DNA of 64,000 nucleotides, taken from contig NZ_CP132333.1 of the NCBI RefSeq assembly GCF_030758935.1, positions 3,596,992 through 3,660,991 on the forward strand. The letters are read 5' to 3'. The stretch is from Geothrix sp. PMB-07 (GTDB lineage: Bacteria > Acidobacteriota > Holophagae > Holophagales > Holophagaceae). The notes under the pieces were generated by a model. It ran no database searches. It was not told where the DNA came from and saw nothing but the letters and a program-made list of their open reading frames with translations. The position numbers and the translations under genes were made by a program. Of this stretch, positions 1-64,000 are shown one piece after another. Numbering within the stretch: the stretch's first letter is position 1; each line of letters opens with the position of its first letter.

Positions 1-2
1 TC

Positions 3-641
3 CTGGTGGCCGATCCCCACTGGGGCGCGGAACTCACGGGGCTGGAGGAAGCCACGGCGAGGTTCCCCAAGGCGGACTGGCTCTTCCTCGGGGATGTCTT
101 CGACGTGTGGGTGGGCCTGCCCGGCATGGAAACCGAAGCCCAGCGCGCCTTCCTCGCCTGGGTGCGGGAGCGCCGCCAGGCCGGGCGCTGGGTGGGCCTC
201 TGGATGGGCAACCGGGAGTATTTTCTCGATCGCCATGCGTCCGCCTTCGATCTCATGGGCGAGGGCATCGGCGGCAGCCTGGAAGGCGAGCGCCTCGTCT
301 GGGAGCACGGCGACCTCATCAACGGGGCGGACCACCAGTACCGTCTTTGGAACCTGCTCTCCCGTTCAGGCCTGCTCTGGCTGCCCTTCTGCCTCATGCC
401 CGGAAGCACGGCCCGCAAAATATCCGCCTGGATGGAACGGAAGCTCCATACCACCAACGCCGCCTACAAACTGGCCTTCCCCCGCGAAGCCTTCCGCGCC
501 GCGGCCCAGGCCCACTCCGAAGCGACCTTCCTCACCGGTCACTTCCACACCCACGAAGTGGAAGCCAACGGCATCGCCCTGCCCTGGGCCCACGAAGGGC
601 GGTTCATGGTGTGGCGGGGCGGAAAGGTGGAGCCCCTCTAG
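3..641 (+). CDS. lpxH: UDP-2,3-diacylglucosamine diphosphatase-like metallophosphoesterase (5' end outside window)
   Basis: A calcineurin-type metallophosphoesterase resembling LpxH, which cleaves UDP-2,3-diacylglucosamine to lipid X and UMP at the inner membrane in lipid A synthesis. The frame is open to the left edge and begins inside the first metal motif (ADPHWG, the D-x-H element), so only a few N-terminal residues are missing. A GTG at position 6 lies inside this motif and is unlikely to be the start. The other family motifs follow in order: GDVFDVW, GNRE, HGD and GHFHTH. The GNR form (rather than GNHD) is typical of LpxH. The gene converges on engB, and the two stop regions overlap by 4 bases. 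Family is clear; exact substrate is inferred. Confidence 0.8.
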   Translation: MVADPHWGAELTGLEEATARFPKADWLFLGDVFDVWVGLPGMETEAQRAFLAWVRERRQAGRWVGLWMGNREYFLDRHASAFDLMGEGIGGSLEGERLVWEHGDLINGADHQYRLWNLLSRSGLLWLPFCLMPGSTARKISAWMERKLHTTNAAYKLAFPREAFRAAAQAHSEATFLTGHFHTHEVEANGIALPWAHEGRFMVWRGGKVEPL

Positions 642-1225
642 AGGTCCAGCAGGTCGGCCACTTCGCGGCGCAGTTCGGCGATGCCAGTGCCTTTCCCCGC
701 ACTCACCCAGGCGATGTCATTGGGCATCAGGTTCAGCTCGGCGGCCACGTCCTTGCGCTGTTTGAGGGCCTTGCTGGGCTTCACCTGGTCGGCCTTGGTG
801 GCGACGATGCGGTGGGGCAGGCCTTCGACGCGCAGCCATTCGATCATCTGGTGGTCCAGCTTGGTGGGACCCACCTCCGCATCCACCAGCACGAACACCA
901 TGCGCAGGGTGCTTCGGCCCGTGAGGTAGCCCTCCACCATGGCCTGCCAAGTGGCCCGCTCAGAAGCAGGTCCGGTGGCGAAGCCGTAGCCCGGCAGATC
1001 CACAATCCAGCGGTCCGGCCCCGTGAGGAAAACATTGATGAGCCGCGTGCGACCCGGCGTTTTCGAGACGCGGGCCAGCTGCTTCTGGTTGGCCAGGGCG
1101 TTCAGCAGCGAGGACTTGCCCACGTTGCTGCGGCCCACGAAGGCCACTTCGGCATGGCAGACGCCAAGTTTGCGCGCATCGGCGGCGGAGGTGACGAACC
1201 GGGCATCGGTGAGGGGCTGGGCCAT
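638..1225 (-). CDS. engB: Ribosome biogenesis GTPase EngB (YihA/YsxC)
   Basis: A 195-residue TrmE-Era-EngA-EngB-family GTPase that assists assembly of the large ribosomal subunit in the cytoplasm. Visible motifs are the P-loop GRSNVGKSS near residue 31, the G2 threonine region TPGRTR, the G3 motif DLPGYG and the G4 motif TKAD. Length matches the family (about 195-210). It follows ftsE by 34 bases on the same strand, so the two may be cotranscribed. No oddities seen. Confidence 0.95.
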   Translation of the reverse strand: MAQPLTDARFVTSAADARKLGVCHAEVAFVGRSNVGKSSLLNALANQKQLARVSKTPGRTRLINVFLTGPDRWIVDLPGYGFATGPASERATWQAMVEGYLTGRSTLRMVFVLVDAEVGPTKLDHQMIEWLRVEGLPHRIVATKADQVKPSKALKQRKDVAAELNLMPNDIAWVSAGKGTGIAELRREVADLLDL

Positions 1226-1259
1226 GGGAATCCAATCGACAGCTTCCAGCCTACCGCCT

Positions 1260-1946
<687 letters not shown>

Positions 1947-2060
1947 GCAGGGTTCCGGTGCGCCACTGGGGCTGGACTTCCCCTGATTCTGGAGTGATAA
2001 CCCCGGAACGACCAGTCCCGGATCGTCTTTCAAAGGTCTTGCGGCCGGGTCACTGGTGAG

Positions 2061-2927
2061 ATGAAATCAGCTATGTTCAATCCCACCGCAATCTTCCTCA
2101 TCTCCTGCCCGGATCAAAAGGGGATCGTGGCGCGCCTATCCAACTTCGTGTTTCATCACGGTGGAAACATTGTGGATTCGGATCACCACTCCGACCTGCA
2201 GGCCGGGCGTTTCCTGGGCCGCATTGAACTGGAGCTGAATGGCCTCGATCTCGACCGGGAGGGCCTCCGGCAGGGATTCGCCGCGATCGCCGCTCCCATG
2301 GGCGGTCACTGGGAATTGTATTTCTCGGATGAGATCCCCCGGATCGCCTTATGGTGCAGTCGGCAGGAGCATTGCCTGCTCGACCTCATCTGGCGTCACC
2401 AGGCGGGAGAACTGGGAGCCGACATTGCCTTCGTGATGAGCAATCACGACACCCTTCGCCGCCACGTCGAACCGCTGGGTCTCCCCTTCCATGTGGTGCC
2501 GATCACCCCCGAAACCAAGAGCATGGCCGAAAGGAAAGCCCTGGCCCTGCTGCGGGCCGAGCGAGTCGATCTCGTAATCCTCGCGAAGTACATGCAGGTG
2601 CTGAGCCCGGAGTTCCTGGCGGAATTTCCCGCAGTCATCAACATCCACCACAGTTTCCTGCCCGCCTTCGCCGGGGCCCAGCCCTACCACCAGGCCCATG
2701 CGCGTGGCGTCAAGCTCATTGGGGCCACCGCGCATTACGTCACCCCGGATCTCGATTCGGGGCCGATCATCGAGCAGGATGTGGTGCGCGTCAGCCACCG
2801 CGACACCACAGATGATCTCGTCCGCAAGGGAAAGGACATGGAGCGCCTGGCCCTTTCCAGGGCCGTGCGCCTTCATCTTCAGCACCGCGTGCTGACCTAT
2901 GGAAACAAAACGGTCGTGTTTGAGTAG
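2061..2927 (+). CDS. purU: Formyltetrahydrofolate deformylase
   Basis: A 288-residue protein with an N-terminal ACT domain (residues about 8-85, opening AIFLISCPDQKGIVARLS) and a C-terminal formyltransferase-type domain. PurU hydrolyses 10-formyl-THF to formate and THF, balancing the one-carbon pool. The catalytic region INIHHSFLPAF has Asn194 and His196, and the later DLDSGPII supplies the conserved Asp. The start at 2061 has the best upstream purines (GGTGAG); a second ATG at 2073 is possible. It is divergent from ftsE and convergent with the thiolase gene. Folate one-carbon supply fits with the MTHFR and metH genes further along. Confidence 0.92.
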   Translation: MKSAMFNPTAIFLISCPDQKGIVARLSNFVFHHGGNIVDSDHHSDLQAGRFLGRIELELNGLDLDREGLRQGFAAIAAPMGGHWELYFSDEIPRIALWCSRQEHCLLDLIWRHQAGELGADIAFVMSNHDTLRRHVEPLGLPFHVVPITPETKSMAERKALALLRAERVDLVILAKYMQVLSPEFLAEFPAVINIHHSFLPAFAGAQPYHQAHARGVKLIGATAHYVTPDLDSGPIIEQDVVRVSHRDTTDDLVRKGKDMERLALSRAVRLHLQHRVLTYGNKTVVFE

Positions 2928-2931
2928 CGGC

Positions 2932-4104
2932 TTACACCCGTTCCACCAGCATGGCCACGCCCTGACCGCCTCCGATGCAAAGGGCGGCGATGCCCAGCTT
3001 CTTGTTCTGGTCCTGCAGCAGGTGCAGGAGGGTCACGAGGATGCGGGTGCCGCTGGCGCCGATGGGGTGGCCGATGGCGATGGCGCCGCCACGCAGGTTC
3101 ACCTTGGCGGGGTCGATCTCCGGCAGCTCGGCCAGCACGCCCAGGCTCTGGGCGGCGAAGGCTTCGTTGAGCTCGAAGAGGTCGATGTCCGACAGCTTGA
3201 CGCCGGTCTTCTTGAGCAGCTTCTGAATGGCGGGCACGGGACCCAGGCCCATGGTGGCGGGATCCACGCCAGCCTGGGCGAAGCCCAGGATGCGGGCGAT
3301 GGGCTTGTGGGCCTTGGCGGCGGCCTCCGAGGCCAGCACCAGGGCCGCGGCGCCATCGTTGATGCCGCTGGCGTTGCCGGCGGTGACCGTGCCGTCCTTC
3401 TTGAAGGCGGGCTTGAGCTTGGCCAGGCCCTCGGCGGTGGCATCGGCCTTGATGTACTCATCGCGGTTGAACTGGACGTCGCCCTTCTTGCCGGACAGGG
3501 TCACGGTGAAGATTTCCCGGTCGAAGGCGCCCGCGGCCTGGGCGGCCGCGGCCCGCTGCTGGCTGACAAGGGAGGAGGCGTCCTGCGCTTCCCGGGTGAT
3601 GCCGTGTTTGGCGGCCACATTCTCGGCGGTGATGCCCATGTGGGTATCGCCGTGACCACACCAGAGGCCATCCTGGATCATGCTGTCGATGAGCGGGGCA
3701 TTGCCCATGCGGGCGCCCCAGCGGGCCGCGGGCAGCAGGTAGGGCGCGTTGGACATGCTCTCGGTGCCCCCGGCCACCACGAAGGCGGCATCGTCCATGA
3801 GGATGCTCTGGGCGCCCAGGGCCACCGCCTTGAGGCCGGAGCCGCAGACCTGGTTGGGGGTGTGGGCGGGGGTGCTGTGGAGCAGGCCCGCCTTCAGCGC
3901 CGACAACCGGGCCACGTTCTGGCCGCTGCCGGCCTGCAGCACATTGCCCATCACCACATCGCCGACCTCGGAACTTTCCACCCCGCTCCGCACCAGCGCT
4001 TCGCGAATGGCCAGTGCCCCCAGATCCACCGCGTTCATGGGCTTGAGGGCTCCCCCGAAGGAGGCGACGGCGGTGCGGGTGGCGGACAGAATGTAAGCAG
4101 ACAT
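2932..4104 (-). CDS. Acetyl-CoA C-acetyltransferase (thiolase)
   Basis: A 390-residue type II thiolase that condenses two acetyl-CoA to acetoacetyl-CoA or runs the reverse, thiolytic reaction. The nucleophilic Cys87 lies in [10 protein letters not shown], the second active-site region is NEAFAAQ, and the C-terminal GHPIGASG and CIGGGQG motifs carry the catalytic His and Cys. I chose the ATG at 4104 ([11 protein letters not shown]), the usual thiolase opening. An in-frame extension to 4554 has proline/glycine-rich low-complexity sequence and runs antisense through the next gene. No partner beta-oxidation or PHB genes are adjacent, so the physiological direction is not clear. Confidence 0.92.
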
Positions 4105-4213
4105 GCGGGCTCCAGAAAGGACCTTCCAGGGTATCGTGACTAAACGCCTCCGGGTCCGGACCGTGAACTCCATCACCAGGCTAGCCCTGTATCTTTCTCC
4201 CACGGGAGTTGCC

Positions 4214-5137
4214 ATGACCGTTTCCAGCCGATGGATCCCCATGTTGCTTGTCGGGACAGCGCTGCTGACCGGAGGTGGGTTGCTGGCCCAGGCGCCGCCG
4301 CCCCCGCCACCCCCCCCGGCCCCTCCCGCCCCGCCTGCGCCCATGATCGGTGTGGATGTGCCTTCCGGTTCCCGCGTGGAGCAGCGCACGGAGAAGCTGG
4401 CCCAGGGTTCCAAACTGTGGGTGAAGAACCGGAACGGCGGCATCCGCGTCACCGGATGGGAGAAGGATGAAGTGGCCCTCACGGCCCAGATCCGCGACAG
4501 CGAGAAGCGCCGCGTCGAATTGGTGCTGCAGCGCAAGGGCCAGGATCTCGACATCGAGGCGGTCTTCCAGCAGCCCTCCTGGAGCTTCGGCGTCTACATC
4601 AGCCCCCGCTGCGAGATGACCCTGCAGGTGCCCCGCAAAATCATGGGCCACTTCCGCACCACCAATGGAACGGTTTCCGCCGAAAACCTGGAAGGCTATG
4701 CCCGCTGCGAAGCCACCAATGGCAGCATCCTCGTCAGCCGCATCCGCGGCGAAGTGCACGTGGATACCACCAACGGTCCCATCGAGGCGCGCAATCTCGC
4801 GGCCCGCATCAAGGGCAGCACCACCAATGGCCGCATCGTCCTCGAGGATGTGGAAGGCGGCGTGAACCTGGAGACCACCAACGGTTCGGTGCGCGCCCAC
4901 AACCTGGACGGCTGGGGCGAGGGCATCCACCTCGAATCCACCAACGGCAGCATCGAGTGCGAACTGGGCAAGGCCACGGGCGAGTTGGTGGCGGAGAACA
5001 GCAACGGTTCCCTTGACATCAAAATCACGGGCGCCCAGGTCATTGAAATGAGCAAGCACAACGCCCGGGTGAAAGTGCCTGGACGGAGCCAGACCATCCG
5101 CCTGGAAACCACCAACGGCAGCATCCGGGTGAAGTGA
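4214..5137 (+). CDS. Exported DUF4097-family repeat protein
   Basis: A 307-residue protein of the DUF4097 (putative adhesin-like) type; biochemical function unknown. It has an N-terminal signal peptide (hydrophobic about residues 9-25, ending LLAQA) followed by a proline-rich linker (residues 28-43). The C-terminal half is a repeat: Asn-Gly pairs at residues 151, 169, 187, 205, 223, 244, 264 and 301, most inside (T/S)TNGS(I/V). The first five are exactly 18 residues apart, suggesting one beta-strand turn per repeat in a solenoid. Start chosen at the ATG after GGGAGTT; the longer frame from 4103 has no signal peptide. It precedes two exported M16-like genes by 18 bases. Confidence 0.85.
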
Positions 5138-5155
5138 GGTAGTACTCTGGGAAGC

Positions 5156-6817
5156 ATGCGTCTGCTGGTTCCCATTCTCGTTGCCGCCCTCGGCCTTCAG
5201 GCCCAGGCCCCCCGTCCCTCGGAAGTGCAGGAGCGGCGACTGGCCAATGGCGCCCGCCTGCTCCTGGTGGAGCGCCGGGGCCTGACTGCCTTTCACGCGG
5301 CCCTGGTGTTCTCCGGCGGCCGGGCAGAGGAGCCCGCCGCCACCGCGGGTGCGACCGACCTGCTGGCCCGGGCCCTTTACGGCATCACACGGACCGAAGA
5401 TTTGGAGCAGGGCAAGGGACTGGCGGCCCTTGAGTCACTGCTGAAGCAGGAGGAAGGCCTGCTCGAAGCCATCCGACTGGAGCGCCTTCTGCTGCGGCGG
5501 GATGCCGCCGCGGCCTCCCAGCTTCCGGCCTTGGAGGCCAACCTCGAATCCGTACAGTCGCAGCTCCGCGCCCTCACCGCCACGACTCCGCTGGGGGATC
5601 TCTACCTCTCCCGGGGCGGACGCCAGTGGGCCGAAGCCAGCACCGATGCCCTCAGCGCCCACACCGAACTGCCTCAGGAAGCCTTCGAGTTCTGGTGCCG
5701 CACCGAAGCCCAGCGCCTGCGGAGCCTGACGCTCAGCCGGTTCGCCCAGGCCCGGGCCAGCCTCGCCGCCGAACTTCGCACCAAGGGTGACAAGGGCCCG
5801 GCCCTGCTCTACGGTGCTGCGCTTCCGGGGCATCCCTACGGCCGGGACCTCACGGACCACCTGCCCGCATTGGAGGCCCTCCGCTGGTCAGAGCTCCGCT
5901 CCTACGCCCACCGTGCCCTGCGACCCGACCGGCTCACCATCATCCTTGTGGGCGGCCTCAGCTTGGAGGCCGCGCTGCCCCTGGTGGAGCGTCATCTGGG
6001 GTCGCTTCCCGTGCCTCCGGCCAGCGAAACGAACGTGCTGCCGGAGATCCCGGCAGACCTCGGCGACCGGCGGGTTCAGGCCGCCGCAGGCGAATCCGCG
6101 CGCCTTCTCATGGGCTGGCGCATTCCCGCCCGCTCCCATCCGGACCACCTGGCCTTGCGCTTGGCGACTCAGCTGTTGGGTGGCGGCCAGAGCAGCCGCT
6201 TGCCATCCCGGCTTCAGCGTCAGAAAGGCCTTGTGACACAGGTGTCCCTGGGCCTGGACCTCCCCGGCGGCCGCCTGCCTGGGCTGTTGGTGGCAGACAT
6301 GGAGCCCGCGCCTGGCCACAGCCTTGCAGAGGTGGAGGGCGCCCTGCAGGGCGAGATTCTCCGTTTGCAGCAGGATCCCATCCCCCAGGAGGAGTGGCAG
6401 CGGGCCCTCGCGCAGCTGGAATCGGACCACCTCCGAAACCAGGATGATCCCGAAGCCTTGGCAAAAACCCTGGGCCAAGCCTGGGCAGAAGGCGGGGATT
6501 GGCGGCTGGCGGAGCTGGACCTCCAGCGGCTTCGGGGTTTGGCACCAGAGGCTGTACAGGCCGCGGCGCGCGCCTGGCTGAAACCCACCCACCGCACCAC
6601 CGTGCTCCTGGAGCCCACCCCCGGAGCCAACCTGGATCCCCTTGATGCGGAACTGTCCCAGGTGCTGCAGGCCCTGGCAACGACCCGCATCCAGGATCCA
6701 GCTCAACGGGAACACCTGGTGGCTGAAGGGCTCCGGCAGCTGCGCATGCTGAATTCCGAGGAGCGCCGCCGCACCCTCAAATTGCTGGTGGCCCAGCTGC
6801 CCCCGGAGAAGCGATGA
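5156..6817 (+). CDS. Exported M16-like protein lacking the zinc motif
   Basis: A 553-residue protein with a short signal peptide (residues 1-17, LLVPILVAALGLQAQA) and the M16 (insulinase/processing peptidase) fold: N-terminal LANGARLLLVE, the C-terminal domain LLGGGQSSRL, and an intervening M16_C region around PYGRDLTDHLPAL. Where active members have HxxEH, this one reads ATDLLARAL, so neither zinc histidine nor the catalytic glutamate is present. After that point it carries a charged, probably coiled-coil insert (about residues 83-145). The stop overlaps the next M16-like gene by four bases (ATGA). It is probably a non-catalytic partner or scaffold in the periplasm. Confidence 0.8.
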   Translation: MRLLVPILVAALGLQAQAPRPSEVQERRLANGARLLLVERRGLTAFHAALVFSGGRAEEPAATAGATDLLARALYGITRTEDLEQGKGLAALESLLKQEEGLLEAIRLERLLLRRDAAAASQLPALEANLESVQSQLRALTATTPLGDLYLSRGGRQWAEASTDALSAHTELPQEAFEFWCRTEAQRLRSLTLSRFAQARASLAAELRTKGDKGPALLYGAALPGHPYGRDLTDHLPALEALRWSELRSYAHRALRPDRLTIILVGGLSLEAALPLVERHLGSLPVPPASETNVLPEIPADLGDRRVQAAAGESARLLMGWRIPARSHPDHLALRLATQLLGGGQSSRLPSRLQRQKGLVTQVSLGLDLPGGRLPGLLVADMEPAPGHSLAEVEGALQGEILRLQQDPIPQEEWQRALAQLESDHLRNQDDPEALAKTLGQAWAEGGDWRLAELDLQRLRGLAPEAVQAAARAWLKPTHRTTVLLEPTPGANLDPLDAELSQVLQALATTRIQDPAQREHLVAEGLRQLRMLNSEERRRTLKLLVAQLPPEKR

Positions 6818-8055
6818 GGGCCCTGCTGCTGACGTGCCTGGCCACGGCACTTTCGCTGCAGGCCCAGGCGAAAGTCCAGGCCTTCATCCTGCCGAATGGG
6901 CTGCGGGTGCTGCTGCTGGAGGATCATGAGCATCCATTGGTGCGGGTAAAGCTGCACCTGAAGGTCACAGTCCAGGATGTGCCGAGCGGCCGCCAGGGCC
7001 TCCCGCAGCTGGCGCTGCGCATGGTCTCCCACTCCGACGCCGGGGGCTTCAAGGCCGATGAGCTGGAGCGGTTCCAGGAAGACGCAGGCATCCAGTTGAA
7101 AGCCATGGCAGCCCCCGATGGCCTCGACTGGCAGCTGTCGGTCCGCAGCCGCGACCAGGACCGGGCCCTGGGCCTTCTCGCCGATCGCATCCTCCGCTCT
7201 CTCTTCGATCCCGGCATGCTGGAAGAGCAGCGCGAAGCCTGCTGGCACGAGGAAGAAGGGCGCGGAGTTGATCCTCTGCTCCGGCTGCGGCAGAGCCTGA
7301 GTCAGGCCCCGGAGAGGAGGCCCACGCTCACCAGCCTGGGCACCATCACCTGGGAGGATCTGCTCACCTTCCGCGCCCGTGTGTTCCGACCCGATCATGC
7401 GCTGCTGGTGCTGCACGGGGACCTGGGCCTGGAGCAGGCCAAGCGGCTGGTCCTGCTGAGCCTCGGCAGCTGGACACCGCAGGAGACCCGCTCCGCCCCC
7501 CCCTCACCCGACCCTTCAGCGTCAGAGGGTGTGCAGCAAGCCAGCTCCGGCAAACCATGGCCCCTGTGGATCCGCGTTCCGGGAGTCGGAAGCCGCGCCC
7601 AGGCCGTGGCGCCCCAACCGACGGAAACCCTTCCAGAATCCGCGGCTTTGCTGAACCTGCTGGTGCCCGGTGAGCCTTCGCTCCTGCCCGCCTGGGCTGC
7701 CGCTGAGGCTGGCTGCCTCGTGGCCACGGATGATGCCGAGGTGGATGCCAGCCTCGCCCTGCCCCGCTTGCTGGCGCGGTTGGAGGCGCTGCGGCTGCGG
7801 GGCTTCACTCAGGCTGACCTCGACCGCGCCCGCACCGCGTGGAACGCCGGACCCAGCCTGGAGACCCTCCACCCCGAAGCCCAGATGAACCGAGCGCTTC
7901 AGGAAGCCCTGGGCCGCGGCGCCGATCCGGACCACATGAAAGCCCTCAGCCTCGAACAGCTGAATGCAGACCTCCGTCGTTGGTTCGATCCAAAGAACCT
8001 GCGCACAGGGGGCCTGAAGAAGGCCGACCCCGCAAAGGGCCTGGTGGCCCCTTGA
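6814..8055 (+). CDS. Second exported M16-like protein lacking the zinc motif
   Basis: A 413-residue protein with a signal peptide (residues 1-19) and an N-terminal M16 domain opening FILPNGLRVLLLEDHEHP. At the position of HxxEH it reads GLPQLALRMV, so it also lacks metal ligands. A weaker C-terminal half follows a proline/serine-rich linker around residues 225-250. Translation is coupled to the preceding M16-like gene (4-base overlap). In known two-gene M16B systems one subunit keeps the zinc site and the other does not; here neither does. It converges with purC, with one base between the stop codons. Confidence 0.75.
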   Translation: MRALLLTCLATALSLQAQAKVQAFILPNGLRVLLLEDHEHPLVRVKLHLKVTVQDVPSGRQGLPQLALRMVSHSDAGGFKADELERFQEDAGIQLKAMAAPDGLDWQLSVRSRDQDRALGLLADRILRSLFDPGMLEEQREACWHEEEGRGVDPLLRLRQSLSQAPERRPTLTSLGTITWEDLLTFRARVFRPDHALLVLHGDLGLEQAKRLVLLSLGSWTPQETRSAPPSPDPSASEGVQQASSGKPWPLWIRVPGVGSRAQAVAPQPTETLPESAALLNLLVPGEPSLLPAWAAAEAGCLVATDDAEVDASLALPRLLARLEALRLRGFTQADLDRARTAWNAGPSLETLHPEAQMNRALQEALGRGADPDHMKALSLEQLNADLRRWFDPKNLRTGGLKKADPAKGLVAP

Positions 8056-8056
8056 T

Positions 8057-8935
8057 TCAGAGCTTCACACCGAAGCGCGAAGCCAAGTCCAGGTAGCGGG
8101 CCCGCACGCCTTCGATGATCTCGGCCGGAAGGTGCGGCGCGGGCGGCTGTTTGTTCCAGCTGGAGAGGGTCTCCAGGTAGTCGCGGAGAAACTGTTTGTC
8201 GAGGCTGGGCGGGTTCTTCCCCGGCTGATAGCTGTCGGCCAGCCAGTAACGGCTGCTGTCAGGCGTGAGGGCCTCGTCAATGAGGATGAGCTCGCCTTCG
8301 TCGCTGAGGCCGAACTCGAACTTGGTGTCGGCGAGCAGGATGCCGCGCTCAGCCGCCAATTCGGCGCCCCGCCGGTAGAGGGCCAGGCTCAGGTCGCGCA
8401 GGCGCAGAGCCAGATCGTGCCCCACGATCTCAGCCATGCGCTCGAAGGAAATGTTCTCGTCATGCCCTTCCTCCTCCTTGGTGGCGGGCGTGAAGATGGG
8501 CTCGGGCAGCCGATCTGCGAGGCGCAGCCCCGCGGGCAGGGAGACGCCGCAGATCCTGCCGGTGGCCTGGTATTCCTTCCAGCCGCTGCCGGCGATGTAG
8601 CCGCGGACGACGCACTCCACGGGCATGGGGCGGGTTTTCTCCACCACCACCGCCCGGCCTTCCAGCGCGGAGCGGTAGGGTTCGAGGGCCGCGGGCCAGC
8701 CCGCGTTGCCCCGGAAATGGTTGGGCACCAGATCTTCCGTGGCGGCGAACCAGAAGTTGGCCACGGCCGTGAGGATGCGCCCCTTGTCGGGAATGCCTTC
8801 GGGCATCACACAATCGAAGGCGCTGATGCGATCCGAGGCGACGATCAGCAGCTGCTTGCCGAGATCGTAGACATCCCGCACTTTGCCCCGGCGGAAGACC
8901 GGAAAGGGGAGGTCGGTGCTCAGCAGAATGGACAT
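8057..8935 (-). CDS. purC: Phosphoribosylaminoimidazole-succinocarboxamide synthase
   Basis: A 292-residue SAICAR synthetase: ATP-dependent addition of aspartate to CAIR in purine synthesis. Seen: the N-terminal RRGKVRDVYDLG nucleotide-binding loop, the SDRISAFD motif, the central RGYIAGSGWKEY signature and the C-terminal IDEALTPDSSRYW signature. I chose the ATG at 8935 because it gives the normal family start (MSILLSTDLPFP); the open frame continues far upstream but antisense-like. It lies 65 bases downstream of the TPR gene on the same strand. Confidence 0.95.
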   Translation of the reverse strand: MSILLSTDLPFPVFRRGKVRDVYDLGKQLLIVASDRISAFDCVMPEGIPDKGRILTAVANFWFAATEDLVPNHFRGNAGWPAALEPYRSALEGRAVVVEKTRPMPVECVVRGYIAGSGWKEYQATGRICGVSLPAGLRLADRLPEPIFTPATKEEEGHDENISFERMAEIVGHDLALRLRDLSLALYRRGAELAAERGILLADTKFEFGLSDEGELILIDEALTPDSSRYWLADSYQPGKNPPSLDKQFLRDYLETLSSWNKQPPAPHLPAEIIEGVRARYLDLASRFGVKL

Positions 8936-9000
8936 GGAACGCTCCAGGTTCAAACAGCCATCATCGCAGAGAGCCGCGCCGGGACCCAGCCCTGAAGCCT

Positions 9001-10044
9001 TCAGCTGAGCTCGGGCAAGTGCCGGGGCGTGGGGGCTGACCAGTGCAGACCGCCAGGCAGCAGGGCATAGCGGTTCATGACGCCCACCCAGCGGGCCAGC
9101 TCGGCTTCGCGCACCGTGCCATCGGGACCCGCCACAGGAAGGCCCAGGTAGTGGAGGTAGTCCTGCACCTCGGCACCGGAGACCCCCAGCAGGGCGGGCA
9201 AATCGTCCAGGTGGTGGTTCCGGTCCCCGGGCGGAGGGGCCAGCAGGTGGTAGTCGAAGGATTCCCGCAGCACGGAGGCGGTGGCGGCCGGATCCAGCTC
9301 CTGGGCCGCATCCAGATGAGGGAAGGGGTTGCCCCCGAGCAGGCCCAGAGCCTGGGCCATGCCCAGATGGGCCAGGAGGTGCACCGGGTGCACCTTCAGC
9401 ACGGCCTCGAAGGCGGCCCGGGCCTCCTGGGCGCGCCCCAGGCGCACCAGGGCCTCCCCGTACCGCAGCTGGGCCTCGAGGCGATCCGGTTCGACCTTGA
9501 TCCACCGTTCCGCCACGGCAGCCATCTCCTCGGCCATGCCCTGGGCCCGGAAGAAGCCCGCGAGATAGGCCAGGGTGGTCACATCCTTGGGCGCCAGGAG
9601 GAGCAGCCGATCCAGGATTTCCGCGGCCCGGAGGGACTGGCCCTCCTGATCCAGGCGGTGAGCCCAATCCCGCAGCACCTCCACCTGGCGGGGCACCGCA
9701 TGGTTAGGGGTGGACCGGGCGGGGTCTGCCGGGTGCAGCAGCTGGGTGCGCACCCAAAGGTAGCGCAGGGCGTTGCGCCCGTCGGGACCGGCCAGCTCCT
9801 CCTCGATGGCGTGGATGATGGTCTTGAGGCCGTGCTCCCAAAGGGGCGGCAGCGGCATTTGCACGTGGGTGCGCAGTTCCCGGCTGAGGGGATCCAGGGG
9901 ATTCCCAGCGCGCCCCAGGTGCAGCCTCAGGCGCAGCAGCTCCAGGCCGGGTTCGGGCCCGGGCTGGAAAGCCACACGCAGGGCCAGCTCCCCGGTGTCG
10001 GGATCGAAATCGTCAAGAATCAGGAAACGCAGGTGGGCCCGCAT
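9001..10044 (-). CDS. Tetratricopeptide-repeat protein of unknown function
   Basis: A 347-residue soluble protein with no signal peptide. Residues about 125-245 contain TPR-like helical pairs, e.g. the stretch around AAEILDRLLLLAPKD and the clearer LGRAQEARAAFEAVLKVHP. The N-terminal 110 residues (MRAHLRFLILDDFDPD) and the C-terminal 80 residues are not recognised; the latter ends in a region that looks like a small helical binding module. It is upstream of purC on the same strand. Likely a protein-protein interaction adaptor; no specific role is supported. Confidence 0.7.
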   Translation of the reverse strand: MRAHLRFLILDDFDPDTGELALRVAFQPGPEPGLELLRLRLHLGRAGNPLDPLSRELRTHVQMPLPPLWEHGLKTIIHAIEEELAGPDGRNALRYLWVRTQLLHPADPARSTPNHAVPRQVEVLRDWAHRLDQEGQSLRAAEILDRLLLLAPKDVTTLAYLAGFFRAQGMAEEMAAVAERWIKVEPDRLEAQLRYGEALVRLGRAQEARAAFEAVLKVHPVHLLAHLGMAQALGLLGGNPFPHLDAAQELDPAATASVLRESFDYHLLAPPPGDRNHHLDDLPALLGVSGAEVQDYLHYLGLPVAGPDGTVREAELARWVGVMNRYALLPGGLHWSAPTPRHLPELS

Positions 10045-10139
10045 ATGGCTGAGGTTAGCAAGGAATTAGATCCAAAGGAGGTTGACCGGCCTCCATTCAG
10101 GCCTGATCATGCACTATTCGTCGGTTTTGGAGGTTCGCA

Positions 10140-10718
10140 ATGCGCAGGTCCGTTCTGTTGATGACGCTGCTATCCGTGTTGCCTGCCACCGCCGGGGAAG
10201 TCGGCATTCTGCTCGACAAGCAGGTGGGCAAGGCCCAGGCCCTCGGCACCCAGAAGTTCGATGCCGTGAGCCCCACCGGCCTGGGCATTCGCGCCGGTTT
10301 TGATGTGCTCGACTTGAAGGTCGCCGCCCTGCAGCTGAATGCCACCTGGCACAACAAGACCACCGGGGATCTGACCTACGGCGGAACCAAGGTGGGCGAA
10401 CTGGACAACCAGTACATCGCCGCGGGCGCCATGGTGAACTGGAAACTCCTGGTCAACGTGGGCGCGGGCGTGGAATACCGCTCCGAGAAACTCAGCTTCC
10501 GCCCCACTTCCGGCGCTGCCACTGACAGCACCCTGGGACGCCCCTGGGCCCGTGTGAATGTGGGCTTCAGCATCCCCACCCCCGTGGTCAGCCCCTTCTT
10601 CCTCTTCGAGGTGGCCGCGCCCCTCTCCAAGAAGGAGAACCCCGGCAGTGCCAAGGATCTCACCGATGCCCTGGCCCCCCAGGTGCAGGTGGGCATCTAC
10701 GGCGGCATCCGCTTCTGA
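10140..10718 (+). CDS. Small exported outer-membrane beta-barrel-like protein
   Basis: A 192-residue protein with a signal peptide (residues 1-18, ending PATAGE) and alternating hydrophobic/polar strands with many glycines, ending in phenylalanine (YGGIRF), as in outer-membrane barrels recognised by BamA. Segments such as NWKLLVNVGAGVEYR look like transmembrane strands. Start chosen by GGAGG twelve bases upstream. It stands alone, followed by a strong terminator. Function is not recognisable; an OmpW- or OmpA-barrel-like role is only a guess. Confidence 0.75.
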   Translation: MRRSVLLMTLLSVLPATAGEVGILLDKQVGKAQALGTQKFDAVSPTGLGIRAGFDVLDLKVAALQLNATWHNKTTGDLTYGGTKVGELDNQYIAAGAMVNWKLLVNVGAGVEYRSEKLSFRPTSGAATDSTLGRPWARVNVGFSIPTPVVSPFFLFEVAAPLSKKENPGSAKDLTDALAPQVQVGIYGGIRF

Positions 10719-10733
10719 TTTCTGCACATCCAA

Positions 10734-10763
10734 TGGAAAGGGGCGCCCAAGGCGCCCCTTTTC
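10734..10763 (+). terminator. Intrinsic terminator after the barrel gene
   Basis: A GC-rich inverted repeat AAAGGGGCGCC / GGCGCCCCTTTT with a short AA-centred loop, running into T residues, 15 bases after the stop codon at 10718. Confidence 0.8.
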
Positions 10764-10794
10764 CGTATGATGAAGGCACATTCACCGAGGAGAG

Positions 10795-11556
10795 ATGGAA
10801 CTCCGGATCCTGGGCTGCAGCGGCGGAGAAGCTGACGGGGAGCGCCTGACAGGCCTGCTCGTCAACGGCTGTGTGGCCATCGATGCCGGTTCCATCACCG
10901 CCGCCCTCACGGTGGAGGAGCAGGTGAAGATCCAACATGTCTTCATCAGCCACTCCCACCTGGACCACATCTGCACCCTGCCCTTCTTCACCAAGAACAT
11001 TTTTGGCCATACCCACGAAGCCGTGGAGATCCACGCCCTTCCGGAAACCCTGGATGTGCTGCGCCGCCACCTCTTCAACGATGAGCTGTGGCCTGACTTC
11101 AGTGTGATTCCCAGCCCCAACGATCCCACCATCCGCTACACGGAAGTGGAACCCGAGCAGACCTACGAAGTCTGCGGCCTGCGCATCACCCCCATCCGCG
11201 TGAACCATCTGGTGCCCTGCGTGGGTTACAAGGTGGATGACGGCAAGGATGCCTTCATCTTCACCAGCGACACGGCGGAAACCGACCGCATCTGGGAGGT
11301 GGCCAACGCCACGCCCAACCTGCGCTTGGTCATCGCGGAGGCCAGCTTCCCCAATGACCAGGCCTGGCTGGCGGAGGCCTCCAAGCACCTCACGCCCGCC
11401 AAGCTGGGCGCCGAGCTGAAGAAACTCCAGGGCCAGGTGCCCGTGCGGATCTACCACCTCACGCCTGGAGACAAGGCCATCATGCTGCCCCAGCTGCAGG
11501 CCCTGGGGGATCCTCGCCTCAGCCTGCTGGCCCAGGACGAGCGCCTGACCTGGTGA
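10795..11556 (+). CDS. Metallo-beta-lactamase-fold phosphodiesterase (class II cyclic nucleotide type)
   Basis: A 253-residue MBL-fold hydrolase. The metal-binding HSHLDH motif is at residues 53-58, with later ligands in VNHLVPCVGY and FTSDTAETD. The closest pattern I recognise is the class II cAMP phosphodiesterase family (PF02112-like), so cyclic nucleotide hydrolysis is plausible, but RNase Z-like or other MBL activities cannot be excluded. A GGAGAG ribosome-binding site precedes the ATG. No signal peptide, so cytoplasmic. It converges with the Hpt gene. Confidence 0.75.
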   Translation: MELRILGCSGGEADGERLTGLLVNGCVAIDAGSITAALTVEEQVKIQHVFISHSHLDHICTLPFFTKNIFGHTHEAVEIHALPETLDVLRRHLFNDELWPDFSVIPSPNDPTIRYTEVEPEQTYEVCGLRITPIRVNHLVPCVGYKVDDGKDAFIFTSDTAETDRIWEVANATPNLRLVIAEASFPNDQAWLAEASKHLTPAKLGAELKKLQGQVPVRIYHLTPGDKAIMLPQLQALGDPRLSLLAQDERLTW

Positions 11557-11595
11557 TCCACCGCGGTCGTCCCCAGAGAGACCCGCGAAGGGTTC

Positions 11596-11997
11596 CTAAC
11601 GCTCCGGGAAAGCTTCGCGGAAAGCCGCCAGGCCTTCATCAAAGGCGGCGGGAAGCGCCGCAATGAGGGCGGGGGATTCCACCAAGTGACCAGCCCGGGC
11701 CTCGGCCTCCACCCGGGCGGCCATATGTGCGAAGCGCACCAGCCCCAGGTTGCTGAGGGCGCCCTTCATCTGATGGGCTTCCATGAGCATCCGGGGCAGG
11801 TCCCCAGCGGCCAAGCCCTCGCGGAGCGCCACCATGCGCGGCGGCACATCCTCCTGGTAGAGCCCGATGAGCTCCTGCACCAGGCCTTCCTCGGCCCCGA
11901 GTTCCAGCAGGTCCCGCAAGGGTTCCGCATCGAGGATGGGCAATTCGCTCACAAAGGCTCCACCAAGGGACATCCACCCTTCCATCGGCAGACCCAT
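11596..11997 (-). CDS. Histidine phosphotransfer (Hpt) domain protein
   Basis: A 133-residue, all-helical Hpt protein. The phosphoacceptor His75 is in AHQMKGALSNLG, matching the Hx(2)KGxxxxxG pattern of phosphorelay intermediates. It consists of the Hpt domain only, so it must take phosphate from a separate hybrid kinase or response regulator; none is encoded nearby. It lies 40 bases downstream of atpC on the same strand and could be on the ATP synthase transcript. The first 17 residues look dispensable, and a start at the internal ATG 9 codons in is possible. Confidence 0.8.
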   Translation of the reverse strand: MGLPMEGWMSLGGAFVSELPILDAEPLRDLLELGAEEGLVQELIGLYQEDVPPRMVALREGLAAGDLPRMLMEAHQMKGALSNLGLVRFAHMAARVEAEARAGHLVESPALIAALPAAFDEGLAAFREAFPER

Positions 11998-12037
11998 CCC
12001 TGATCTGAAAGCCTAATCAATCGCAGGAAGGTTCGGA

Positions 12038-12460
12038 TCAGAATCCGTGACCAGCCGGATGCCCGGCCGCCTGCAGACGGATGAGGCTGGCATCGAGCTT
12101 GGCCTGGGCCGTGGCCAGATCTGTCTCGGTCTTGGCTTCCTTCAGCAGCTGCAGCGCGCGCTGGCGGGAGGCCTCAGCCCGCTCCAGATCAATCATGTCC
12201 ACGGTCTCACTCTCGCGGGCCAGGATGGTGACGCGATCAGCGGACACCTCAGCGAAGCCACCGAAGACCGTGAGCCAGTGCTTCTGGCCCTCCTGGATGT
12301 AATAGAGCAGGCCGTCGCCCACCTCGGTCATCAGGGGCGTGTGGCCCGGCAGGATGCCGTAGTAGCCGCGGGAAGCCGTGGGGAACTGCACCTCGGCCAC
12401 TTCGGCTGAGAACACCGGCCGCTCCGGGGTCACCACTTCCAGTTTGATCGATTGAGACAT
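12038..12460 (-). CDS. atpC: ATP synthase epsilon subunit
   Basis: A 140-residue F1 epsilon subunit: N-terminal beta-sandwich (VVTPERPVFSAEVAEVQFPT, then the signature GYYGILPGHTPLMTEVGDG) and a C-terminal helical hairpin (about residues 88-135) that can inhibit ATP hydrolysis. It sits in the F1 central stalk. Last structural gene of the ATP synthase operon, 62 bases after atpD, the gap holding a strong hairpin. Confidence 0.95.
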   Translation of the reverse strand: MSQSIKLEVVTPERPVFSAEVAEVQFPTASRGYYGILPGHTPLMTEVGDGLLYYIQEGQKHWLTVFGGFAEVSADRVTILARESETVDMIDLERAEASRQRALQLLKEAKTETDLATAQAKLDASLIRLQAAGHPAGHGF

Positions 12461-12478
12461 GGCGGGCTCGTTTCAAAG

Positions 12479-12506
12479 CTCGGAATCCGCTTGCGCGGAT
12501 TCCGAG
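12479..12506 (-). promoter_or_regulatory. Perfect 12-bp intercistronic hairpin between atpD and atpC
   Basis: CTCGGAATCCGC and its exact complement flank a TTGC loop. There is no T-tract on the atp transcript side, so it is unlikely to be a full terminator; it may protect or process the mRNA and set the epsilon:beta ratio. Its core GGAATCCGC...GCGGATTCC recurs inside metH. Confidence 0.6.
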
Positions 12507-12522
12507 TTGGAGAAAGGCGAAA

Positions 12523-14860
<2,338 letters not shown>

Positions 14861-14862
14861 GG

Positions 14863-14979
14863 CTAGTTACTCCAACGAATGCGGCGGCGGCGAATGTCTT
14901 CTCCGAATGCCCTCTGGGCCTTCGGAGAAAGGTTCGGCACCACCCAGCCGCCCGGTGTGGCGTTATGGAGACCGGCCAT
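14863..14979 (-). other. 38-codon frame that looks like a decayed partial copy of the atpG 5' end
   Basis: The 123-base gap between atpA and atpG holds an ATG frame that starts MAGL, has 22 unrelated residues, then EDIRRRRIR and a TAG two bases before the atpG ATG. The first 13 bases (ATGGCCGGTCTCC) are identical to the atpG start, and the end resembles the next atpG codons. A partial tandem duplication or out-of-place insertion is the likely cause. Whether it is translated is unknown. Confidence 0.4.
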
Positions 14980-14983
14980 GGGA

Positions 14984-17134
<2,151 letters not shown>

Positions 17135-17138
<4 letters not shown>

Positions 17139-17902
17139 TGGGCGCCTCCAATCTGCTGAATGGCACGGTCGATGGCTTTAGCCGAATCAGGTCCCTGCAG
17201 CTTGGCCTCCAGACGTTTCGCGGCGCCTTCGACGGCCAGCTCGGCCACCAGGGCCCGCAGTTCCTGCTCGGCCTGGCGCTTCTGGAAGCCGATCTCGGCC
17301 TGGGCCTGGGCCAGGATCTGGGTGGCTTCGGCCTTGGCGGCCTCGAGCACACGCTGCTTCTCGGCCTCGGCATCGGTCTCGGCCTTGGCCAGGATGCCCG
17401 CCAGCTCGGTTTCGAGCCCGGCCATCTTGGCTTCCATCTCCTTCATCTGGGCCTCGCCCTCGGCCTTGTCCTTCTCGGCCTGGGCCAACAGGGTGACTAG
17501 CTCTTCCTTGCGGGCCTTGAACATGGCGGACAGGGCACCCTTCAACAGGAAGAAGAGGCCCGCTCCATAGATGGCGAAATTGAGCAGCTGAACGACGAAG
17601 GCGCCCAGGTTGCCATATTCCTTTCCGAAGAGCTTCATGGCGGGGCCGTGATGGGCACCACCATGAGCCTCATGGCCAGCAGCCTCATGCGCGGTGCCTT
17701 CGTGGGCGGTCTCGCCGTGAGCATCATGGGCCGCTTCGGCGCTGTGGGCTTCGTGAGTCGCTTCACCGGCCGGAGCCAATTGGCCCGCGGCGGGAGCTTC
17801 GTGCTTGTCGGCGGCCGGGGCCGGTTCGTGGGACTGCGCCACCAGCGCCAGGGGGCTGAAGGACAACAGGGCTGCGAGGGAAAGTCGGGTCAGCTGGATC
17901 AT
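17135..17902 (-). CDS. atpF: ATP synthase b subunit with a signal-like, His-rich N-terminal extension
   Basis: A 255-residue F0 peripheral-stalk subunit, roughly 85-90 residues longer than usual. Residues 1-23 look like a cleavable signal peptide (LAALLSFSPLALVAQ). Residues 24-88 are rich in His, Ala and Glu with about twelve histidines (e.g. THEAHSAEAAHDAHGE). The normal b protein then starts: a transmembrane helix (FVVQLLNFAIYGAGLFFLL) and a long charged coiled coil to the C-terminus. Known b subunits have their N-terminus at the periplasmic side, so the extension would face the periplasm. Placed between b' and delta. Confidence 0.88.
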
Positions 17903-17904
17903 GC

Positions 17905-18417
17905 TCAGGCCTGCTTCAGAAGGGTCTGGGCCATGGATTCGGCCAGGGCGTCCACCTGGGACAGGAGGCTCTGCTTGGCCGTGGCCTGCTGGGCCTGGAG
18001 GGATTCCACCGCCGCCTGGCGCTCGGCCTGGGCCTGAGCCCGGGCCTCGTCCAGCAGGCGCTGCTTTTCCTTGCCCGCCGCGTCGGCCAATTTCTTCCGG
18101 GCCTCGAAGGCCTGGGCGCGGAGTTCCTTCAGGCGGGACTGGTAGTCCTTCTGCCGGGCCTCCAGCAGCGCCGCGGCCTGGGCCTTGGCGTCACCGCCGG
18201 CATTCAGGTCGCGGTCCCGATCTTCCATCACTTGGGTGATGGGCTTGAAGAACACCACCCGGAGGTAGAGGTAGAGCACCACGAGCAGCACGATCACGAA
18301 CAGGATGGCCGGCAGGTCCGGGCGCATGGGATCCGGCATCTGGGCCAGGATTCGCGCAACAGGGCCGTCCCCTTCCGGTGACCGGAGCGTCAGATTTGCC
18401 AGTTCCAGCAGCGCCAC
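17905..18417 (-). CDS. Second ATP synthase b-type (b') subunit
   Basis: A 170-residue protein with one transmembrane helix (LPAILFVIVLLVVLYLYLRV) followed by FFKPITQVMEDRDR and a long Ala/Gln/Lys coiled coil, the b/b' pattern. First gene of the operon as seen here; it ends two bases before the b gene. The start is uncertain: ATGs at 18339 and 18327 would bring the membrane helix closer to the N-terminus. The a and c subunits, which usually precede b, are not next to it; upstream are the tRNA genes on the other strand. Confidence 0.88.
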   Translation of the reverse strand: MALLELANLTLRSPEGDGPVARILAQMPDPMRPDLPAILFVIVLLVVLYLYLRVVFFKPITQVMEDRDRDLNAGGDAKAQAAALLEARQKDYQSRLKELRAQAFEARKKLADAAGKEKQRLLDEARAQAQAERQAAVESLQAQQATAKQSLLSQVDALAESMAQTLLKQA

Positions 18418-18610
18418 AGGCCACCCTCCAGAAACATCCCAAGGCCAAGGCCGACAGATCAGCCAGGGTCATACCGACACCAGTGATGGTCCGCGGGAAC
18501 CTCTGGGACGGAAGTCTTTAAACCTTACCAGACTGGTCTGGTTCCCTCAACGCGGAGCTTTGGACTTGACCCAAGCCCCATCCTGTGTGACGATCAGGGT
18601 TCGGCGATTC

Positions 18611-18686
18611 GGGCGATTAGCTCAGTCGGTAGAGCAGCTGCCTTACACGCAGCATGTCGGCGGTTCGAGCCCGTCATCGCCCACCA
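18611..18686 (+). tRNA. tRNA-Val (anticodon TAC)
   Basis: Complete cloverleaf of 76 bases with encoded CCA: acceptor GGGCGAT pairs with ATCGCCC, anticodon loop CTTACAC (TAC at 18644-18646), T-arm GGTTCGAGCC. 28 bases before tRNA-Asp, probably one transcript. Confidence 0.97.
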
Positions 18687-18714
18687 GTCACCTGGTGAAG
18701 TGCAGTAAAACCTC

Positions 18715-18791
18715 GGGGTTGTAGCTCAGTCGGTTAGAGTGCCAGCCTGTCACGCTGGAAGTCGCGGGTTCGAGCCCCGTCAGCCCCGCCA
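18715..18791 (+). tRNA. tRNA-Asp (anticodon GTC)
   Basis: 77 bases including CCA: acceptor GGGGTTG pairs with CAGCCCC, discriminator G, anticodon loop CTGTCAC (GTC at 18749-18751), T-arm GCGGGTTCGAGCCCCGT. Directly followed by a terminator. Confidence 0.97.
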
Positions 18792-18822
18792 AAAAACGCG
18801 CCCGCCTGGGCGCGTTTTTTTT
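18791..18822 (+). terminator. Intrinsic terminator of the tRNA transcript
   Basis: AAAAAACGCGCCC / GGGCGCGTTTTTT with loop GCCT and a run of eight T; begins at the last base of tRNA-Asp. Confidence 0.92.
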
Positions 18823-18850
18823 GCGGGGCTGACGGGGCTCGAATCCGCGA
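18823..18850 (-). repeat. Inverted copy of the tRNA-Asp 3' end
   Basis: These 28 bases are the reverse complement of tRNA-Asp positions 18762-18789 (T-arm and 3' acceptor strand) with one mismatch. tRNA 3' arm, terminator and this copy together form one long palindrome. The remaining sequence to about 19050 holds no gene I can support. Confidence 0.8.
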
Positions 18851-19058
18851 GTGGACTGGTCACTCCGTCGTGGAGGCCCTCCAGTGGAGGGCCGGAACAG
18901 GGGTGGCCTGACCGGCGGATCCGAGCCCGAAGGGCGACGGAGACGCGTTCGAGCCCCCGCTTGAGTGGGACGGTTCAATAGGCGGAGAACGGCCAGTCTC
19001 CTGCCTGCGCAGCAAAACCGCAACCCAGGGGTAGCACAATTCCAAAACCGCTCTAACA

Positions 19059-19076
19059 TGCAACCAAGAGGTTGCA
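19059..19076. promoter_or_regulatory. Perfect palindrome over the ribosome-binding site of the SRPBCC gene
   Basis: TGCAACC, spacer AAGA, GGTTGCA. The AAGAGG Shine-Dalgarno for the ATG at 19078 lies inside it. It could be an operator for the ArsR-type regulator encoded next, or an RNA hairpin hiding the ribosome-binding site. The symmetry is seen; the role is inferred. Confidence 0.5.
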
Positions 19077-19077
19077 C

Positions 19078-19536
19078 ATGAAACCATCCATCACCGACCG
19101 TATCGAAAAGCAGATCCTGCTCCGCGCCCCGCAATCCCGGGTCTGGCGGGCCCTCACGGATGCCGACGAGTTCGGCACCTGGTTCCGAGTGAAGCTGCAT
19201 GGCCCATTTGCGCTGGGTCACCGGATCAAGGGCCCGCTCACCTATCCCGGCTTCGAGCACATCGTCATGGAAGTCGAGGTCGAGCAGATGGAGGCCGAGC
19301 ACCTCTTCTCCTTCCGCTGGCATCCCTACGCCGTCGATCCCGGGGTGGATTACTCGAAGGAGCCCCGCACCCTCGTCGAGTTCCGCCTTGAAACCGTGGG
19401 CGAGGGCACCCTGCTCCGCCTGGTGGAATCCGGTTTCGACCGGCTGCCGCCCAGCCGCCGTGAAGAAGCCTTCCGCATGAACGACGGCGGCTGGACCATG
19501 CAGATGCAGAACATCGAACACCATGTCGCGCGCTGA
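19078..19536 (+). CDS. SRPBCC/AHSA1-family ligand-binding protein
   Basis: A 152-residue START-like protein of the activator-of-Hsp90-ATPase-homologue (AHSA1) type: opens ITDRIEKQILLRAPQSRVWRAL, with typical FGTWFRV and a C-terminal amphipathic helix. Members bind hydrophobic ligands; the ligand here is unknown. I chose the ATG at 19078 over the TTG at 19072 because AAGAGG is well placed for the former. Its 3' end overlaps the ArsR gene by 14 bases, so the two are cotranscribed, a very common pairing. Confidence 0.85.
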   Translation: MKPSITDRIEKQILLRAPQSRVWRALTDADEFGTWFRVKLHGPFALGHRIKGPLTYPGFEHIVMEVEVEQMEAEHLFSFRWHPYAVDPGVDYSKEPRTLVEFRLETVGEGTLLRLVESGFDRLPPSRREEAFRMNDGGWTMQMQNIEHHVAR

Positions 19537-19867
19537 GGCCCTCTCCCCCGCCCGCCTGAGGGATGCGGCGCCGCTCTTTGCGGCCCTGGGTGATGCCACC
19601 CGACTGGGCCTGCTGGTCTCGCTCTGTTCCAGCGGCCCGCTTTCCGTCACACGCCTGAGCGCCAAATTCGAGGTGTCGCGGCAGGCTCTCACCAAGCACC
19701 TCGATGTGCTGGCCGAAGCAGGCCTGGTGCGCAGCAGCCGTGAAGGCCGCGAACGCATCTGGGAGCTGGAGCCCAAGCGCCTCGATGATGCCCATGCCTA
19801 CCTCGAGCGCCTGTCCCGCCAGTGGGATGACGCACTTGATCGCCTCAAGGCCTTTGTCGAGCGCTGA
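19523..19867 (+). CDS. ArsR-family winged-helix transcriptional regulator
   Basis: A 114-residue ArsR/SmtB-type repressor: FAALGDATRLGLLVSLCSSG, recognition helix region VSRQALTKHLDVLAEAGLV and the wing SREGRERIWELEP. No clustered Cys/His metal site is visible, as in the subgroup that pairs with AHSA1 proteins. The palindrome at 19059-19076 is the obvious candidate operator for autoregulation. Confidence 0.88.
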   Translation: MSRAEALSPARLRDAAPLFAALGDATRLGLLVSLCSSGPLSVTRLSAKFEVSRQALTKHLDVLAEAGLVRSSREGRERIWELEPKRLDDAHAYLERLSRQWDDALDRLKAFVER

Positions 19868-19894
19868 GCGTCCATCACCTTCCATGGAGGATCC

Positions 19895-20425
19895 ATGAGC
19901 ACCGATGCCCTGCCCAAGCCAGATTTCCGCGCGCCCAACACCTCGAAGCGCCCGCCTCGGGCCGTGGCCGACGGCCCCGGGGGAATGATCCTCGCGGTGG
20001 CGGAAGTGGCCGGTTCACCGGAGGAAGTCTTCCGCGCCCTCACCACGGACGAGATCGAGCGTTGGTGGCGCTGGCCGGGCCTCTACCACCAGAAGGACTG
20101 GAAGGCCGAGCTGCGCGTGCAAGGCCCCTGGAGCGTCACTGTCGAACTCGCAGACGGCGGCCAAGTCCGGGCCTGGGGCGAATTCTGCGAAGTCGATGCC
20201 CCGAGGAAGCTCGTCATGACCCGCCGCTTCGATGCCCACCCTTTCCTCGGGGATCGCGAAACCACCATCACCTACCACTTCGAGCCAACTCCGACCGGCA
20301 CCCGCATCACCGTGCGGGATGAAGGATTCATCGGGCGAGCCGAGGCCGCCAACGGCAATGCGGAAATTTGGGAGAAAGTGTTGGGCTGGCTGGATGCCCA
20401 TCTGGCTTCAGCCCAGACGGCCTGA
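19895..20425 (+). CDS. Second SRPBCC/AHSA1-family protein
   Basis: A 176-residue START-like protein (VAEVAGSPEEVFRALTTDEIERWW; RKLVMTRRF). It has a 30-residue proline-rich N-terminal extension compared with the first copy. GGAGG seven bases before the ATG. It follows the ArsR gene by 27 bases, completing a three-gene SRPBCC-ArsR-SRPBCC operon. Function unknown. Confidence 0.82.
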   Translation: MSTDALPKPDFRAPNTSKRPPRAVADGPGGMILAVAEVAGSPEEVFRALTTDEIERWWRWPGLYHQKDWKAELRVQGPWSVTVELADGGQVRAWGEFCEVDAPRKLVMTRRFDAHPFLGDRETTITYHFEPTPTGTRITVRDEGFIGRAEAANGNAEIWEKVLGWLDAHLASAQTA

Positions 20426-20427
20426 CC

Positions 20428-20832
20428 TTAGTCGTTCAGCGACCACATCCGCAGGATCTTCCCGGCTTTCACCTGGTAGATCACCACGGCTTCCAGGGGC
20501 GGTTTCCCCATCCGCCCCTTGATCCGCTCCTTCTGGATCACGAAGTCGCCCGCGACCATCTGCGCCTCGGCAGAGGCGTGCAGATCCGGATTGGCCTTGA
20601 ACCGCTCAGCATAGAGATCCCTCAGCTTCGCCTTGCCGAAGGGCGCCGTGGGCCCGGCAGGCACCTCCCCCACCTCCAGTTCTTCAGCGAAGAGGGCTAG
20701 GAAGCCCTCCAGATAGTGGGCATTGAACAGCTCGATCTGACGTCCCACCACGCCCGTGGGGCTCAGCACCTTGGGTGTGGGGGCCGCCAGGGCCAGGGCC
20801 GGGACCAGCAGCAGGGAAGAAACACGACGCAT
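20428..20832 (-). CDS. Exported SnoaL/NTF2-like protein
   Basis: A 134-residue protein with a signal peptide (RRVSSLLLVPALALA) and a cone-shaped NTF2-like domain: QIELFNAHYLEGFLALFAEE early and VIYQVKAGKILRMWSLND at the C-terminus. Such folds serve as small-molecule isomerases or binding proteins; no catalytic residues can be assigned. The ATG at 20832 gives the signal peptide directly; an upstream start at 20859 is less likely. Confidence 0.75.
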   Translation of the reverse strand: MRRVSSLLLVPALALAAPTPKVLSPTGVVGRQIELFNAHYLEGFLALFAEELEVGEVPAGPTAPFGKAKLRDLYAERFKANPDLHASAEAQMVAGDFVIQKERIKGRMGKPPLEAVVIYQVKAGKILRMWSLND

Positions 20833-20932
20833 GGGGGCTCCCGGGGATGAGAGCATCACTCTAGCGGCCCAGCGGAAATCCGTCCGTGCCCTTTCGTCCT
20901 ATGCCCGATAGACTGAAAGGCTTGGAACTCAT

Positions 20933-22513
20933 ATGAAACTGCCTCTCGTCGCCCTCTGCGGACGCCCCAACGTGGGGAAGTCCACCCTCTTCAACCGGCT
21001 CACCCGCACCCGGGCGGCGCTGGTCCACGACCTGCCGGGCATGACCCGCGATCGCAGCTACGGGCGCGTCACCTGCCTGGGCGAAGAAGGCGAGGCCGAG
21101 GAGGTCTTCGAGCTGGTGGACACCGGCGGCCTGGATTTCGAGGGCGATGATGTCATCACCCAGGGCATCACCCGCATGGCCGAAGCAGCTCTCGCGGAAG
21201 CCCACGTGGCCATTCTCTTGGTCGACGGCCATGACGGCCTCACGGCCGGCGATGAGGAGATCGCCTCGCGCCTGCGGCGCCAGGGCAAGCCCATCCTCCT
21301 CGTGATCAACAAGCTCGACGGCATGAAGGGCGGTGCCCCGGATGCCGGCTTCTACAGCCTGGGCTTCGACGAGGTGCTGTCCATCTCCGCCGCGCATGGG
21401 GCCGGAGTCCCCGAGCTCATGACCGCGCTGCGGGCCCGCCTGCCCTTCCACCGCACGCCTGACGAGGCCGAGACCCACGAGCTGGGCGACGAGCGCCGCT
21501 TCGCCCTCATCGGCCGCCCCAACGTCGGCAAGTCCTCGCTGGCCAACCGCCTGCTGGGCTACGAGCGCAGCCTCGTGAGCGATGTCGCCGGCACCACCCG
21601 CGACACCGTGGACACCATCCTCCATGTGAAGGACAAGGTCTATCGCCTCATCGACACCGCCGGCATCCGCAAGAAGGGCAAAACCCACGAAGGCGCCGAG
21701 AAGCTCAGCATCCTGAAGGCCAAACAGGCCATGGCCCGGGCTGACGTCAGCCTGCTCCTGCTGGATGCCGTCGAAGGCGCCACCCACCAGGATGCCGTCA
21801 TCGCGGGATATGCCCAGGAGGCAGGCGCCGCCGTGATCCTCGTGGTGAACAAGTGGGATCTGGTGGAGAAGGACACCTACACCATCTACAACGCCGAAGA
21901 GGATCTGCGCCGCAGCCTGGGCTTCCTGCACCACGCACCCATGATCTTCCTGTCGGCCCTCACCGGACAGCGCGTGTCCAAGCTGTTCGGCATGATCGAC
22001 GAGCTCGCGGATGCCCATGCCAAACGCATCCCCACGGGTGAAATGAACCGCTTCCTGCGGGAATCCGTCGGCGCCATGAGCCCCCATGTGGTGGACGGCA
22101 AGCTGCCCAAGCTCTACTTCATGACCCAGGTGGGCGTGCGCCCCCCCAGCTTCGTCATCAAGGCCAACACCGATCGTGGCCTCCACTTCAGCTACGTGCG
22201 CTACCTGGAAAACCGCCTGCGCGAGCAGTTCGGCCTGGCCGGCGTGCCCTTACGCATCAGCGTGCAGAAGAAGCAGAAGGGCGAGGGCGAAGAGGCCGAA
22301 GTGGCCCCCGTGCGCCGCATCCTCGATCCCGGCGAAGGTCTCAAGCCCTCCCGCAGCAATGAGGCCCTAAAGGCCCAGCGGGTGGACAAGGTCAAGCCGC
22401 GTCCCCGGCCCAAGAAAAAAGAAGGTCCACGCCCAGCCGACAAGCAGGCTCCGCGCAAAGGGCCCGGTGGACCACCCAAACGGGTGCGCCAGAAGTCCAC
22501 CAAACGTCCCTGA
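20933..22513 (+). CDS. der: Ribosome assembly GTPase Der (EngA)
   Basis: A 526-residue double-GTPase needed for 50S assembly. Two G domains with P-loops GRPNVGKST (residue about 11) and GRPNVGKSS (about 199), G3 motifs DTGG and DTAG, G4 motifs NKLD and NKWD, then the KH-like domain (PKLYFMTQVGVRPPSFVIK). The C-terminal 70 residues are a Lys/Arg/Pro-rich tail, longer than in E. coli, probably RNA-binding. No terminator is obvious after it. Confidence 0.97.
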   Translation: MKLPLVALCGRPNVGKSTLFNRLTRTRAALVHDLPGMTRDRSYGRVTCLGEEGEAEEVFELVDTGGLDFEGDDVITQGITRMAEAALAEAHVAILLVDGHDGLTAGDEEIASRLRRQGKPILLVINKLDGMKGGAPDAGFYSLGFDEVLSISAAHGAGVPELMTALRARLPFHRTPDEAETHELGDERRFALIGRPNVGKSSLANRLLGYERSLVSDVAGTTRDTVDTILHVKDKVYRLIDTAGIRKKGKTHEGAEKLSILKAKQAMARADVSLLLLDAVEGATHQDAVIAGYAQEAGAAVILVVNKWDLVEKDTYTIYNAEEDLRRSLGFLHHAPMIFLSALTGQRVSKLFGMIDELADAHAKRIPTGEMNRFLRESVGAMSPHVVDGKLPKLYFMTQVGVRPPSFVIKANTDRGLHFSYVRYLENRLREQFGLAGVPLRISVQKKQKGEGEEAEVAPVRRILDPGEGLKPSRSNEALKAQRVDKVKPRPRPKKKEGPRPADKQAPRKGPGGPPKRVRQKSTKRP

Positions 22514-22940
22514 TTCCGCCCGGGAACCAGATCTGTCGCGAAAGCCCAGCTTAAGGACGTGTTTTCATCCATAAAAGGATCTAGATGCGCCAAGACGGGA
22601 CTTGGGAAACATGCATCAGATGGCGATATTCACATCACACGAGGCAGTTATTCGCCTTGAAATCGCCTCACAAATAAACAATAAACAGCCTCATGGTTGT
22701 TTATTAAGATATTTATTTATAGTTTTTATACACAATAAAATCACATAGAAACGATTCTCAAAAAAATTAACAAGCATTAACTTGAGGGAACCCATCTCAG
22801 GGCAGAACCTGACTGCCTCACCCCCGTTCTTTTCCTATACCACCCAGGTTGCCGCGGAACCTCCGCAAGGCTCTGGAGCCGGCCAGGCAGGAAGAACCTG
22901 GGCGGCGGCAAACCATCTTCCCCCTCCTTAGGAGTTGCCC
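22514..22940. other. AT-rich intergenic region before the M4 protease
   Basis: About 430 bases without a gene. From about 22620 to 22790 the sequence is strikingly AT-rich for this genome. It contains a hairpin ATAAACAGCC / GGTTGTTTAT (22681-22704, loop TCAT) and the motif AATAAACAA at 22673-22681. It probably holds the protease promoter, but I cannot fix -35/-10 boxes. Confidence 0.6.
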
Positions 22941-25283
22941 ATGGCGACTTTCAAGGGCCGTATGGCCCTCTCTTTGGTCACCGCGACGCTGGTCGCCGGT
23001 TCCCTGCTGGCCAACGCCCCCCAGGAATCCCTGCGGGTCCAGGCTTCCACCAACCAGCTCCTCGCCCAGCGTGCCGTGCTTGGCCTGGACGCCGACCATG
23101 ACTTCAAGCTCCGCAGCTCACACTCCGACCACCTCGGCCAGACCCATGCCCACTTCGCCCAACATTACAAAGGTGTCCGGGTTTTCGGTGGCGACGCCAT
23201 CACCCACACCGGCCCCAGCGGCCAGGAACTCCCCCTGACCAACGCCCTGCACAAGGGCATCAACTTGAATGTGGCCCCCTCGATCGCCGGAGCGGAGGCC
23301 CTCGCCATCGTCCACCAGCACCTGAATCCCCGGGGTTCCTACACCTACGAACCCACCGCCGAACTGGTCGTCTTCCCCGTCACCGCCACGCGCATCCTGC
23401 GTCCCCAGGGCCGCCCCACGTCGGAACTCGACGCCACCATGGTCCACGAGGATGTGGTGGGCTACCACCTGGCCTATCACGTGCAGACCGTGCTGCTGAG
23501 CAAGGCTGATGGCTTCTCCAAGTACGATTTCATTGTGGATGCCCACACCGGCGCCATCCTCAAGCAATGGGACAGCCTGGAGACTGCGGCCTCCAGCGGC
23601 ACGGGCAATTCCCAGTACAACGGCACCGTCACCATCCAGACCAACAGCACGGGCACGACCTACGAGCTGCGGGACATGACCCGCGGCACCGGCGGCCAGT
23701 TCGGCGCCAACGCCGTGACCAACATGAACCACACCGGCGACCAGAACACCGGCTCACCCACCCTCATTGGCACCCTCTATACCGATGCCGACAACACCTG
23801 GGGTGACGGCGCGAACTACGTCTCCGGGGGCAGCACCACCAACGCGAATGGCGAGACGGCTGCCGTGGACGCCGCCTACGGTGTGGCCCAGACCTGGGAC
23901 ATGTACAAGAACGTCCTTGGCCGCAACGGCATCGACGGCACCGGCAAGGCCACCTTCAGCCGCGTGCACTTCTCCACCAGCTTCGACAACGCCTTCTGGC
24001 TGGACCAGTGTTTCTGCATGTCCTACGGCGATGGCAGCTCCTTCAAGGTGCTCACGGCCCTCGATGTGGCCGGCCACGAGCTCAGCCACGGCGTCTGCGC
24101 CACCACCGCGAACCTCACCTACTCCGGCGAGTCGGGCGGCCTGAACGAATCCAACTCGGACATCTTCGGAACCATGGTGGAGTTCTATACCCGCAGCGGA
24201 GGCGGCACCACCATCGGCAACACCGGAGGCAACTGGACCATCGGCGAGCAGCTGGCCAGCACCCCGCTGCGCTACATGTACAAGCCCAGCCTGGACGGCA
24301 CCAGCCCCGACGCTTGGTCCTCCAGCATCGGCAACCTCAACGTGCACTACAGCAGCGGCCCCAACAACCGCATGTTCTACTTCCTGAGCCAGGGCGCCAC
24401 CACCACGGGCAACACCAGCACGACGTACCTGCCCAACGGCATGGCCGGCATCGGCAACGACCACGCTGCCCGCATCTGGTTCCGGGCCCTCACCACGTAC
24501 ATGACCTCCAGCACCAACTACGCGGGCGCCCGCGCCGCCGCCATCAGCGCCGCCAAGGATCTCTACGGCGCGGGCAGCGCCGAAGAACAGGCCGTGTGGA
24601 ACGCCTTCCACGGCATCAATGTGGGCGCGGCCTGGAGCGGATCCACTGACACCACGCCCCCCACCGCCACGGCCTCCGAATCCGGCACCACGGGCACCAT
24701 CACCCTGTCCGCCACCGCCTCTGACAACGTCAGCGTCACCAAGGTCGAGTTCTACATCGACGGGGCCCTGGTGGGCACGAGCACCACCTCGCCCTACAGC
24801 GTCACCTACAACTCCGCCAACCTGGCCAACGGCACCCACAGCCTGGTGGCCAAGGCCTACGACGCCGCGGGCAATGTCGGCTCCTCCAGCGCCGTCAGCT
24901 TCTCCGTCAGCAACACCACCGGCGGCACCACCTACAACGAAGTGGAGAGCAACAACACCCGCGCCACCGCCAATGTCGTCGCCGACAACGTCACCAAGAT
25001 CGTCGGCTTCATGAGCAGCACCAGCGACATCGACTACTTCAAGCTGAACGTTCAGCCCGGCAAGACCATCACCATCAACATGACCGGCCCCTCGGGCGTG
25101 GACTACGACCTCTACTTCCTCAACAGCAGCGGCACCACGCTGAAGAGCAGCCTGGGTTCCACCGCCACCGAGACCATCACCTACACCAACACCTCGGCCA
25201 CGGCCACGGTGTTCTACATCAAGGTGATCGCCTACGCCGGCTCCAGCACCACCACACCCTACAACCTCGCCCTCACTCGCTGA
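22941..25283 (+). CDS. Secreted M4-family (thermolysin-like) neutral metalloprotease
   Basis: A 780-residue zinc endopeptidase. Order: signal peptide (residues 1-26), FTP and PepSY propeptide region (about 30-200, including KYDFIVDAHTGAILKQWD), the M4 catalytic domain with HELSH at 379-383 and the third zinc ligand Glu403 in GGLNESNSD, then an Ig-like domain (TTPPTATASESG...), and a C-terminal PPC (pre-peptidase C) domain (YNEVESNNTRATAN; GVDYDLYFLNSSG). The ATG at 22941 has AGGAG six bases upstream; a TTG at 22935 is the less likely alternative. PPC domains are usually removed after secretion. Product expected outside the cell, for protein degradation. Flanked by an AT-rich promoter region and a bidirectional terminator. 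Confidence 0.93.
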   Translation: MATFKGRMALSLVTATLVAGSLLANAPQESLRVQASTNQLLAQRAVLGLDADHDFKLRSSHSDHLGQTHAHFAQHYKGVRVFGGDAITHTGPSGQELPLTNALHKGINLNVAPSIAGAEALAIVHQHLNPRGSYTYEPTAELVVFPVTATRILRPQGRPTSELDATMVHEDVVGYHLAYHVQTVLLSKADGFSKYDFIVDAHTGAILKQWDSLETAASSGTGNSQYNGTVTIQTNSTGTTYELRDMTRGTGGQFGANAVTNMNHTGDQNTGSPTLIGTLYTDADNTWGDGANYVSGGSTTNANGETAAVDAAYGVAQTWDMYKNVLGRNGIDGTGKATFSRVHFSTSFDNAFWLDQCFCMSYGDGSSFKVLTALDVAGHELSHGVCATTANLTYSGESGGLNESNSDIFGTMVEFYTRSGGGTTIGNTGGNWTIGEQLASTPLRYMYKPSLDGTSPDAWSSSIGNLNVHYSSGPNNRMFYFLSQGATTTGNTSTTYLPNGMAGIGNDHAARIWFRALTTYMTSSTNYAGARAAAISAAKDLYGAGSAEEQAVWNAFHGINVGAAWSGSTDTTPPTATASESGTTGTITLSATASDNVSVTKVEFYIDGALVGTSTTSPYSVTYNSANLANGTHSLVAKAYDAAGNVGSSSAVSFSVSNTTGGTTYNEVESNNTRATANVVADNVTKIVGFMSSTSDIDYFKLNVQPGKTITINMTGPSGVDYDLYFLNSSGTTLKSSLGSTATETITYTNTSATATVFYIKVIAYAGSSTTTPYNLALTR

Positions 25284-25297
25284 GGCTTCCTGCTTTG

Positions 25298-25329
25298 AGA
25301 AACGGGGCCGCGCTTGCGGCCCCGTTTCT
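25298..25329. terminator. Bidirectional terminator between the M4 protease and recN
   Basis: AGAAACGGGGCCGC / GCGGCCCCGTTTCT, 14-bp perfect stem with loop GCTT, sitting between the two converging stop codons. Confidence 0.88.
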
Positions 25330-25332
25330 GAT

Positions 25333-27024
25333 TCAACCTTCCAACAGTACCTTGGCGTGTTCCAAGGCCTCGGCCCGATCAGGATGGCCCGACAGCAGCC
25401 GCGCCAATTCGCGAGTGCGGGACTCCCCCGCCACCCAGCTGAGGGCGCTGCGGGTGCGCCCCCCTTCGGTCTCTTTGCTCAGGCGCCCGTGGCGATCCGC
25501 CCGGGCCGCCACTTGGGCCAGGTGGGTCACGGCCAGCACCTGATGGGCCTTGCCCAGTTCGGCCACGGCCTTGCCCACGGCCAGGGCCGTCTCACCACCC
25601 AGGCCTGAGTCCACCTCGTCCAGCACCAGGGTGAGGCCATCGCGCCGGTCCGCAGCTGGGGAACCCAGCGACAGCCCTGCCCCCACCAGGGCCAGCATGA
25701 GGCGGCTCAGCTCACCGCCCGACGCGATCTTGGCCAGGGGCCGGAACCCCTCACCCGGGTTGGGCTCGATCCAGATGGCCAGGGCCGAGAAACCCGTGGC
25801 CGTCACGCGAACGGAGCGCCCGCTTTGCTGGACAGGACTGCCCGATTCCTCGGACAGGGACAAACGCAACTGGATGCGCGCCCCCTTCATGCCCAGGCGG
25901 CCCAAGCGCTTCTGCACCTCCGCTTCCAGCTTGGGGATGGCATCCGCGCGTCGTCCGTGCAGGGCTTCGGCCTTCGCCCGGTAGGTTTCCGCCACCTTCG
26001 CCAGCGCCCGTTCCAAATCCTTGAGGGAGGCCTCGCCCGAAAGCAGCGAGCGCTGTTCCTCGCGCAGAACAACCATGCGACCGGGCAGTTCCTCAGGCTC
26101 GCAGCGCTGGCGCCGCGCCAGGCGCTCATAGAGGGCCAGGCGCGCCTCCATGGCCTCAATGCGATCAGCCCCGGCCCCCGCCCAGCGCTGGGCCTGATCT
26201 TGGGCCAGGGCCAGCAGATCCTCCAGCTCCAGCACAGCGGAGCGGAGGCGATCCTGCTCGACGGCGGCGTCGGGCCAGTGGGCCACGGCGCGCATGAGGG
26301 CCTTGTGGGCCAGTTCCACCTGGGGGACGCCCTCGTGCAAGGCTTCTGCCGCTTCCCGGAAGGCCTGCTCCAGATACACCGCGTGGCGCAGGGGTTCGCG
26401 ATCTTCCTTGAGCTGGGCCCATTCGCCGGGTTTGGGAGCCAGCTTGTCGAGATCTGCCAGGGCTTCGGCCAGTTGCTCCAGGCGCTGCTCGCGTTCAGCT
26501 TCGCTGCGGCGCCGGGCCTTGAGGGCCGCCTCCGCCTCGCGTACGGCGGTGGCTTCACCTTCCAGGGCAGGCTCCAGGCCCAACACCTCATCGATGAGCG
26601 CCAGGTGCCGGTCCTCGCCCAGCAGGGACTGATGATCGTGCTGGCTGGTGAGCCGCATCCAGAGCCGACCCGCATCGCGCAGGTCCGCAAGCGAGCAACT
26701 CGCACCGTTGATCCAGGCCCGGCTCCGGCCCGAACCCACCTCGCGGCGCAGCACCACGGGCTGCTCTTCGGGCAGGCCCCGGTCGGCCAGGAAGGCCTGC
26801 CAGGCCTCGAAGCGGCCCTCCACCACGGCCTCCACCGTGGCCCGGTCCGAACCATGCCGCACCAGTTCCGCATCCCCCCGGGCGCCCACCAGCAGCGAGA
26901 GGGCATCCACCAGCAGCGATTTGCCCGCGCCTGTTTCGCCCGTGAGCACCGTGAAGCCCGGCCCCCACTCCAGGGACAGGTCTTCCACCAAGGCCAGATT
27001 CTGGATGCGGAGCGAGGCGAGCAT
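25333..27024 (-). CDS. recN: DNA repair ATPase RecN
   Basis: A 563-residue SMC-like protein for double-strand-break repair. Walker A GETGAGKS at about residue 29, central coiled coils (residues 150-370), the signature ASGGELSRLMLAL and Walker B LVLDEVDSGLGG, then the H-loop VTHLAQVAA. Length and layout match RecN. It stands alone, converging with the protease. Confidence 0.95.
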   Translation of the reverse strand: MLASLRIQNLALVEDLSLEWGPGFTVLTGETGAGKSLLVDALSLLVGARGDAELVRHGSDRATVEAVVEGRFEAWQAFLADRGLPEEQPVVLRREVGSGRSRAWINGASCSLADLRDAGRLWMRLTSQHDHQSLLGEDRHLALIDEVLGLEPALEGEATAVREAEAALKARRRSEAEREQRLEQLAEALADLDKLAPKPGEWAQLKEDREPLRHAVYLEQAFREAAEALHEGVPQVELAHKALMRAVAHWPDAAVEQDRLRSAVLELEDLLALAQDQAQRWAGAGADRIEAMEARLALYERLARRQRCEPEELPGRMVVLREEQRSLLSGEASLKDLERALAKVAETYRAKAEALHGRRADAIPKLEAEVQKRLGRLGMKGARIQLRLSLSEESGSPVQQSGRSVRVTATGFSALAIWIEPNPGEGFRPLAKIASGGELSRLMLALVGAGLSLGSPAADRRDGLTLVLDEVDSGLGGETALAVGKAVAELGKAHQVLAVTHLAQVAARADRHGRLSKETEGGRTRSALSWVAGESRTRELARLLSGHPDRAEALEHAKVLLEG

Positions 27025-28108
27025 CCGACCAGTCTAGCGGGGCCGACAACTGGCATCTCGACAGAGAACGTCCTAGTTGCTGCCGTTCCCGCTCTGCGTG
27101 TTGTCGCTGATGGTCACCGTCGAATCCGCCACGATCTGCCAGATGCCAGGACCGACGTTGCCGGTCACCGTGTTCCCGGTGATGGTGGACCCCCCGCAGT
27201 CGGAAATGAGGATGCCGATGCCCGTCCAGTATTCCGATCCCGGCACCCGCAGGGTTCCCTTCACCGTATTGCCCTTCACCAGCGTGTGGGTGGCGTGATC
27301 GGTCAGGCGAATCGCTTCGCCGGTGTTGTTCAGAACCTGGTTGTTGGTGACCTGAACCCCATCGAAATCCGTGATGTTAATGGCCATTTTGTACCCGCCA
27401 TCGGCGGGATTGAGCCCGTTTCCGCTCACCAGGTTCTGGTCAAAGATGAGGTTCGTTCCAAAGGCTGATCCCACGAAGGGGGTACCGCACTGAAACGCAC
27501 CCCCTGCATTGTTCGTGAGGGTGCAGCCGGTGATCGTGACGTTGTTCGCGGTTTCGCCGTCGTTTGGCTCCACATTGATGCCCTTCTCCGGAGGGGTCCC
27601 CGTGGTGTTCTTGAAGGTCGATTGCCTCACCACCATGCCATCCACGCTGGTGATCGATATCCCCTGGCGACGGTTGTGATCTGCGGTCACATTGCACAAG
27701 GTCACGCGGGTGCTCTTGAGGCCCACATAGAAGCCATCCCCCCAGCAGTCCTGAATGGTGAGTCCGTCCACCACCACCTGGTCGGAACCATTGATGGCAA
27801 GACCCATTCCCCACTCGCCGCTTGAACCCTGGTGGGCGCTCCGGTCTCCGAGCAGGGTTCCCCCCACGATGGTCACGCGGTTGGCGTTCCTGACGCTGAG
27901 GATTTCATAATTGGCAGAGGCGTTGGGAATGGCCTTGAGGATGGCGCCCGATCCAAGGCGCAAGGTGAGGTTGCTCCCCACCAGGATCCCGGAACTCCCC
28001 CGCGCCACCGCGTTGACCATGTAGGTGCCATCCGGGATCAGCACCTGACGTGCCCCCGAGAAATAGGTCCAGCGAGAATGAGACTGCCCCTGTCCAAAGG
28101 AGGACAAG

Positions 28109-28375
28109 TTGCAGGCCAAACAATTTTCAGAGGAACAGATCATCCGAGCATTGAAACGGCATGAGGCTGGAGAGAAGGTTCCGGATTTATGCCGTGATTT
28201 GGGGATTTCCAAACAAACATTCCACCGATGGAAGGCGAAGTTTGGGGGGATGGAGGTCTCTGACGCTCGTCGGCTGAAGCAACTGGAGCAGGAGAATGCG
28301 CAGCTGCTGCGGCTCTTGGGAAAGCGGGAGTTGGAGATTGAGGGGATGAAGCACCTTCTATCAAAAAAATGGTGA
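28109..28375 (+). CDS. IS3-family transposase OrfA
   Basis: An 88-residue DNA-binding protein: a helix-turn-helix ([35 protein letters not shown]) and a leucine-zipper-like tail ([19 protein letters not shown]). It binds the element ends and, fused to OrfB by frameshifting, forms the transposase. The last codons run through A7 (28363-28369) before TGG TGA. Confidence 0.93.
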
Positions 28376-29259
28376 GGTCCGGCGCACGAAAGCAGGCCGT
28401 TCGAGAGCTGGTGCAAGGCCAGTTCGTGAGCGAGCGCCGGGCCTGCATCCTGCTCGGGGTGACGAGATCGGCTTACCGCCGACCGAGCACCCGCGTGGAT
28501 TGGACGGAGCTACGCAAGCGGTTGATAGAGCTGGCTGGGGAACGGAAGCGGTTCGGCTATCGGCGGCTGCATATGCTGCTTCGCCGGGAGGCCTTCCCCG
28601 TGAATGTGAAGCGGATCTACCGGCTCTACAAGGAGGAGGGCCTGTCGGTTCGGAAACGAATTCGAAAGCGGCTAAAGGGGGGAATGCGGAGAGAACTGCG
28701 AGTTCCGACCCGGCCGAATGAGCAATGGGCCATGGACTTCACCTCGGATGCCCTGGCCGATGGCCGTTCGATCCGGACACTGAACGTTGTGGATACCTTC
28801 ACGCGGGAATGCCTGGCCATTGAAGTGGACACAAGTCTTCCCAGCCTTCGGGTGGCTCGAGTGCTGGAACGGATCATTGATGAGCGGGGCCGCCCAGAGA
28901 TCCTTGTAACGGACAATGGTCCCGAGTTCACCAGTCGAATCTTCGATCAGTGGCGCCACCAACAAGGCATCGAGCACCATCTCATCCAACCCGGAAAGCC
29001 GATGCAAAACGGGACCTGCGAGAGTTTTAACGGACGGTTCAGAGACGAATGCCTCAATGAGCATTGGTTCGCCAGCCTGCGAGAAGTTCGAATCATCACG
29101 GAAGACTGGCGTCATGATTACAATCACTACAGGCCCCATGGCCCTCTGGGCGGAATAACTCCCATCGAAGCAGCGCGTCGTTGGGATTCACTCCAGTCGC
29201 CTACGGCTCCTTCCGCGAATCCCAACGAGATCCTTTTCAACCCAGTAGGCTCATCCTGA
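28369..29259 (+). CDS. IS3-family transposase OrfB (DDE integrase)
   Basis: A 296-residue DDE recombinase. An N-terminal HTH_21 region ([13 protein letters not shown]) precedes the integrase core with catalytic Asp in AMDFTSDAL, Asp in VTDNGPEF and Glu in [11 protein letters not shown]. It lies one base back (-1) from orfA and overlaps it by seven bases; the A-AAA-AAA run at 28363-28369 is a canonical -1 slippery site that would give the OrfAB fusion. It looks intact, so the element may be active. Confidence 0.95.
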
Positions 29260-30758
29260 TTGGACCTAATCTCGGGGGCACGTCACACCGTTCCCCCCGA
29301 ACCCGCCATGGCATTCACCGCCGCCTGGATGGCCGCGGTGTCATCCGTCGATCCATCCCCTTTTGCGCCATAGGGGGCATTCCGTACGTTCACCACCTGG
29401 GCGGAAGTGGGCGCAGGAGCACATCCCGTCTGCACGGAGATGGCCGAAACCCCGGATTTCGTGGCATCGGCGCTGCTGGTGGCGGTCACCACATCGCTGC
29501 CGATGCTGCCGGGCGCCGTGTAGAGTCCCTTGGTGTCGATGTTTCCACGCTGGGCGGACCACGTGACGCCCGGACTAAAGGCCCCGGTGCCCGTAACCGT
29601 GGCCGTGAACGTTTTCTGTTCGCTGGCACCAAGGATCCAGGACGCGGGACTGACCGTCACGCCCGTGATGGTGGGTTTTCCCGGATCAGGCGGCGTGACG
29701 GTCACCGCCGCGATGCCCGTCTTGGTGTTGTCTTGCACGCTGGTGGCGGTCACCAGGTCACTGCCACTGGTGCTGGGCGCCGTGTAGACACCCGCGCTGG
29801 TGATGCGGCCCCGCAGCGCTGACCAGGTCACCGCGGTGCTGTACGAACCCGTTCCCGAAACAGTGGGCGTGAACTGGCCCTGGGCTCCAGCGGTCAGGCT
29901 CAAAGTCCCGGGGCTCACAGACACCCCAGTGACGCTGCTTGAGGTGCCGGTCACCGTGACACTGGCCGTGGCGTTTCTGGAAGGATCCGCGGCACTGGTG
30001 GCCTTGATGGTGTGACCGCCAGGGGCCGTCGGTGCCGTGTAGGTGACCGTAGCACCGGTGCCCGCAAGGGTTCCCGCTGAGGCATTGCCTCCAGTGACAC
30101 CATCCACGCTCCAAGTCACGGCGGCATTGGTGGTGCCACTCACCGTGACGGTAAAGGCCTGGGTGGCTCCAGAAGCAAGGGTGGCCGTCACCGGATTCAA
30201 GGACACCTGAACCAGAGAGGCCGTGACGGTCACATCCACTGAAGCGCTTTTGCTGGGGTCCGCCGCGCTCGTGGCCTTGATGGTGTGGGCGCCTGCCGTC
30301 GCCGGTGCGGTGTACGTCGCGGTGACGCCCGCTCCGACCAGCGTCCCCACAGTGGTGTTGCCACCGACCACATTGTCCACCGTCCAGGTCACGGCGGTGT
30401 TGGCCGAACCGCTCACGGTGGCCGTGAAGGAAACCGAGCCCCCCTGGGTGATCGGGGTCTTCGGATTCGCATCCAGAGTGACACTCACCGAGGCCGCTGA
30501 ACCTTTGGCCGGAACGCTTTCCCCGCCGCAGCCCAGCCCAAGCACCACAGCAGCCACCAGTCCCCAAATCGGCGTATGGACATTCCTGATGCGCACGGGA
30601 GACCTCTTCTGCGGCGGGTAGATCTCTTAGAAAAATAAGTGAAAACATGGATTCATAGAATCTTAATCCAAATTCAACGAATCACCAGTCCAAAGGCCGC
30701 TTCCATCGGCCCAGCCTCCCGGCGCACCGCCGGTCATACTGGGTTCTTGGAGGAAGAC

Positions 30759-31757
30759 ATGCATTACCGGAAGCCCTGCGGCAGCGTCCTGGAGGCCATC
30801 GGCAACACGCCCCTGGTCCGGCTGCGTCGCGTCGTCGAGAACCTGCCGGTGGAGGTCTTCGCCAAACTCGAGTTCATGAACCCCATGGGCAGCAGCAAGG
30901 ACCGCATCTCCAAGTACATGATCGAGGCCGCCGAACGCGACGGCCGCCTGAAACCCGGCGACATGATCATCGAAAATTCCTCGGGCAACACCGCCATGGG
31001 CCTGGCCCTCATGGCCATCCAGAAGGGCTACAAGCTCAAGGTGGTGGTGCGTGACACCATTTCGCAGGAAAAGCTGAACCAGCTGCTGGCCCTCGGCGTG
31101 CTGGTGCACAAGGTGGACACCAGCCTGCCGCCCGAGCACCCGGACAGCTACAACAACATCACGCCGCGCCTGGCCCGGGAAACGCCGAACTGCTACTTCC
31201 CCGACCAGCACGAGAACCGGGAGAACAACGCCGCCCACTACCACGGCACCGGCCCGGAAATCTGGGAGCAGATGGAGGGCCGCATCGACTACTTCGTGGC
31301 GGGCGCGGGCACCGGCGGCACCATTGGCGGCGTGGGACGCTACCTGAAAGAGAAGGATCCGAACATCAAGGTGGTGGCCGTGGACCCCATGGGTTCGGTC
31401 TTCTCGCCCCACTTCCGCGGCGAACCGAATCCGAAAGCCGCGCCCTACAAGCTGGAAGGGCTGGGCGACGAATTCCTCATCCACACCATGGACTTCAGCG
31501 TGATCGACGCCATGCACCAGGTGACGGACCGGGAGGCCTTCCAGCAGGCGCGGCGCCTGGTGCGGGAAGAGGGCATCCTCGGCGGCGGTTCCAGCGGCGC
31601 GGCCCTCTGGGCGGTGCTGCAGGTGGCCAAGACCCTCCCACCGCGCGAGCGGCCCGCCCGCATCGTCACCGTATTCCCCGATGGCACAGGCCGCTACCTC
31701 AGCAGCGTCTTCAACGACGAGTGGCTGGCGGAACGCGACCTGCTGGAGGAGAAATGA
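30759..31757 (+). CDS. Cystathionine beta-synthase / cysteine synthase-like PLP enzyme
   Basis: A 332-residue fold-type II PLP enzyme. The Schiff-base Lys47 is in NPMGSSKDR, the substrate loop is ENSSGNTA, and the phosphate loop is GAGTGGTIGG. It lacks the C-terminal CBS regulatory domains, so it is either a short cystathionine beta-synthase (serine plus homocysteine) or an O-acetylserine-type cysteine synthase; the sequence around NNITPRLARE favours the CBS-like group. Start chosen at the ATG with AGGAAG upstream. The setting among methionine genes suggests reverse transsulfuration. Confidence 0.88.
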   Translation: MHYRKPCGSVLEAIGNTPLVRLRRVVENLPVEVFAKLEFMNPMGSSKDRISKYMIEAAERDGRLKPGDMIIENSSGNTAMGLALMAIQKGYKLKVVVRDTISQEKLNQLLALGVLVHKVDTSLPPEHPDSYNNITPRLARETPNCYFPDQHENRENNAAHYHGTGPEIWEQMEGRIDYFVAGAGTGGTIGGVGRYLKEKDPNIKVVAVDPMGSVFSPHFRGEPNPKAAPYKLEGLGDEFLIHTMDFSVIDAMHQVTDREAFQQARRLVREEGILGGGSSGAALWAVLQVAKTLPPRERPARIVTVFPDGTGRYLSSVFNDEWLAERDLLEEK

Positions 31758-31763
31758 AGGGCT

Positions 31764-31862
31764 TTACCACGAAGACACAGAGGGCACTGGGGACCCCGGC
31801 CCCGCTGGCCCATGCACGGCGCCTCCGTAACACCGCCGTGGGTTCCGTGCCTCCGTGGTGTG
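31764..31862. repeat. Imperfect inverted repeat between two genes
   Basis: ACCACGAAGACACAGAGGG near the start and GTGCCTCCGTGGTGTG near the end are imperfect reverse complements. Similar 'ccac(g/a)ga...acacag' sequences occur at two other intergenic sites in the window, so this may belong to an interspersed repeat class. Confidence 0.5.
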
Positions 31863-31887
31863 TCTTGCGCCTGAAAGGGCGATCCGC

Positions 31888-32850
31888 GTGAGCGCCTTCT
31901 CTGGCACCTACGTCGAGGCCATCCGCCAAGCCCTCTTCGACGCCATGGAGGCCGATGGGAGGGTGTGCTGCCTCGGCGAAGATATTGGTGTCTACGGCGG
32001 CGCCTTCCGCGCCACGGAAGGGCTGCTGGAGCGCTTTGGCCGGGACCGCGTCCTGGACACGCCCATCTCGGAGCAGGCCATCGCAGGCGCCGCCATTGGC
32101 GCGGCCCTCATGGGCCAGCGGCCCGTGGCGGAATTCCAGTTCATGGATTTTGCGCTGCTGGGCTCGGATCTCATGGTGAACTTCGCCGCCAAGGCCCATT
32201 GGCGTTGGGGTGCCAGCGTGCCGGTGGTGTTCCGCGGCCCCTCGGGCGCAGGCAACGGCGGCGGCCCCTTCCACAGCCAGAACCCCGAGGGGCATTTCCT
32301 GGGCAGCCCCGGCCTGAAGGTGGTGGCGCCGGGCACCGTGCGCGATGCCTACGCCCTGTTGCGCGCCGCCATCGACGACCCAGATCCCGTGCTCTTCTTC
32401 GAGCACAAGCACCTCTACCGGCGCCTGAAGGATCAGTGGGAGGAAGCGCCCACCGCCCGCCTGGGCGAAGCCGCCCTGCGCAAGGATGGCGCCGCCGCTT
32501 GCATCGTCACTTACGGCGCTGCGCAGCACGTGGCCCTGGAGGCTGTGGCCGATCTCGACGTGGCCGTGCTGGACCTGCGCACCCTCTGGCCCCTGGACGA
32601 CGCGGCCATCGAGGATCTGGCCCGGCGCACCCACCGCGTGGTGGTGCTCACGGAGGCCTCGCGCACCTACGGCCCCGGTGCCGAGCTGGCCGCCCGCATC
32701 GGCGAAACCTGCTTCCCCTGGCTGGATGCCCCCGTGCTGCGCCTGGGCGCGGCGGACATCCCCACGCCCGCCAGCCCGCCGCTGGAAGCTGCCTACCTGC
32801 CCAGCGCCACTTCAGTGCGCGCCGAGGTGATCCGACTGCTGGCCTGGTAG
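31888..32850 (+). CDS. 2-oxoacid dehydrogenase E1 component, beta subunit (orphan)
   Basis: A 320-residue transketolase-type protein of the PdhB/BkdB family: TYVEAIRQALFDAMEADGRV, LGEDIGVYGGAF, TPISEQAIAG and FVR-type FRGPSGAGNGGGPFHSQ. E1 beta binds the pyrophosphate-facing part of thiamine diphosphate together with E1 alpha. No E1 alpha, E2 or E3 gene is adjacent. I chose the GTG at 31888 because upstream in-frame codons fall in a repeat. The substrate cannot be told from sequence alone. Confidence 0.85.
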   Translation: MSAFSGTYVEAIRQALFDAMEADGRVCCLGEDIGVYGGAFRATEGLLERFGRDRVLDTPISEQAIAGAAIGAALMGQRPVAEFQFMDFALLGSDLMVNFAAKAHWRWGASVPVVFRGPSGAGNGGGPFHSQNPEGHFLGSPGLKVVAPGTVRDAYALLRAAIDDPDPVLFFEHKHLYRRLKDQWEEAPTARLGEAALRKDGAAACIVTYGAAQHVALEAVADLDVAVLDLRTLWPLDDAAIEDLARRTHRVVVLTEASRTYGPGAELAARIGETCFPWLDAPVLRLGAADIPTPASPPLEAAYLPSATSVRAEVIRLLAW

Positions 32851-32973
32851 CCCCTGCTCCCTGGCGGCAGCGGCCGCGGCGAGCCACAGCCAAGCCTTGA
32901 TTTTGCCAGCGGCGCCTTGACGGCGACCGCCTGCTTCATTCATCCTTGTGGCTTGATCTTTGGCAGTCCAAGA

Positions 32974-33084
32974 GCGTTATCCAGAAAGGTGGAGGGAAAG
33001 GCCCTGTGAAACCTTGGCAACCTGCTTACGCAAGGTGCCAATTCCTGCCCCCGGCATGTCCGGGGGGAAGATACCGAATGTTAC
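32974..33084 (+). promoter_or_regulatory. SAM-I (S-box) riboswitch upstream of the MTHFR-ferredoxin-metH block
   Basis: The conserved S-box core is present: ATCCAGAAAGGTGGAGGG, then CCCTGTGAAACCTTGGCAAC, GGTGCCAATTCCTGCC and a 3' GATAC. No terminator follows. Instead GGATGC (33105-33110) can pair with GCATCC (33137-33142) directly before the ATG at 33143, suggesting SAM-dependent control of translation start. Other sequence between 32851 and 33142 shows no gene. Confidence 0.93.
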
Positions 33085-33142
33085 AGACTGACCTTAGCCA
33101 ACCTGGATGCCGATCAACGGACTGCCCTGCATAGGCGCATCC

Positions 33143-35011
33143 ATGACCCATCCCACTTTCAGGCAGGCCCTTGAAGCTGGCGAGTGTTTCCTCTTCGACG
33201 GAAGCACGGCCACGGCCCTGCACGACCGCGGCATCACCCTGCAGCGCAGCTTCGAGGAGTGCAACCTCAAGTCGCCGGATCTGCTGCTGGCCATCCATGG
33301 CGAATTCCTCGCCGCGGGCGCCACGGTGCTCACCACCAACACCTGGGGCGCGGGCCGCCTGAAGCTGGCCGCCCGGGGCCTGGAGGGCGATCTCGACGCC
33401 ATCAACCGCGCCGGCGTGGAGCTGGCCAAGCGCGCCATCGCGCAGCAGAACTCCCAGGCCTGGGTGGCGGGCTGCATCGGCCCGCTGGGTGTGCGCATCG
33501 AACCCTGGGGGCCCACCTCGTACGACGAGGCCCGCGCCACCTTCCGCGAACAGGCCCTGCCCCTCATCGAAGCGGGCGCGGACCTTCTGGTGCTGGAGGG
33601 CTTCGAGGATCTCAACGAGATCCATCAGGCCATCCTCGCCGTGCAGGAACTCAGCGATCTTCCCATCGCTGCACTCATGACCACCAACGAGGATGGCCAG
33701 GCTCTCTTCGGTGCCGAACCCGACTGGTTCATCAAGCAGCTTGACGGCTGGGGCGCCGACATGGTCGGCCTCATCGGCGGCAACGGCCCCGCGCCGCACC
33801 TGCGCCTGCTGGAACGTCTCAAGGCCGTCACCGCCAAACCCATCGCCCTCATGCCCAACCCGGGCCTGCCTCACATGGTCGACGGCCGCCTCATCTACGG
33901 CGCCAGCCCTGAGTATCTCGGCGGCTTCGCGGGACGCGCTCTCGCTGCGGGCGCCCGGGCCGTCGGCGGCTGCAGCGGCACCACGGCGGCGCACATCCGC
34001 GCCATGCGCAGCGCCTTCCGCCAGGAGCGCGCCTTCGTGCAGGGCGGTGGCGGCTTCGAGATCAAACCCCACGAACAGCCGCAGCCCGAGGTGCCCTTCC
34101 CCTTCCGCAGCCGCTTCAGCCTCAAGCTGGCCCAGAACGAGTTCATCCACACCGTGGAGCTGGTGCCCCCCAAGGGCATGGAGTACGACAAGCTGCTGGC
34201 CAAAACGCGCCAGTGCCGCGCCCTGGGTGTGGATGCCATCAACGTGCCGGATGGCCCCCGCGCCATGGCGCGCATGAGTGCGCTGGCCACGGCCCTCATC
34301 ATCGAGCAGCAGGTGGGGCTGGAGACGATCCTTCATTACGCATGCCGCGACCGGAACCTGCTGGGCATGCAGAGCGATCTGCTGGGCGCTGCGGGCCTGG
34401 GTTTGCGCAATCTCCTGGCGGTTACAGGCGATCCACCGAAGCTGGGGCCGTACCCTCAGGCCACGGCTGTCTTCGATGTGGATGCCATCGGCCTGGTGAA
34501 CATGCTCAAGCGCCTGAACACGGGCCTGGATCTGGGCGGCGCCAGCATCGGCAAGCCCACCTCGTTCAGCGTCGGCGTCGGCGCCAATCCCGTGGCCGCC
34601 GACATGGAGCGCGAGAAGGCCCGCTTCCGCTACAAGGTGGAGGCTGGCGCCCAGTGGGCCATCACCCAGCCCGTCTTCGATGCAGAGACCCTCTTCCGCT
34701 TCCTCGACTTCACGGAGTCCCTGGACAGCAAGGGCGGCCTGCCCATCATCGCCGGCATCTGGCCCCTCAAGAGCCTGCGCAATGCCGAGTTCATGGCCAA
34801 CGAGGTGCCCGGCGCCTACGTGCCCAAGTCGGTGCTGGCCCGCATGGCCAAGTGGCCCAGCGGCGAGGATCAGCTGAAAGAAGGTCTCGACATCGCCCGC
34901 GAAGTCATCGAGCTCATCCGGCCCCGCGTCCGCGGGCTGCAGCTTTCCGCGCCCTTCGGCCAGGTCGAGCTGGTGGCGCCCCTGCTGCCCAAACTGGAGG
35001 CCCCATGGTGA
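33143..35011 (+). CDS. Methylenetetrahydrofolate reductase fused to a degenerate homocysteine methyltransferase domain
   Basis: A 622-residue YitJ-like fusion. Residues 1-305 are a homocysteine S-methyltransferase barrel (FLFDGSTATALH; NTWGAGRLKL). Residues about 325-620 are the MTHFR barrel (VELVPPKGMEY, LLAVTGDPP, GVGANP, WAITQPVFD), which reduces 5,10-methylene-THF to 5-methyl-THF. Zinc-dependent methyltransferases of this fold use three cysteines; here the first is Gly212 (GLIGGNGP where MetH has GLNCATGP) and the third is Ser278 (GGCSGTT where MetH has GGCCGTT), leaving only Cys277. The N-terminal half is therefore unlikely to be a normal methyltransferase. The stop overlaps the ferredoxin gene by seven bases. 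Confidence 0.9.
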   Translation: MTHPTFRQALEAGECFLFDGSTATALHDRGITLQRSFEECNLKSPDLLLAIHGEFLAAGATVLTTNTWGAGRLKLAARGLEGDLDAINRAGVELAKRAIAQQNSQAWVAGCIGPLGVRIEPWGPTSYDEARATFREQALPLIEAGADLLVLEGFEDLNEIHQAILAVQELSDLPIAALMTTNEDGQALFGAEPDWFIKQLDGWGADMVGLIGGNGPAPHLRLLERLKAVTAKPIALMPNPGLPHMVDGRLIYGASPEYLGGFAGRALAAGARAVGGCSGTTAAHIRAMRSAFRQERAFVQGGGGFEIKPHEQPQPEVPFPFRSRFSLKLAQNEFIHTVELVPPKGMEYDKLLAKTRQCRALGVDAINVPDGPRAMARMSALATALIIEQQVGLETILHYACRDRNLLGMQSDLLGAAGLGLRNLLAVTGDPPKLGPYPQATAVFDVDAIGLVNMLKRLNTGLDLGGASIGKPTSFSVGVGANPVAADMEREKARFRYKVEAGAQWAITQPVFDAETLFRFLDFTESLDSKGGLPIIAGIWPLKSLRNAEFMANEVPGAYVPKSVLARMAKWPSGEDQLKEGLDIAREVIELIRPRVRGLQLSAPFGQVELVAPLLPKLEAPW

Positions 35012-35289
35012 AGGTCCATTTCCTCCTTGAGGACATGCTGGTGGAGGCCCCTGCGGGCACCTCCCTGCAGGCCATCGCCGACGCGGCGGGGGCCGACATC
35101 ACTTTCGGCTGCCGCACCGGTTCCTGCGGAACCTGCCGTGTGCGGGTCAGCGAGGGGCTTTCCCACTGCAGCGAGGCGGGCCCCGAGGAACGCGATTTCC
35201 TGAAAGGCCTGGACGCCCCCGCTGACCAGCGCCTGGCCTGCCAGGTGGCCGTCCACGGCGACATCGCCATCGACTACCTGGGCCTTTAG
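35005..35289 (+). CDS. [2Fe-2S] plant/vertebrate-type ferredoxin
   Basis: A 94-residue protein whose cluster cysteines are Cys36, Cys41, Cys44 and Cys79 (FGCRTGSCGTCRV ... RLACQV), the Cx4Cx2C...C pattern of 2Fe-2S ferredoxins. The ATG overlaps the end of the MTHFR fusion (CCATGGTGA), so translation is coupled, and metH follows in the same direction. Likely an electron donor to MTHFR or for reductive reactivation of oxidised cobalamin in MetH; both are inference from position. It has no signal peptide. Confidence 0.9.
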   Translation: MVKVHFLLEDMLVEAPAGTSLQAIADAAGADITFGCRTGSCGTCRVRVSEGLSHCSEAGPEERDFLKGLDAPADQRLACQVAVHGDIAIDYLGL

Positions 35290-35405
35290 CCACGGATGAA
35301 CACAGATGAACACGGATGAACACGGATCGAATAGCGATCAGGCAGACACCCCCACCGACACGAGTGCAGTGCCTTTCATCTGTGTCCATCCGTGTTCATC
35401 TGTGG
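35289..35405. repeat. Palindromic 'ccacggatgaacacgg' repeat between ferredoxin and metH
   Basis: A tandem-like run CACGGATGAACACAGATGAA.. (35291-35327) is answered by its approximate reverse complement CATCTGTGTCCATCCGTGTT.. (35377-35405). It fills nearly the whole 134-base gap. The same units occur at 55291-55370. Confidence 0.8.
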
Positions 35406-35423
35406 CGAACGAGAGGTTTTTCC

Positions 35424-38400
35424 ATGACCAGCATTGAGACCCTGCTCCGCGACAAAGTACTGCTGCTGGATGGCGGCATGGGCACGCAGATCTTCGCCCG
35501 CAAGCCCACCGCCGACGACTACGGCAGCGCCGCCCTGGAAGGCTGCGTGGACCTGCTGGTGGAGCGGCGCCCCCAGTGGATCCGCGAGATCCACGAGAGC
35601 TACTTCCGCGCCGGAGCCGACGCGGTGGAGACCAACACCTTCGGCGCGAATCCCCTGGTGCTCAGCGAATTCGGCCTCGCCGACAAGGCCTACGCACTGA
35701 ACGTGCAGGCCGCGAGCCTCGCCAAGGAAGTCGCCCGCAGCTTCGACCGCCCCCGCTTCGTGGTGGGCTCCGTGGGCCCCGGCACCAAGCTCATCACCCT
35801 GGGCCACGTGAGCTACGCCGAGCTGCTGGCTTCGTACCGTGTGCAGATGGACGGCCTGCTGGACGGCGGCGCCGACGCCATCCTCATCGAGACCTGCCAG
35901 GACCTGGGCCAGATCAAGGTGGCCGTGCGCGCCGCCAAGGAGGCCATGGCCGCAAAGAAACGCCGCATCCCCCTCTGGGTGCAGGCCACGGTGGAAACCA
36001 CGGGCACCCTGCTGGTGGGCTCCGACATCTCCGCGGTGCTCACCAGCCTGGAGCCCCTGGGCATCGATGTGCTGGGCCTCAACTGCGCCACGGGCCCCGA
36101 CGAGATGCACCAGCACCTGCAGACGCTCTGTGAGGCCAGCCCCTTCCGCATCAGCTGCCTGCCCAACGCCGGCCTGCCAGAGAACCGCGGCGGCCAGGTG
36201 GTCTACCCTCTCGATCCCGAAGGCTTCGCTCCCAAGGTGCTGCACGCAGCCAAGGAGTTCGGCATCGCCATCCTGGGCGGCTGCTGCGGCACCACGCCGG
36301 ACCACATCCGCGCCCTGGCGCCGGGCGTGGAAAAGCTCAATGCGCCGAAGCGCACCCCGAAGCTGGAGCGGAGCGCCGCCAGCCTCTACCAGAGCGTGGC
36401 CCTCAAGCAGGAACCCGCGCCCCTCATCGTGGGCGAGCGGACCAATGCGAACGGCTCGAAAAAATTCCGCGATCTGCTGGCCGCCGAGGACTGGAATGGC
36501 ATGATCACCTTGGCCAAAGAGCAGCAGCGTGAAGGCGCGCACCTGCTGGACCTCTGCGTGGCCTACGTGGGCCGCGACGAGGTGCGCGACGCCGACGAGC
36601 TGCTGAGCCGTCTCATTTCCCAGATCACCCTGCCGCTCATGATCGACAGTACGGAATTTCCCGTCATCGAGAAGGCCCTGCAGCGCTCACCCGGCAAGTG
36701 CGTCATCAACTCCATCAACTTTGAGGATGGCGAAACCAAGGCCAGGGCCATTCTCGATCTGTGCAAGACCTACGGCGCCGCCGTGGTGGCCCTCACCATC
36801 GACGAGCGCGGCATGGCCAAGAGCCGCGAACAGAAACTGGAAGTGGCCAAGCGCCTCTACGCCCTCGTCGTGGGCGAGTACGGCCTCGATCCCGGCGATC
36901 TCATCATCGACCCGCTGACCTTCACCCTGGGCAGCGGCGATGAAGAGTTCCGGGGCTCCGCCATCGAAACGCTGGAGGCCCTGAAGCTCATCAAGGCCGA
37001 GTTGCCCGGCGTCATGACCATCCTCGGCGTGAGCAATGTGAGCTTCGGTCTGAACCCCGCCACCCGCCACATCCTCAACGCGCTGATGCTCTATCACGGC
37101 GTGAAGCACGGCCTGGACATGGCCATCTTCAACGCCTCGAAGGTCATCCCCGTGGCCAAGATCGATCCCGACGACCGGAAGATCGTGGAAGACCTGATCT
37201 TCGACCGCCGCGCCGAGGGCTACGATCCCCTGAAGGCGCTCATGGCCCGCTTCAGTGACCGCAAGGCCGCCGTGGTGGACGACCACCGCGCCGACCTGCC
37301 CGTGCTGGAGCGCCTGCACCGCGGCATCCTGGACGGCGAGAAGCAGGCCATCCTGGCCGACGTGGACGAGGCCCTCAAGGACCACGATCCCCTGAAGCTC
37401 ATCAACGAAACCCTGCTGGCCGCCATGAAGGTGGTGGGTGAACGGTTCGGCGCCGGCGAGATGCAGCTCCCCTTCGTGCTGGAGAGCGCGGAGGCCATGA
37501 AGGCCGCCATCAAGCGCATCGAGCCGCACCTGCCCCGCGAATCCAACTACCAGAAGGGCCGCATCCTGCTGGCCACGGTGAAAGGCGATGTGCATGACAT
37601 CGGCAAGAACCTGGTGGACATCATCCTCAGCAACAATGGTTTCGAGGTGAAGAACCTGGGCATCAAGCAGCCCATCGAGGCCATCCTGAAGGAGTACGAA
37701 ACCTGGCCCGCCGATGCCATCGGCCTTTCGGGCCTGCTGGTGAAATCCACCGTGATCATGAAGGAGAACCTCCACTTCATGGAGTCGCTGGATCTCAAGG
37801 TGCCGGTCATCCTCGGCGGCGCCGCCCTCACCCGCGACTACGTGGAAGGGGACTGCCGCCGCAGCTACCGGGGCTCCGTCTACTACGCCGAGGATGCCTT
37901 CGAGGGCCTGCGCCACATGCAGGCGTTGGCCGCGGGTGACACCGCCGTGCCCGCACCGGTGTCGCCCACCCAGTCAGGCGATGCCATCACGGTCATCCGC
38001 CGAGGCAGCGCCTCCGTGCCCCTGACCGAAGCTGGCCAGAGCAGCTGGGTGAGGCATGACGCACACACACCCCATCCCCCCTTCTGGGGAATCCGCGAGT
38101 TAGCGGATTCCCCCGTGGACCTCTTCGAGCACCTGGACGACTTCGCCCTCATCCGCAACCGCTGGGGCTTCAGCCAGGGCGCCCAGAGCGACGAGGCCTT
38201 CGCCGCCGTGCTGAAGGACAAGGCCGAGCCCCAGCTGGCCTACTGGCGGGATCGCCTGGCCAAGGACCGCCTCTTCCAGCCCCGCGCCCGCTATGGCTAC
38301 TTCCCCGTGCGCGCCGAGGGCGACGATCTGTGCGTGTTCGATCCGGCCGATCCATCCCGCACCCTCACGCGGCTCCGCTTCCCGCGGCAGGCCGCCGGAC

Positions 38401-38846
38401 GTCGCCTCTGCATCAGCGACTTCTTCCGAGCCGACGCCACCGATGTGCTCGCCGTGCAGCTGGTCACCCTGGGCCAGGCGGCGGCGGATCACGCGGCCAA
38501 GCTCTACAAGGAAGACGGCTACGCGGACTACTTCGCCTTCCACGGCTTGGCCACCGAACTCACCGAAGCCTACGCGGAGCGCCTCCACGCCCGCATCCGC
38601 GCCGAGCTGGGCATCGCCGCCAAGGACCTGCCGGGCCGCGCCCTCTTCGCCCAGGGCTACCAGGGCTCCCGCTACTCCTACGGCTACCCCGCCTGCCCTG
38701 ATCTGGAAGGCAACGGTCCCATCCTGGACCTGCTGCGCGGTGCCGAGATCGGCGTGACCCTCAGCGAGAGCCACCAGATGGATCCCGAGTACAGCACCAG
38801 CGCCCTGGTGGCCTGGCACCCGCAGGCGAGGTACTTCTCCATCTGA
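35424..38846 (+). CDS. metH: Cobalamin-dependent methionine synthase
   Basis: A 1140-residue MetH transferring methyl from 5-methyl-THF through cobalamin to homocysteine. Domains in order: homocysteine/zinc barrel (Cys221 in GLNCATGP, Cys287 and Cys288 in GGCCGTT), pterin-binding barrel (LIVGERTNANGSKKF), B12-binding domain with DVHDIG (Asp722, His724, Gly727), and the AdoMet activation domain (GSRYSYGYPACPD). All three zinc cysteines are present, unlike the fusion upstream. The linker between B12 and activation domains carries an extra stretch encoding an 11-bp perfect palindrome (38086-38113). Start at the ATG after GAGAGG. Confidence 0.97.
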   Translation: MTSIETLLRDKVLLLDGGMGTQIFARKPTADDYGSAALEGCVDLLVERRPQWIREIHESYFRAGADAVETNTFGANPLVLSEFGLADKAYALNVQAASLAKEVARSFDRPRFVVGSVGPGTKLITLGHVSYAELLASYRVQMDGLLDGGADAILIETCQDLGQIKVAVRAAKEAMAAKKRRIPLWVQATVETTGTLLVGSDISAVLTSLEPLGIDVLGLNCATGPDEMHQHLQTLCEASPFRISCLPNAGLPENRGGQVVYPLDPEGFAPKVLHAAKEFGIAILGGCCGTTPDHIRALAPGVEKLNAPKRTPKLERSAASLYQSVALKQEPAPLIVGERTNANGSKKFRDLLAAEDWNGMITLAKEQQREGAHLLDLCVAYVGRDEVRDADELLSRLISQITLPLMIDSTEFPVIEKALQRSPGKCVINSINFEDGETKARAILDLCKTYGAAVVALTIDERGMAKSREQKLEVAKRLYALVVGEYGLDPGDLIIDPLTFTLGSGDEEFRGSAIETLEALKLIKAELPGVMTILGVSNVSFGLNPATRHILNALMLYHGVKHGLDMAIFNASKVIPVAKIDPDDRKIVEDLIFDRRAEGYDPLKALMARFSDRKAAVVDDHRADLPVLERLHRGILDGEKQAILADVDEALKDHDPLKLINETLLAAMKVVGERFGAGEMQLPFVLESAEAMKAAIKRIEPHLPRESNYQKGRILLATVKGDVHDIGKNLVDIILSNNGFEVKNLGIKQPIEAILKEYETWPADAIGLSGLLVKSTVIMKENLHFMESLDLKVPVILGGAALTRDYVEGDCRRSYRGSVYYAEDAFEGLRHMQALAAGDTAVPAPVSPTQSGDAITVIRRGSASVPLTEAGQSSWVRHDAHTPHPPFWGIRELADSPVDLFEHLDDFALIRNRWGFSQGAQSDEAFAAVLKDKAEPQLAYWRDRLAKDRLFQPRARYGYFPVRAEGDDLCVFDPADPSRTLTRLRFPRQAAGRRLCISDFFRADATDVLAVQLVTLGQAAADHAAKLYKEDGYADYFAFHGLATELTEAYAERLHARIRAELGIAAKDLPGRALFAQGYQGSRYSYGYPACPDLEGNGPILDLLRGAEIGVTLSESHQMDPEYSTSALVAWHPQARYFSI
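38086..38113. repeat. 11-bp perfect palindrome within the metH linker
   Basis: GGGGAATCCGC, loop GAGTTA, GCGGATTCCCC. It is translated in frame (WGIRELADSP) in a poorly conserved linker and shares its core with the atpD-atpC hairpin. Confidence 0.6.
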
Positions 38847-38856
38847 GCCTCCGCCC

Positions 38857-40122
38857 TCAGATCGCGGCGCAGGCCTCCAGCCGGGCCCCCAGGGAGGCCT
38901 GTTCCGCAGGGTTGCGGGTCAGGCTCAGGGCCCGGCTCAGGTGCTCCCGGGCCACGTCCAAGCGCCCCCGCCGCCGCTCCAGCTCCCCCAGGGCGGCGGC
39001 ATAGAACGGGTACCTGGCCAGCCGCTCCCGCCCTTCCAGCCGATGAAGCGCCTCCAGGCCCGCCTCGGCGCCATCACGCTGCGCAAGGGCGATGGCCCGC
39101 TGCAGACCCACCACGGGCGAGGGGCGCAGACTCAGCAGGAGGTCGTAGAGCGCCACGATGGCCGCCCAATCCGTGGCCTCGGGCCCCGGGGCCGAGGCGT
39201 GCTGGGCTGCGATGGCCCCCTCCAGGTGGTAGACGCTGAGCTCCGCCCCCTGGGCCGAAAGCCCGAGATGCGTCAGACCCTCCTCCACCTGTGCCGCATG
39301 CCAGCGTCCCCGGTCCTGCTGGTCCAGCGCCTGCAGCCGACCGTCCCCACCGAGGCGGCCGGGCTGGCGGGCACTGTTCAGCAACTGAAGGGCCAGCAGC
39401 GCGTGGGTGGCTGGGGTGGCCGAGAAGGGATGGTCCAGCAGGCGCCGGGTGAGGCGGATGGCTTCCTGGCAGAGCTCCTCCCGGACCGCGTGCTCGGGGT
39501 TCGCTCCGTGGAACCCCTCGTTGAAGAGCAGGTAGAGGGCCCGGTGCACGGCAGGCAGCCGGGCGGCCAGCTGGGCGGGACGCCCCAGGTCGAAGAGCCG
39601 CTTTGACGCGGCCAACACCTTCTTGGCCCGGCCCAGCCGCTTCTCCATGGCGGCCGGAGTGGTGAGGAAAGCCTGGGCCAGTTCCGCCACGCTGAAGCCA
39701 CAGAGGAGGTGGAGCACGAGGGCGACTTGGACCTGCTCCGCCAGGCGCGGGTGGCAGCAGGTGAACATCATTCGCAGGTCGTCGTCCTGGATGGCCTGGG
39801 GCTCCAGCAGGGCGTCCACGGCGGGCGCCAGGGTCCACTCGGAGGCGAGCATCCGCGCCAGCTCCGGCGCGAAGGTGCGGGCGGTGCGCTCGCGGCGGAG
39901 GGCGTCCAGGGCCTTCCGCTTGGCCGTGGTCATGAGCCAGCCCGCGGGGTTGGGCGGCAGGCCCTGGAGCTTCCAGGTCTCCAGGGCCCGGCAGAAGGCC
40001 TCCTGCACCACATCTTCCGCCAGGGCCAGGTTGTGGGGACCGAAGAGCCGCACCAGGGACGCCACCATGCGCCCCGCCTCGTGGCGGAACAGGTGTTCGC
40101 TGGGGTCGGCGGCATCAGGCAT
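38857..40122 (-). CDS. ECF sigma factor with long C-terminal extension (ECF42-like)
   Basis: A 421-residue RNA polymerase sigma factor. Region 2 (residues about 10-80: LAEDVVQEAFCRALETWK, NPAGWLMTTAKRKALD) and region 4 (about 130-175: CGFSVAELAQAFLTTPAAMEKRLGRAK) are followed by a roughly 220-residue TPR-like extension seen in ECF41/42-type SigJ-like factors, which need no anti-sigma factor. Last gene of a minus-strand operon with a DGPF-domain protein and an NmrA-like protein; DGPF proteins are the known neighbours of this sigma group. Confidence 0.88.
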   Translation of the reverse strand: MPDAADPSEHLFRHEAGRMVASLVRLFGPHNLALAEDVVQEAFCRALETWKLQGLPPNPAGWLMTTAKRKALDALRRERTARTFAPELARMLASEWTLAPAVDALLEPQAIQDDDLRMMFTCCHPRLAEQVQVALVLHLLCGFSVAELAQAFLTTPAAMEKRLGRAKKVLAASKRLFDLGRPAQLAARLPAVHRALYLLFNEGFHGANPEHAVREELCQEAIRLTRRLLDHPFSATPATHALLALQLLNSARQPGRLGGDGRLQALDQQDRGRWHAAQVEEGLTHLGLSAQGAELSVYHLEGAIAAQHASAPGPEATDWAAIVALYDLLLSLRPSPVVGLQRAIALAQRDGAEAGLEALHRLEGRERLARYPFYAAALGELERRRGRLDVAREHLSRALSLTRNPAEQASLGARLEACAAI

Positions 40123-40128
40123 GGGCGG

Positions 40129-40983
40129 TCACCGGAAGACCTCCGCATGGTCCCTCAGGTACTGCCGCAGGGGAATGGGGCTTCGCCCCAGGATCCGCCC
40201 CACGTCCTCGCTGACCGGGGCGTGGCGACCCCGGGCGAAGTCCTCGCCCAGCAGGGCGAGGTCCCGCGCCAGCCAGGCGGGATAGCCCTGCTGCGCGAGG
40301 GCGCTGGACAGCGCATCGCCGGGCAGGTCCTGATAGCCGATGGTTCGGCCCAGAAGGGTGCCGAGGCTGGCCGCCACGTTCTCGAAGCTGAGCGCCTCCG
40401 GCCCCGTCAGGTGGTAGGTGGCGCCCGCATGGCCCTCCTCCAGGAGGCAGGCCATGGCCACCGCCGCGATGTCCCGGGCGTCCACCATGGCGATCCGCCC
40501 CTGGCCTGCGTTGCCGAAGAGGGCGCCCAGGCTGCGGATGACTCCGGCCTGGGCGGCCAGGTTGTCCATGAAGTAGGCGGGCCGGAGGATCGCATGGCCC
40601 AGACCCGACGTCCGGAGGTGGGCCTCGGCCGCGGCGTGGGCGCGGGCTTGCGAGATGGGCGACTCCCCCTCGGCTCCGGCGCCGGAAAGCAGCACCACCT
40701 GCGCCACGCCAGCCTTGCGGGCCAGATCGATCACCTCGGCTTTCCGTTCTGCCTCGTCTTCACGCGGAGGTGTGAGCAGGAAGAGGCGGGAGATGCCAGA
40801 GAGCGCCTCCCGCAGGGTGGCGGGCCGATCCAGGTCCCCCAGGACGGGGATCGCGCCTTGGCGGGAGACGATTTCGGCGGCTTCGGCGCTGCGCACCGTG
40901 GCCCGCACGGGTCGGCCGGAAGCCACCAGCAGGGGAAGGAGGGCCCGGCCGACCTTGCCGGTGCCTCCGAACACGAGCAGCAT
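40129..40983 (-). CDS. NmrA-like NAD(P)-binding protein (atypical SDR)
   Basis: A 284-residue Rossmann protein: FGGTGKVGRALLPLLVASG nucleotide loop, VVLLSGAGAEG, and RPAYFMDNLAAQ in the substrate region. The catalytic YxxxK of true SDRs is not evident, as in NmrA/QOR2-type redox sensors and quinone reductases. Six bases before the sigma factor gene and nine after the DGPF gene, so one operon. Confidence 0.85.
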   Translation of the reverse strand: MLLVFGGTGKVGRALLPLLVASGRPVRATVRSAEAAEIVSRQGAIPVLGDLDRPATLREALSGISRLFLLTPPREDEAERKAEVIDLARKAGVAQVVLLSGAGAEGESPISQARAHAAAEAHLRTSGLGHAILRPAYFMDNLAAQAGVIRSLGALFGNAGQGRIAMVDARDIAAVAMACLLEEGHAGATYHLTGPEALSFENVAASLGTLLGRTIGYQDLPGDALSSALAQQGYPAWLARDLALLGEDFARGRHAPVSEDVGRILGRSPIPLRQYLRDHAEVFR

Positions 40984-40991
40984 GGCCGGCC

Positions 40992-41345
40992 TCAGAGGTT
41001 CAGCTGGAGGACCGGCCGCACCTCCACGGCGCCGCCATGCTCCAGGATGGGGCAGCCCTTGGCCAGGGCCGCCGCCCCGGCGATGTCCTCGGCCTCCACC
41101 ACCAGGTAGCCGCCCACCACATCCTTTTCGGGATAGGGGCCATCGGTGATGCTGCGTTCAGATCCCCTCACCACAGCCCCCTTTCGGTCCAGGGGCTGGC
41201 CGGGGTTCCGCAGGTGTCCCTGGGCCCCCAGCTCCTTGATCCAAGTCATCCACTTCTGCAGGGTGGCCTGGGCCTGCTCGGGCGAGCGCCTGGACTGGTT
41301 CTGGGCTGCCTCATCGGCGCGGAAGAGAAAGACGAATTCGCTCAT
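40992..41345 (-). CDS. DGPF/YCII-domain protein
   Basis: A 117-residue protein of the YCII-related DGPF family (FVFLFRADEAAQ; the name motif DGPYPEKD; GGYLVVEAEDIAGAAALAKGCP). Function unproven; genetically tied to ECF42 sigma factors. Start chosen at the ATG 41345 (MSEFVFLFR), with GGAGG upstream, not the longer frame to 41423. Confidence 0.85.
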   Translation of the reverse strand: MSEFVFLFRADEAAQNQSRRSPEQAQATLQKWMTWIKELGAQGHLRNPGQPLDRKGAVVRGSERSITDGPYPEKDVVGGYLVVEAEDIAGAAALAKGCPILEHGGAVEVRPVLQLNL

Positions 41346-41753
41346 GGTGCCTCCATGGCCCGGGTCAGGTGGGCCTTCCTGCTTTCTACGGGCGGCCGGG
41401 GTTGCGTCGGACTTTTTTTTCAATGCGATATCAGAGGAAGAACATGTTCGGGCAGCTGCTTCGGCAGATCCGAAACCTGGGCGTGAACTCCGAACAAGCC
41501 TTGCGTGAGCGCGGCGCCCCCAGACGAACTGTTTCTCCGCTCATGGCTCCTCAGCTTCCCAAAAAAAGGCATGACCTAGGTAGCAGGGTTCTCCAGATTC
41601 CAGAATTCAGATCTGCATTTCAGAATCAGCCAACCCGGTCAAAAGACGCATTAGTATTGTTTGTTTTTAAATAAACGAAATAAACAATTTATTTTGTGAC
41701 GCTTCACCGACCTCCGCGGCACCTCCGTTGCCTTGACCTCCGCGGAGGTTTTC
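41346..41753. other. Intergenic region with an AT-rich stretch before the beta-helix lipoprotein gene
   Basis: About 400 bases. A short frame (41369-41674) has no good ribosome-binding site or recognisable protein character. From about 41610 to 41700 the sequence is AT-rich, with ATTGTTT ... AAACAAT and AATAAACAA (41679-41687), the same nonamer as before the M4 protease gene. Confidence 0.55.
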
Positions 41754-43727
41754 ATGGACGCAGCGAGGAAAGGTACCCGGCTCCACGCCATTCAAGGAAT
41801 GACCCTGGCTGGAATGATGGTTTTGAGCGCCTGCGGAGGAAGCAGCACGGGCTCCTCTGGGGGAAGCAAGCCGGTTGAGGCGCCGCCTCCGCCGCCCGCC
41901 AGCCCGGTGACCGTGACCCTCCAGGGGGCCCCGGCAGACATCAATGTTGGCGAGACGTTGCCGGTCACCGCCCAGGTCCTGGGATCAGCCACCACCGCAG
42001 TCAGTTGGACCGTGGACGGCATCCAGAACGGCAATGGCGATGTCGGCACCATCACCGGCAGCGGCAACACGGTCACGTACGTGGCTCCCGCCACAGAGGG
42101 CAACCATGTGGTGGCCGCCACCAGCATCGCGGAGCCCAGCAAGTCAGCCCGTGGCCAGGTGGGCATCCACCGCTCCAAGGTCTCCTCGATAACCGTCGGC
42201 CCGACCAGCTGGACTCTGGACACGGGCACGCAGAAGCAGTTCACTGCGACCGTCACGGGGACGGGGAACTACGACGCCACCCTCACGTGGTCGGCCAAGC
42301 TGGGCACCATTTCCAGCACGGGCCTCTACACCGCCCCAGCGGCCAGCGGCACGGACGTGGTGACCGCCACCAGCGTGCAGGATCCGACCAAGACAGCCGC
42401 CGCCAGCGTCACCGTGGCGAGCGTTTCAACCATCAGCGCCGTTTCCGTGAGCCCCGCCTCCCTGACCTTGAACGTGGGTGTCCAGAAGCAATTCACCGCC
42501 GCGGTCGCAGGCACCGGGACCTACAACTCCGCGGTCACCTGGTCCTCCCAGCGCGGCAGCATCACCAGCACGGGCCTCTACACCGCTCCGTCCACGGGCG
42601 GCGCGGACGTGGTGACGGCCATGAGCGCGCAGGACGGCACCAAGGCCGGAACTGCCAGCATCACGGTAACGGCTTCAGCCTCCACGCCCGCCGGCACGAG
42701 CGTCAAGACCTATGGCGCGAAGGGCGACGGACTGACCGATGACACACTGGCCATCCAGAACACGATCCGCGCCATTGCTTCCGGCGGAACAGTGCTCGTG
42801 CCCGCCGGCACCTACATGATCAATGCCTCCCGGGACAACGATGCCGGCATCATCCTCAAGAGCAACATGACCCTGTTCCTTGATGCCGGCGCTGTCCTGA
42901 AATGCATCACCAACTCTGGCACTCAGGGCGATGTGGTCAGGGTGCGCGGGGTCTCCAACGTCACCATTTCCGGTTCCGGCACCGTGCAGGGCGACCGCGC
43001 CACGCACACCGGCCCCGCCTCCGAAGGGTTCATGTGCATCTCCATCAACACGGCCAGCAACATCACCGTGTCCGGCGTGACATGCCGAGACTCCTGGTCG
43101 GATGGCATCTACGTGTCCGATGACTGCTCCAACATCACCGTGTCCAGCGTGGTCTGCGACAACAACCGGCGCCAGGGGATGTCAATCACCAGCGTCAAGG
43201 GAATGCTGGTTCAGAACTCCACGTTCTCCAACACCCACGGGACCAACCCGCAGTGCGGCATCGACATCGAACCCAATGCCGGGCAGGCCTGCTACGACGT
43301 CCACGTCACCGGCTGCACGTTCTTCGGCAACGTCGGCGGCGGATTCCAGCAGGGGGCCAGCGATGCGGACTACACCTACACCTTCACAACCGGAACCATT
43401 CTCGAGAACTGCGAGTTCTACGGGAACGGCGGCGCGGGCTACCACGACGGCGGCATTGCGTTCTCGGACTGCGACAACAACATCATCCGGAATAACAACA
43501 TCCACAACAACCTGGATGGCGGGATCAAGATCTACCAGCACGCGACCAATGTCACCGTCACGGGCAACACCGTTGTCAACAACACGGGCTGGGGAGTCTC
43601 CCTTTCCTCCTGCAGCGGTTCGGTGGTCACGGGCAACACCGTGACCGGTAACAGCGGAACCGGCTTCTCCCTCGACAGCTCGCCGGGGACGTACACACCC
43701 AACACCGTGAACGGCAACGGGAAGTAG
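41754..43727 (+). CDS. Exported Ig-like/pectate-lyase-3 beta-helix lipoprotein
   Basis: A 657-residue protein with a lipoprotein signal (MTLAGMMVLSACGGSS, lipobox Cys), a Pro/Ser linker, three Ig-like repeats (about residues 45-315, each ending in GLYTAP-type or similar strands) and a pectate-lyase-3 start (TYGAKGDGLTDDTLAIQNTI) leading into a right-handed parallel beta-helix with many NN/GN turns (NNIIRNNNIHNN; VTGNTVVNNTG). Likely a polysaccharide-binding or -cleaving surface protein. Start set at the ATG six bases after CGGAGG. It is the intact paralogue of the gene broken by the IS3 element, with one fewer Ig repeat. Confidence 0.88.
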   Translation: MDAARKGTRLHAIQGMTLAGMMVLSACGGSSTGSSGGSKPVEAPPPPPASPVTVTLQGAPADINVGETLPVTAQVLGSATTAVSWTVDGIQNGNGDVGTITGSGNTVTYVAPATEGNHVVAATSIAEPSKSARGQVGIHRSKVSSITVGPTSWTLDTGTQKQFTATVTGTGNYDATLTWSAKLGTISSTGLYTAPAASGTDVVTATSVQDPTKTAAASVTVASVSTISAVSVSPASLTLNVGVQKQFTAAVAGTGTYNSAVTWSSQRGSITSTGLYTAPSTGGADVVTAMSAQDGTKAGTASITVTASASTPAGTSVKTYGAKGDGLTDDTLAIQNTIRAIASGGTVLVPAGTYMINASRDNDAGIILKSNMTLFLDAGAVLKCITNSGTQGDVVRVRGVSNVTISGSGTVQGDRATHTGPASEGFMCISINTASNITVSGVTCRDSWSDGIYVSDDCSNITVSSVVCDNNRRQGMSITSVKGMLVQNSTFSNTHGTNPQCGIDIEPNAGQACYDVHVTGCTFFGNVGGGFQQGASDADYTYTFTTGTILENCEFYGNGGAGYHDGGIAFSDCDNNIIRNNNIHNNLDGGIKIYQHATNVTVTGNTVVNNTGWGVSLSSCSGSVVTGNTVTGNSGTGFSLDSSPGTYTPNTVNGNGK

Positions 43728-43926
43728 TCCCGAATGTCCTGAACCAACCAGCGTTGAACGGCGAAGGGCGCGGAGCTTTCCGTGCCCTTCGTGCATGGAA
43801 AGGCCGAAGCGGCTTTGAATCGCCCTCCCCGACGAGACCAACGGAGGCCGGCGAACCGGAACCTCGTGGGCCTGAAAATCACCAGCCTCTGCTACTGTCG
43901 GTCGGAATCCCCAACCCGGAGGCACC

Positions 43927-44607
43927 ATGAAGCCGAACCTTGTTTTACCCTTGCTCGCCCTGGCGGCGATGACCGTCGCGGCCCAGCAGCCCGCTCCCGC
44001 CGCGACCGCCGCGCCTGCGGCGACCCCCGCCCCGGCACCCCGCCCTGCCGCCAGCCCCAAGGCCCAGGCCGCCACCCAGGTGGCGGGCAAGTGGGCTGAG
44101 CCCAAACCCGGCGCCGCCCCCCGCTATCAGGACGGCAAGTGGATCACCGTGGACTACAGCGCCCCGATCCTGCGTGGTCGGGCCGACATCTTCGGCAAGG
44201 GCGCCGAGTACGGCAAGGCCGTGTCCAGCGGCGACCCCGTGTGGCGGGCGGGCGCCAACCAGACCACCCGTTTCAAGACGGAAGTGCCGCTCGTCATCGG
44301 GGGCAAGAACGTCGCCGCTGGCGAATACAGCCTCTTCGTCGAGCTGAAGGAAGGGGCCTGGACCTTCATCCTCTCCTCCCAGCCCGCCCTCACCAAGTGG
44401 GACGCCAACGAAAAGAAGGCCACCTGGGGCGCCACCAACTACGATCCGAAGTTCGATGTGGTGCGCGTGCCTATGAAGCTGGCCAAGGGGCACCTCTCCC
44501 TGGACCAGCTCACCTTCTCCTTCGTGAACATGACCCAGCAGGGCGGCAGCCTGGCCCTGGCCTGGGACACGCAGAACGCCAGCGTCGACTTCAAGGTCGC
44601 TCAGTAG
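43927..44607 (+). CDS. Exported DUF2911 protein
   Basis: A 226-residue protein: signal peptide (residues 1-19), an Ala/Pro-rich linker (20-47) and a DUF2911 domain (VDYSAPILRGRADIFG; NQTTRFKTEVPLVIGGK; AGEYSLFVEL). Function of the family is unknown. GGAGG precedes the ATG. Single gene, flanked by gaps. Confidence 0.85.
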   Translation: MKPNLVLPLLALAAMTVAAQQPAPAATAAPAATPAPAPRPAASPKAQAATQVAGKWAEPKPGAAPRYQDGKWITVDYSAPILRGRADIFGKGAEYGKAVSSGDPVWRAGANQTTRFKTEVPLVIGGKNVAAGEYSLFVELKEGAWTFILSSQPALTKWDANEKKATWGATNYDPKFDVVRVPMKLAKGHLSLDQLTFSFVNMTQQGGSLALAWDTQNASVDFKVAQ

Positions 44608-44889
44608 CACACGGGGTTCCTGAGTCCCTGGGCTCCGCCCCCGTGGGCGGATGGCAGCCAGGGCCCAGGACCACCCGGCCGAGGCTTCGACTGGCGCCCC
44701 ACCCTGGGGAGCCGGGCGGAGCCCTGCCCGAAAGGAAGCGGGTTTGGAATTATTACTTAATTGATTTAGTTATAATTTTCCCGCCATCATGATTTTTTCA
44801 TTCAAAAATAAGCATTGAAAAAGGGCATCAAATTGATTATCTTTTCATCAGACCTCGCGGGGTCGTGACACCGGAATCCTTGCCAGCTC
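44608..44889. other. Gap before the second SAM riboswitch
   Basis: No gene supported. The first half is GC-rich; about 44745-44860 is AT-rich. A promoter candidate lies at 44815-44843. Confidence 0.5.
44815..44843 (+). promoter_or_regulatory. Candidate sigma-70-type promoter of the sulfate assimilation operon
   Basis: TTGAAA (44815-44820), 17-base spacer, TATCTT (44838-44843). It would start transcription about 40 bases before the riboswitch. Confidence 0.4.
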
Positions 44890-44891
44890 CA

Positions 44892-45000
44892 TAGCGCGCT
44901 ATCCAGAAAGGTGGAGGGACGGGCCCTGTGAAACCTTGGCAACCTGCGAAAGCAAGGTGCCAATTCCTGCCGACGGTTCCCGCCGTCGGATAGATGCCGA
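44892..45000 (+). promoter_or_regulatory. SAM-I (S-box) riboswitch of the sulfate assimilation operon
   Basis: S-box core: GCTATCCAGAAAGGTGGAGG, CCCTGTGAAACCTTGGCAAC, AGGTGCCAATTCCTGCC, closing GATAG pairing with CTATC. Followed by an intrinsic terminator, so SAM binding should stop transcription. Core almost identical to the copy before metY. Confidence 0.95.
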
Positions 45001-45023
45001 GCTGTCCACATCGACAGACGCAC

Positions 45024-45059
45024 AGAGGGGCCCGAACACATCGGGCCCCTCTGATTTTT
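45024..45059 (+). terminator. Riboswitch-controlled terminator
   Basis: AGAGGGGCCCGA / TCGGGCCCCTCT perfect stem with loop ACACA, then GATTTTT; lies 24 bases after the aptamer and 60 before cobA. Confidence 0.9.
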
Positions 45060-45118
45060 GGATCGCGCCGGAGCGTCAAGGCCTCCAGGCCCTGACCCCC
45101 TACCACCCAGGAACCTTC

Positions 45119-45976
45119 ATGCCGCACCCATCCGCACCCGAGACCCAGCCCGGCTTCGTCAGCCTGGTAGGAGCCGGTCCCGGCTCGCCGGACCTCATCA
45201 CCCTGCGCGGCCTCCGGGCCCTGGAAGCGGCTGACGTCATCCTCTTCGACGCCCTGCTGGAGCCGGATTTCAGGGCCTTCTTCCCGGAAAAGGCCCTGGC
45301 CATCCCCGCTGGCAAACGCTGCGGCGGCCTGGGCATGACCCAGGAACGCATCCACGAGCTGCTCCTCTGGCACGCCCAGGCGGGCCGTCGCGTGGTGCGG
45401 CTCAAGGGCGGCGATCCCTTCATCTTCGGGCGCGGCGGCGAAGAAGCCCGGGCCCTGGCCGAAGCTGGCATCCCCTTCGAGGTGATCCCCGGCGTCAGCG
45501 CCCTCCAGGGCGCTGCGGCGGCCTCGGGCATCCCCCTCACCCACCGGGGCGTGTCCCGGGAGATCCGCATCCTCGAAGGCCACCACCTGCTGGAATCCAC
45601 CACCGATTGGGCCGAGCTGGCCCACACCGAAGCCACCCTGGCCATCTTCATGGGCACGCGATCGCTGCAGGCCGTGGCCCAGCGGCTGCTGGAGCACGGG
45701 GCCTCCCCGGACCTGCCCGTCGCCCTGGTGGAACGGGCCTTTTGCGAAGGCCAGAGCACCACCCTCTCCAACCTGCGCCTCGCCGCCGAGGGGCATGTCC
45801 GCGCCCACACCAAGGGCCCGGGGCTTGTCTACCTGGGCGCCGCCATCCGGCACCGCGCCCTCTCCCTTCCCGCCGATGCCTTCCACACGGAGACCCATGA
45901 CCCTGCTGCCGCTCTTTCTCGATCTCAAGGAGAAGCAGGTGCTTCTCGTGGGGGGCGGGAGCGTCGCGCAGGCTAA
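45119..45976 (+). CDS. cobA: Uroporphyrinogen-III C-methyltransferase
   Basis: A 285-residue SUMT that methylates uroporphyrinogen III at C2 and C7 to precorrin-2 with SAM. Seen: VSLVGAGPGSPDLITLRGL, VVRLKGGDPFIFGRGGEEA and the PGVSALQGAAAASGIPLTHR region. First gene after the SAM riboswitch; supplies siroheme for the sulfite reductase downstream. The last 25 residues overlap the next gene by 80 bases and look unlike the family. Start at the ATG after AGGAA. Confidence 0.92.
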   Translation: MPHPSAPETQPGFVSLVGAGPGSPDLITLRGLRALEAADVILFDALLEPDFRAFFPEKALAIPAGKRCGGLGMTQERIHELLLWHAQAGRRVVRLKGGDPFIFGRGGEEARALAEAGIPFEVIPGVSALQGAAAASGIPLTHRGVSREIRILEGHHLLESTTDWAELAHTEATLAIFMGTRSLQAVAQRLLEHGASPDLPVALVERAFCEGQSTTLSNLRLAAEGHVRAHTKGPGLVYLGAAIRHRALSLPADAFHTETHDPAAALSRSQGEAGASRGGRERRAG

Positions 45977-46493
45977 GCTCCGGTCGCTGTTGCCGACCGG
46001 CGTCACCCTCCGTGCCGTGGCCACCCGCTTCTCTGCCGACTTCCGCCTGGAAGCCGAAGGCCACCCCGTGCACCTGCTGGAAAGACCTTTCGAAGCTGGC
46101 GATCTGGACGGCACCCACCTCGTGGTATCTGCCACCAACGATCCAGAGGCCAACGCCCGCATCGCCAGCCAGGCCCGCCAGCGGGGCATCTGGATCAACG
46201 CCGTGGACGATCCCCCCTCCTGCGATGCCCTCTTCGCCAGCACCCTCCGCCGGGGCCCCTGGACCCTGGCCATCTCCACCGAAGGCGCCTTCGCCGGCCT
46301 GTCCCGCGCCCTCCGCCTCGCCCTGGAAGACCTCATCCCCGACGATCCCGACCTGCAAGCTCTCGTCGATCTCCGCCAGCAGGCCCGCCGTCTCCCCCCC
46401 GAGGTTCGCAGCCGGGCGCTCCAGAAACTGCTCGCCGATTTCCGCACCGCCTACTTCCCCTCGCCCCGTCCCTCCACCCCGGAGCTGCCATGA
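45897..46493 (+). CDS. Precorrin-2 dehydrogenase / sirohydrochlorin ferrochelatase
   Basis: A 198-residue Met8/CysG-N protein: LPLFLDLKEKQVLLVGGGSVA NAD-binding loop, VVSATNDPEAN and NAVDDPPSCDALFAS, which carries the catalytic Asp. It oxidises precorrin-2 and inserts iron to make siroheme. E. coli fuses this to SUMT as CysG; here the two are separate, overlapping genes. Stop overlaps the sulfite reductase start by four bases. Confidence 0.9.
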   Translation: MTLLPLFLDLKEKQVLLVGGGSVAQAKLRSLLPTGVTLRAVATRFSADFRLEAEGHPVHLLERPFEAGDLDGTHLVVSATNDPEANARIASQARQRGIWINAVDDPPSCDALFASTLRRGPWTLAISTEGAFAGLSRALRLALEDLIPDDPDLQALVDLRQQARRLPPEVRSRALQKLLADFRTAYFPSPRPSTPELP

Positions 46494-48151
46494 GCACCCC
46501 GTCTGCCGAGCATCCTGTTGAAGCCCTCAAGCGCGAATCGCGGCACCTGCGTGGCACCCTGGCCGAAGAACTGGCCGGTGAGGCCGAAGGCTTCAGCAAG
46601 GATTCGGAAACCCTGCTGAAGTTCCACGGCCTCTACCAGCAGAAGAACCGCGACAAGGCGCCCGAGACTCCCAAGCACCCCGTGCTCATGGTGCGGGGGC
46701 GCATCCCCGGCGGCCGTCTGGAGGCATCCCAGTACCTGGCCTGGGATCGCATCGCCGACATCTTCGCCGATGGCAGCCTGCGCATCACGACGCGCCAGAG
46801 CCTCGAACTGCATGGCGTGGTGAAGGGCGATGCGAAGGCCGTGTTGCAGGGCCTCCACGCGGCGCTGCAAACCACCCAGGGCGCCTGCGGCGACGTGGTG
46901 CGCAACGTCACCCAGGCCCCCAACCCCTGGGGTCGCGCCGATCTGGCCCAGCTCGACGCCGTGGCCCTGCAGCTCTCCAACCATTTCCGGGCCCACGCCA
47001 AGGCCTACGCCGAAGTGTGGCTGGATGGCGAAAAGGTGGACACGGCCTCTGAATCCGAGCCCGTGCTGGGCGACACCTACCTGCCCCGCAAGTTCAAGAT
47101 CTCCGTCACCGCGGCGGGCGAGAACGCGGTGGACGTCTACACCAACGATCTGGCCTTCGCCGCCACGTTCAAGGATGGCGCCGAGGGAACCATCGACGGC
47201 TACTTCGTGCTGGCCGGCGGTGGCATGGGCATGACCCACAACGACGCCACCACCTTCCCCCGTCTGGCCGATCTGCTGGGCTGGATTCCCGCGGACGCCG
47301 CGTTGAAGGTGGCCGAGGCCGTGGTGGGCGTCCACCGCGATCACGGCAACCGCGGGGATCGGCGCCGGGCACGGCTCAAGTACGTCGTCGCCCAAAAGGG
47401 CCTGGCCTGGCTGCGCGCCGAAGTGGAAGCCCGCGCGGGCTTGATCTTCACCGACCGTGACCTGCCACCCTGGCGCACAACCTCCACCCTGGGCTGGCTC
47501 CCCCGCACCGATGGAACGTGGGCCCTGGGCCTGCACACCCTCTCGGGCCGCGTGGCCGGGCCGCTCAAGGCCGCGTTGCGGGAGTTGGTCGAGCGCTTCC
47601 AGCTGGGCGTGCAGTTCACACCCGATCAGGACGCCATCCTCATCGGCATCCCCGAGGCGGCCAAGGACGAAGTGGCTGCCTTCTTCCAGGCGCGCGGCCT
47701 CGGCATCCACAGCCCCGCGCCCCTCTTCGACCGGGCCCTGGCCTGCGTGGCCCTGCCCTACTGCGGCCTGGCCATCACCGAAGCGGAGCGGGCCCTGCCC
47801 GAGCTGCTGGAGGTGATCCAAACCCGACTGGAAGATCACGGCCTGGCGGATCGCGCGCCGGTGTTCCGCGTCGCCGGCTGCGCCAACGGCTGCTCCCGGC
47901 CCTATGCCGCCGAGTTCGCCCTGGTCGGCCAAACCCCCGGCAAGTACGCCCTCTACCTCGGAGGCCATGTGGAAGGCACTCGGATGGCTCAGGAAGTCCT
48001 TCAGAAAGTGTCCATCGAGGCCCTGGGGCCCGTGCTCGACGAGCTCTTCACCCTCTGGAAGGCCGAGGGCCAGGCCGGGGAAAGGCTCGGCGATTTCTCC
48101 ATCCGCTTCGGGCTCGAGGCCTTGAAGCAAAGGTTGGAGGTGCCGCTTTGA
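46490..48151 (+). CDS. Assimilatory sulfite reductase hemoprotein (ferredoxin-type)
   Basis: A 553-residue nitrite/sulfite reductase that reduces sulfite to sulfide with six electrons, using siroheme and a 4Fe-4S cluster. Two half-repeats are seen: LRITTRQSLELHGV with RNVTQAP early, and cluster cysteines in ACVALPYCGLAI and AGCANGCSRPY late. No CysJ flavoprotein gene is nearby, so the electron donor is probably ferredoxin. The assimilatory operon position separates it from nitrite reductase, to which it is also homologous. Confidence 0.9.
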   Translation: MSTPSAEHPVEALKRESRHLRGTLAEELAGEAEGFSKDSETLLKFHGLYQQKNRDKAPETPKHPVLMVRGRIPGGRLEASQYLAWDRIADIFADGSLRITTRQSLELHGVVKGDAKAVLQGLHAALQTTQGACGDVVRNVTQAPNPWGRADLAQLDAVALQLSNHFRAHAKAYAEVWLDGEKVDTASESEPVLGDTYLPRKFKISVTAAGENAVDVYTNDLAFAATFKDGAEGTIDGYFVLAGGGMGMTHNDATTFPRLADLLGWIPADAALKVAEAVVGVHRDHGNRGDRRRARLKYVVAQKGLAWLRAEVEARAGLIFTDRDLPPWRTTSTLGWLPRTDGTWALGLHTLSGRVAGPLKAALRELVERFQLGVQFTPDQDAILIGIPEAAKDEVAAFFQARGLGIHSPAPLFDRALACVALPYCGLAITEAERALPELLEVIQTRLEDHGLADRAPVFRVAGCANGCSRPYAAEFALVGQTPGKYALYLGGHVEGTRMAQEVLQKVSIEALGPVLDELFTLWKAEGQAGERLGDFSIRFGLEALKQRLEVPL

Positions 48152-48918
48152 GCGCGAAGCCCGAACCCAGCAAGCGGCTGGCCCTGCACGAGGTCATGGA
48201 CCTCAACGCCCGGTTCAAGGGCGCCAGCGCGGAACAGGTGCTGGCCTTCGCCGCCGAAACCTTCGGCAATCGCCTGGCCTTTGCCTGCAGCCTGGGCCTG
48301 GAGGATGTGGCCGTCGTCGATCTCCTGTCGCGGCTGCCCCGAGCGCCCCGCATCTTCTTCCTGGACACGGGCCGCCTGAACCCCGAAACCTACGACACCC
48401 TTTCGGCCCTTCGGCGCCGCTACAGCCTGCCCATCGAAACCTACTTCCCCCGCCACGAGGCCGTGGAAGCCTACGTCAACAGCCACGGCCCCAACGCCTT
48501 CTACCAGACGCTGGAGCTGCGGAAGGCCTGCTGCGCCATCCGCAAGCTGGAGCCCCTCTCCCGCGCCCTCACGGGCGCCGATGCCTGGATCACGGGCCTG
48601 CGCAGCGACCAGGCGCCCACGCGCACGGGCCTGGAGCGTTTCGAGATCGACAACGCCCACGGCGGCATCCTCAAGATCAACCCCCTGGCCGACTGGAGTC
48701 TGGAGCAGACCTGGGCTCATGTGCGCCAACACGAGGTGCCCTACAACCGCCTCCACGACCAGGGCTTCCCCAGCATCGGCTGCGCCCCCTGCACCCGCGC
48801 CGTGGGCCCCGGCGAAGACATCCGCGCCGGCCGCTGGTGGTGGGAAACCCCCGAGCACAAGGAATGCGGCCTGCACGCCAAAGATCCCTCACCGAAGACC
48901 CCTCAGGAAACCCGATGA
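48148..48918 (+). CDS. cysH: Adenylylsulfate (APS) reductase, 4Fe-4S type
   Basis: A 256-residue CysH-family enzyme reducing APS to sulfite. The extra cysteines that mark the iron-sulfur APS type are present: Cys128-Cys129 (KACCAIRK) and Cys212/Cys215 (IGCAPC). The catalytic C-terminal Cys240 is in KECGLH. Start is TTG at 48148, supported by GGAGG seven bases before and by four-base overlap with the preceding stop; no better ATG exists. Lack of an APS kinase in the operon agrees with direct APS use. Confidence 0.9.
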   Translation: MSAKPEPSKRLALHEVMDLNARFKGASAEQVLAFAAETFGNRLAFACSLGLEDVAVVDLLSRLPRAPRIFFLDTGRLNPETYDTLSALRRRYSLPIETYFPRHEAVEAYVNSHGPNAFYQTLELRKACCAIRKLEPLSRALTGADAWITGLRSDQAPTRTGLERFEIDNAHGGILKINPLADWSLEQTWAHVRQHEVPYNRLHDQGFPSIGCAPCTRAVGPGEDIRAGRWWWETPEHKECGLHAKDPSPKTPQETR

Positions 48919-49841
48919 CCCCCGCCCTTCCGTCTGCCACGCCCACGCTCTCCCACCTCGACTGGCTCGAGGCCGAGGCCATCCACATCCTGCGTGAGGT
49001 GGCGGGCCAGTGCGCCAATCCCGTGCTGCTCTTCAGCGGCGGCAAGGACAGCCTCGTGCTGCTGCGCCTGGCGGAGAAGGCCTTCCGGCCCGGCCGCTTC
49101 CCGTTTCCGCTGCTGCACATCGACACCGGCCACAACTACGAGGAAGTGATCGCCTTTCGGGACCAGCGCGCCGCCGAGCTGGGCGAACGGCTCCTCGTGC
49201 GCAGCCTGGAGGATTCCATCCGCGAAGGCCGCATCGTGCTGAAGTCCCCCCTGGAGGCCCGCAACCGCCACCAGAGCGTCACCCTGCTGGATGCCATCGC
49301 CGAGTTCGGCTTTGATGCCTGCATCGGCGGTGCGCGGCGCGACGAGGAAAAGGCCAGGGCCAAGGAGCGCATCTTCTCCTTCCGCGACGCCTTCGGCCAG
49401 TGGGATCCCAAGAACCAGCGGCCCGAACTGTGGGATCTCTACAACGCCCGCATCGATCCCGGCGAAAACATCCGCGCCTTTCCCATCTCCAACTGGACGG
49501 AGCTGGATGTGTGGCAGTACATCGAGCGGGAGGGGCTGGAACTGCCCAGCATCTACTTCGCCCATGAACGCGAGGTGGTGGTGCGCAAGGATGGCGCGCT
49601 GGTGCCCGTCACGCCGCTCACACCCGCGAAGCCGGGCGACGACGTGCAGCACCTCTCCGTGCGCTTCCGCACCGTGGGCGACATCACCTGCACGGCCCCT
49701 GTGCGCAGCACGGCCCACACCGTGGCCGACATCCTGCTGGAGACCGCCACCACGGAACTCACCGAGCGGGGCGCCACCCGCCTGGACGACCAGACCAGCG
49801 AAGCCTCCATGGAACAGCGCAAGAAGGAGGGCTACTTCTGA
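48915..49841 (+). CDS. cysD: Sulfate adenylyltransferase subunit 2
   Basis: A 308-residue ATP sulfurylase catalytic subunit with the PP-loop FSGGKDSLVLLRL, HIDTGHNYEE and IGGARRDEEKARAKER. Works with CysN to make APS from sulfate and ATP. ATG overlaps the cysH stop (ATGA). Ends one base into cysN. Confidence 0.95.
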   Translation: MTPALPSATPTLSHLDWLEAEAIHILREVAGQCANPVLLFSGGKDSLVLLRLAEKAFRPGRFPFPLLHIDTGHNYEEVIAFRDQRAAELGERLLVRSLEDSIREGRIVLKSPLEARNRHQSVTLLDAIAEFGFDACIGGARRDEEKARAKERIFSFRDAFGQWDPKNQRPELWDLYNARIDPGENIRAFPISNWTELDVWQYIEREGLELPSIYFAHEREVVVRKDGALVPVTPLTPAKPGDDVQHLSVRFRTVGDITCTAPVRSTAHTVADILLETATTELTERGATRLDDQTSEASMEQRKKEGYF

Positions 49842-51133
49842 TGGCCATCTCGACTCCCATCGAACCCCAGGCAGACAGCCAGCCGATCCACGCGGACCTG
49901 GGCGTGCTGCGCTTCCTCACCTGCGGCAGCGTGGATGACGGCAAGAGCACGCTCATCGGGCGCCTGCTCTACGACAGCAAGGCCATCCTGGCCGACGCCC
50001 TTCAGGCCATCGAACGCACCAGCCAGAAGCGCGGCCATGCGGAAGTGGACTTGAGCCTGCTCACGGACGGCCTCCAGGCCGAGCGGGAACAGGGCATCAC
50101 CATCGACGTGGCCTACCGCTACTTCAGCACGGGGAAACGCAGCTTCATCATCGCGGACGCGCCGGGCCACGAGCAGTACACGCGCAACATGGTGACCGCC
50201 GCCAGCACCGCCGACCTGGCGCTGATCCTGGTGGATGCCCGCAAGGGCGTGCTCACCCAGACCCGCCGCCACCTCACGCTGGCGCATCTCGTGGGCATCC
50301 GCCACCTGGTCGTCGTGGTCAACAAGATGGATCTGGTGGGCTACGACCAGGCCGTGTTCGAGCGCATCCGTGCCGATGTGCTTGCCTTCGCGCAGGAACT
50401 GGGCGCCGAGGACCTCACCTTCCTGCCCCTGTCCGCCCTCGCCGGAGATCTGGTGGTGGACCGCGGCGACAATTTGCCCTGGTACGAGGGCCCCACCCTC
50501 GTCGAGCTGCTGGAATCCGCTGCCCTGGAGGATGGCCGCGAGGAGCTGCCCTTCCGCCTCTCCGTGCAATGGGTGATCCGCCCCCATCAGGACTTCCGCG
50601 GCTACGCGGGGCGTGTGGCCTCGGGCCGCGTGAAGGTGGGCGATGCCCTCACGGTGCTGCCCTCGGGCCGCCACAGCCGCGTGAAGGCCATCCACCTCGG
50701 CGAGCGGCAGCTGGTCGAGGCCATCGTCGGTCAGAGCGTCACCCTTGAATTGGAGGATGACCTTGACATCTCCCGGGGCGACCTACTGGCCGATGCGGCG
50801 CAACCGCCGATCTCGGCCCGCAGCCTGGATGTGGACCTCTGCTGGCTGTCCGAGGCCCCGTCGCGGCCCGGGGGCCGCTACCTGCTGCGCCACGGCAGCC
50901 GCGAGACCCGCGCCATCCTCCATGGGACCGCCCAACGGCTGGATCTGAACAGCCTGCAACGGGAACTGGAAACGCGTCTGGCCATGAACGACATCGCGCA
51001 GCTCAACCTGAAACTCCAGCAGCCCCTGCCCGTCGACCCCTACCGGGAGAACCGCGCCACCGGCGCCTTCATCCTGGTGGACGAAACCACCCACGCCACC
51101 GTGGCCGCCGGCTTCATCCGCGGCGCCGAGTAG
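49841..51133 (+). CDS. cysN: Sulfate adenylyltransferase subunit 1 (GTPase)
   Basis: A 430-residue EF-Tu-like GTPase: GSVDDGKSTLIGRLLYD P-loop, DAPGHEQYTRNM G3, NKMD G4, and two beta-barrel domains. GTP hydrolysis drives APS formation. There is no C-terminal APS kinase (CysC) domain, so no PAPS branch is encoded here. Confidence 0.95.
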   Translation: MAISTPIEPQADSQPIHADLGVLRFLTCGSVDDGKSTLIGRLLYDSKAILADALQAIERTSQKRGHAEVDLSLLTDGLQAEREQGITIDVAYRYFSTGKRSFIIADAPGHEQYTRNMVTAASTADLALILVDARKGVLTQTRRHLTLAHLVGIRHLVVVVNKMDLVGYDQAVFERIRADVLAFAQELGAEDLTFLPLSALAGDLVVDRGDNLPWYEGPTLVELLESAALEDGREELPFRLSVQWVIRPHQDFRGYAGRVASGRVKVGDALTVLPSGRHSRVKAIHLGERQLVEAIVGQSVTLELEDDLDISRGDLLADAAQPPISARSLDVDLCWLSEAPSRPGGRYLLRHGSRETRAILHGTAQRLDLNSLQRELETRLAMNDIAQLNLKLQQPLPVDPYRENRATGAFILVDETTHATVAAGFIRGAE

Positions 51134-51165
51134 GCCCCACGCCAACCCCCAAGCAAGGAGACACC

Positions 51166-51249
51166 ATGCGCTGTCCCTGTCGAAGCCGCATCCACGCCGC
51201 CCTTTCCAGACGCCCTTTTCTTCGACCCCACCCTCTTTCCTCGGATTGA
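51166..51249 (+). CDS. Cysteine-bearing 27-residue leader peptide frame before the sulfate-binding protein gene
   Basis: An ATG frame of 27 codons with a strong AAGGAG six bases upstream. The peptide begins [10 protein letters not shown], with two cysteines in the first five residues, and is otherwise Arg/Pro/Leu/Ser-rich. It ends four bases before the ATG of the sulfate-binding protein, which has no good ribosome-binding site of its own. This is the layout of a translational leader: ribosome stalling at Cys codons could tune the transporter genes. Role inferred; it could also be a non-functional small frame. Confidence 0.55.
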
Positions 51250-51253
51250 ACCC

Positions 51254-52252
51254 ATGAATCGCATCACCCGCAGCCTCACCCTCATCGCCACCTTAGCCCT
51301 TGGCCTCCAGGCCCAGGAGGTGAAGCTTCTCAACGTGTCCTATGACCCCACCCGCGAGCTGTACCAGGATTTCAACGCCGCCTTCGCCAAGCAGTGGAAG
51401 GCCAAGACTGGCCAGACCGTCACCATCAATCAGTCCCACGGTGGCAGCGGCAAGCAGGCCCGCGCCGTCATCGACGGCCTGCAGGCCGACGTGGTGACCC
51501 TCGCCCTGGCGGGTGACATCGACGCCCTGGCGGAGAAGGGCGCTCTGCTGCCCGCCGACTGGCAGAAGAAGCTGCCCCAGAACAGCACGCCCTACACCTC
51601 CACCATCCTGTTCCTGGTGCGCAAGGGGAATCCCAAGGGCATCAAGGACTGGAACGATCTGGTGCGCCCCGGCATCCAGGTCATCCAGCCCAATCCCAAG
51701 ACCAGCGGCGGCGCGCGCTGGAACTACCTCGCCGAGTACGGCCAGGCCCTCCGCGCCCCTGGCGGCAACGACGCCAAGGCCAAGGCCTACATCACCGCGG
51801 TCTACCGCAACGTGCCCGTGCTGGATTCCGGCGCCCGCGGGAGCACGACCACCTTCATCGAACGCGGCATCGGCGATGTTCTGGTGACCTGGGAGAACGA
51901 GGCCTTCCTCGCCCTCGAAGGCGCCACCAAGGACAAGTTCGACATCGTGGTGCCCAGCGTCAGCATCCTGGCCGAGCCGCCCGTGGCCCTGGTGGAAAAA
52001 GTGGCCGCCAAGCGCGGCACCACCGCCGTGGCCAAGGCCTACCTGGACTACCTCTACAGCGACGAAGGCCAGCGCATCGTGGCCAAGCACCACTTCCGCC
52101 CCCGCAACGAGAAGGCCGCCAGCGCCGCCAGTCACAGCTTTCCCAAGCTGAAGCTCTTCACCATCGATGAGGCCTTTGGCGGCTGGAAGAAGGCCCACGA
52201 CATCCACTTCAAGGATGGCGGCCTCTTCGATCAGATCTCCGCCGTTCGCTAG
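51254..52252 (+). CDS. Sulfate/thiosulfate-binding protein of the ABC transporter
   Basis: A 332-residue periplasmic protein with a signal peptide (residues 1-20, [11 protein letters not shown]). The Sbp/CysP family pattern is clear: [43 protein letters not shown] and [11 protein letters not shown]. It lies between cysN and the permease genes. Start probably translated by coupling with the small leader frame. Confidence 0.93.
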
Positions 52253-52259
52253 GTTCTCC

Positions 52260-53093
52260 ATGGCTTCCTCCACCCGCTCCCTCACGCGCCGCTCTCTCCC
52301 TGGTTTTGGCCTCAGCCTGGGCCTCACCCTGGCCTACCTCAGCGCCATCGTGCTGATTCCTCTGGCGGCCCTGGTCGTGAAGGCCAGCGGGGCGACCGTG
52401 GCCCAGGTGTGGCACACCGTCTCCGATCCCCGCGTACTGGCCTCCCTGCGGCTGAGCCTCTTGGCCAGCCTCGGAGGGGCCGTGCTGAACCTGGTGTTCG
52501 GCGTGCTCGTGGCCTGGGTGCTGGTGCGCTACACCTTCCCGGGCCAGCGGGTGGTGGATGCCATGGTCGACCTGCCCTTCGCCCTGCCCACGGCCGTGGC
52601 GGGCATCGCCCTCACCAAGCTCTACGCGCCGGAGGGCTGGCTCGGCCACCTGCTGCCCTTCAAGGTGGCTTATACGCCGCTGGGCGTGCTGGTGGCCCTC
52701 ACCTTCATCGGCCTGCCCTTCGTGGTGCGCACCGTGCAGCCCGTGCTGGAGGAACTGGACGCCCAGCAGGAGGAGGCCGCCGCCTGCCTGGGTGCCAGCC
52801 GCTTCCAGACCCTGCGGCGGGTGGTGCTGCCGCATCTGGCGCCCGCCCTCCTCTCAGGTTTCACGCTGGCCTTCGCCCGGGCCCTGGGCGAGTACGGCTC
52901 CGTGGTGTTCATCAGCGGCAACCTGCCCTTCCGCACGGAGATCCCGCCCCTCCTCATCATCAGCAAGCTCGAGCAGTACGACTACATCGGCGCCACGGTG
53001 ATCGCCACCCTGCTGCTGCTGATCTCCTTCGTGCTGCTCTTTGCCATCAACCGCCTGCAGGCCAGGCTGCACCCGGGGGCCGCCCGTGGCTGA
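52260..53093 (+). CDS. cysT: Sulfate ABC transporter permease CysT
   Basis: A 277-residue inner-membrane permease with about six hydrophobic helices and the binding-protein-dependent EAA loop (EEAAACLGASRFQTLRRVVLP). ATG at 52260, seven bases after the binding protein gene. Overlaps cysW by eight bases. Confidence 0.92.
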   Translation: MASSTRSLTRRSLPGFGLSLGLTLAYLSAIVLIPLAALVVKASGATVAQVWHTVSDPRVLASLRLSLLASLGGAVLNLVFGVLVAWVLVRYTFPGQRVVDAMVDLPFALPTAVAGIALTKLYAPEGWLGHLLPFKVAYTPLGVLVALTFIGLPFVVRTVQPVLEELDAQQEEAAACLGASRFQTLRRVVLPHLAPALLSGFTLAFARALGEYGSVVFISGNLPFRTEIPPLLIISKLEQYDYIGATVIATLLLLISFVLLFAINRLQARLHPGAARG

Positions 53094-53939
53094 CTCACCG
53101 CGCATCTCCGTCGCCCGCCGCGAATCCCTGCCCGTCCGCTGGCTGCTCATCTTCGTGGCCCTGGGCTACCTCGCCCTCTTCCTCCTGGTGCCCCTGGCCG
53201 CCGTGTTCACCGAGGCCTTCAAGCAGGGCACCACCGCCTACCTCAAGGCCTTCGAGGATGCGGAAACCTGGCACGCCATCCGCCTCTCCCTGCTGGCCAC
53301 GGGCATCGCCGTGACCCTCAACACGGCCTTCGGCCTCACGGCGGCCTGGCTGCTGGGTAAGTTCGACTTTAGGGGACGGAACCTGCTCACCAGCCTCATC
53401 GACCTTCCCTTCGCGGTGTCACCGGTGATCTCGGGCTTGGTCTTCGTGCTGCTCTTCGGCGCGCAGGGCTGGTTCGGACCCTGGCTGGCCGACCATGATG
53501 TGCGCCTCATCTTCGCCACGCCCGGCATCGTGCTGGCCACCACCTTCGTGACCTTTCCCTTCGTGGCCCGCGAGCTCACGCCGGTCATGCAGGCCAAGGG
53601 CTGCGACCAGGAGGAAGCCGCCCGCATGCTGGGCGCCAGCGGCTGGCAGACCTTCTGGCGGGTGACCGTGCCTTCGGTGAAGTGGGGCCTGCTCTACGGC
53701 GTGATTCTGTGCAGCGCGCGCGCCATGGGCGAATTCGGTGCCGTGAGCGTGGTCTCGGGCCACATCCGCGGCGAGACCAACACCCTGCCCCTCCACATCG
53801 AGACCCTCTACAACGAGTACCAGTTCGTCGCGGCCTTCGCCTGCGCCTCAGCCCTCAGCCTGCTGGCCCTGGTGACCCTGGCCCTCAAGGCCCTCGCCGA
53901 GCGGCGCCGTGATCAAAGCCTGAAACCCGAGACCCTCCC

Positions 53940-53943
<4 letters not shown>
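53086..53943 (+). CDS. cysW: Sulfate ABC transporter permease CysW
   Basis: A 285-residue permease with six predicted helices; EAA loop [40 protein letters not shown] is typical of CysW. Start is GTG at 53086, inside the end of cysT; no closer ATG exists. Overlaps cysA by four bases. Confidence 0.92.
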
Positions 53944-55025
<1,082 letters not shown>

Positions 55026-55386
55026 GCGGCGGTTCCCTTCTAGGCAACATTCAAAGCAATGCTTTGGCCGCACATGCGCGCGGGATTCAAAGGAATTGGA
55101 AACCCGCCATTCATCCGCGTTCATCCCTGTGAAACCGTGGCTGGAATGTTTCATTCGGATCCACCGATGGAAAGGAATGGAATAAGCGGAGGGTGGCAGA
55201 GGGGCGGAGGAAAGCGGAGAGCAGCATGTCGTTCTTCTCCGCTTTCCTCCGCACTTCCGCCTTCCTCTGCTTCCAAAATTCCTTTTCTTTTGGCCACAGA
55301 TGCACACGGATTCACACGGATGAAAAGCCCCGGGTTCTCATCTGTGTTCATCCGTGTTCATCCGCGGCAACCCTGCTTTGCATGGA
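55026..55386. repeat. Repeat-rich intergenic region with nested palindromes
   Basis: No gene supported. It contains a 17-bp perfect inverted repeat (GCGGAGGAAAGCGGAGA at 55204-55220, complement at 55236-55252), enclosed by weaker GCAGAGG/CCTCTGC arms. Next to it, units CACAGATGCACACGGATTCA (from about 55292) and CATCTGTGTTCATCCGTGTT (to about 55370) form the same palindrome type as at 35289-35405. A related CATCCGCGTTCATCCCTGTG lies near 55113. Confidence 0.7.
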
Positions 55387-57393
55387 TCAGGCCCGCTTCA
55401 CCTCGATGCGGTTGTCGTAGAACGTGCTGCCACCGCCCCGATCCGTGAGCCGCTGGCTGGTCAGCGCGTTGACGGTGGCGCGTCCCTTGGAGAAGGCAGA
55501 CCACGCCACACCTTCCACCACGGCCACGCCCTTGGGCACCCGTTCCGTGACTTCCGCCACCAACCTCACCTCGCCCCGATCATTGAAGGCGATCACCTCA
55601 TCACCACCCGCGATGGCCCGCGCCTTGGCATCCTCCGGCGAGAGGCGCAGCGTCGAGGCGATCTTCCGCGCGGGCAGGTCTTCGCGTTCCTGGAAGGTGC
55701 TGTTCAGGCTGTAGAGGGAAGGCGCTGTCACCAGGGCCAGGGGATGGGGGTCGCCTTCCGAGTGGCTGGGCAGAGGCCTGGGCAGGGGCTCCGGCTCGCG
55801 CGGATTCAGAATCTCCACCTTGCCGCTGGGGGTCCCGAAGGGTGGGCGGCGGCCCGGCGGTTGCATGCGCACGACGCGGCCCTCGGCCAGAGCGCTGCGG
55901 TCCGCTCCTTCCAGCCAGGGATTCGAACCGGAGAGCAGGGCCTCGATCACCTCGTCCTCGCTCTGCCGAAACAGGGACTCCTCGAAACCCATGCGGGCCG
56001 CCAGGGCCTGGAAGGTGGCCCAGTTGGAGCGGCTCTCGCCCACGGGCGAAACCGCGGCGCGCACGCGCTGGAGGCCATAGTGACCGTAGGAGCGGTAGAG
56101 GTCCGGATGTTCGAGAGAACTCGTGGCGGGCAGCACAAGATCCGCGTAACGGGCTGTATCCGTGAGGAACCGCTCATGGACGACGGTGAAGAGATCCTCC
56201 CGCAGCAGCCCGGCGCGGACCGCACCCTGGTCCGGCGCCACGGCGGCAGGATTGGAATGGTAGACGTAGAGCGATTTCACCGGCCCTTCCGCCGCGGGGT
56301 CGAGCGCCGCGCCCAGCTGGTTCATGTTCACCAGCCGGGTGGGCCGGGCCTGGAAATCCTCCCGGATGAGCTGCTGCATGGGAACGGCCCCGCCGGTGGC
56401 GGTGCCCAGGAAGGCGCCGCCCGCCGGTTTGAGGTAGGCGCCCTGGAGCGCGGGCAGGCAGAGGATGAGGCGCGTGGTCATGGCGCCGTTGCCGTACCGC
56501 GTGATGCCACCTCCCACCTGGATCTGCGGGTTCAAGGCCGCACCGTAGGCCTCCGCGAACGCCCGCAGGGCGGCTTCATCGACGCCAGTCCGGGCCGCCA
56601 CCACGGCAGGAGGGAACTGGGGAAGCACCTCCCGCGCGAAGGCCTCGAAGCCCACCACGTGCTGTCCAAGGAAGGCCTCGTCGAGGGCGCCGTTCTCCAC
56701 CATCAGGTGCATCACACCTGCGGCCAGCACGCCGTCGGTGCCGGGACGAACCAGCAGCACATGATCCACCTGATCGGTGGTGGCGGTGCGGTAGGTCTCC
56801 ACCGCCCACACCTTCGCGCCCCGGCGCCGGGCCTCACGCACGAACTGGAAGCCGTGCAGGTTGGTGGCCAGGGCGTTGATGCCCCAGAGCACCACCAGGT
56901 CCGCGCTCAATACCGCCTCGGGCTCCGGAGCGGGCGTGGTGCCCAGCACCGCGGCCTGGCCCGCGGCCTTCGCGGGTGTGCAGATGGTGCGGTCCAGCCG
57001 GGAGGCGCCGAGCCGGTGGAAGAAGGGGTGGCCCGCGTTCCGCTGCAGCAGACCCATGGTGCCCGCATAGGAGTAGGGCAGGATGGCTTCGCCGCCCCAC
57101 TGGGCCAGGATGTCCTTCCAGCGCCGGGCGACCTCCTCCAGGGCCGCGTCCCAACTGATGGGTTCGAAGAGACCCTTGCCCTTGGGGCCCGTTCGCCGCA
57201 GCGGCGTCGTCAGGCGTTCGGGGGCATGCACACTGCGTTCGTAGCGGGCCATCTTGGGGCAGAGCGTGCCCTGGTTGTAGAAATGGTCGGGGTCGCCCTT
57301 CACGGACAGAGCCCGCCCATCTTCAACTTCCACCAGCATCCCGCAGGCGTCAGGGCAATCGAAGGGACAGACGGAACGGCGCCACTCAGCCAT
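55387..57393 (-). CDS. Molybdopterin-dependent oxidoreductase (DMSO-reductase superfamily)
   Basis: A 668-residue molybdo/tungsto-bis-MGD enzyme. The N-terminal 4Fe-4S motif is CPFDCPDAC (Cx3Cx3C) with the fourth Cys in TLCPKMARYE. Mid-protein VLWGINALATNLHG and LVLPATSSLEHPDLYRSYG are typical, and a C-terminal molydopterin-dinucleotide-binding domain opens LRLSPEDAKARAIAGGD. No signal peptide, so cytoplasmic. No electron-transfer partner is adjacent and the substrate is unknown. Start at the ATG 57393; the longer frame runs through the riboswitch antisense. Divergent from metY. Confidence 0.88.
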   Translation of the reverse strand: MAEWRRSVCPFDCPDACGMLVEVEDGRALSVKGDPDHFYNQGTLCPKMARYERSVHAPERLTTPLRRTGPKGKGLFEPISWDAALEEVARRWKDILAQWGGEAILPYSYAGTMGLLQRNAGHPFFHRLGASRLDRTICTPAKAAGQAAVLGTTPAPEPEAVLSADLVVLWGINALATNLHGFQFVREARRRGAKVWAVETYRTATTDQVDHVLLVRPGTDGVLAAGVMHLMVENGALDEAFLGQHVVGFEAFAREVLPQFPPAVVAARTGVDEAALRAFAEAYGAALNPQIQVGGGITRYGNGAMTTRLILCLPALQGAYLKPAGGAFLGTATGGAVPMQQLIREDFQARPTRLVNMNQLGAALDPAAEGPVKSLYVYHSNPAAVAPDQGAVRAGLLREDLFTVVHERFLTDTARYADLVLPATSSLEHPDLYRSYGHYGLQRVRAAVSPVGESRSNWATFQALAARMGFEESLFRQSEDEVIEALLSGSNPWLEGADRSALAEGRVVRMQPPGRRPPFGTPSGKVEILNPREPEPLPRPLPSHSEGDPHPLALVTAPSLYSLNSTFQEREDLPARKIASTLRLSPEDAKARAIAGGDEVIAFNDRGEVRLVAEVTERVPKGVAVVEGVAWSAFSKGRATVNALTSQRLTDRGGGSTFYDNRIEVKRA

Positions 57394-57422
57394 GCGAACA
57401 CCCTTCAGAAGAACCGGGCCCC

Positions 57423-57451
57423 TTGACCCGAGATGGGGTTGTGCCACACTT
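57423..57451 (+). promoter_or_regulatory. Weak candidate promoter upstream of the metY riboswitch
   Basis: TTGACC (57423-57428) with ACACTT 17 bases later. The -35 is good, the -10 poor. Rest of the 57394-57717 gap is riboswitch and terminator. Confidence 0.3.
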
Positions 57452-57483
57452 GATGTTCGTACGAGTTCTTTGTCAGTTCCATA

Positions 57484-57592
57484 GCGAGTTATCCAGAAAG
57501 GTGGAGGGACGGGCCCTGTGAAACCTTGGCAACCTGCGAAAGCAAGGTGCCAATTCCTGCCGTGATCAATCGATTGCGGAGAGATGTCGAGC
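57484..57592 (+). promoter_or_regulatory. SAM-I (S-box) riboswitch upstream of metY
   Basis: S-box core GTTATCCAGAAAGGTGGAGG, CCCTGTGAAACCTTGGCAAC, AGGTGCCAATTCCTGCC. About 85 bases from 57475 are nearly identical to 44883 onward. Followed by a terminator; controls metY, metA, aspartokinase and probably the SDR. Confidence 0.95.
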
Positions 57593-57612
57593 TGTGTCGA
57601 GACTGACAACAC

Positions 57613-57652
57613 GCCGAAGGGGCCCGAGCAATCGGGCCCCTTCGGCTTTTTT
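57613..57652 (+). terminator. Riboswitch-controlled terminator before metY
   Basis: GCCGAAGGGGCCCGA / TCGGGCCCCTTCGGC, 15-bp perfect stem, loop GCAA, then six T. Confidence 0.93.
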
Positions 57653-57717
57653 GACTTTTCCTGGACTTGCTTGGACGACAGAGCCTCGGCTTTCTCACCT
57701 TCTTTTCAGGAGCCGCC

Positions 57718-59004
57718 ATGAGCGCCACGCATCCTCAATTTGAAACCATCGCCCTCCACGGCGGCCAGGTCGCCGACAGCGACACCAAGAGCCGCGCCCT
57801 GCCCATCTACCAGACCACCAGCTACGTGTTCGATTCCGCCGAACACGGCGCCGCGCTCTTCAACCTGGAAGTGCCGGGTAACATCTACACCCGCATCATG
57901 AACCCCACCACGGCCGTGCTGGAAACACGGGTGGCCCAGCTGGAAGGCGGCATCGCGGGCCTGGCCGTGGCTTCAGGCCAGGCGGCCATCACGCTCACCC
58001 TCAACACGCTGCTGCGCGGCGGTGATCACATCGTGGCCGGCGACAACCTCTACGGCGGCACCTACAACCTGTTGCACCACACCCTGCCTCGCAACGGCAT
58101 CACCACCACCTTCGTGGACTCTACGAAGCCCGAGGCCTTCCGCGCCGCGATCAAACCCGAAACCCGCGCCATCTACATCGAGGCCCTGGGCAACCCCAAG
58201 CTGGACGTGCCCGAATTCGAAGCCATCGCCGCCATCGCGAAGGCTGCCGGTGTGCCCCTCATCGTGGACAACACCCTGCCCAGCCCCTACCTGCTGAACC
58301 CCCTGGCCCTGGGCGCCAACATCGTCGTGCACAGCGCCACGAAATTCCTGGGCGGCCACGGCACCTCCGTGGCAGGCGTCATCGTGGATGGCGGCACCTT
58401 CGACTGGAAGAACGGCAAGTTCCCTGAGTTCACGGAACCCTTCGCCGCCTACCACGGCGCGGTGCTGGCCGATCTCGCGGGTCCCGCCGCCTTCATCACC
58501 AAGGCCCGCATCGAGGGCCTGCGCGACACCGGCGCCGCCCTCAGCCCCTTCAACGCCTTCCTCATTCTGCAGGGCATCGAGACCCTGCACCTGCGCTTGG
58601 AGCGCCACGGCGAAAACGCCCTCGCCATCGCCCAGTGGCTGGAGCAGCACCCCAAGGTGGCCTGGGTGAACTACCCCGGCCTCGCCAGCAACGCCAACCA
58701 TGCCGCGGCCAGCCGTTACTTCCGCAAGGGCGCGGGCTTCGGCGGCATCCTCACCTTCGGCGTGAAGGGAGGTTTGGAGGCTGGCAAGGCCGTCATCAAC
58801 GGGGTGGAGCTCTTCTCCCGCCTGGCCAATGTGGGCGACGCCAAGAGCCTGATCATCCATCCCGCCAGCACCACCCACCAGCAGCTGTCGAGCGCCGAGC
58901 GCGAAGCCACCGGCGTTACCGAGGATCTCATCCGCCTTTCCGTGGGCCTGGAGAACATCCAGGATCTCATCGCGGATCTGGACCTCGCGCTCTCCAAGGC
59001 CTGA
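57718..59004 (+). CDS. metY: O-acetylhomoserine sulfhydrylase
   Basis: A 428-residue Cys/Met-metabolism PLP enzyme. Opening [20 protein letters not shown] and length (about 430) fit MetY rather than the shorter MetB/MetC. PLP Lys is in [11 protein letters not shown]. It makes homocysteine directly from O-acetylhomoserine and sulfide, joining the sulfate operon's product to methionine synthesis. AGGAG precedes the ATG. metA follows after seven bases. Confidence 0.93.
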
Positions 59005-59011
59005 GGACGCC

Positions 59012-59947
59012 ATGCCCGTCAAGATCCCCAGCTCCCTGCCCGCCCGGGGCATTCTCGAAGCGGAGAACGTGTTCCTCATCGAGGAGCACCAGGCTCTGCA
59101 GCAGGACATCCGTCCCCTGCGCATCGCCATCCTCAACCTGATGCCCACCAAGGTGGCCACGGAAACCCAGTTCCTGCGGCTGCTCGGCAACTCGCCGTTG
59201 CAGCTGGAGGTAACGCTGCTGCACATGACCTCCCACACCTCGAAGAACACTTCCGCCGAACACCTGCTGGAGCACTACGTCTCCTTCGAGGAGGTGCGCC
59301 ACCAGCGCTTCGATGGCCTCATCGTCACGGGGGCGCCCGTGGAGACCCTGCCCTTCGAGGAGGTGGACTACTGGCCGGAGCTGACCCAGGTGCTGGACTG
59401 GGCCAAGACCCACGTCTTCTCCTCCTTCTTCATCTGCTGGGGCGCCCAGGCGGCGCTGCATCACTACCATGGCGTGCCCAAGTATCCCCTGCCCGAGAAG
59501 ACGTTCGGCGTGTTCTCCCACCAGCTGAAGGTGCGCAACGAGCGGCTGGTGCAGGGCTTTGACGACGAGTTCTTCGCGCCCCACTCGCGCCACACGGAAA
59601 CCCGCCGCGAGGACATCCTGGCGCGGCCGGAACTGGTGCTCCTGGCGGAATCCGACGAGGCTGGCGTGTATCTGGTGCAGTCCGCGGATCGCCGACGGGT
59701 CTTCGTCACGGGCCATTCGGAATACGATCCCTGTACCTTGCAGGGCGAGTACGTCCGCGACCTCGGCAAGGGCCTGCCCATCGGCGTTCCCCGCAACTAT
59801 TTCCCCGGCGACGATCCCAGCCGCGAACCGCTGGTGCGCTGGCGGGGCCACTCCAACCTGCTGTTCTCGAACTGGCTCAACTACTTCGTCTACCAGGAAG
59901 CGCCCTTCGACCTGGAACGCCCGGATGGGAAAGGAAAGCAGGCATGA
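59012..59947 (+). CDS. metA: Homoserine O-acetyltransferase (MetA family)
   Basis: A 311-residue MetA-fold acyltransferase. Catalytic Cys142 (FICWGAQA), His235 and Glu237 (TGHSEYD) align exactly with the known enzymes. Residue 111 is Glu (GAPVETL); in this family Glu at 111 favours acetyl-CoA and Gly succinyl-CoA. Acetyl specificity agrees with metY next to it. Overlaps the aspartokinase gene by four bases. Confidence 0.93.
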
Positions 59948-61416
59948 CCTTGAAAGTTCTCAAATTCGGCGGCAGCTCCGTGGGCAGTGCCGAAGCCCTC
60001 CGCCGCGCCGCGGGCATCGTCCGGGATGAGCTGCCTTCGGGCGGCCTGGTGGTGGTGTCGGCCCTCAAGGGCACCACGGATCAGATCATCGATGCCTGCG
60101 CGGCCGCAGGCCGCGGCGACCTGCCCCTGGCCCAATCCATCCTGGCCGCCCTGCAGGCGCGGCACCTCGGCGTGGCCACCGAACTGGGCCACCTGGAAGC
60201 CGTGCGCCCCGCCTGGGAGCCCCTCTTCGCGCGCTTGGAGCAGCTGCTCACGGGCATGGCCATGCTGGGCGAGGCCACGGCCCGGGCCCGCGACGCAGCC
60301 CTGGCCGTGGGCGAGACGCTGTCCGCGAATCTGGCCGCCTTCTGCTTCGGCGCCACCTTCCAGGATGTGCGCGAGGTCATGAAGACCGACTCCCGCTTCG
60401 GCAAGGCCCGTCCCCAGCTGGATGAGTTGCGCACCGCCGCGGCCCCCTGGCGCCAGGCCTTCAGCGATGGCGCTCTTTGGGTGACCCAGGGCTTCCTGGG
60501 CGCCTCACCCGAAGGGATCAGCACCACCCTGGGTCGCGGGGGTTCCGACACCAGCGCCACCCTGTTGGGCGAAGCGCTGGATGCCCAGGAAGTGCAGATC
60601 TGGACCGATGTCGATGGCGTGCTCACCGCCGACCCCAGCCTGGTGAAGGAAGCCCAGCCCATTCCCCAGATGAGCCTTGGAGAAGCAGAAGCCCTCAGCG
60701 CCTTCGGCGCCAAGGTGCTGCATGCGGATTCCCTGGCCCCCGGTGGCCGCGCGGGATTCCGCCTCGTGGTGGCCAACACGCTGCGCCCCGGCGCTTCCCG
60801 CACCGTGATCCTGCCCCATCCCCCCAGCCGCCCGGCGGGGGCCGTCACCTCCGTGGCCTACAAGGAGGGCATCAGCCTGCTGCGCTTTCCGGCCTCGGCG
60901 GGACTGGAACCGCCCCTGGAAGCGGCCCGCAGCCTGGAGGAAGCCGGCGCCCTGCGCTTCGGCCTCATCGCCAGCCCGGCAGGCACCCTGCTTGCGGTAC
61001 GCCCAGAAACCCACGCGGCCACGGAGGTGCTGGGCACCCTCGCCAGCACCGGCGCCGCCTCGGGCCTGACCTGTGAATCCGGCTGGGCCGTGGTGGCCCT
61101 GGTGGGCGAAGGCCTGCGCGCCGATCCGGTCGCCGCCTTGCGCCATCTGGCCGCCCTGGGCCAGGAGCCCGTGGGCGGTCTGCTCACGGGCAGCAGCACG
61201 GTATCCATCGCCTTCCTCGTTCCCGAATCCCGGCTGGGCGATCTCATCCCCCGCCTTCACGACCGCTGTGTGCTCGGCACACAAGATTCCGGTGTGCTCG
61301 GCACACAAGATTCCGGTGTGCTCGGCACACAAGACCACCGTGTGCTGGGCACACGAGATCACCGCGTGCCCGGCACGTCAATTCAGGGCGTGCCTGGCAC
61401 GCCGGAGCAACCATGA
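59944..61416 (+). CDS. Aspartokinase with a C-terminal octapeptide repeat
   Basis: A 490-residue aspartate kinase, the first step to homoserine: [30 protein letters not shown] and [14 protein letters not shown] are classic. Regulatory ACT-like region about residues 310-440. From residue 443 the protein is six 8-residue repeats ([48 protein letters not shown]) to the stop. Such a tail is not part of the family. The SAM riboswitch upstream adds methionine-branch control. Confidence 0.93.
61270..61413 (+). repeat. 24-bp minisatellite at the 3' end of the aspartokinase gene
   Basis: Six in-frame 24-base units; the first two are identical, later ones diverge. The first three junctions carry GTGTGC-TCG-GCACAC, a short perfect hairpin, so the mRNA here would form a row of small stem-loops just before the next gene's start. 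Confidence 0.88.
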
Positions 61417-62177
61417 CCCTCGATCTCTCCCACCACCGCGTCCTCGTCACCGGCGGCAGCCGGGGCATCGGCGCCGCCACCGTGCGCCTGCTCTCGGGCC
61501 TGGGCGCCCGCGTGGCCTTCACCTACCTGCGCCATGAGGACGAGGCCCTGCGCCTGCAGACCGAACTCACCGATCAGGGGCGTACCGTCCTGGCCATCCG
61601 CGCCGACCAGCGCCGCCGCGACGATGCGCAGGTGGCTGTGGCCACGGTGGAAGCCGCCTGGGGCGGGCTCGATGCCTTCGTGGGCAACGCGGGCATCTGG
61701 GCCGCCACCCCGGCGGAGCTGGAGGATGAAAGCGTGCTGCTGGACATCCTGGAAACCAACGTGACCGGCCTTTTCCGATGGCACGCCGAAGTGATCCCGG
61801 CCCTCAAGCGCGCCGGGGGCGGCAACCTGGTGCTGCTCTCGAGCACCGCCGGTCAGCGCGGCGAGGCAGGCCATGGGGCCTACGCCGCCAGCAAGGGCGC
61901 GGTCATCTCCCTGGTGAAGTCCCTGGCCCCGGAACTGGGCCCCCACGGCATCCGCGTGAACGCCGTGGCCCCCGGCTGGGTGGATACGGACATGAGCGCC
62001 TCGGCCCTGCGCACGGATGCCGCCCAGCGGGCCCGCATCGCGGCCAACTTCCCCTTGGGTCGCATTCCCGAAGCAGAGGACCTGGCCGGTCCCCTGGTCT
62101 TCCTCCTGAGCCCCTGGGCCGCCGCCATCACCGGCGAAGTGCTCAACGTGAACGGGGGCACCGTCCTCTGCGGCTAG
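61413..62177 (+). CDS. Short-chain dehydrogenase/reductase (FabG-like)
   Basis: A 254-residue classical SDR: VTGGSRGIGAAT nucleotide loop, NAGI, catalytic Ser in LLSSTAG and YAASK. ATG overlaps the aspartokinase stop by four bases, so it is on the SAM-regulated transcript. 3-oxoacyl-ACP reductase-like by similarity; real substrate unknown. Confidence 0.88.
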   Translation: MTLDLSHHRVLVTGGSRGIGAATVRLLSGLGARVAFTYLRHEDEALRLQTELTDQGRTVLAIRADQRRRDDAQVAVATVEAAWGGLDAFVGNAGIWAATPAELEDESVLLDILETNVTGLFRWHAEVIPALKRAGGGNLVLLSSTAGQRGEAGHGAYAASKGAVISLVKSLAPELGPHGIRVNAVAPGWVDTDMSASALRTDAAQRARIAANFPLGRIPEAEDLAGPLVFLLSPWAAAITGEVLNVNGGTVLCG

Positions 62178-62205
62178 AGGAGAGCCTCATGCTCAGGGAC
62201 CCTTC

Positions 62206-62436
62206 TCAGCCCTGGCGCAGCAACCAGGCCGTGAGCCGGGAATGGAAGTCCTGAGGGTCCTCTAAGTCCGAGGGACGCAACCGGGCCGGGTGGGAAGGAT
62301 CCCCCACCACCAGGGGAGCCGCCTCCAGCAGGTTGGGCAGGCGCTGGCCATCGGGAAGGGACCAAAGGGCCCCCCGGGCGTCGGCATCCCTGGGCTCAGA
62401 CCCCTGCCGCCGCTCACCCCGAGTCTCACAGACCAT
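62206..62436 (-). CDS. Small hypothetical protein
   Basis: A 76-residue frame (MVCETRGERRQG ... SRLTAWLLRQG) in the 370-base gap between two SDR genes, read on the minus strand. GGGAGAA lies just upstream of the ATG. Third positions are GC-rich as in real genes here, but the region would look similar in a shadow frame, and no family is recognised. Nothing else is seen in the gap. Confidence 0.4.
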   Translation of the reverse strand: MVCETRGERRQGSEPRDADARGALWSLPDGQRLPNLLEAAPLVVGDPSHPARLRPSDLEDPQDFHSRLTAWLLRQG

Positions 62437-62546
62437 TCCATTTCTCCCGTGGAATCTAAAAGATAGGCCTTCCGCCTCCCCGCGCCAGCCTTCCCCTGGC
62501 ACCCTCTAGGGACGCGTCCAAACCATCAGCTTGGCGGGAGGTCCCC

Positions 62547-63299
62547 ATGGCCCGAACGATCCTCATCACCGGCGGCTCCCGGGGCATCGGCCGGGCCTGC
62601 GCCCTGCACCTGGCCCGCACCGAGGCGGCCCATCTGGTCCTCCTGGGCCGGGATGCCGCCGGTTTGGCCGCCACCGCCGAAGCCGTCCACCAGGCCGGAG
62701 GCACTGCTGAAACCCATGGCGCCGATGTGACCGACCGGGCCCGGCTGGCGGAGGTGGCCCGTGCCCTGCCGCCTCTGCATGGCCTGGTGGCCGCCGCGGG
62801 CATTTCGGGCATGACGCCGGTGGATGGGGATTCGGATGCCTTCTTCGATCAGATCCTGGCGGCAGACCTCACGGGCCCCTGGAACACCGTGCGGGCCTTC
62901 CTGCCCCGAATGGGCCACGGGGGCCGCATCGTGCTGGTCTCCAGCGTGCTGGGCCGCTTCGGGGTGCCGGGCTACGGGGCCTACTGCGCCGCCAAGCATG
63001 GCCTCATCGGCCTGGCCAAGGCCCTGGCGCTTGAACTCATCGACCGCGGCATTGTGGTGAACGCCGTGGCTCCGGGCTGGGTGGACACGGACATGGCGCA
63101 GACCGGCATCCGCCAGATCGCCGCGGCCACGGGTCAGACCGAGGCCGCGTTCCGGGCCCAGGCCGAGGCCGCCGTCCCCGTGAAGCGTTTCTTCCAGCCC
63201 GAGGAGATCGCCCATGGCGTCGCCTGGCTGCTGAACCCGGCCAACACCATGCAGGTGGGCCAGTGCCTCAACCTGGATGGCGGGGTCGTACAGGTTTAG
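62547..63299 (+). CDS. Short-chain dehydrogenase/reductase
   Basis: A 250-residue SDR with TGGSRGIGRAC, VAAAGISGM, VLVSSVLG and catalytic YCAAK; NAVAPGWVDTDM is shared with the SDR at 61413, so the two are related but not close copies. GGGAGG upstream of the ATG. Substrate unknown. Next gene starts three bases after the stop. Confidence 0.88.
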   Translation: MARTILITGGSRGIGRACALHLARTEAAHLVLLGRDAAGLAATAEAVHQAGGTAETHGADVTDRARLAEVARALPPLHGLVAAAGISGMTPVDGDSDAFFDQILAADLTGPWNTVRAFLPRMGHGGRIVLVSSVLGRFGVPGYGAYCAAKHGLIGLAKALALELIDRGIVVNAVAPGWVDTDMAQTGIRQIAAATGQTEAAFRAQAEAAVPVKRFFQPEEIAHGVAWLLNPANTMQVGQCLNLDGGVVQV

Positions 63300-63301
63300 A
63301 G

Positions 63302-64000
63302 ATGAACCCTCTGCAGACCCTCGTCGCCATCCTGGGCCTCTCGACGGTCTCGGGAATCAACCTCTACCTGACGGTGCTCCTGGTGGGCCTGGGCCAGCGC
63401 TTCGGCTGGATCCATGGCCTGCCCCCGGATCTGGCCATCCTCAGCCACCCTCTGGTGCTCGCTGTGGCGGGGCTCCTCTTCCTCCTGGAATTCCTGGCGG
63501 ACAAGGTGCCCTTCGTGACGCCCCTCTGGGATGGGGTCCACACCTTCATCCGGCCTGTGGGCGGAGCCCTGCTGGCCCTGGGCGCGGCGGCGGACCTGCA
63601 TCCCGTGGCCAAGGTACTGGCCATGCTGGCCGGCGGCACCATCGCCCTCAGCACCCATGGCAGCAAGATGGGCCTGCGCCTGCTGGCCCATGTGGCGCCC
63701 GAGCCCACCAGCCACATCGCCATCAGCGTGGCGGAGGATGTGGGCGTGGTGGCCCTGCTGGCACTGGCCTACAGCCATCCGGCCATCGCCCTGGCCGTGC
63801 TGGCCGCGATCCTGCTCGGCACGGCCCTGCTGCTGCCGCTGCTCCGGCGCAGCCTGGTGCTGGCGCTGCACGGCTGCCGCAGCGCGATGCGGGCCCTGGC
63901 CGGCATCGACAGCCGCCCTCAGCCCGTCCCCTGGGTGGAACTGGCGGCCCTGGAGCAGGGCATCGCGCCGCCTCCGGAGAACCCTTCCCTGGCCCTGCCC
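63302..64000 (+). CDS. DUF4126 membrane protein (3' end outside window)
   Basis: At least 233 residues, open at the right edge. About five hydrophobic helices, beginning TLVAILGLSTVSGINLYLTV; the GINLYLTV and PFVTPLWDGVHTFIRP segments are typical of DUF4126. Function unknown. Probably cotranscribed with the SDR just upstream. Confidence 0.82.
   Translation, partial: MNPLQTLVAILGLSTVSGINLYLTVLLVGLGQRFGWIHGLPPDLAILSHPLVLAVAGLLFLLEFLADKVPFVTPLWDGVHTFIRPVGGALLALGAAADLHPVAKVLAMLAGGTIALSTHGSKMGLRLLAHVAPEPTSHIAISVAEDVGVVALLALAYSHPAIALAVLAAILLGTALLLPLLRRSLVLALHGCRSAMRALAGIDSRPQPVPWVELAALEQGIAPPPENPSLALP

Follow-up and report, generated by a model that had tools for sequence, protein, structure and literature searches.

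The fusion gene and its neighbours

For the window, a stretch of 64,000 nucleotides from Geothrix sp. PMB-07, a SAM-I riboswitch (S box leader, 32974..33077; Rfam RF00162, 84.2 bits against a gathering cut-off of 44.4, E 4.8e-19), a gene encoding a homocysteine methyltransferase (HMT) barrel fused to an MTHFR barrel (HMT*-MTHFR fusion, 33143..35011, stop codon included; 622 aa), a gene encoding a plant-type [2Fe-2S] ferredoxin (fer2, 35008..35289; PF00111, E 3.7e-13) and metH, encoding full-length cobalamin-dependent methionine synthase (35418..38846; TIGR02082, 1224.5 bits), were found in this order on the forward strand. A gap of about 65 nt separates the riboswitch from the fusion start codon, and related loci of Holophagaceae carry the riboswitch upstream of the fusion too. 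The start of fer2 overlaps the stop codon of the fusion (GTGA), and metH begins 0.4 kb downstream of the fusion gene. The cluster cysteines of the ferredoxin (Cys 35, 40, 43 and 78) are invariant in 12 homologues, and MetH has a complete Pfam domain set with intact zinc cysteines and activation domain. In this genome (4.24 Mb, with 93% identity to Geothrix limicola), the fusion is the sole MTHFR, and MetH is the sole other match to the HMT half.

The fusion matches the model of the YitJ/SamT family (NF006396, PRK08645) over residues 6-618 with 617.9 bits, above the cut-off of 453, and shares its domain order, HMT followed by MTHFR. The N-terminal domain is assigned to PF02574 (residues 17-291, E 1e-49, 170.4 bits) and forms the zinc-less barrel HMT* (residues 1-299, 33143..34039), followed by a linker (residues 297-309, 34031..34069) and the MTHFR barrel assigned to PF02219 (residues 328-586, 34124..34900). 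As in YitJ/SamT, the MTHFR half carries the catalytic motifs, VELVPPKG, TGDPPK and TQPVFD being present in the translation; in an alignment of 42 sequences, E339 and D430 are invariant and Q509 is nearly so. By motif, we take these three residues to be the equivalents of E28, D120 and Q183 of E. coli MTHFR.

In the AlphaFold2 model, built on the same 42-sequence alignment, two confident barrels (mean pLDDT 86.5) are joined by the low-confidence linker (pLDDT below 50). With so floppy a linker and a pTM of 0.52, a fixed packing of the barrel on MTHFR is not predicted by this model. In Foldseek comparisons, the first barrel matched the homocysteine domains of MetH, MmuM and BHMT, with a TM-score of 0.85 by target length for apo MmuM of E. 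coli (5dmn), and the second matched bacterial MTHFR. A sequence search of the PDB returned no solved structure of an HMT-MTHFR fusion that includes the two domains together.

Loss of the zinc site

A first-pass annotation of this DNA had claimed that, compared with the downstream MetH, two of the three zinc cysteines of the HMT domain were replaced, by Gly212 and Ser278. The open reading frame translation and a BLASTP alignment of the fusion with MetH (32% identity) bear this out exactly, in residues and numbering: GLIGGNGP from residue 209 (G212) and GGCSGTT from residue 275 (C277, S278) in the fusion are aligned with GLNCATGP and GGCCGTT in MetH. With G212, C277 and S278, the fusion lacks the three-cysteine site of zinc-dependent PF02574 homocysteine methyltransferases. 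Judged by its sequence, it is a relative of YitJ/SamT and not a bifunctional member of that family.

By two phylum-scale genome searches and a genome-contig scan, 127 distinct full-length fusions were gathered, including 65 zinc-less fusions, 60 with all three cysteines (CCC) and 2 (L121 and L122) with GAA at the site. The site states of the zinc-less set were GCS (50), GCA (7), GSS (6), GDA (1) and ECA (1). The first zinc-cysteine position, lost at Gly212 (codon 33776..33778), is G in 64 of the 65 and C in all 60 CCC fusions, and the third, lost at Ser278 (33974..33976), is S in 56 and A in 9. Thus the first and third cysteines are gone in 65/65 zinc-less fusions and kept in 60/60 CCC fusions, and the replacement of CCC, the state of YitJ/SamT, by G-C-S in the Geothrix fusion belongs to a clade-wide loss. 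Since every close homologue (65 distinct) carries the substitutions, sequencing error and strain-specific decay can be ruled out.

Two refinements to the earlier description were obtained. The remaining ligand, Cys277 at the second position (33971..33973), is kept in the window but not clade-wide (C in 58, S in 6 and D in 1 of 65), so that all three cysteines are gone in 7/65 zinc-less fusions, and several fusions of Silvanigrellales are without any cysteine at the site (GGSSGT). In addition, the Asn before the first cysteine (N211), invariant in CCC fusions, is Ile in the window fusion.

No alternative ligand set was found among the clade members. When a replacement metal ligand was sought as a newly fixed C, H, D or E column, D247 alone was recovered, which lies outside the rim and where CCC fusions mostly have E or D; no substitute metal ligand has become fixed at the site.

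Other residues of the pocket were retained. Glu152 (codon 33596..33598) is E in 65/65 zinc-less and 60/60 CCC fusions, and a phmmer alignment with Thermotoga maritima MetH (1q7m) places it at Glu146 and Asn239 at Asn234. Glu152 is presumed to contact the amino group of homocysteine, and the equivalents of Glu152 and Asn239 presumably take part in homocysteine and zinc binding. Similar contacts, by analogy, are those between MetE and homocysteine (PMC539065).

In enzymes of this kind, zinc binds and activates homocysteine (PMC539065). Since two of the three ligands are gone, none has been replaced and several Silvanigrellales have no cysteine at the site, zinc-dependent methyl transfer by the fusion barrel is very unlikely on the sequence evidence. 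Continued methylation of homocysteine by the barrel, metal-free or at an atypical metal site, would draw on Glu152, Asn239 and Cys277, which remain in the window protein; however, the leftover candidate ligands vary within the clade as far as the cysteine-free GGSSGT proteins, and HMT-fold enzymes of the MetH/BHMT type are known to use a (Cys)3Zn site (PMC539065), making such activity extremely improbable.

Distribution and origin of the zinc-less fusions

The zinc-less set consists of fusions from Holophagaceae and Silvanigrellales (Fluviispira, Spirobacillus and relatives). In a tree built with the zinc-site columns omitted, it formed one clade with an SH-aLRT of 100. Its sister group was made up of CCC fusions from the search of Fluviispira's phylum (support 97), and Holophagaceae were nested inside the zinc-less clade. 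The tree came from a rapid search and has a few long branches (L124, L120); the order of the outgroups is therefore unsure, but the cysteine-less clade itself is fully supported.

The nested position of Holophagaceae is probably due to lateral transfer. On the simplest history, the zinc-less fusions originated once, beside Bdellovibrionota fusions: the zinc site was lost in a Bdellovibrionota-like lineage, and Holophagaceae later received the operon by transfer. The MetH identities agree with this history: MetH of the window is 56-66% identical to MetH of Silvanigrellales and of genome G443, and mostly 33-50% identical to that of the other Acidobacteriota tested. The GAA state of L121 and L122, on a long branch, is a separate loss, in genomes with an extra canonical MTHFR and a different gene neighbourhood.

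Some individual loci deviate from the common form. The most divergent zinc-less fusion of Holophagaceae (L183 in G300, 459-2288; GLSEGQGP/GGCAGV) is also the only one, among those with enough downstream sequence, without adjoining fer2 and metH. In G448 (L166, 4795-6626), HMT* and MTHFR are encoded in two overlapping open reading frames with the frame change at a run of A, an arrangement that could reflect a genuine split, frameshifting or a faulty assembly; as this is a single draft assembly, the split was set aside as proof of a self-standing barrel.

Constraint on the emptied barrel

The 65 zinc-less and 60 CCC fusions were compared column by column, a fixed difference being defined as different residues present in at least 85% of each set. 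Fixed differences were observed in 8 of 615 columns, namely A21S, Y55F, C212G, V214N, A260G and C278S in the barrel and A418G and T452V in the MTHFR half. Of the six barrel switches, four (A21S, C212G, V214N, C278S) are found at the catalytic rim, following beta1, beta6 and beta8 (hypergeometric p 0.008). The rim is the most conserved part of the barrel, with an entropy of 0.52 versus 1.08 elsewhere (p 5e-6). Asp19 is kept in 59/65 and Asn239 in 51/65 zinc-less fusions, and columns 211 (I/N/D) and 214 (N/S/T) are variable in this set.

A strongly conserved and specifically remodelled rim, with four switches fixed in a glycine-rich pocket (NGGNGP, GGCSGT), is what might be expected if the barrel had taken up a different, metal-free reaction on an amino acid or another small molecule. 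However, the rim has gained no fixed acid, base or nucleophile, positions 211 and 214 are variable and residue 277 is S or D in some members, and such new chemistry is decidedly improbable.

Relaxed selection gave no clear sign in p-distance ratios, dN/dS or entropy. The ratio of HMT to MTHFR p-distance, across bands of MTHFR identity, was 1.2-1.6 in zinc-less versus 1.1-1.5 in CCC fusions, and the pairwise dN/dS was about 0.22. The HMT/MTHFR dN ratio was 1.05 in CCC versus 1.59 in zinc-less fusions, a weak comparison in which CCC pairs are distant and synonymous sites near saturation; selection on the barrel may be mildly relaxed. From the conservation of the rim, the similar relative rate and the dN/dS of about 0.22, we infer that the site has been rebuilt without metal and that the domain has not been abandoned.

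The barrel might alternatively be a dispensable domain in slow decay, held in place by its fusion to an essential MTHFR, in line with a zinc site lost once in the clade and a second time independently in L121/L122. Against this, the rate relative to MTHFR is not clearly raised, the rim is the best conserved region and the barrel frame is intact across 65 homologues of two phyla, so that decay is very improbable. The same data (the PF02574 match, the conserved rim and the intact frame) agree with the first-pass description of a barrel otherwise well kept in an intact gene, and do not describe a change peculiar to one strain with frame decay.

The ferredoxin and MetH

Operon structure was counted over loci with at least 900 nt of downstream sequence, fer2 being sought within 900 nt and metH within 1500 nt. 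The order fusion-fer2-metH was observed in 61/62 zinc-less fusions versus 0/57 CCC fusions, where the zinc-less set represents one clade and not independent events. Thus the zinc-less fusions are embedded in a fusion-ferredoxin-metH operon, whereas the CCC fusions sampled have none. The zinc cysteines of MetH are intact in the genomes with zinc-less fusions. Many genomes with CCC fusions also have a full MetH, which weakens MetH redundancy as the whole cause of the zinc loss.

In G443, fer2 and metH adjoin on a contig different from that of the fusion, which is CCC. The ferredoxin-MetH pair therefore predates the zinc loss or is independent of it, which weakens the case for a ferredoxin dedicated to the zinc-less barrel. 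Judging from its position in the operon, the ferredoxin probably feeds electrons either to the MTHFR flavin or to the reactivation of MetH. By gene arrangement, G443 ties fer2 to metH, while in Sporomusa carbonis a ferredoxin adjoins yitJ (PMC12003927), a neighbourhood that by analogy points to the MTHFR flavin instead.

These arrangements also bear on whether the barrel could hold MetH or the ferredoxin beside MTHFR for local passage of methyl-THF or electrons. The conserved gene order, the overlap of the fusion stop with the fer2 start in the window and the ferredoxin next to yitJ in Sporomusa carbonis would suit such docking, but G443, where fer2-metH stands without the fusion, indicates that the ferredoxin goes with MetH and not with the zinc-less barrel, and the conserved patch is the pocket rim rather than a demonstrated interface. 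Docking or channelling is rather improbable.

In three Holophagaceae genomes (G260, G292 and G324), the fusion, metH and any PF02219 MTHFR are all absent together, a pattern that a single functional unit would predict, although gaps in the assemblies may play a part. In the cultured strain Geothrix campi SG10 (L058, 6001-7700; the same region in L022), the fusion frame runs from about residue 550 of the MTHFR half into the last ferredoxin codons and a stop, with metH after it; the C-terminus of MTHFR and nearly all of fer2 seem to have been deleted. In other Acidobacteriota (G382 C1:1523471-1526862 and G208 C2:18879-22437), MetH is seemingly split into a separate homocysteine-domain gene and the remainder.

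Proposed role of the barrel

For the zinc-less fusion, the barrel is, on balance, probably a metal-free domain, dead in methyl transfer and kept on MTHFR for structural or ligand-sensing purposes, while MetH carries out methylation. The N-terminal barrel would no longer be able to activate a thiol for methyl transfer; ordinary purifying selection would maintain it as a non-catalytic portion of the one MTHFR that the cell has. The C-terminal half, with its kept residues, would convert methylene-THF to methyl-THF; MetH, two genes downstream, would transfer the methyl group to homocysteine at its own intact zinc site; and the ferredoxin between them would supply electrons to MetH reactivation or the MTHFR flavin. 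Since an amino-acid cradle (Glu152 and mostly Asp19 and Asn239) and the conserved rim remain, a structural or binding module is most likely: the emptied barrel could be a structural or assembly module, or it may take up homocysteine, methionine or a related compound but not react with it, possibly tuning MTHFR. A purely structural role leaves it unexplained that conservation within the barrel still peaks at the catalytic rim.

The first-pass annotation had proposed a new role for the domain, regulatory, structural, delivering methyl-THF to MetH, or a different chemistry. A changed role is well supported: the zinc site has truly been lost from a barrel that is otherwise retained, and the loss is ancient and fixed in a clade of two phyla. 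The proposed roles are narrowed, a structural or ligand-sensing one fitting best.

Allosteric sensing is a serious sub-case of the non-catalytic module, in which the emptied barrel would bind methionine, homocysteine, SAM or SAH and feed back on the fused MTHFR, as a counterpart of the SAM-sensing domain of eukaryotic MTHFR. The cradle and rim are conserved despite the lost catalysis; YitJ/SamT of B. subtilis has been described as an AdoMet:homocysteine methyltransferase joined to MTHFR (PMC6302742), and the ancestral pocket may have met both ligands; and eukaryotic MTHFR carries an appended SAM-inhibited domain (PMC5995969, PMC11018872). In Holophagaceae, however, transcription is already under SAM control through the riboswitch, and allosteric sensing is held only tentatively. 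A wider proposal, that the dead barrel is a metabolite-sensing regulatory domain of a bacterial MTHFR, with an origin separate from that of the SAM-sensing domain in eukaryotes, and that it moved between Bdellovibrionota and Acidobacteriota together with the ferredoxin-MetH operon, is on the whole unlikely.

Relation to known systems

The likeness to eukaryotic MTHFR, a catalytic barrel with a second, non-catalytic domain, holds if the sensor reading is right; there the regulatory domain is C-terminal and described as unique to eukaryotes, whereas the Geothrix barrel is N-terminal and its regulation putative. The homocysteine domains of MetH, MmuM and BHMT (PF02574) share the fold and most pocket residues with the Geothrix barrel, but keep all three zinc cysteines and are active thiol methyltransferases.

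By analogy, the best precedent for retaining a homocysteine barrel whose metal site is gone would be the N-terminal barrel of MetE. This homocysteine/zinc barrel first became a second domain, then had its metal site disabled and persists metal-free, one former zinc cysteine being retained in most sequences (PMC539065). The MetE barrel, however, arose by internal duplication within MetE and has lost its homocysteine determinants, whereas the Geothrix barrel, joined to MTHFR, retains the Glu and the conserved rim. MetE has no detectable sequence homology to the MetH-type barrel, and the likeness is therefore one of analogy.

The YitJ/SamT fusion family is already known, and the zinc-less clade lacks the site on which its homocysteine methyltransferase activity depends. 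No report of zinc-less YitJ-type fusions was found in a literature search, which is not proof that none exists. Since the fusion passes the PRK08645 equivalog cut-off, it would be annotated as bifunctional, but one of these activities is very likely missing throughout the clade, and pathway tools would mistakenly assign a second homocysteine methyltransferase to these bacteria. The natural series of a zinc site intact, lost and lost again elsewhere on a fused MTHFR raises the question of what the appended barrel does for MTHFR, including whether a domain joined to a bacterial MTHFR can control it.

MesB-like proteins of Chloroflexales are a further reported case of a lost zinc site (PMC7857596). 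The second, independent loss, of all three zinc cysteines (GVQGTLGP/GGAAGF), concerns HMT-MTHFR fusions from a different family of Holophagae (L209, 7841-9664, and L210, 7008-8831, from G198 and G372), in a neighbourhood with no obvious methionine genes.
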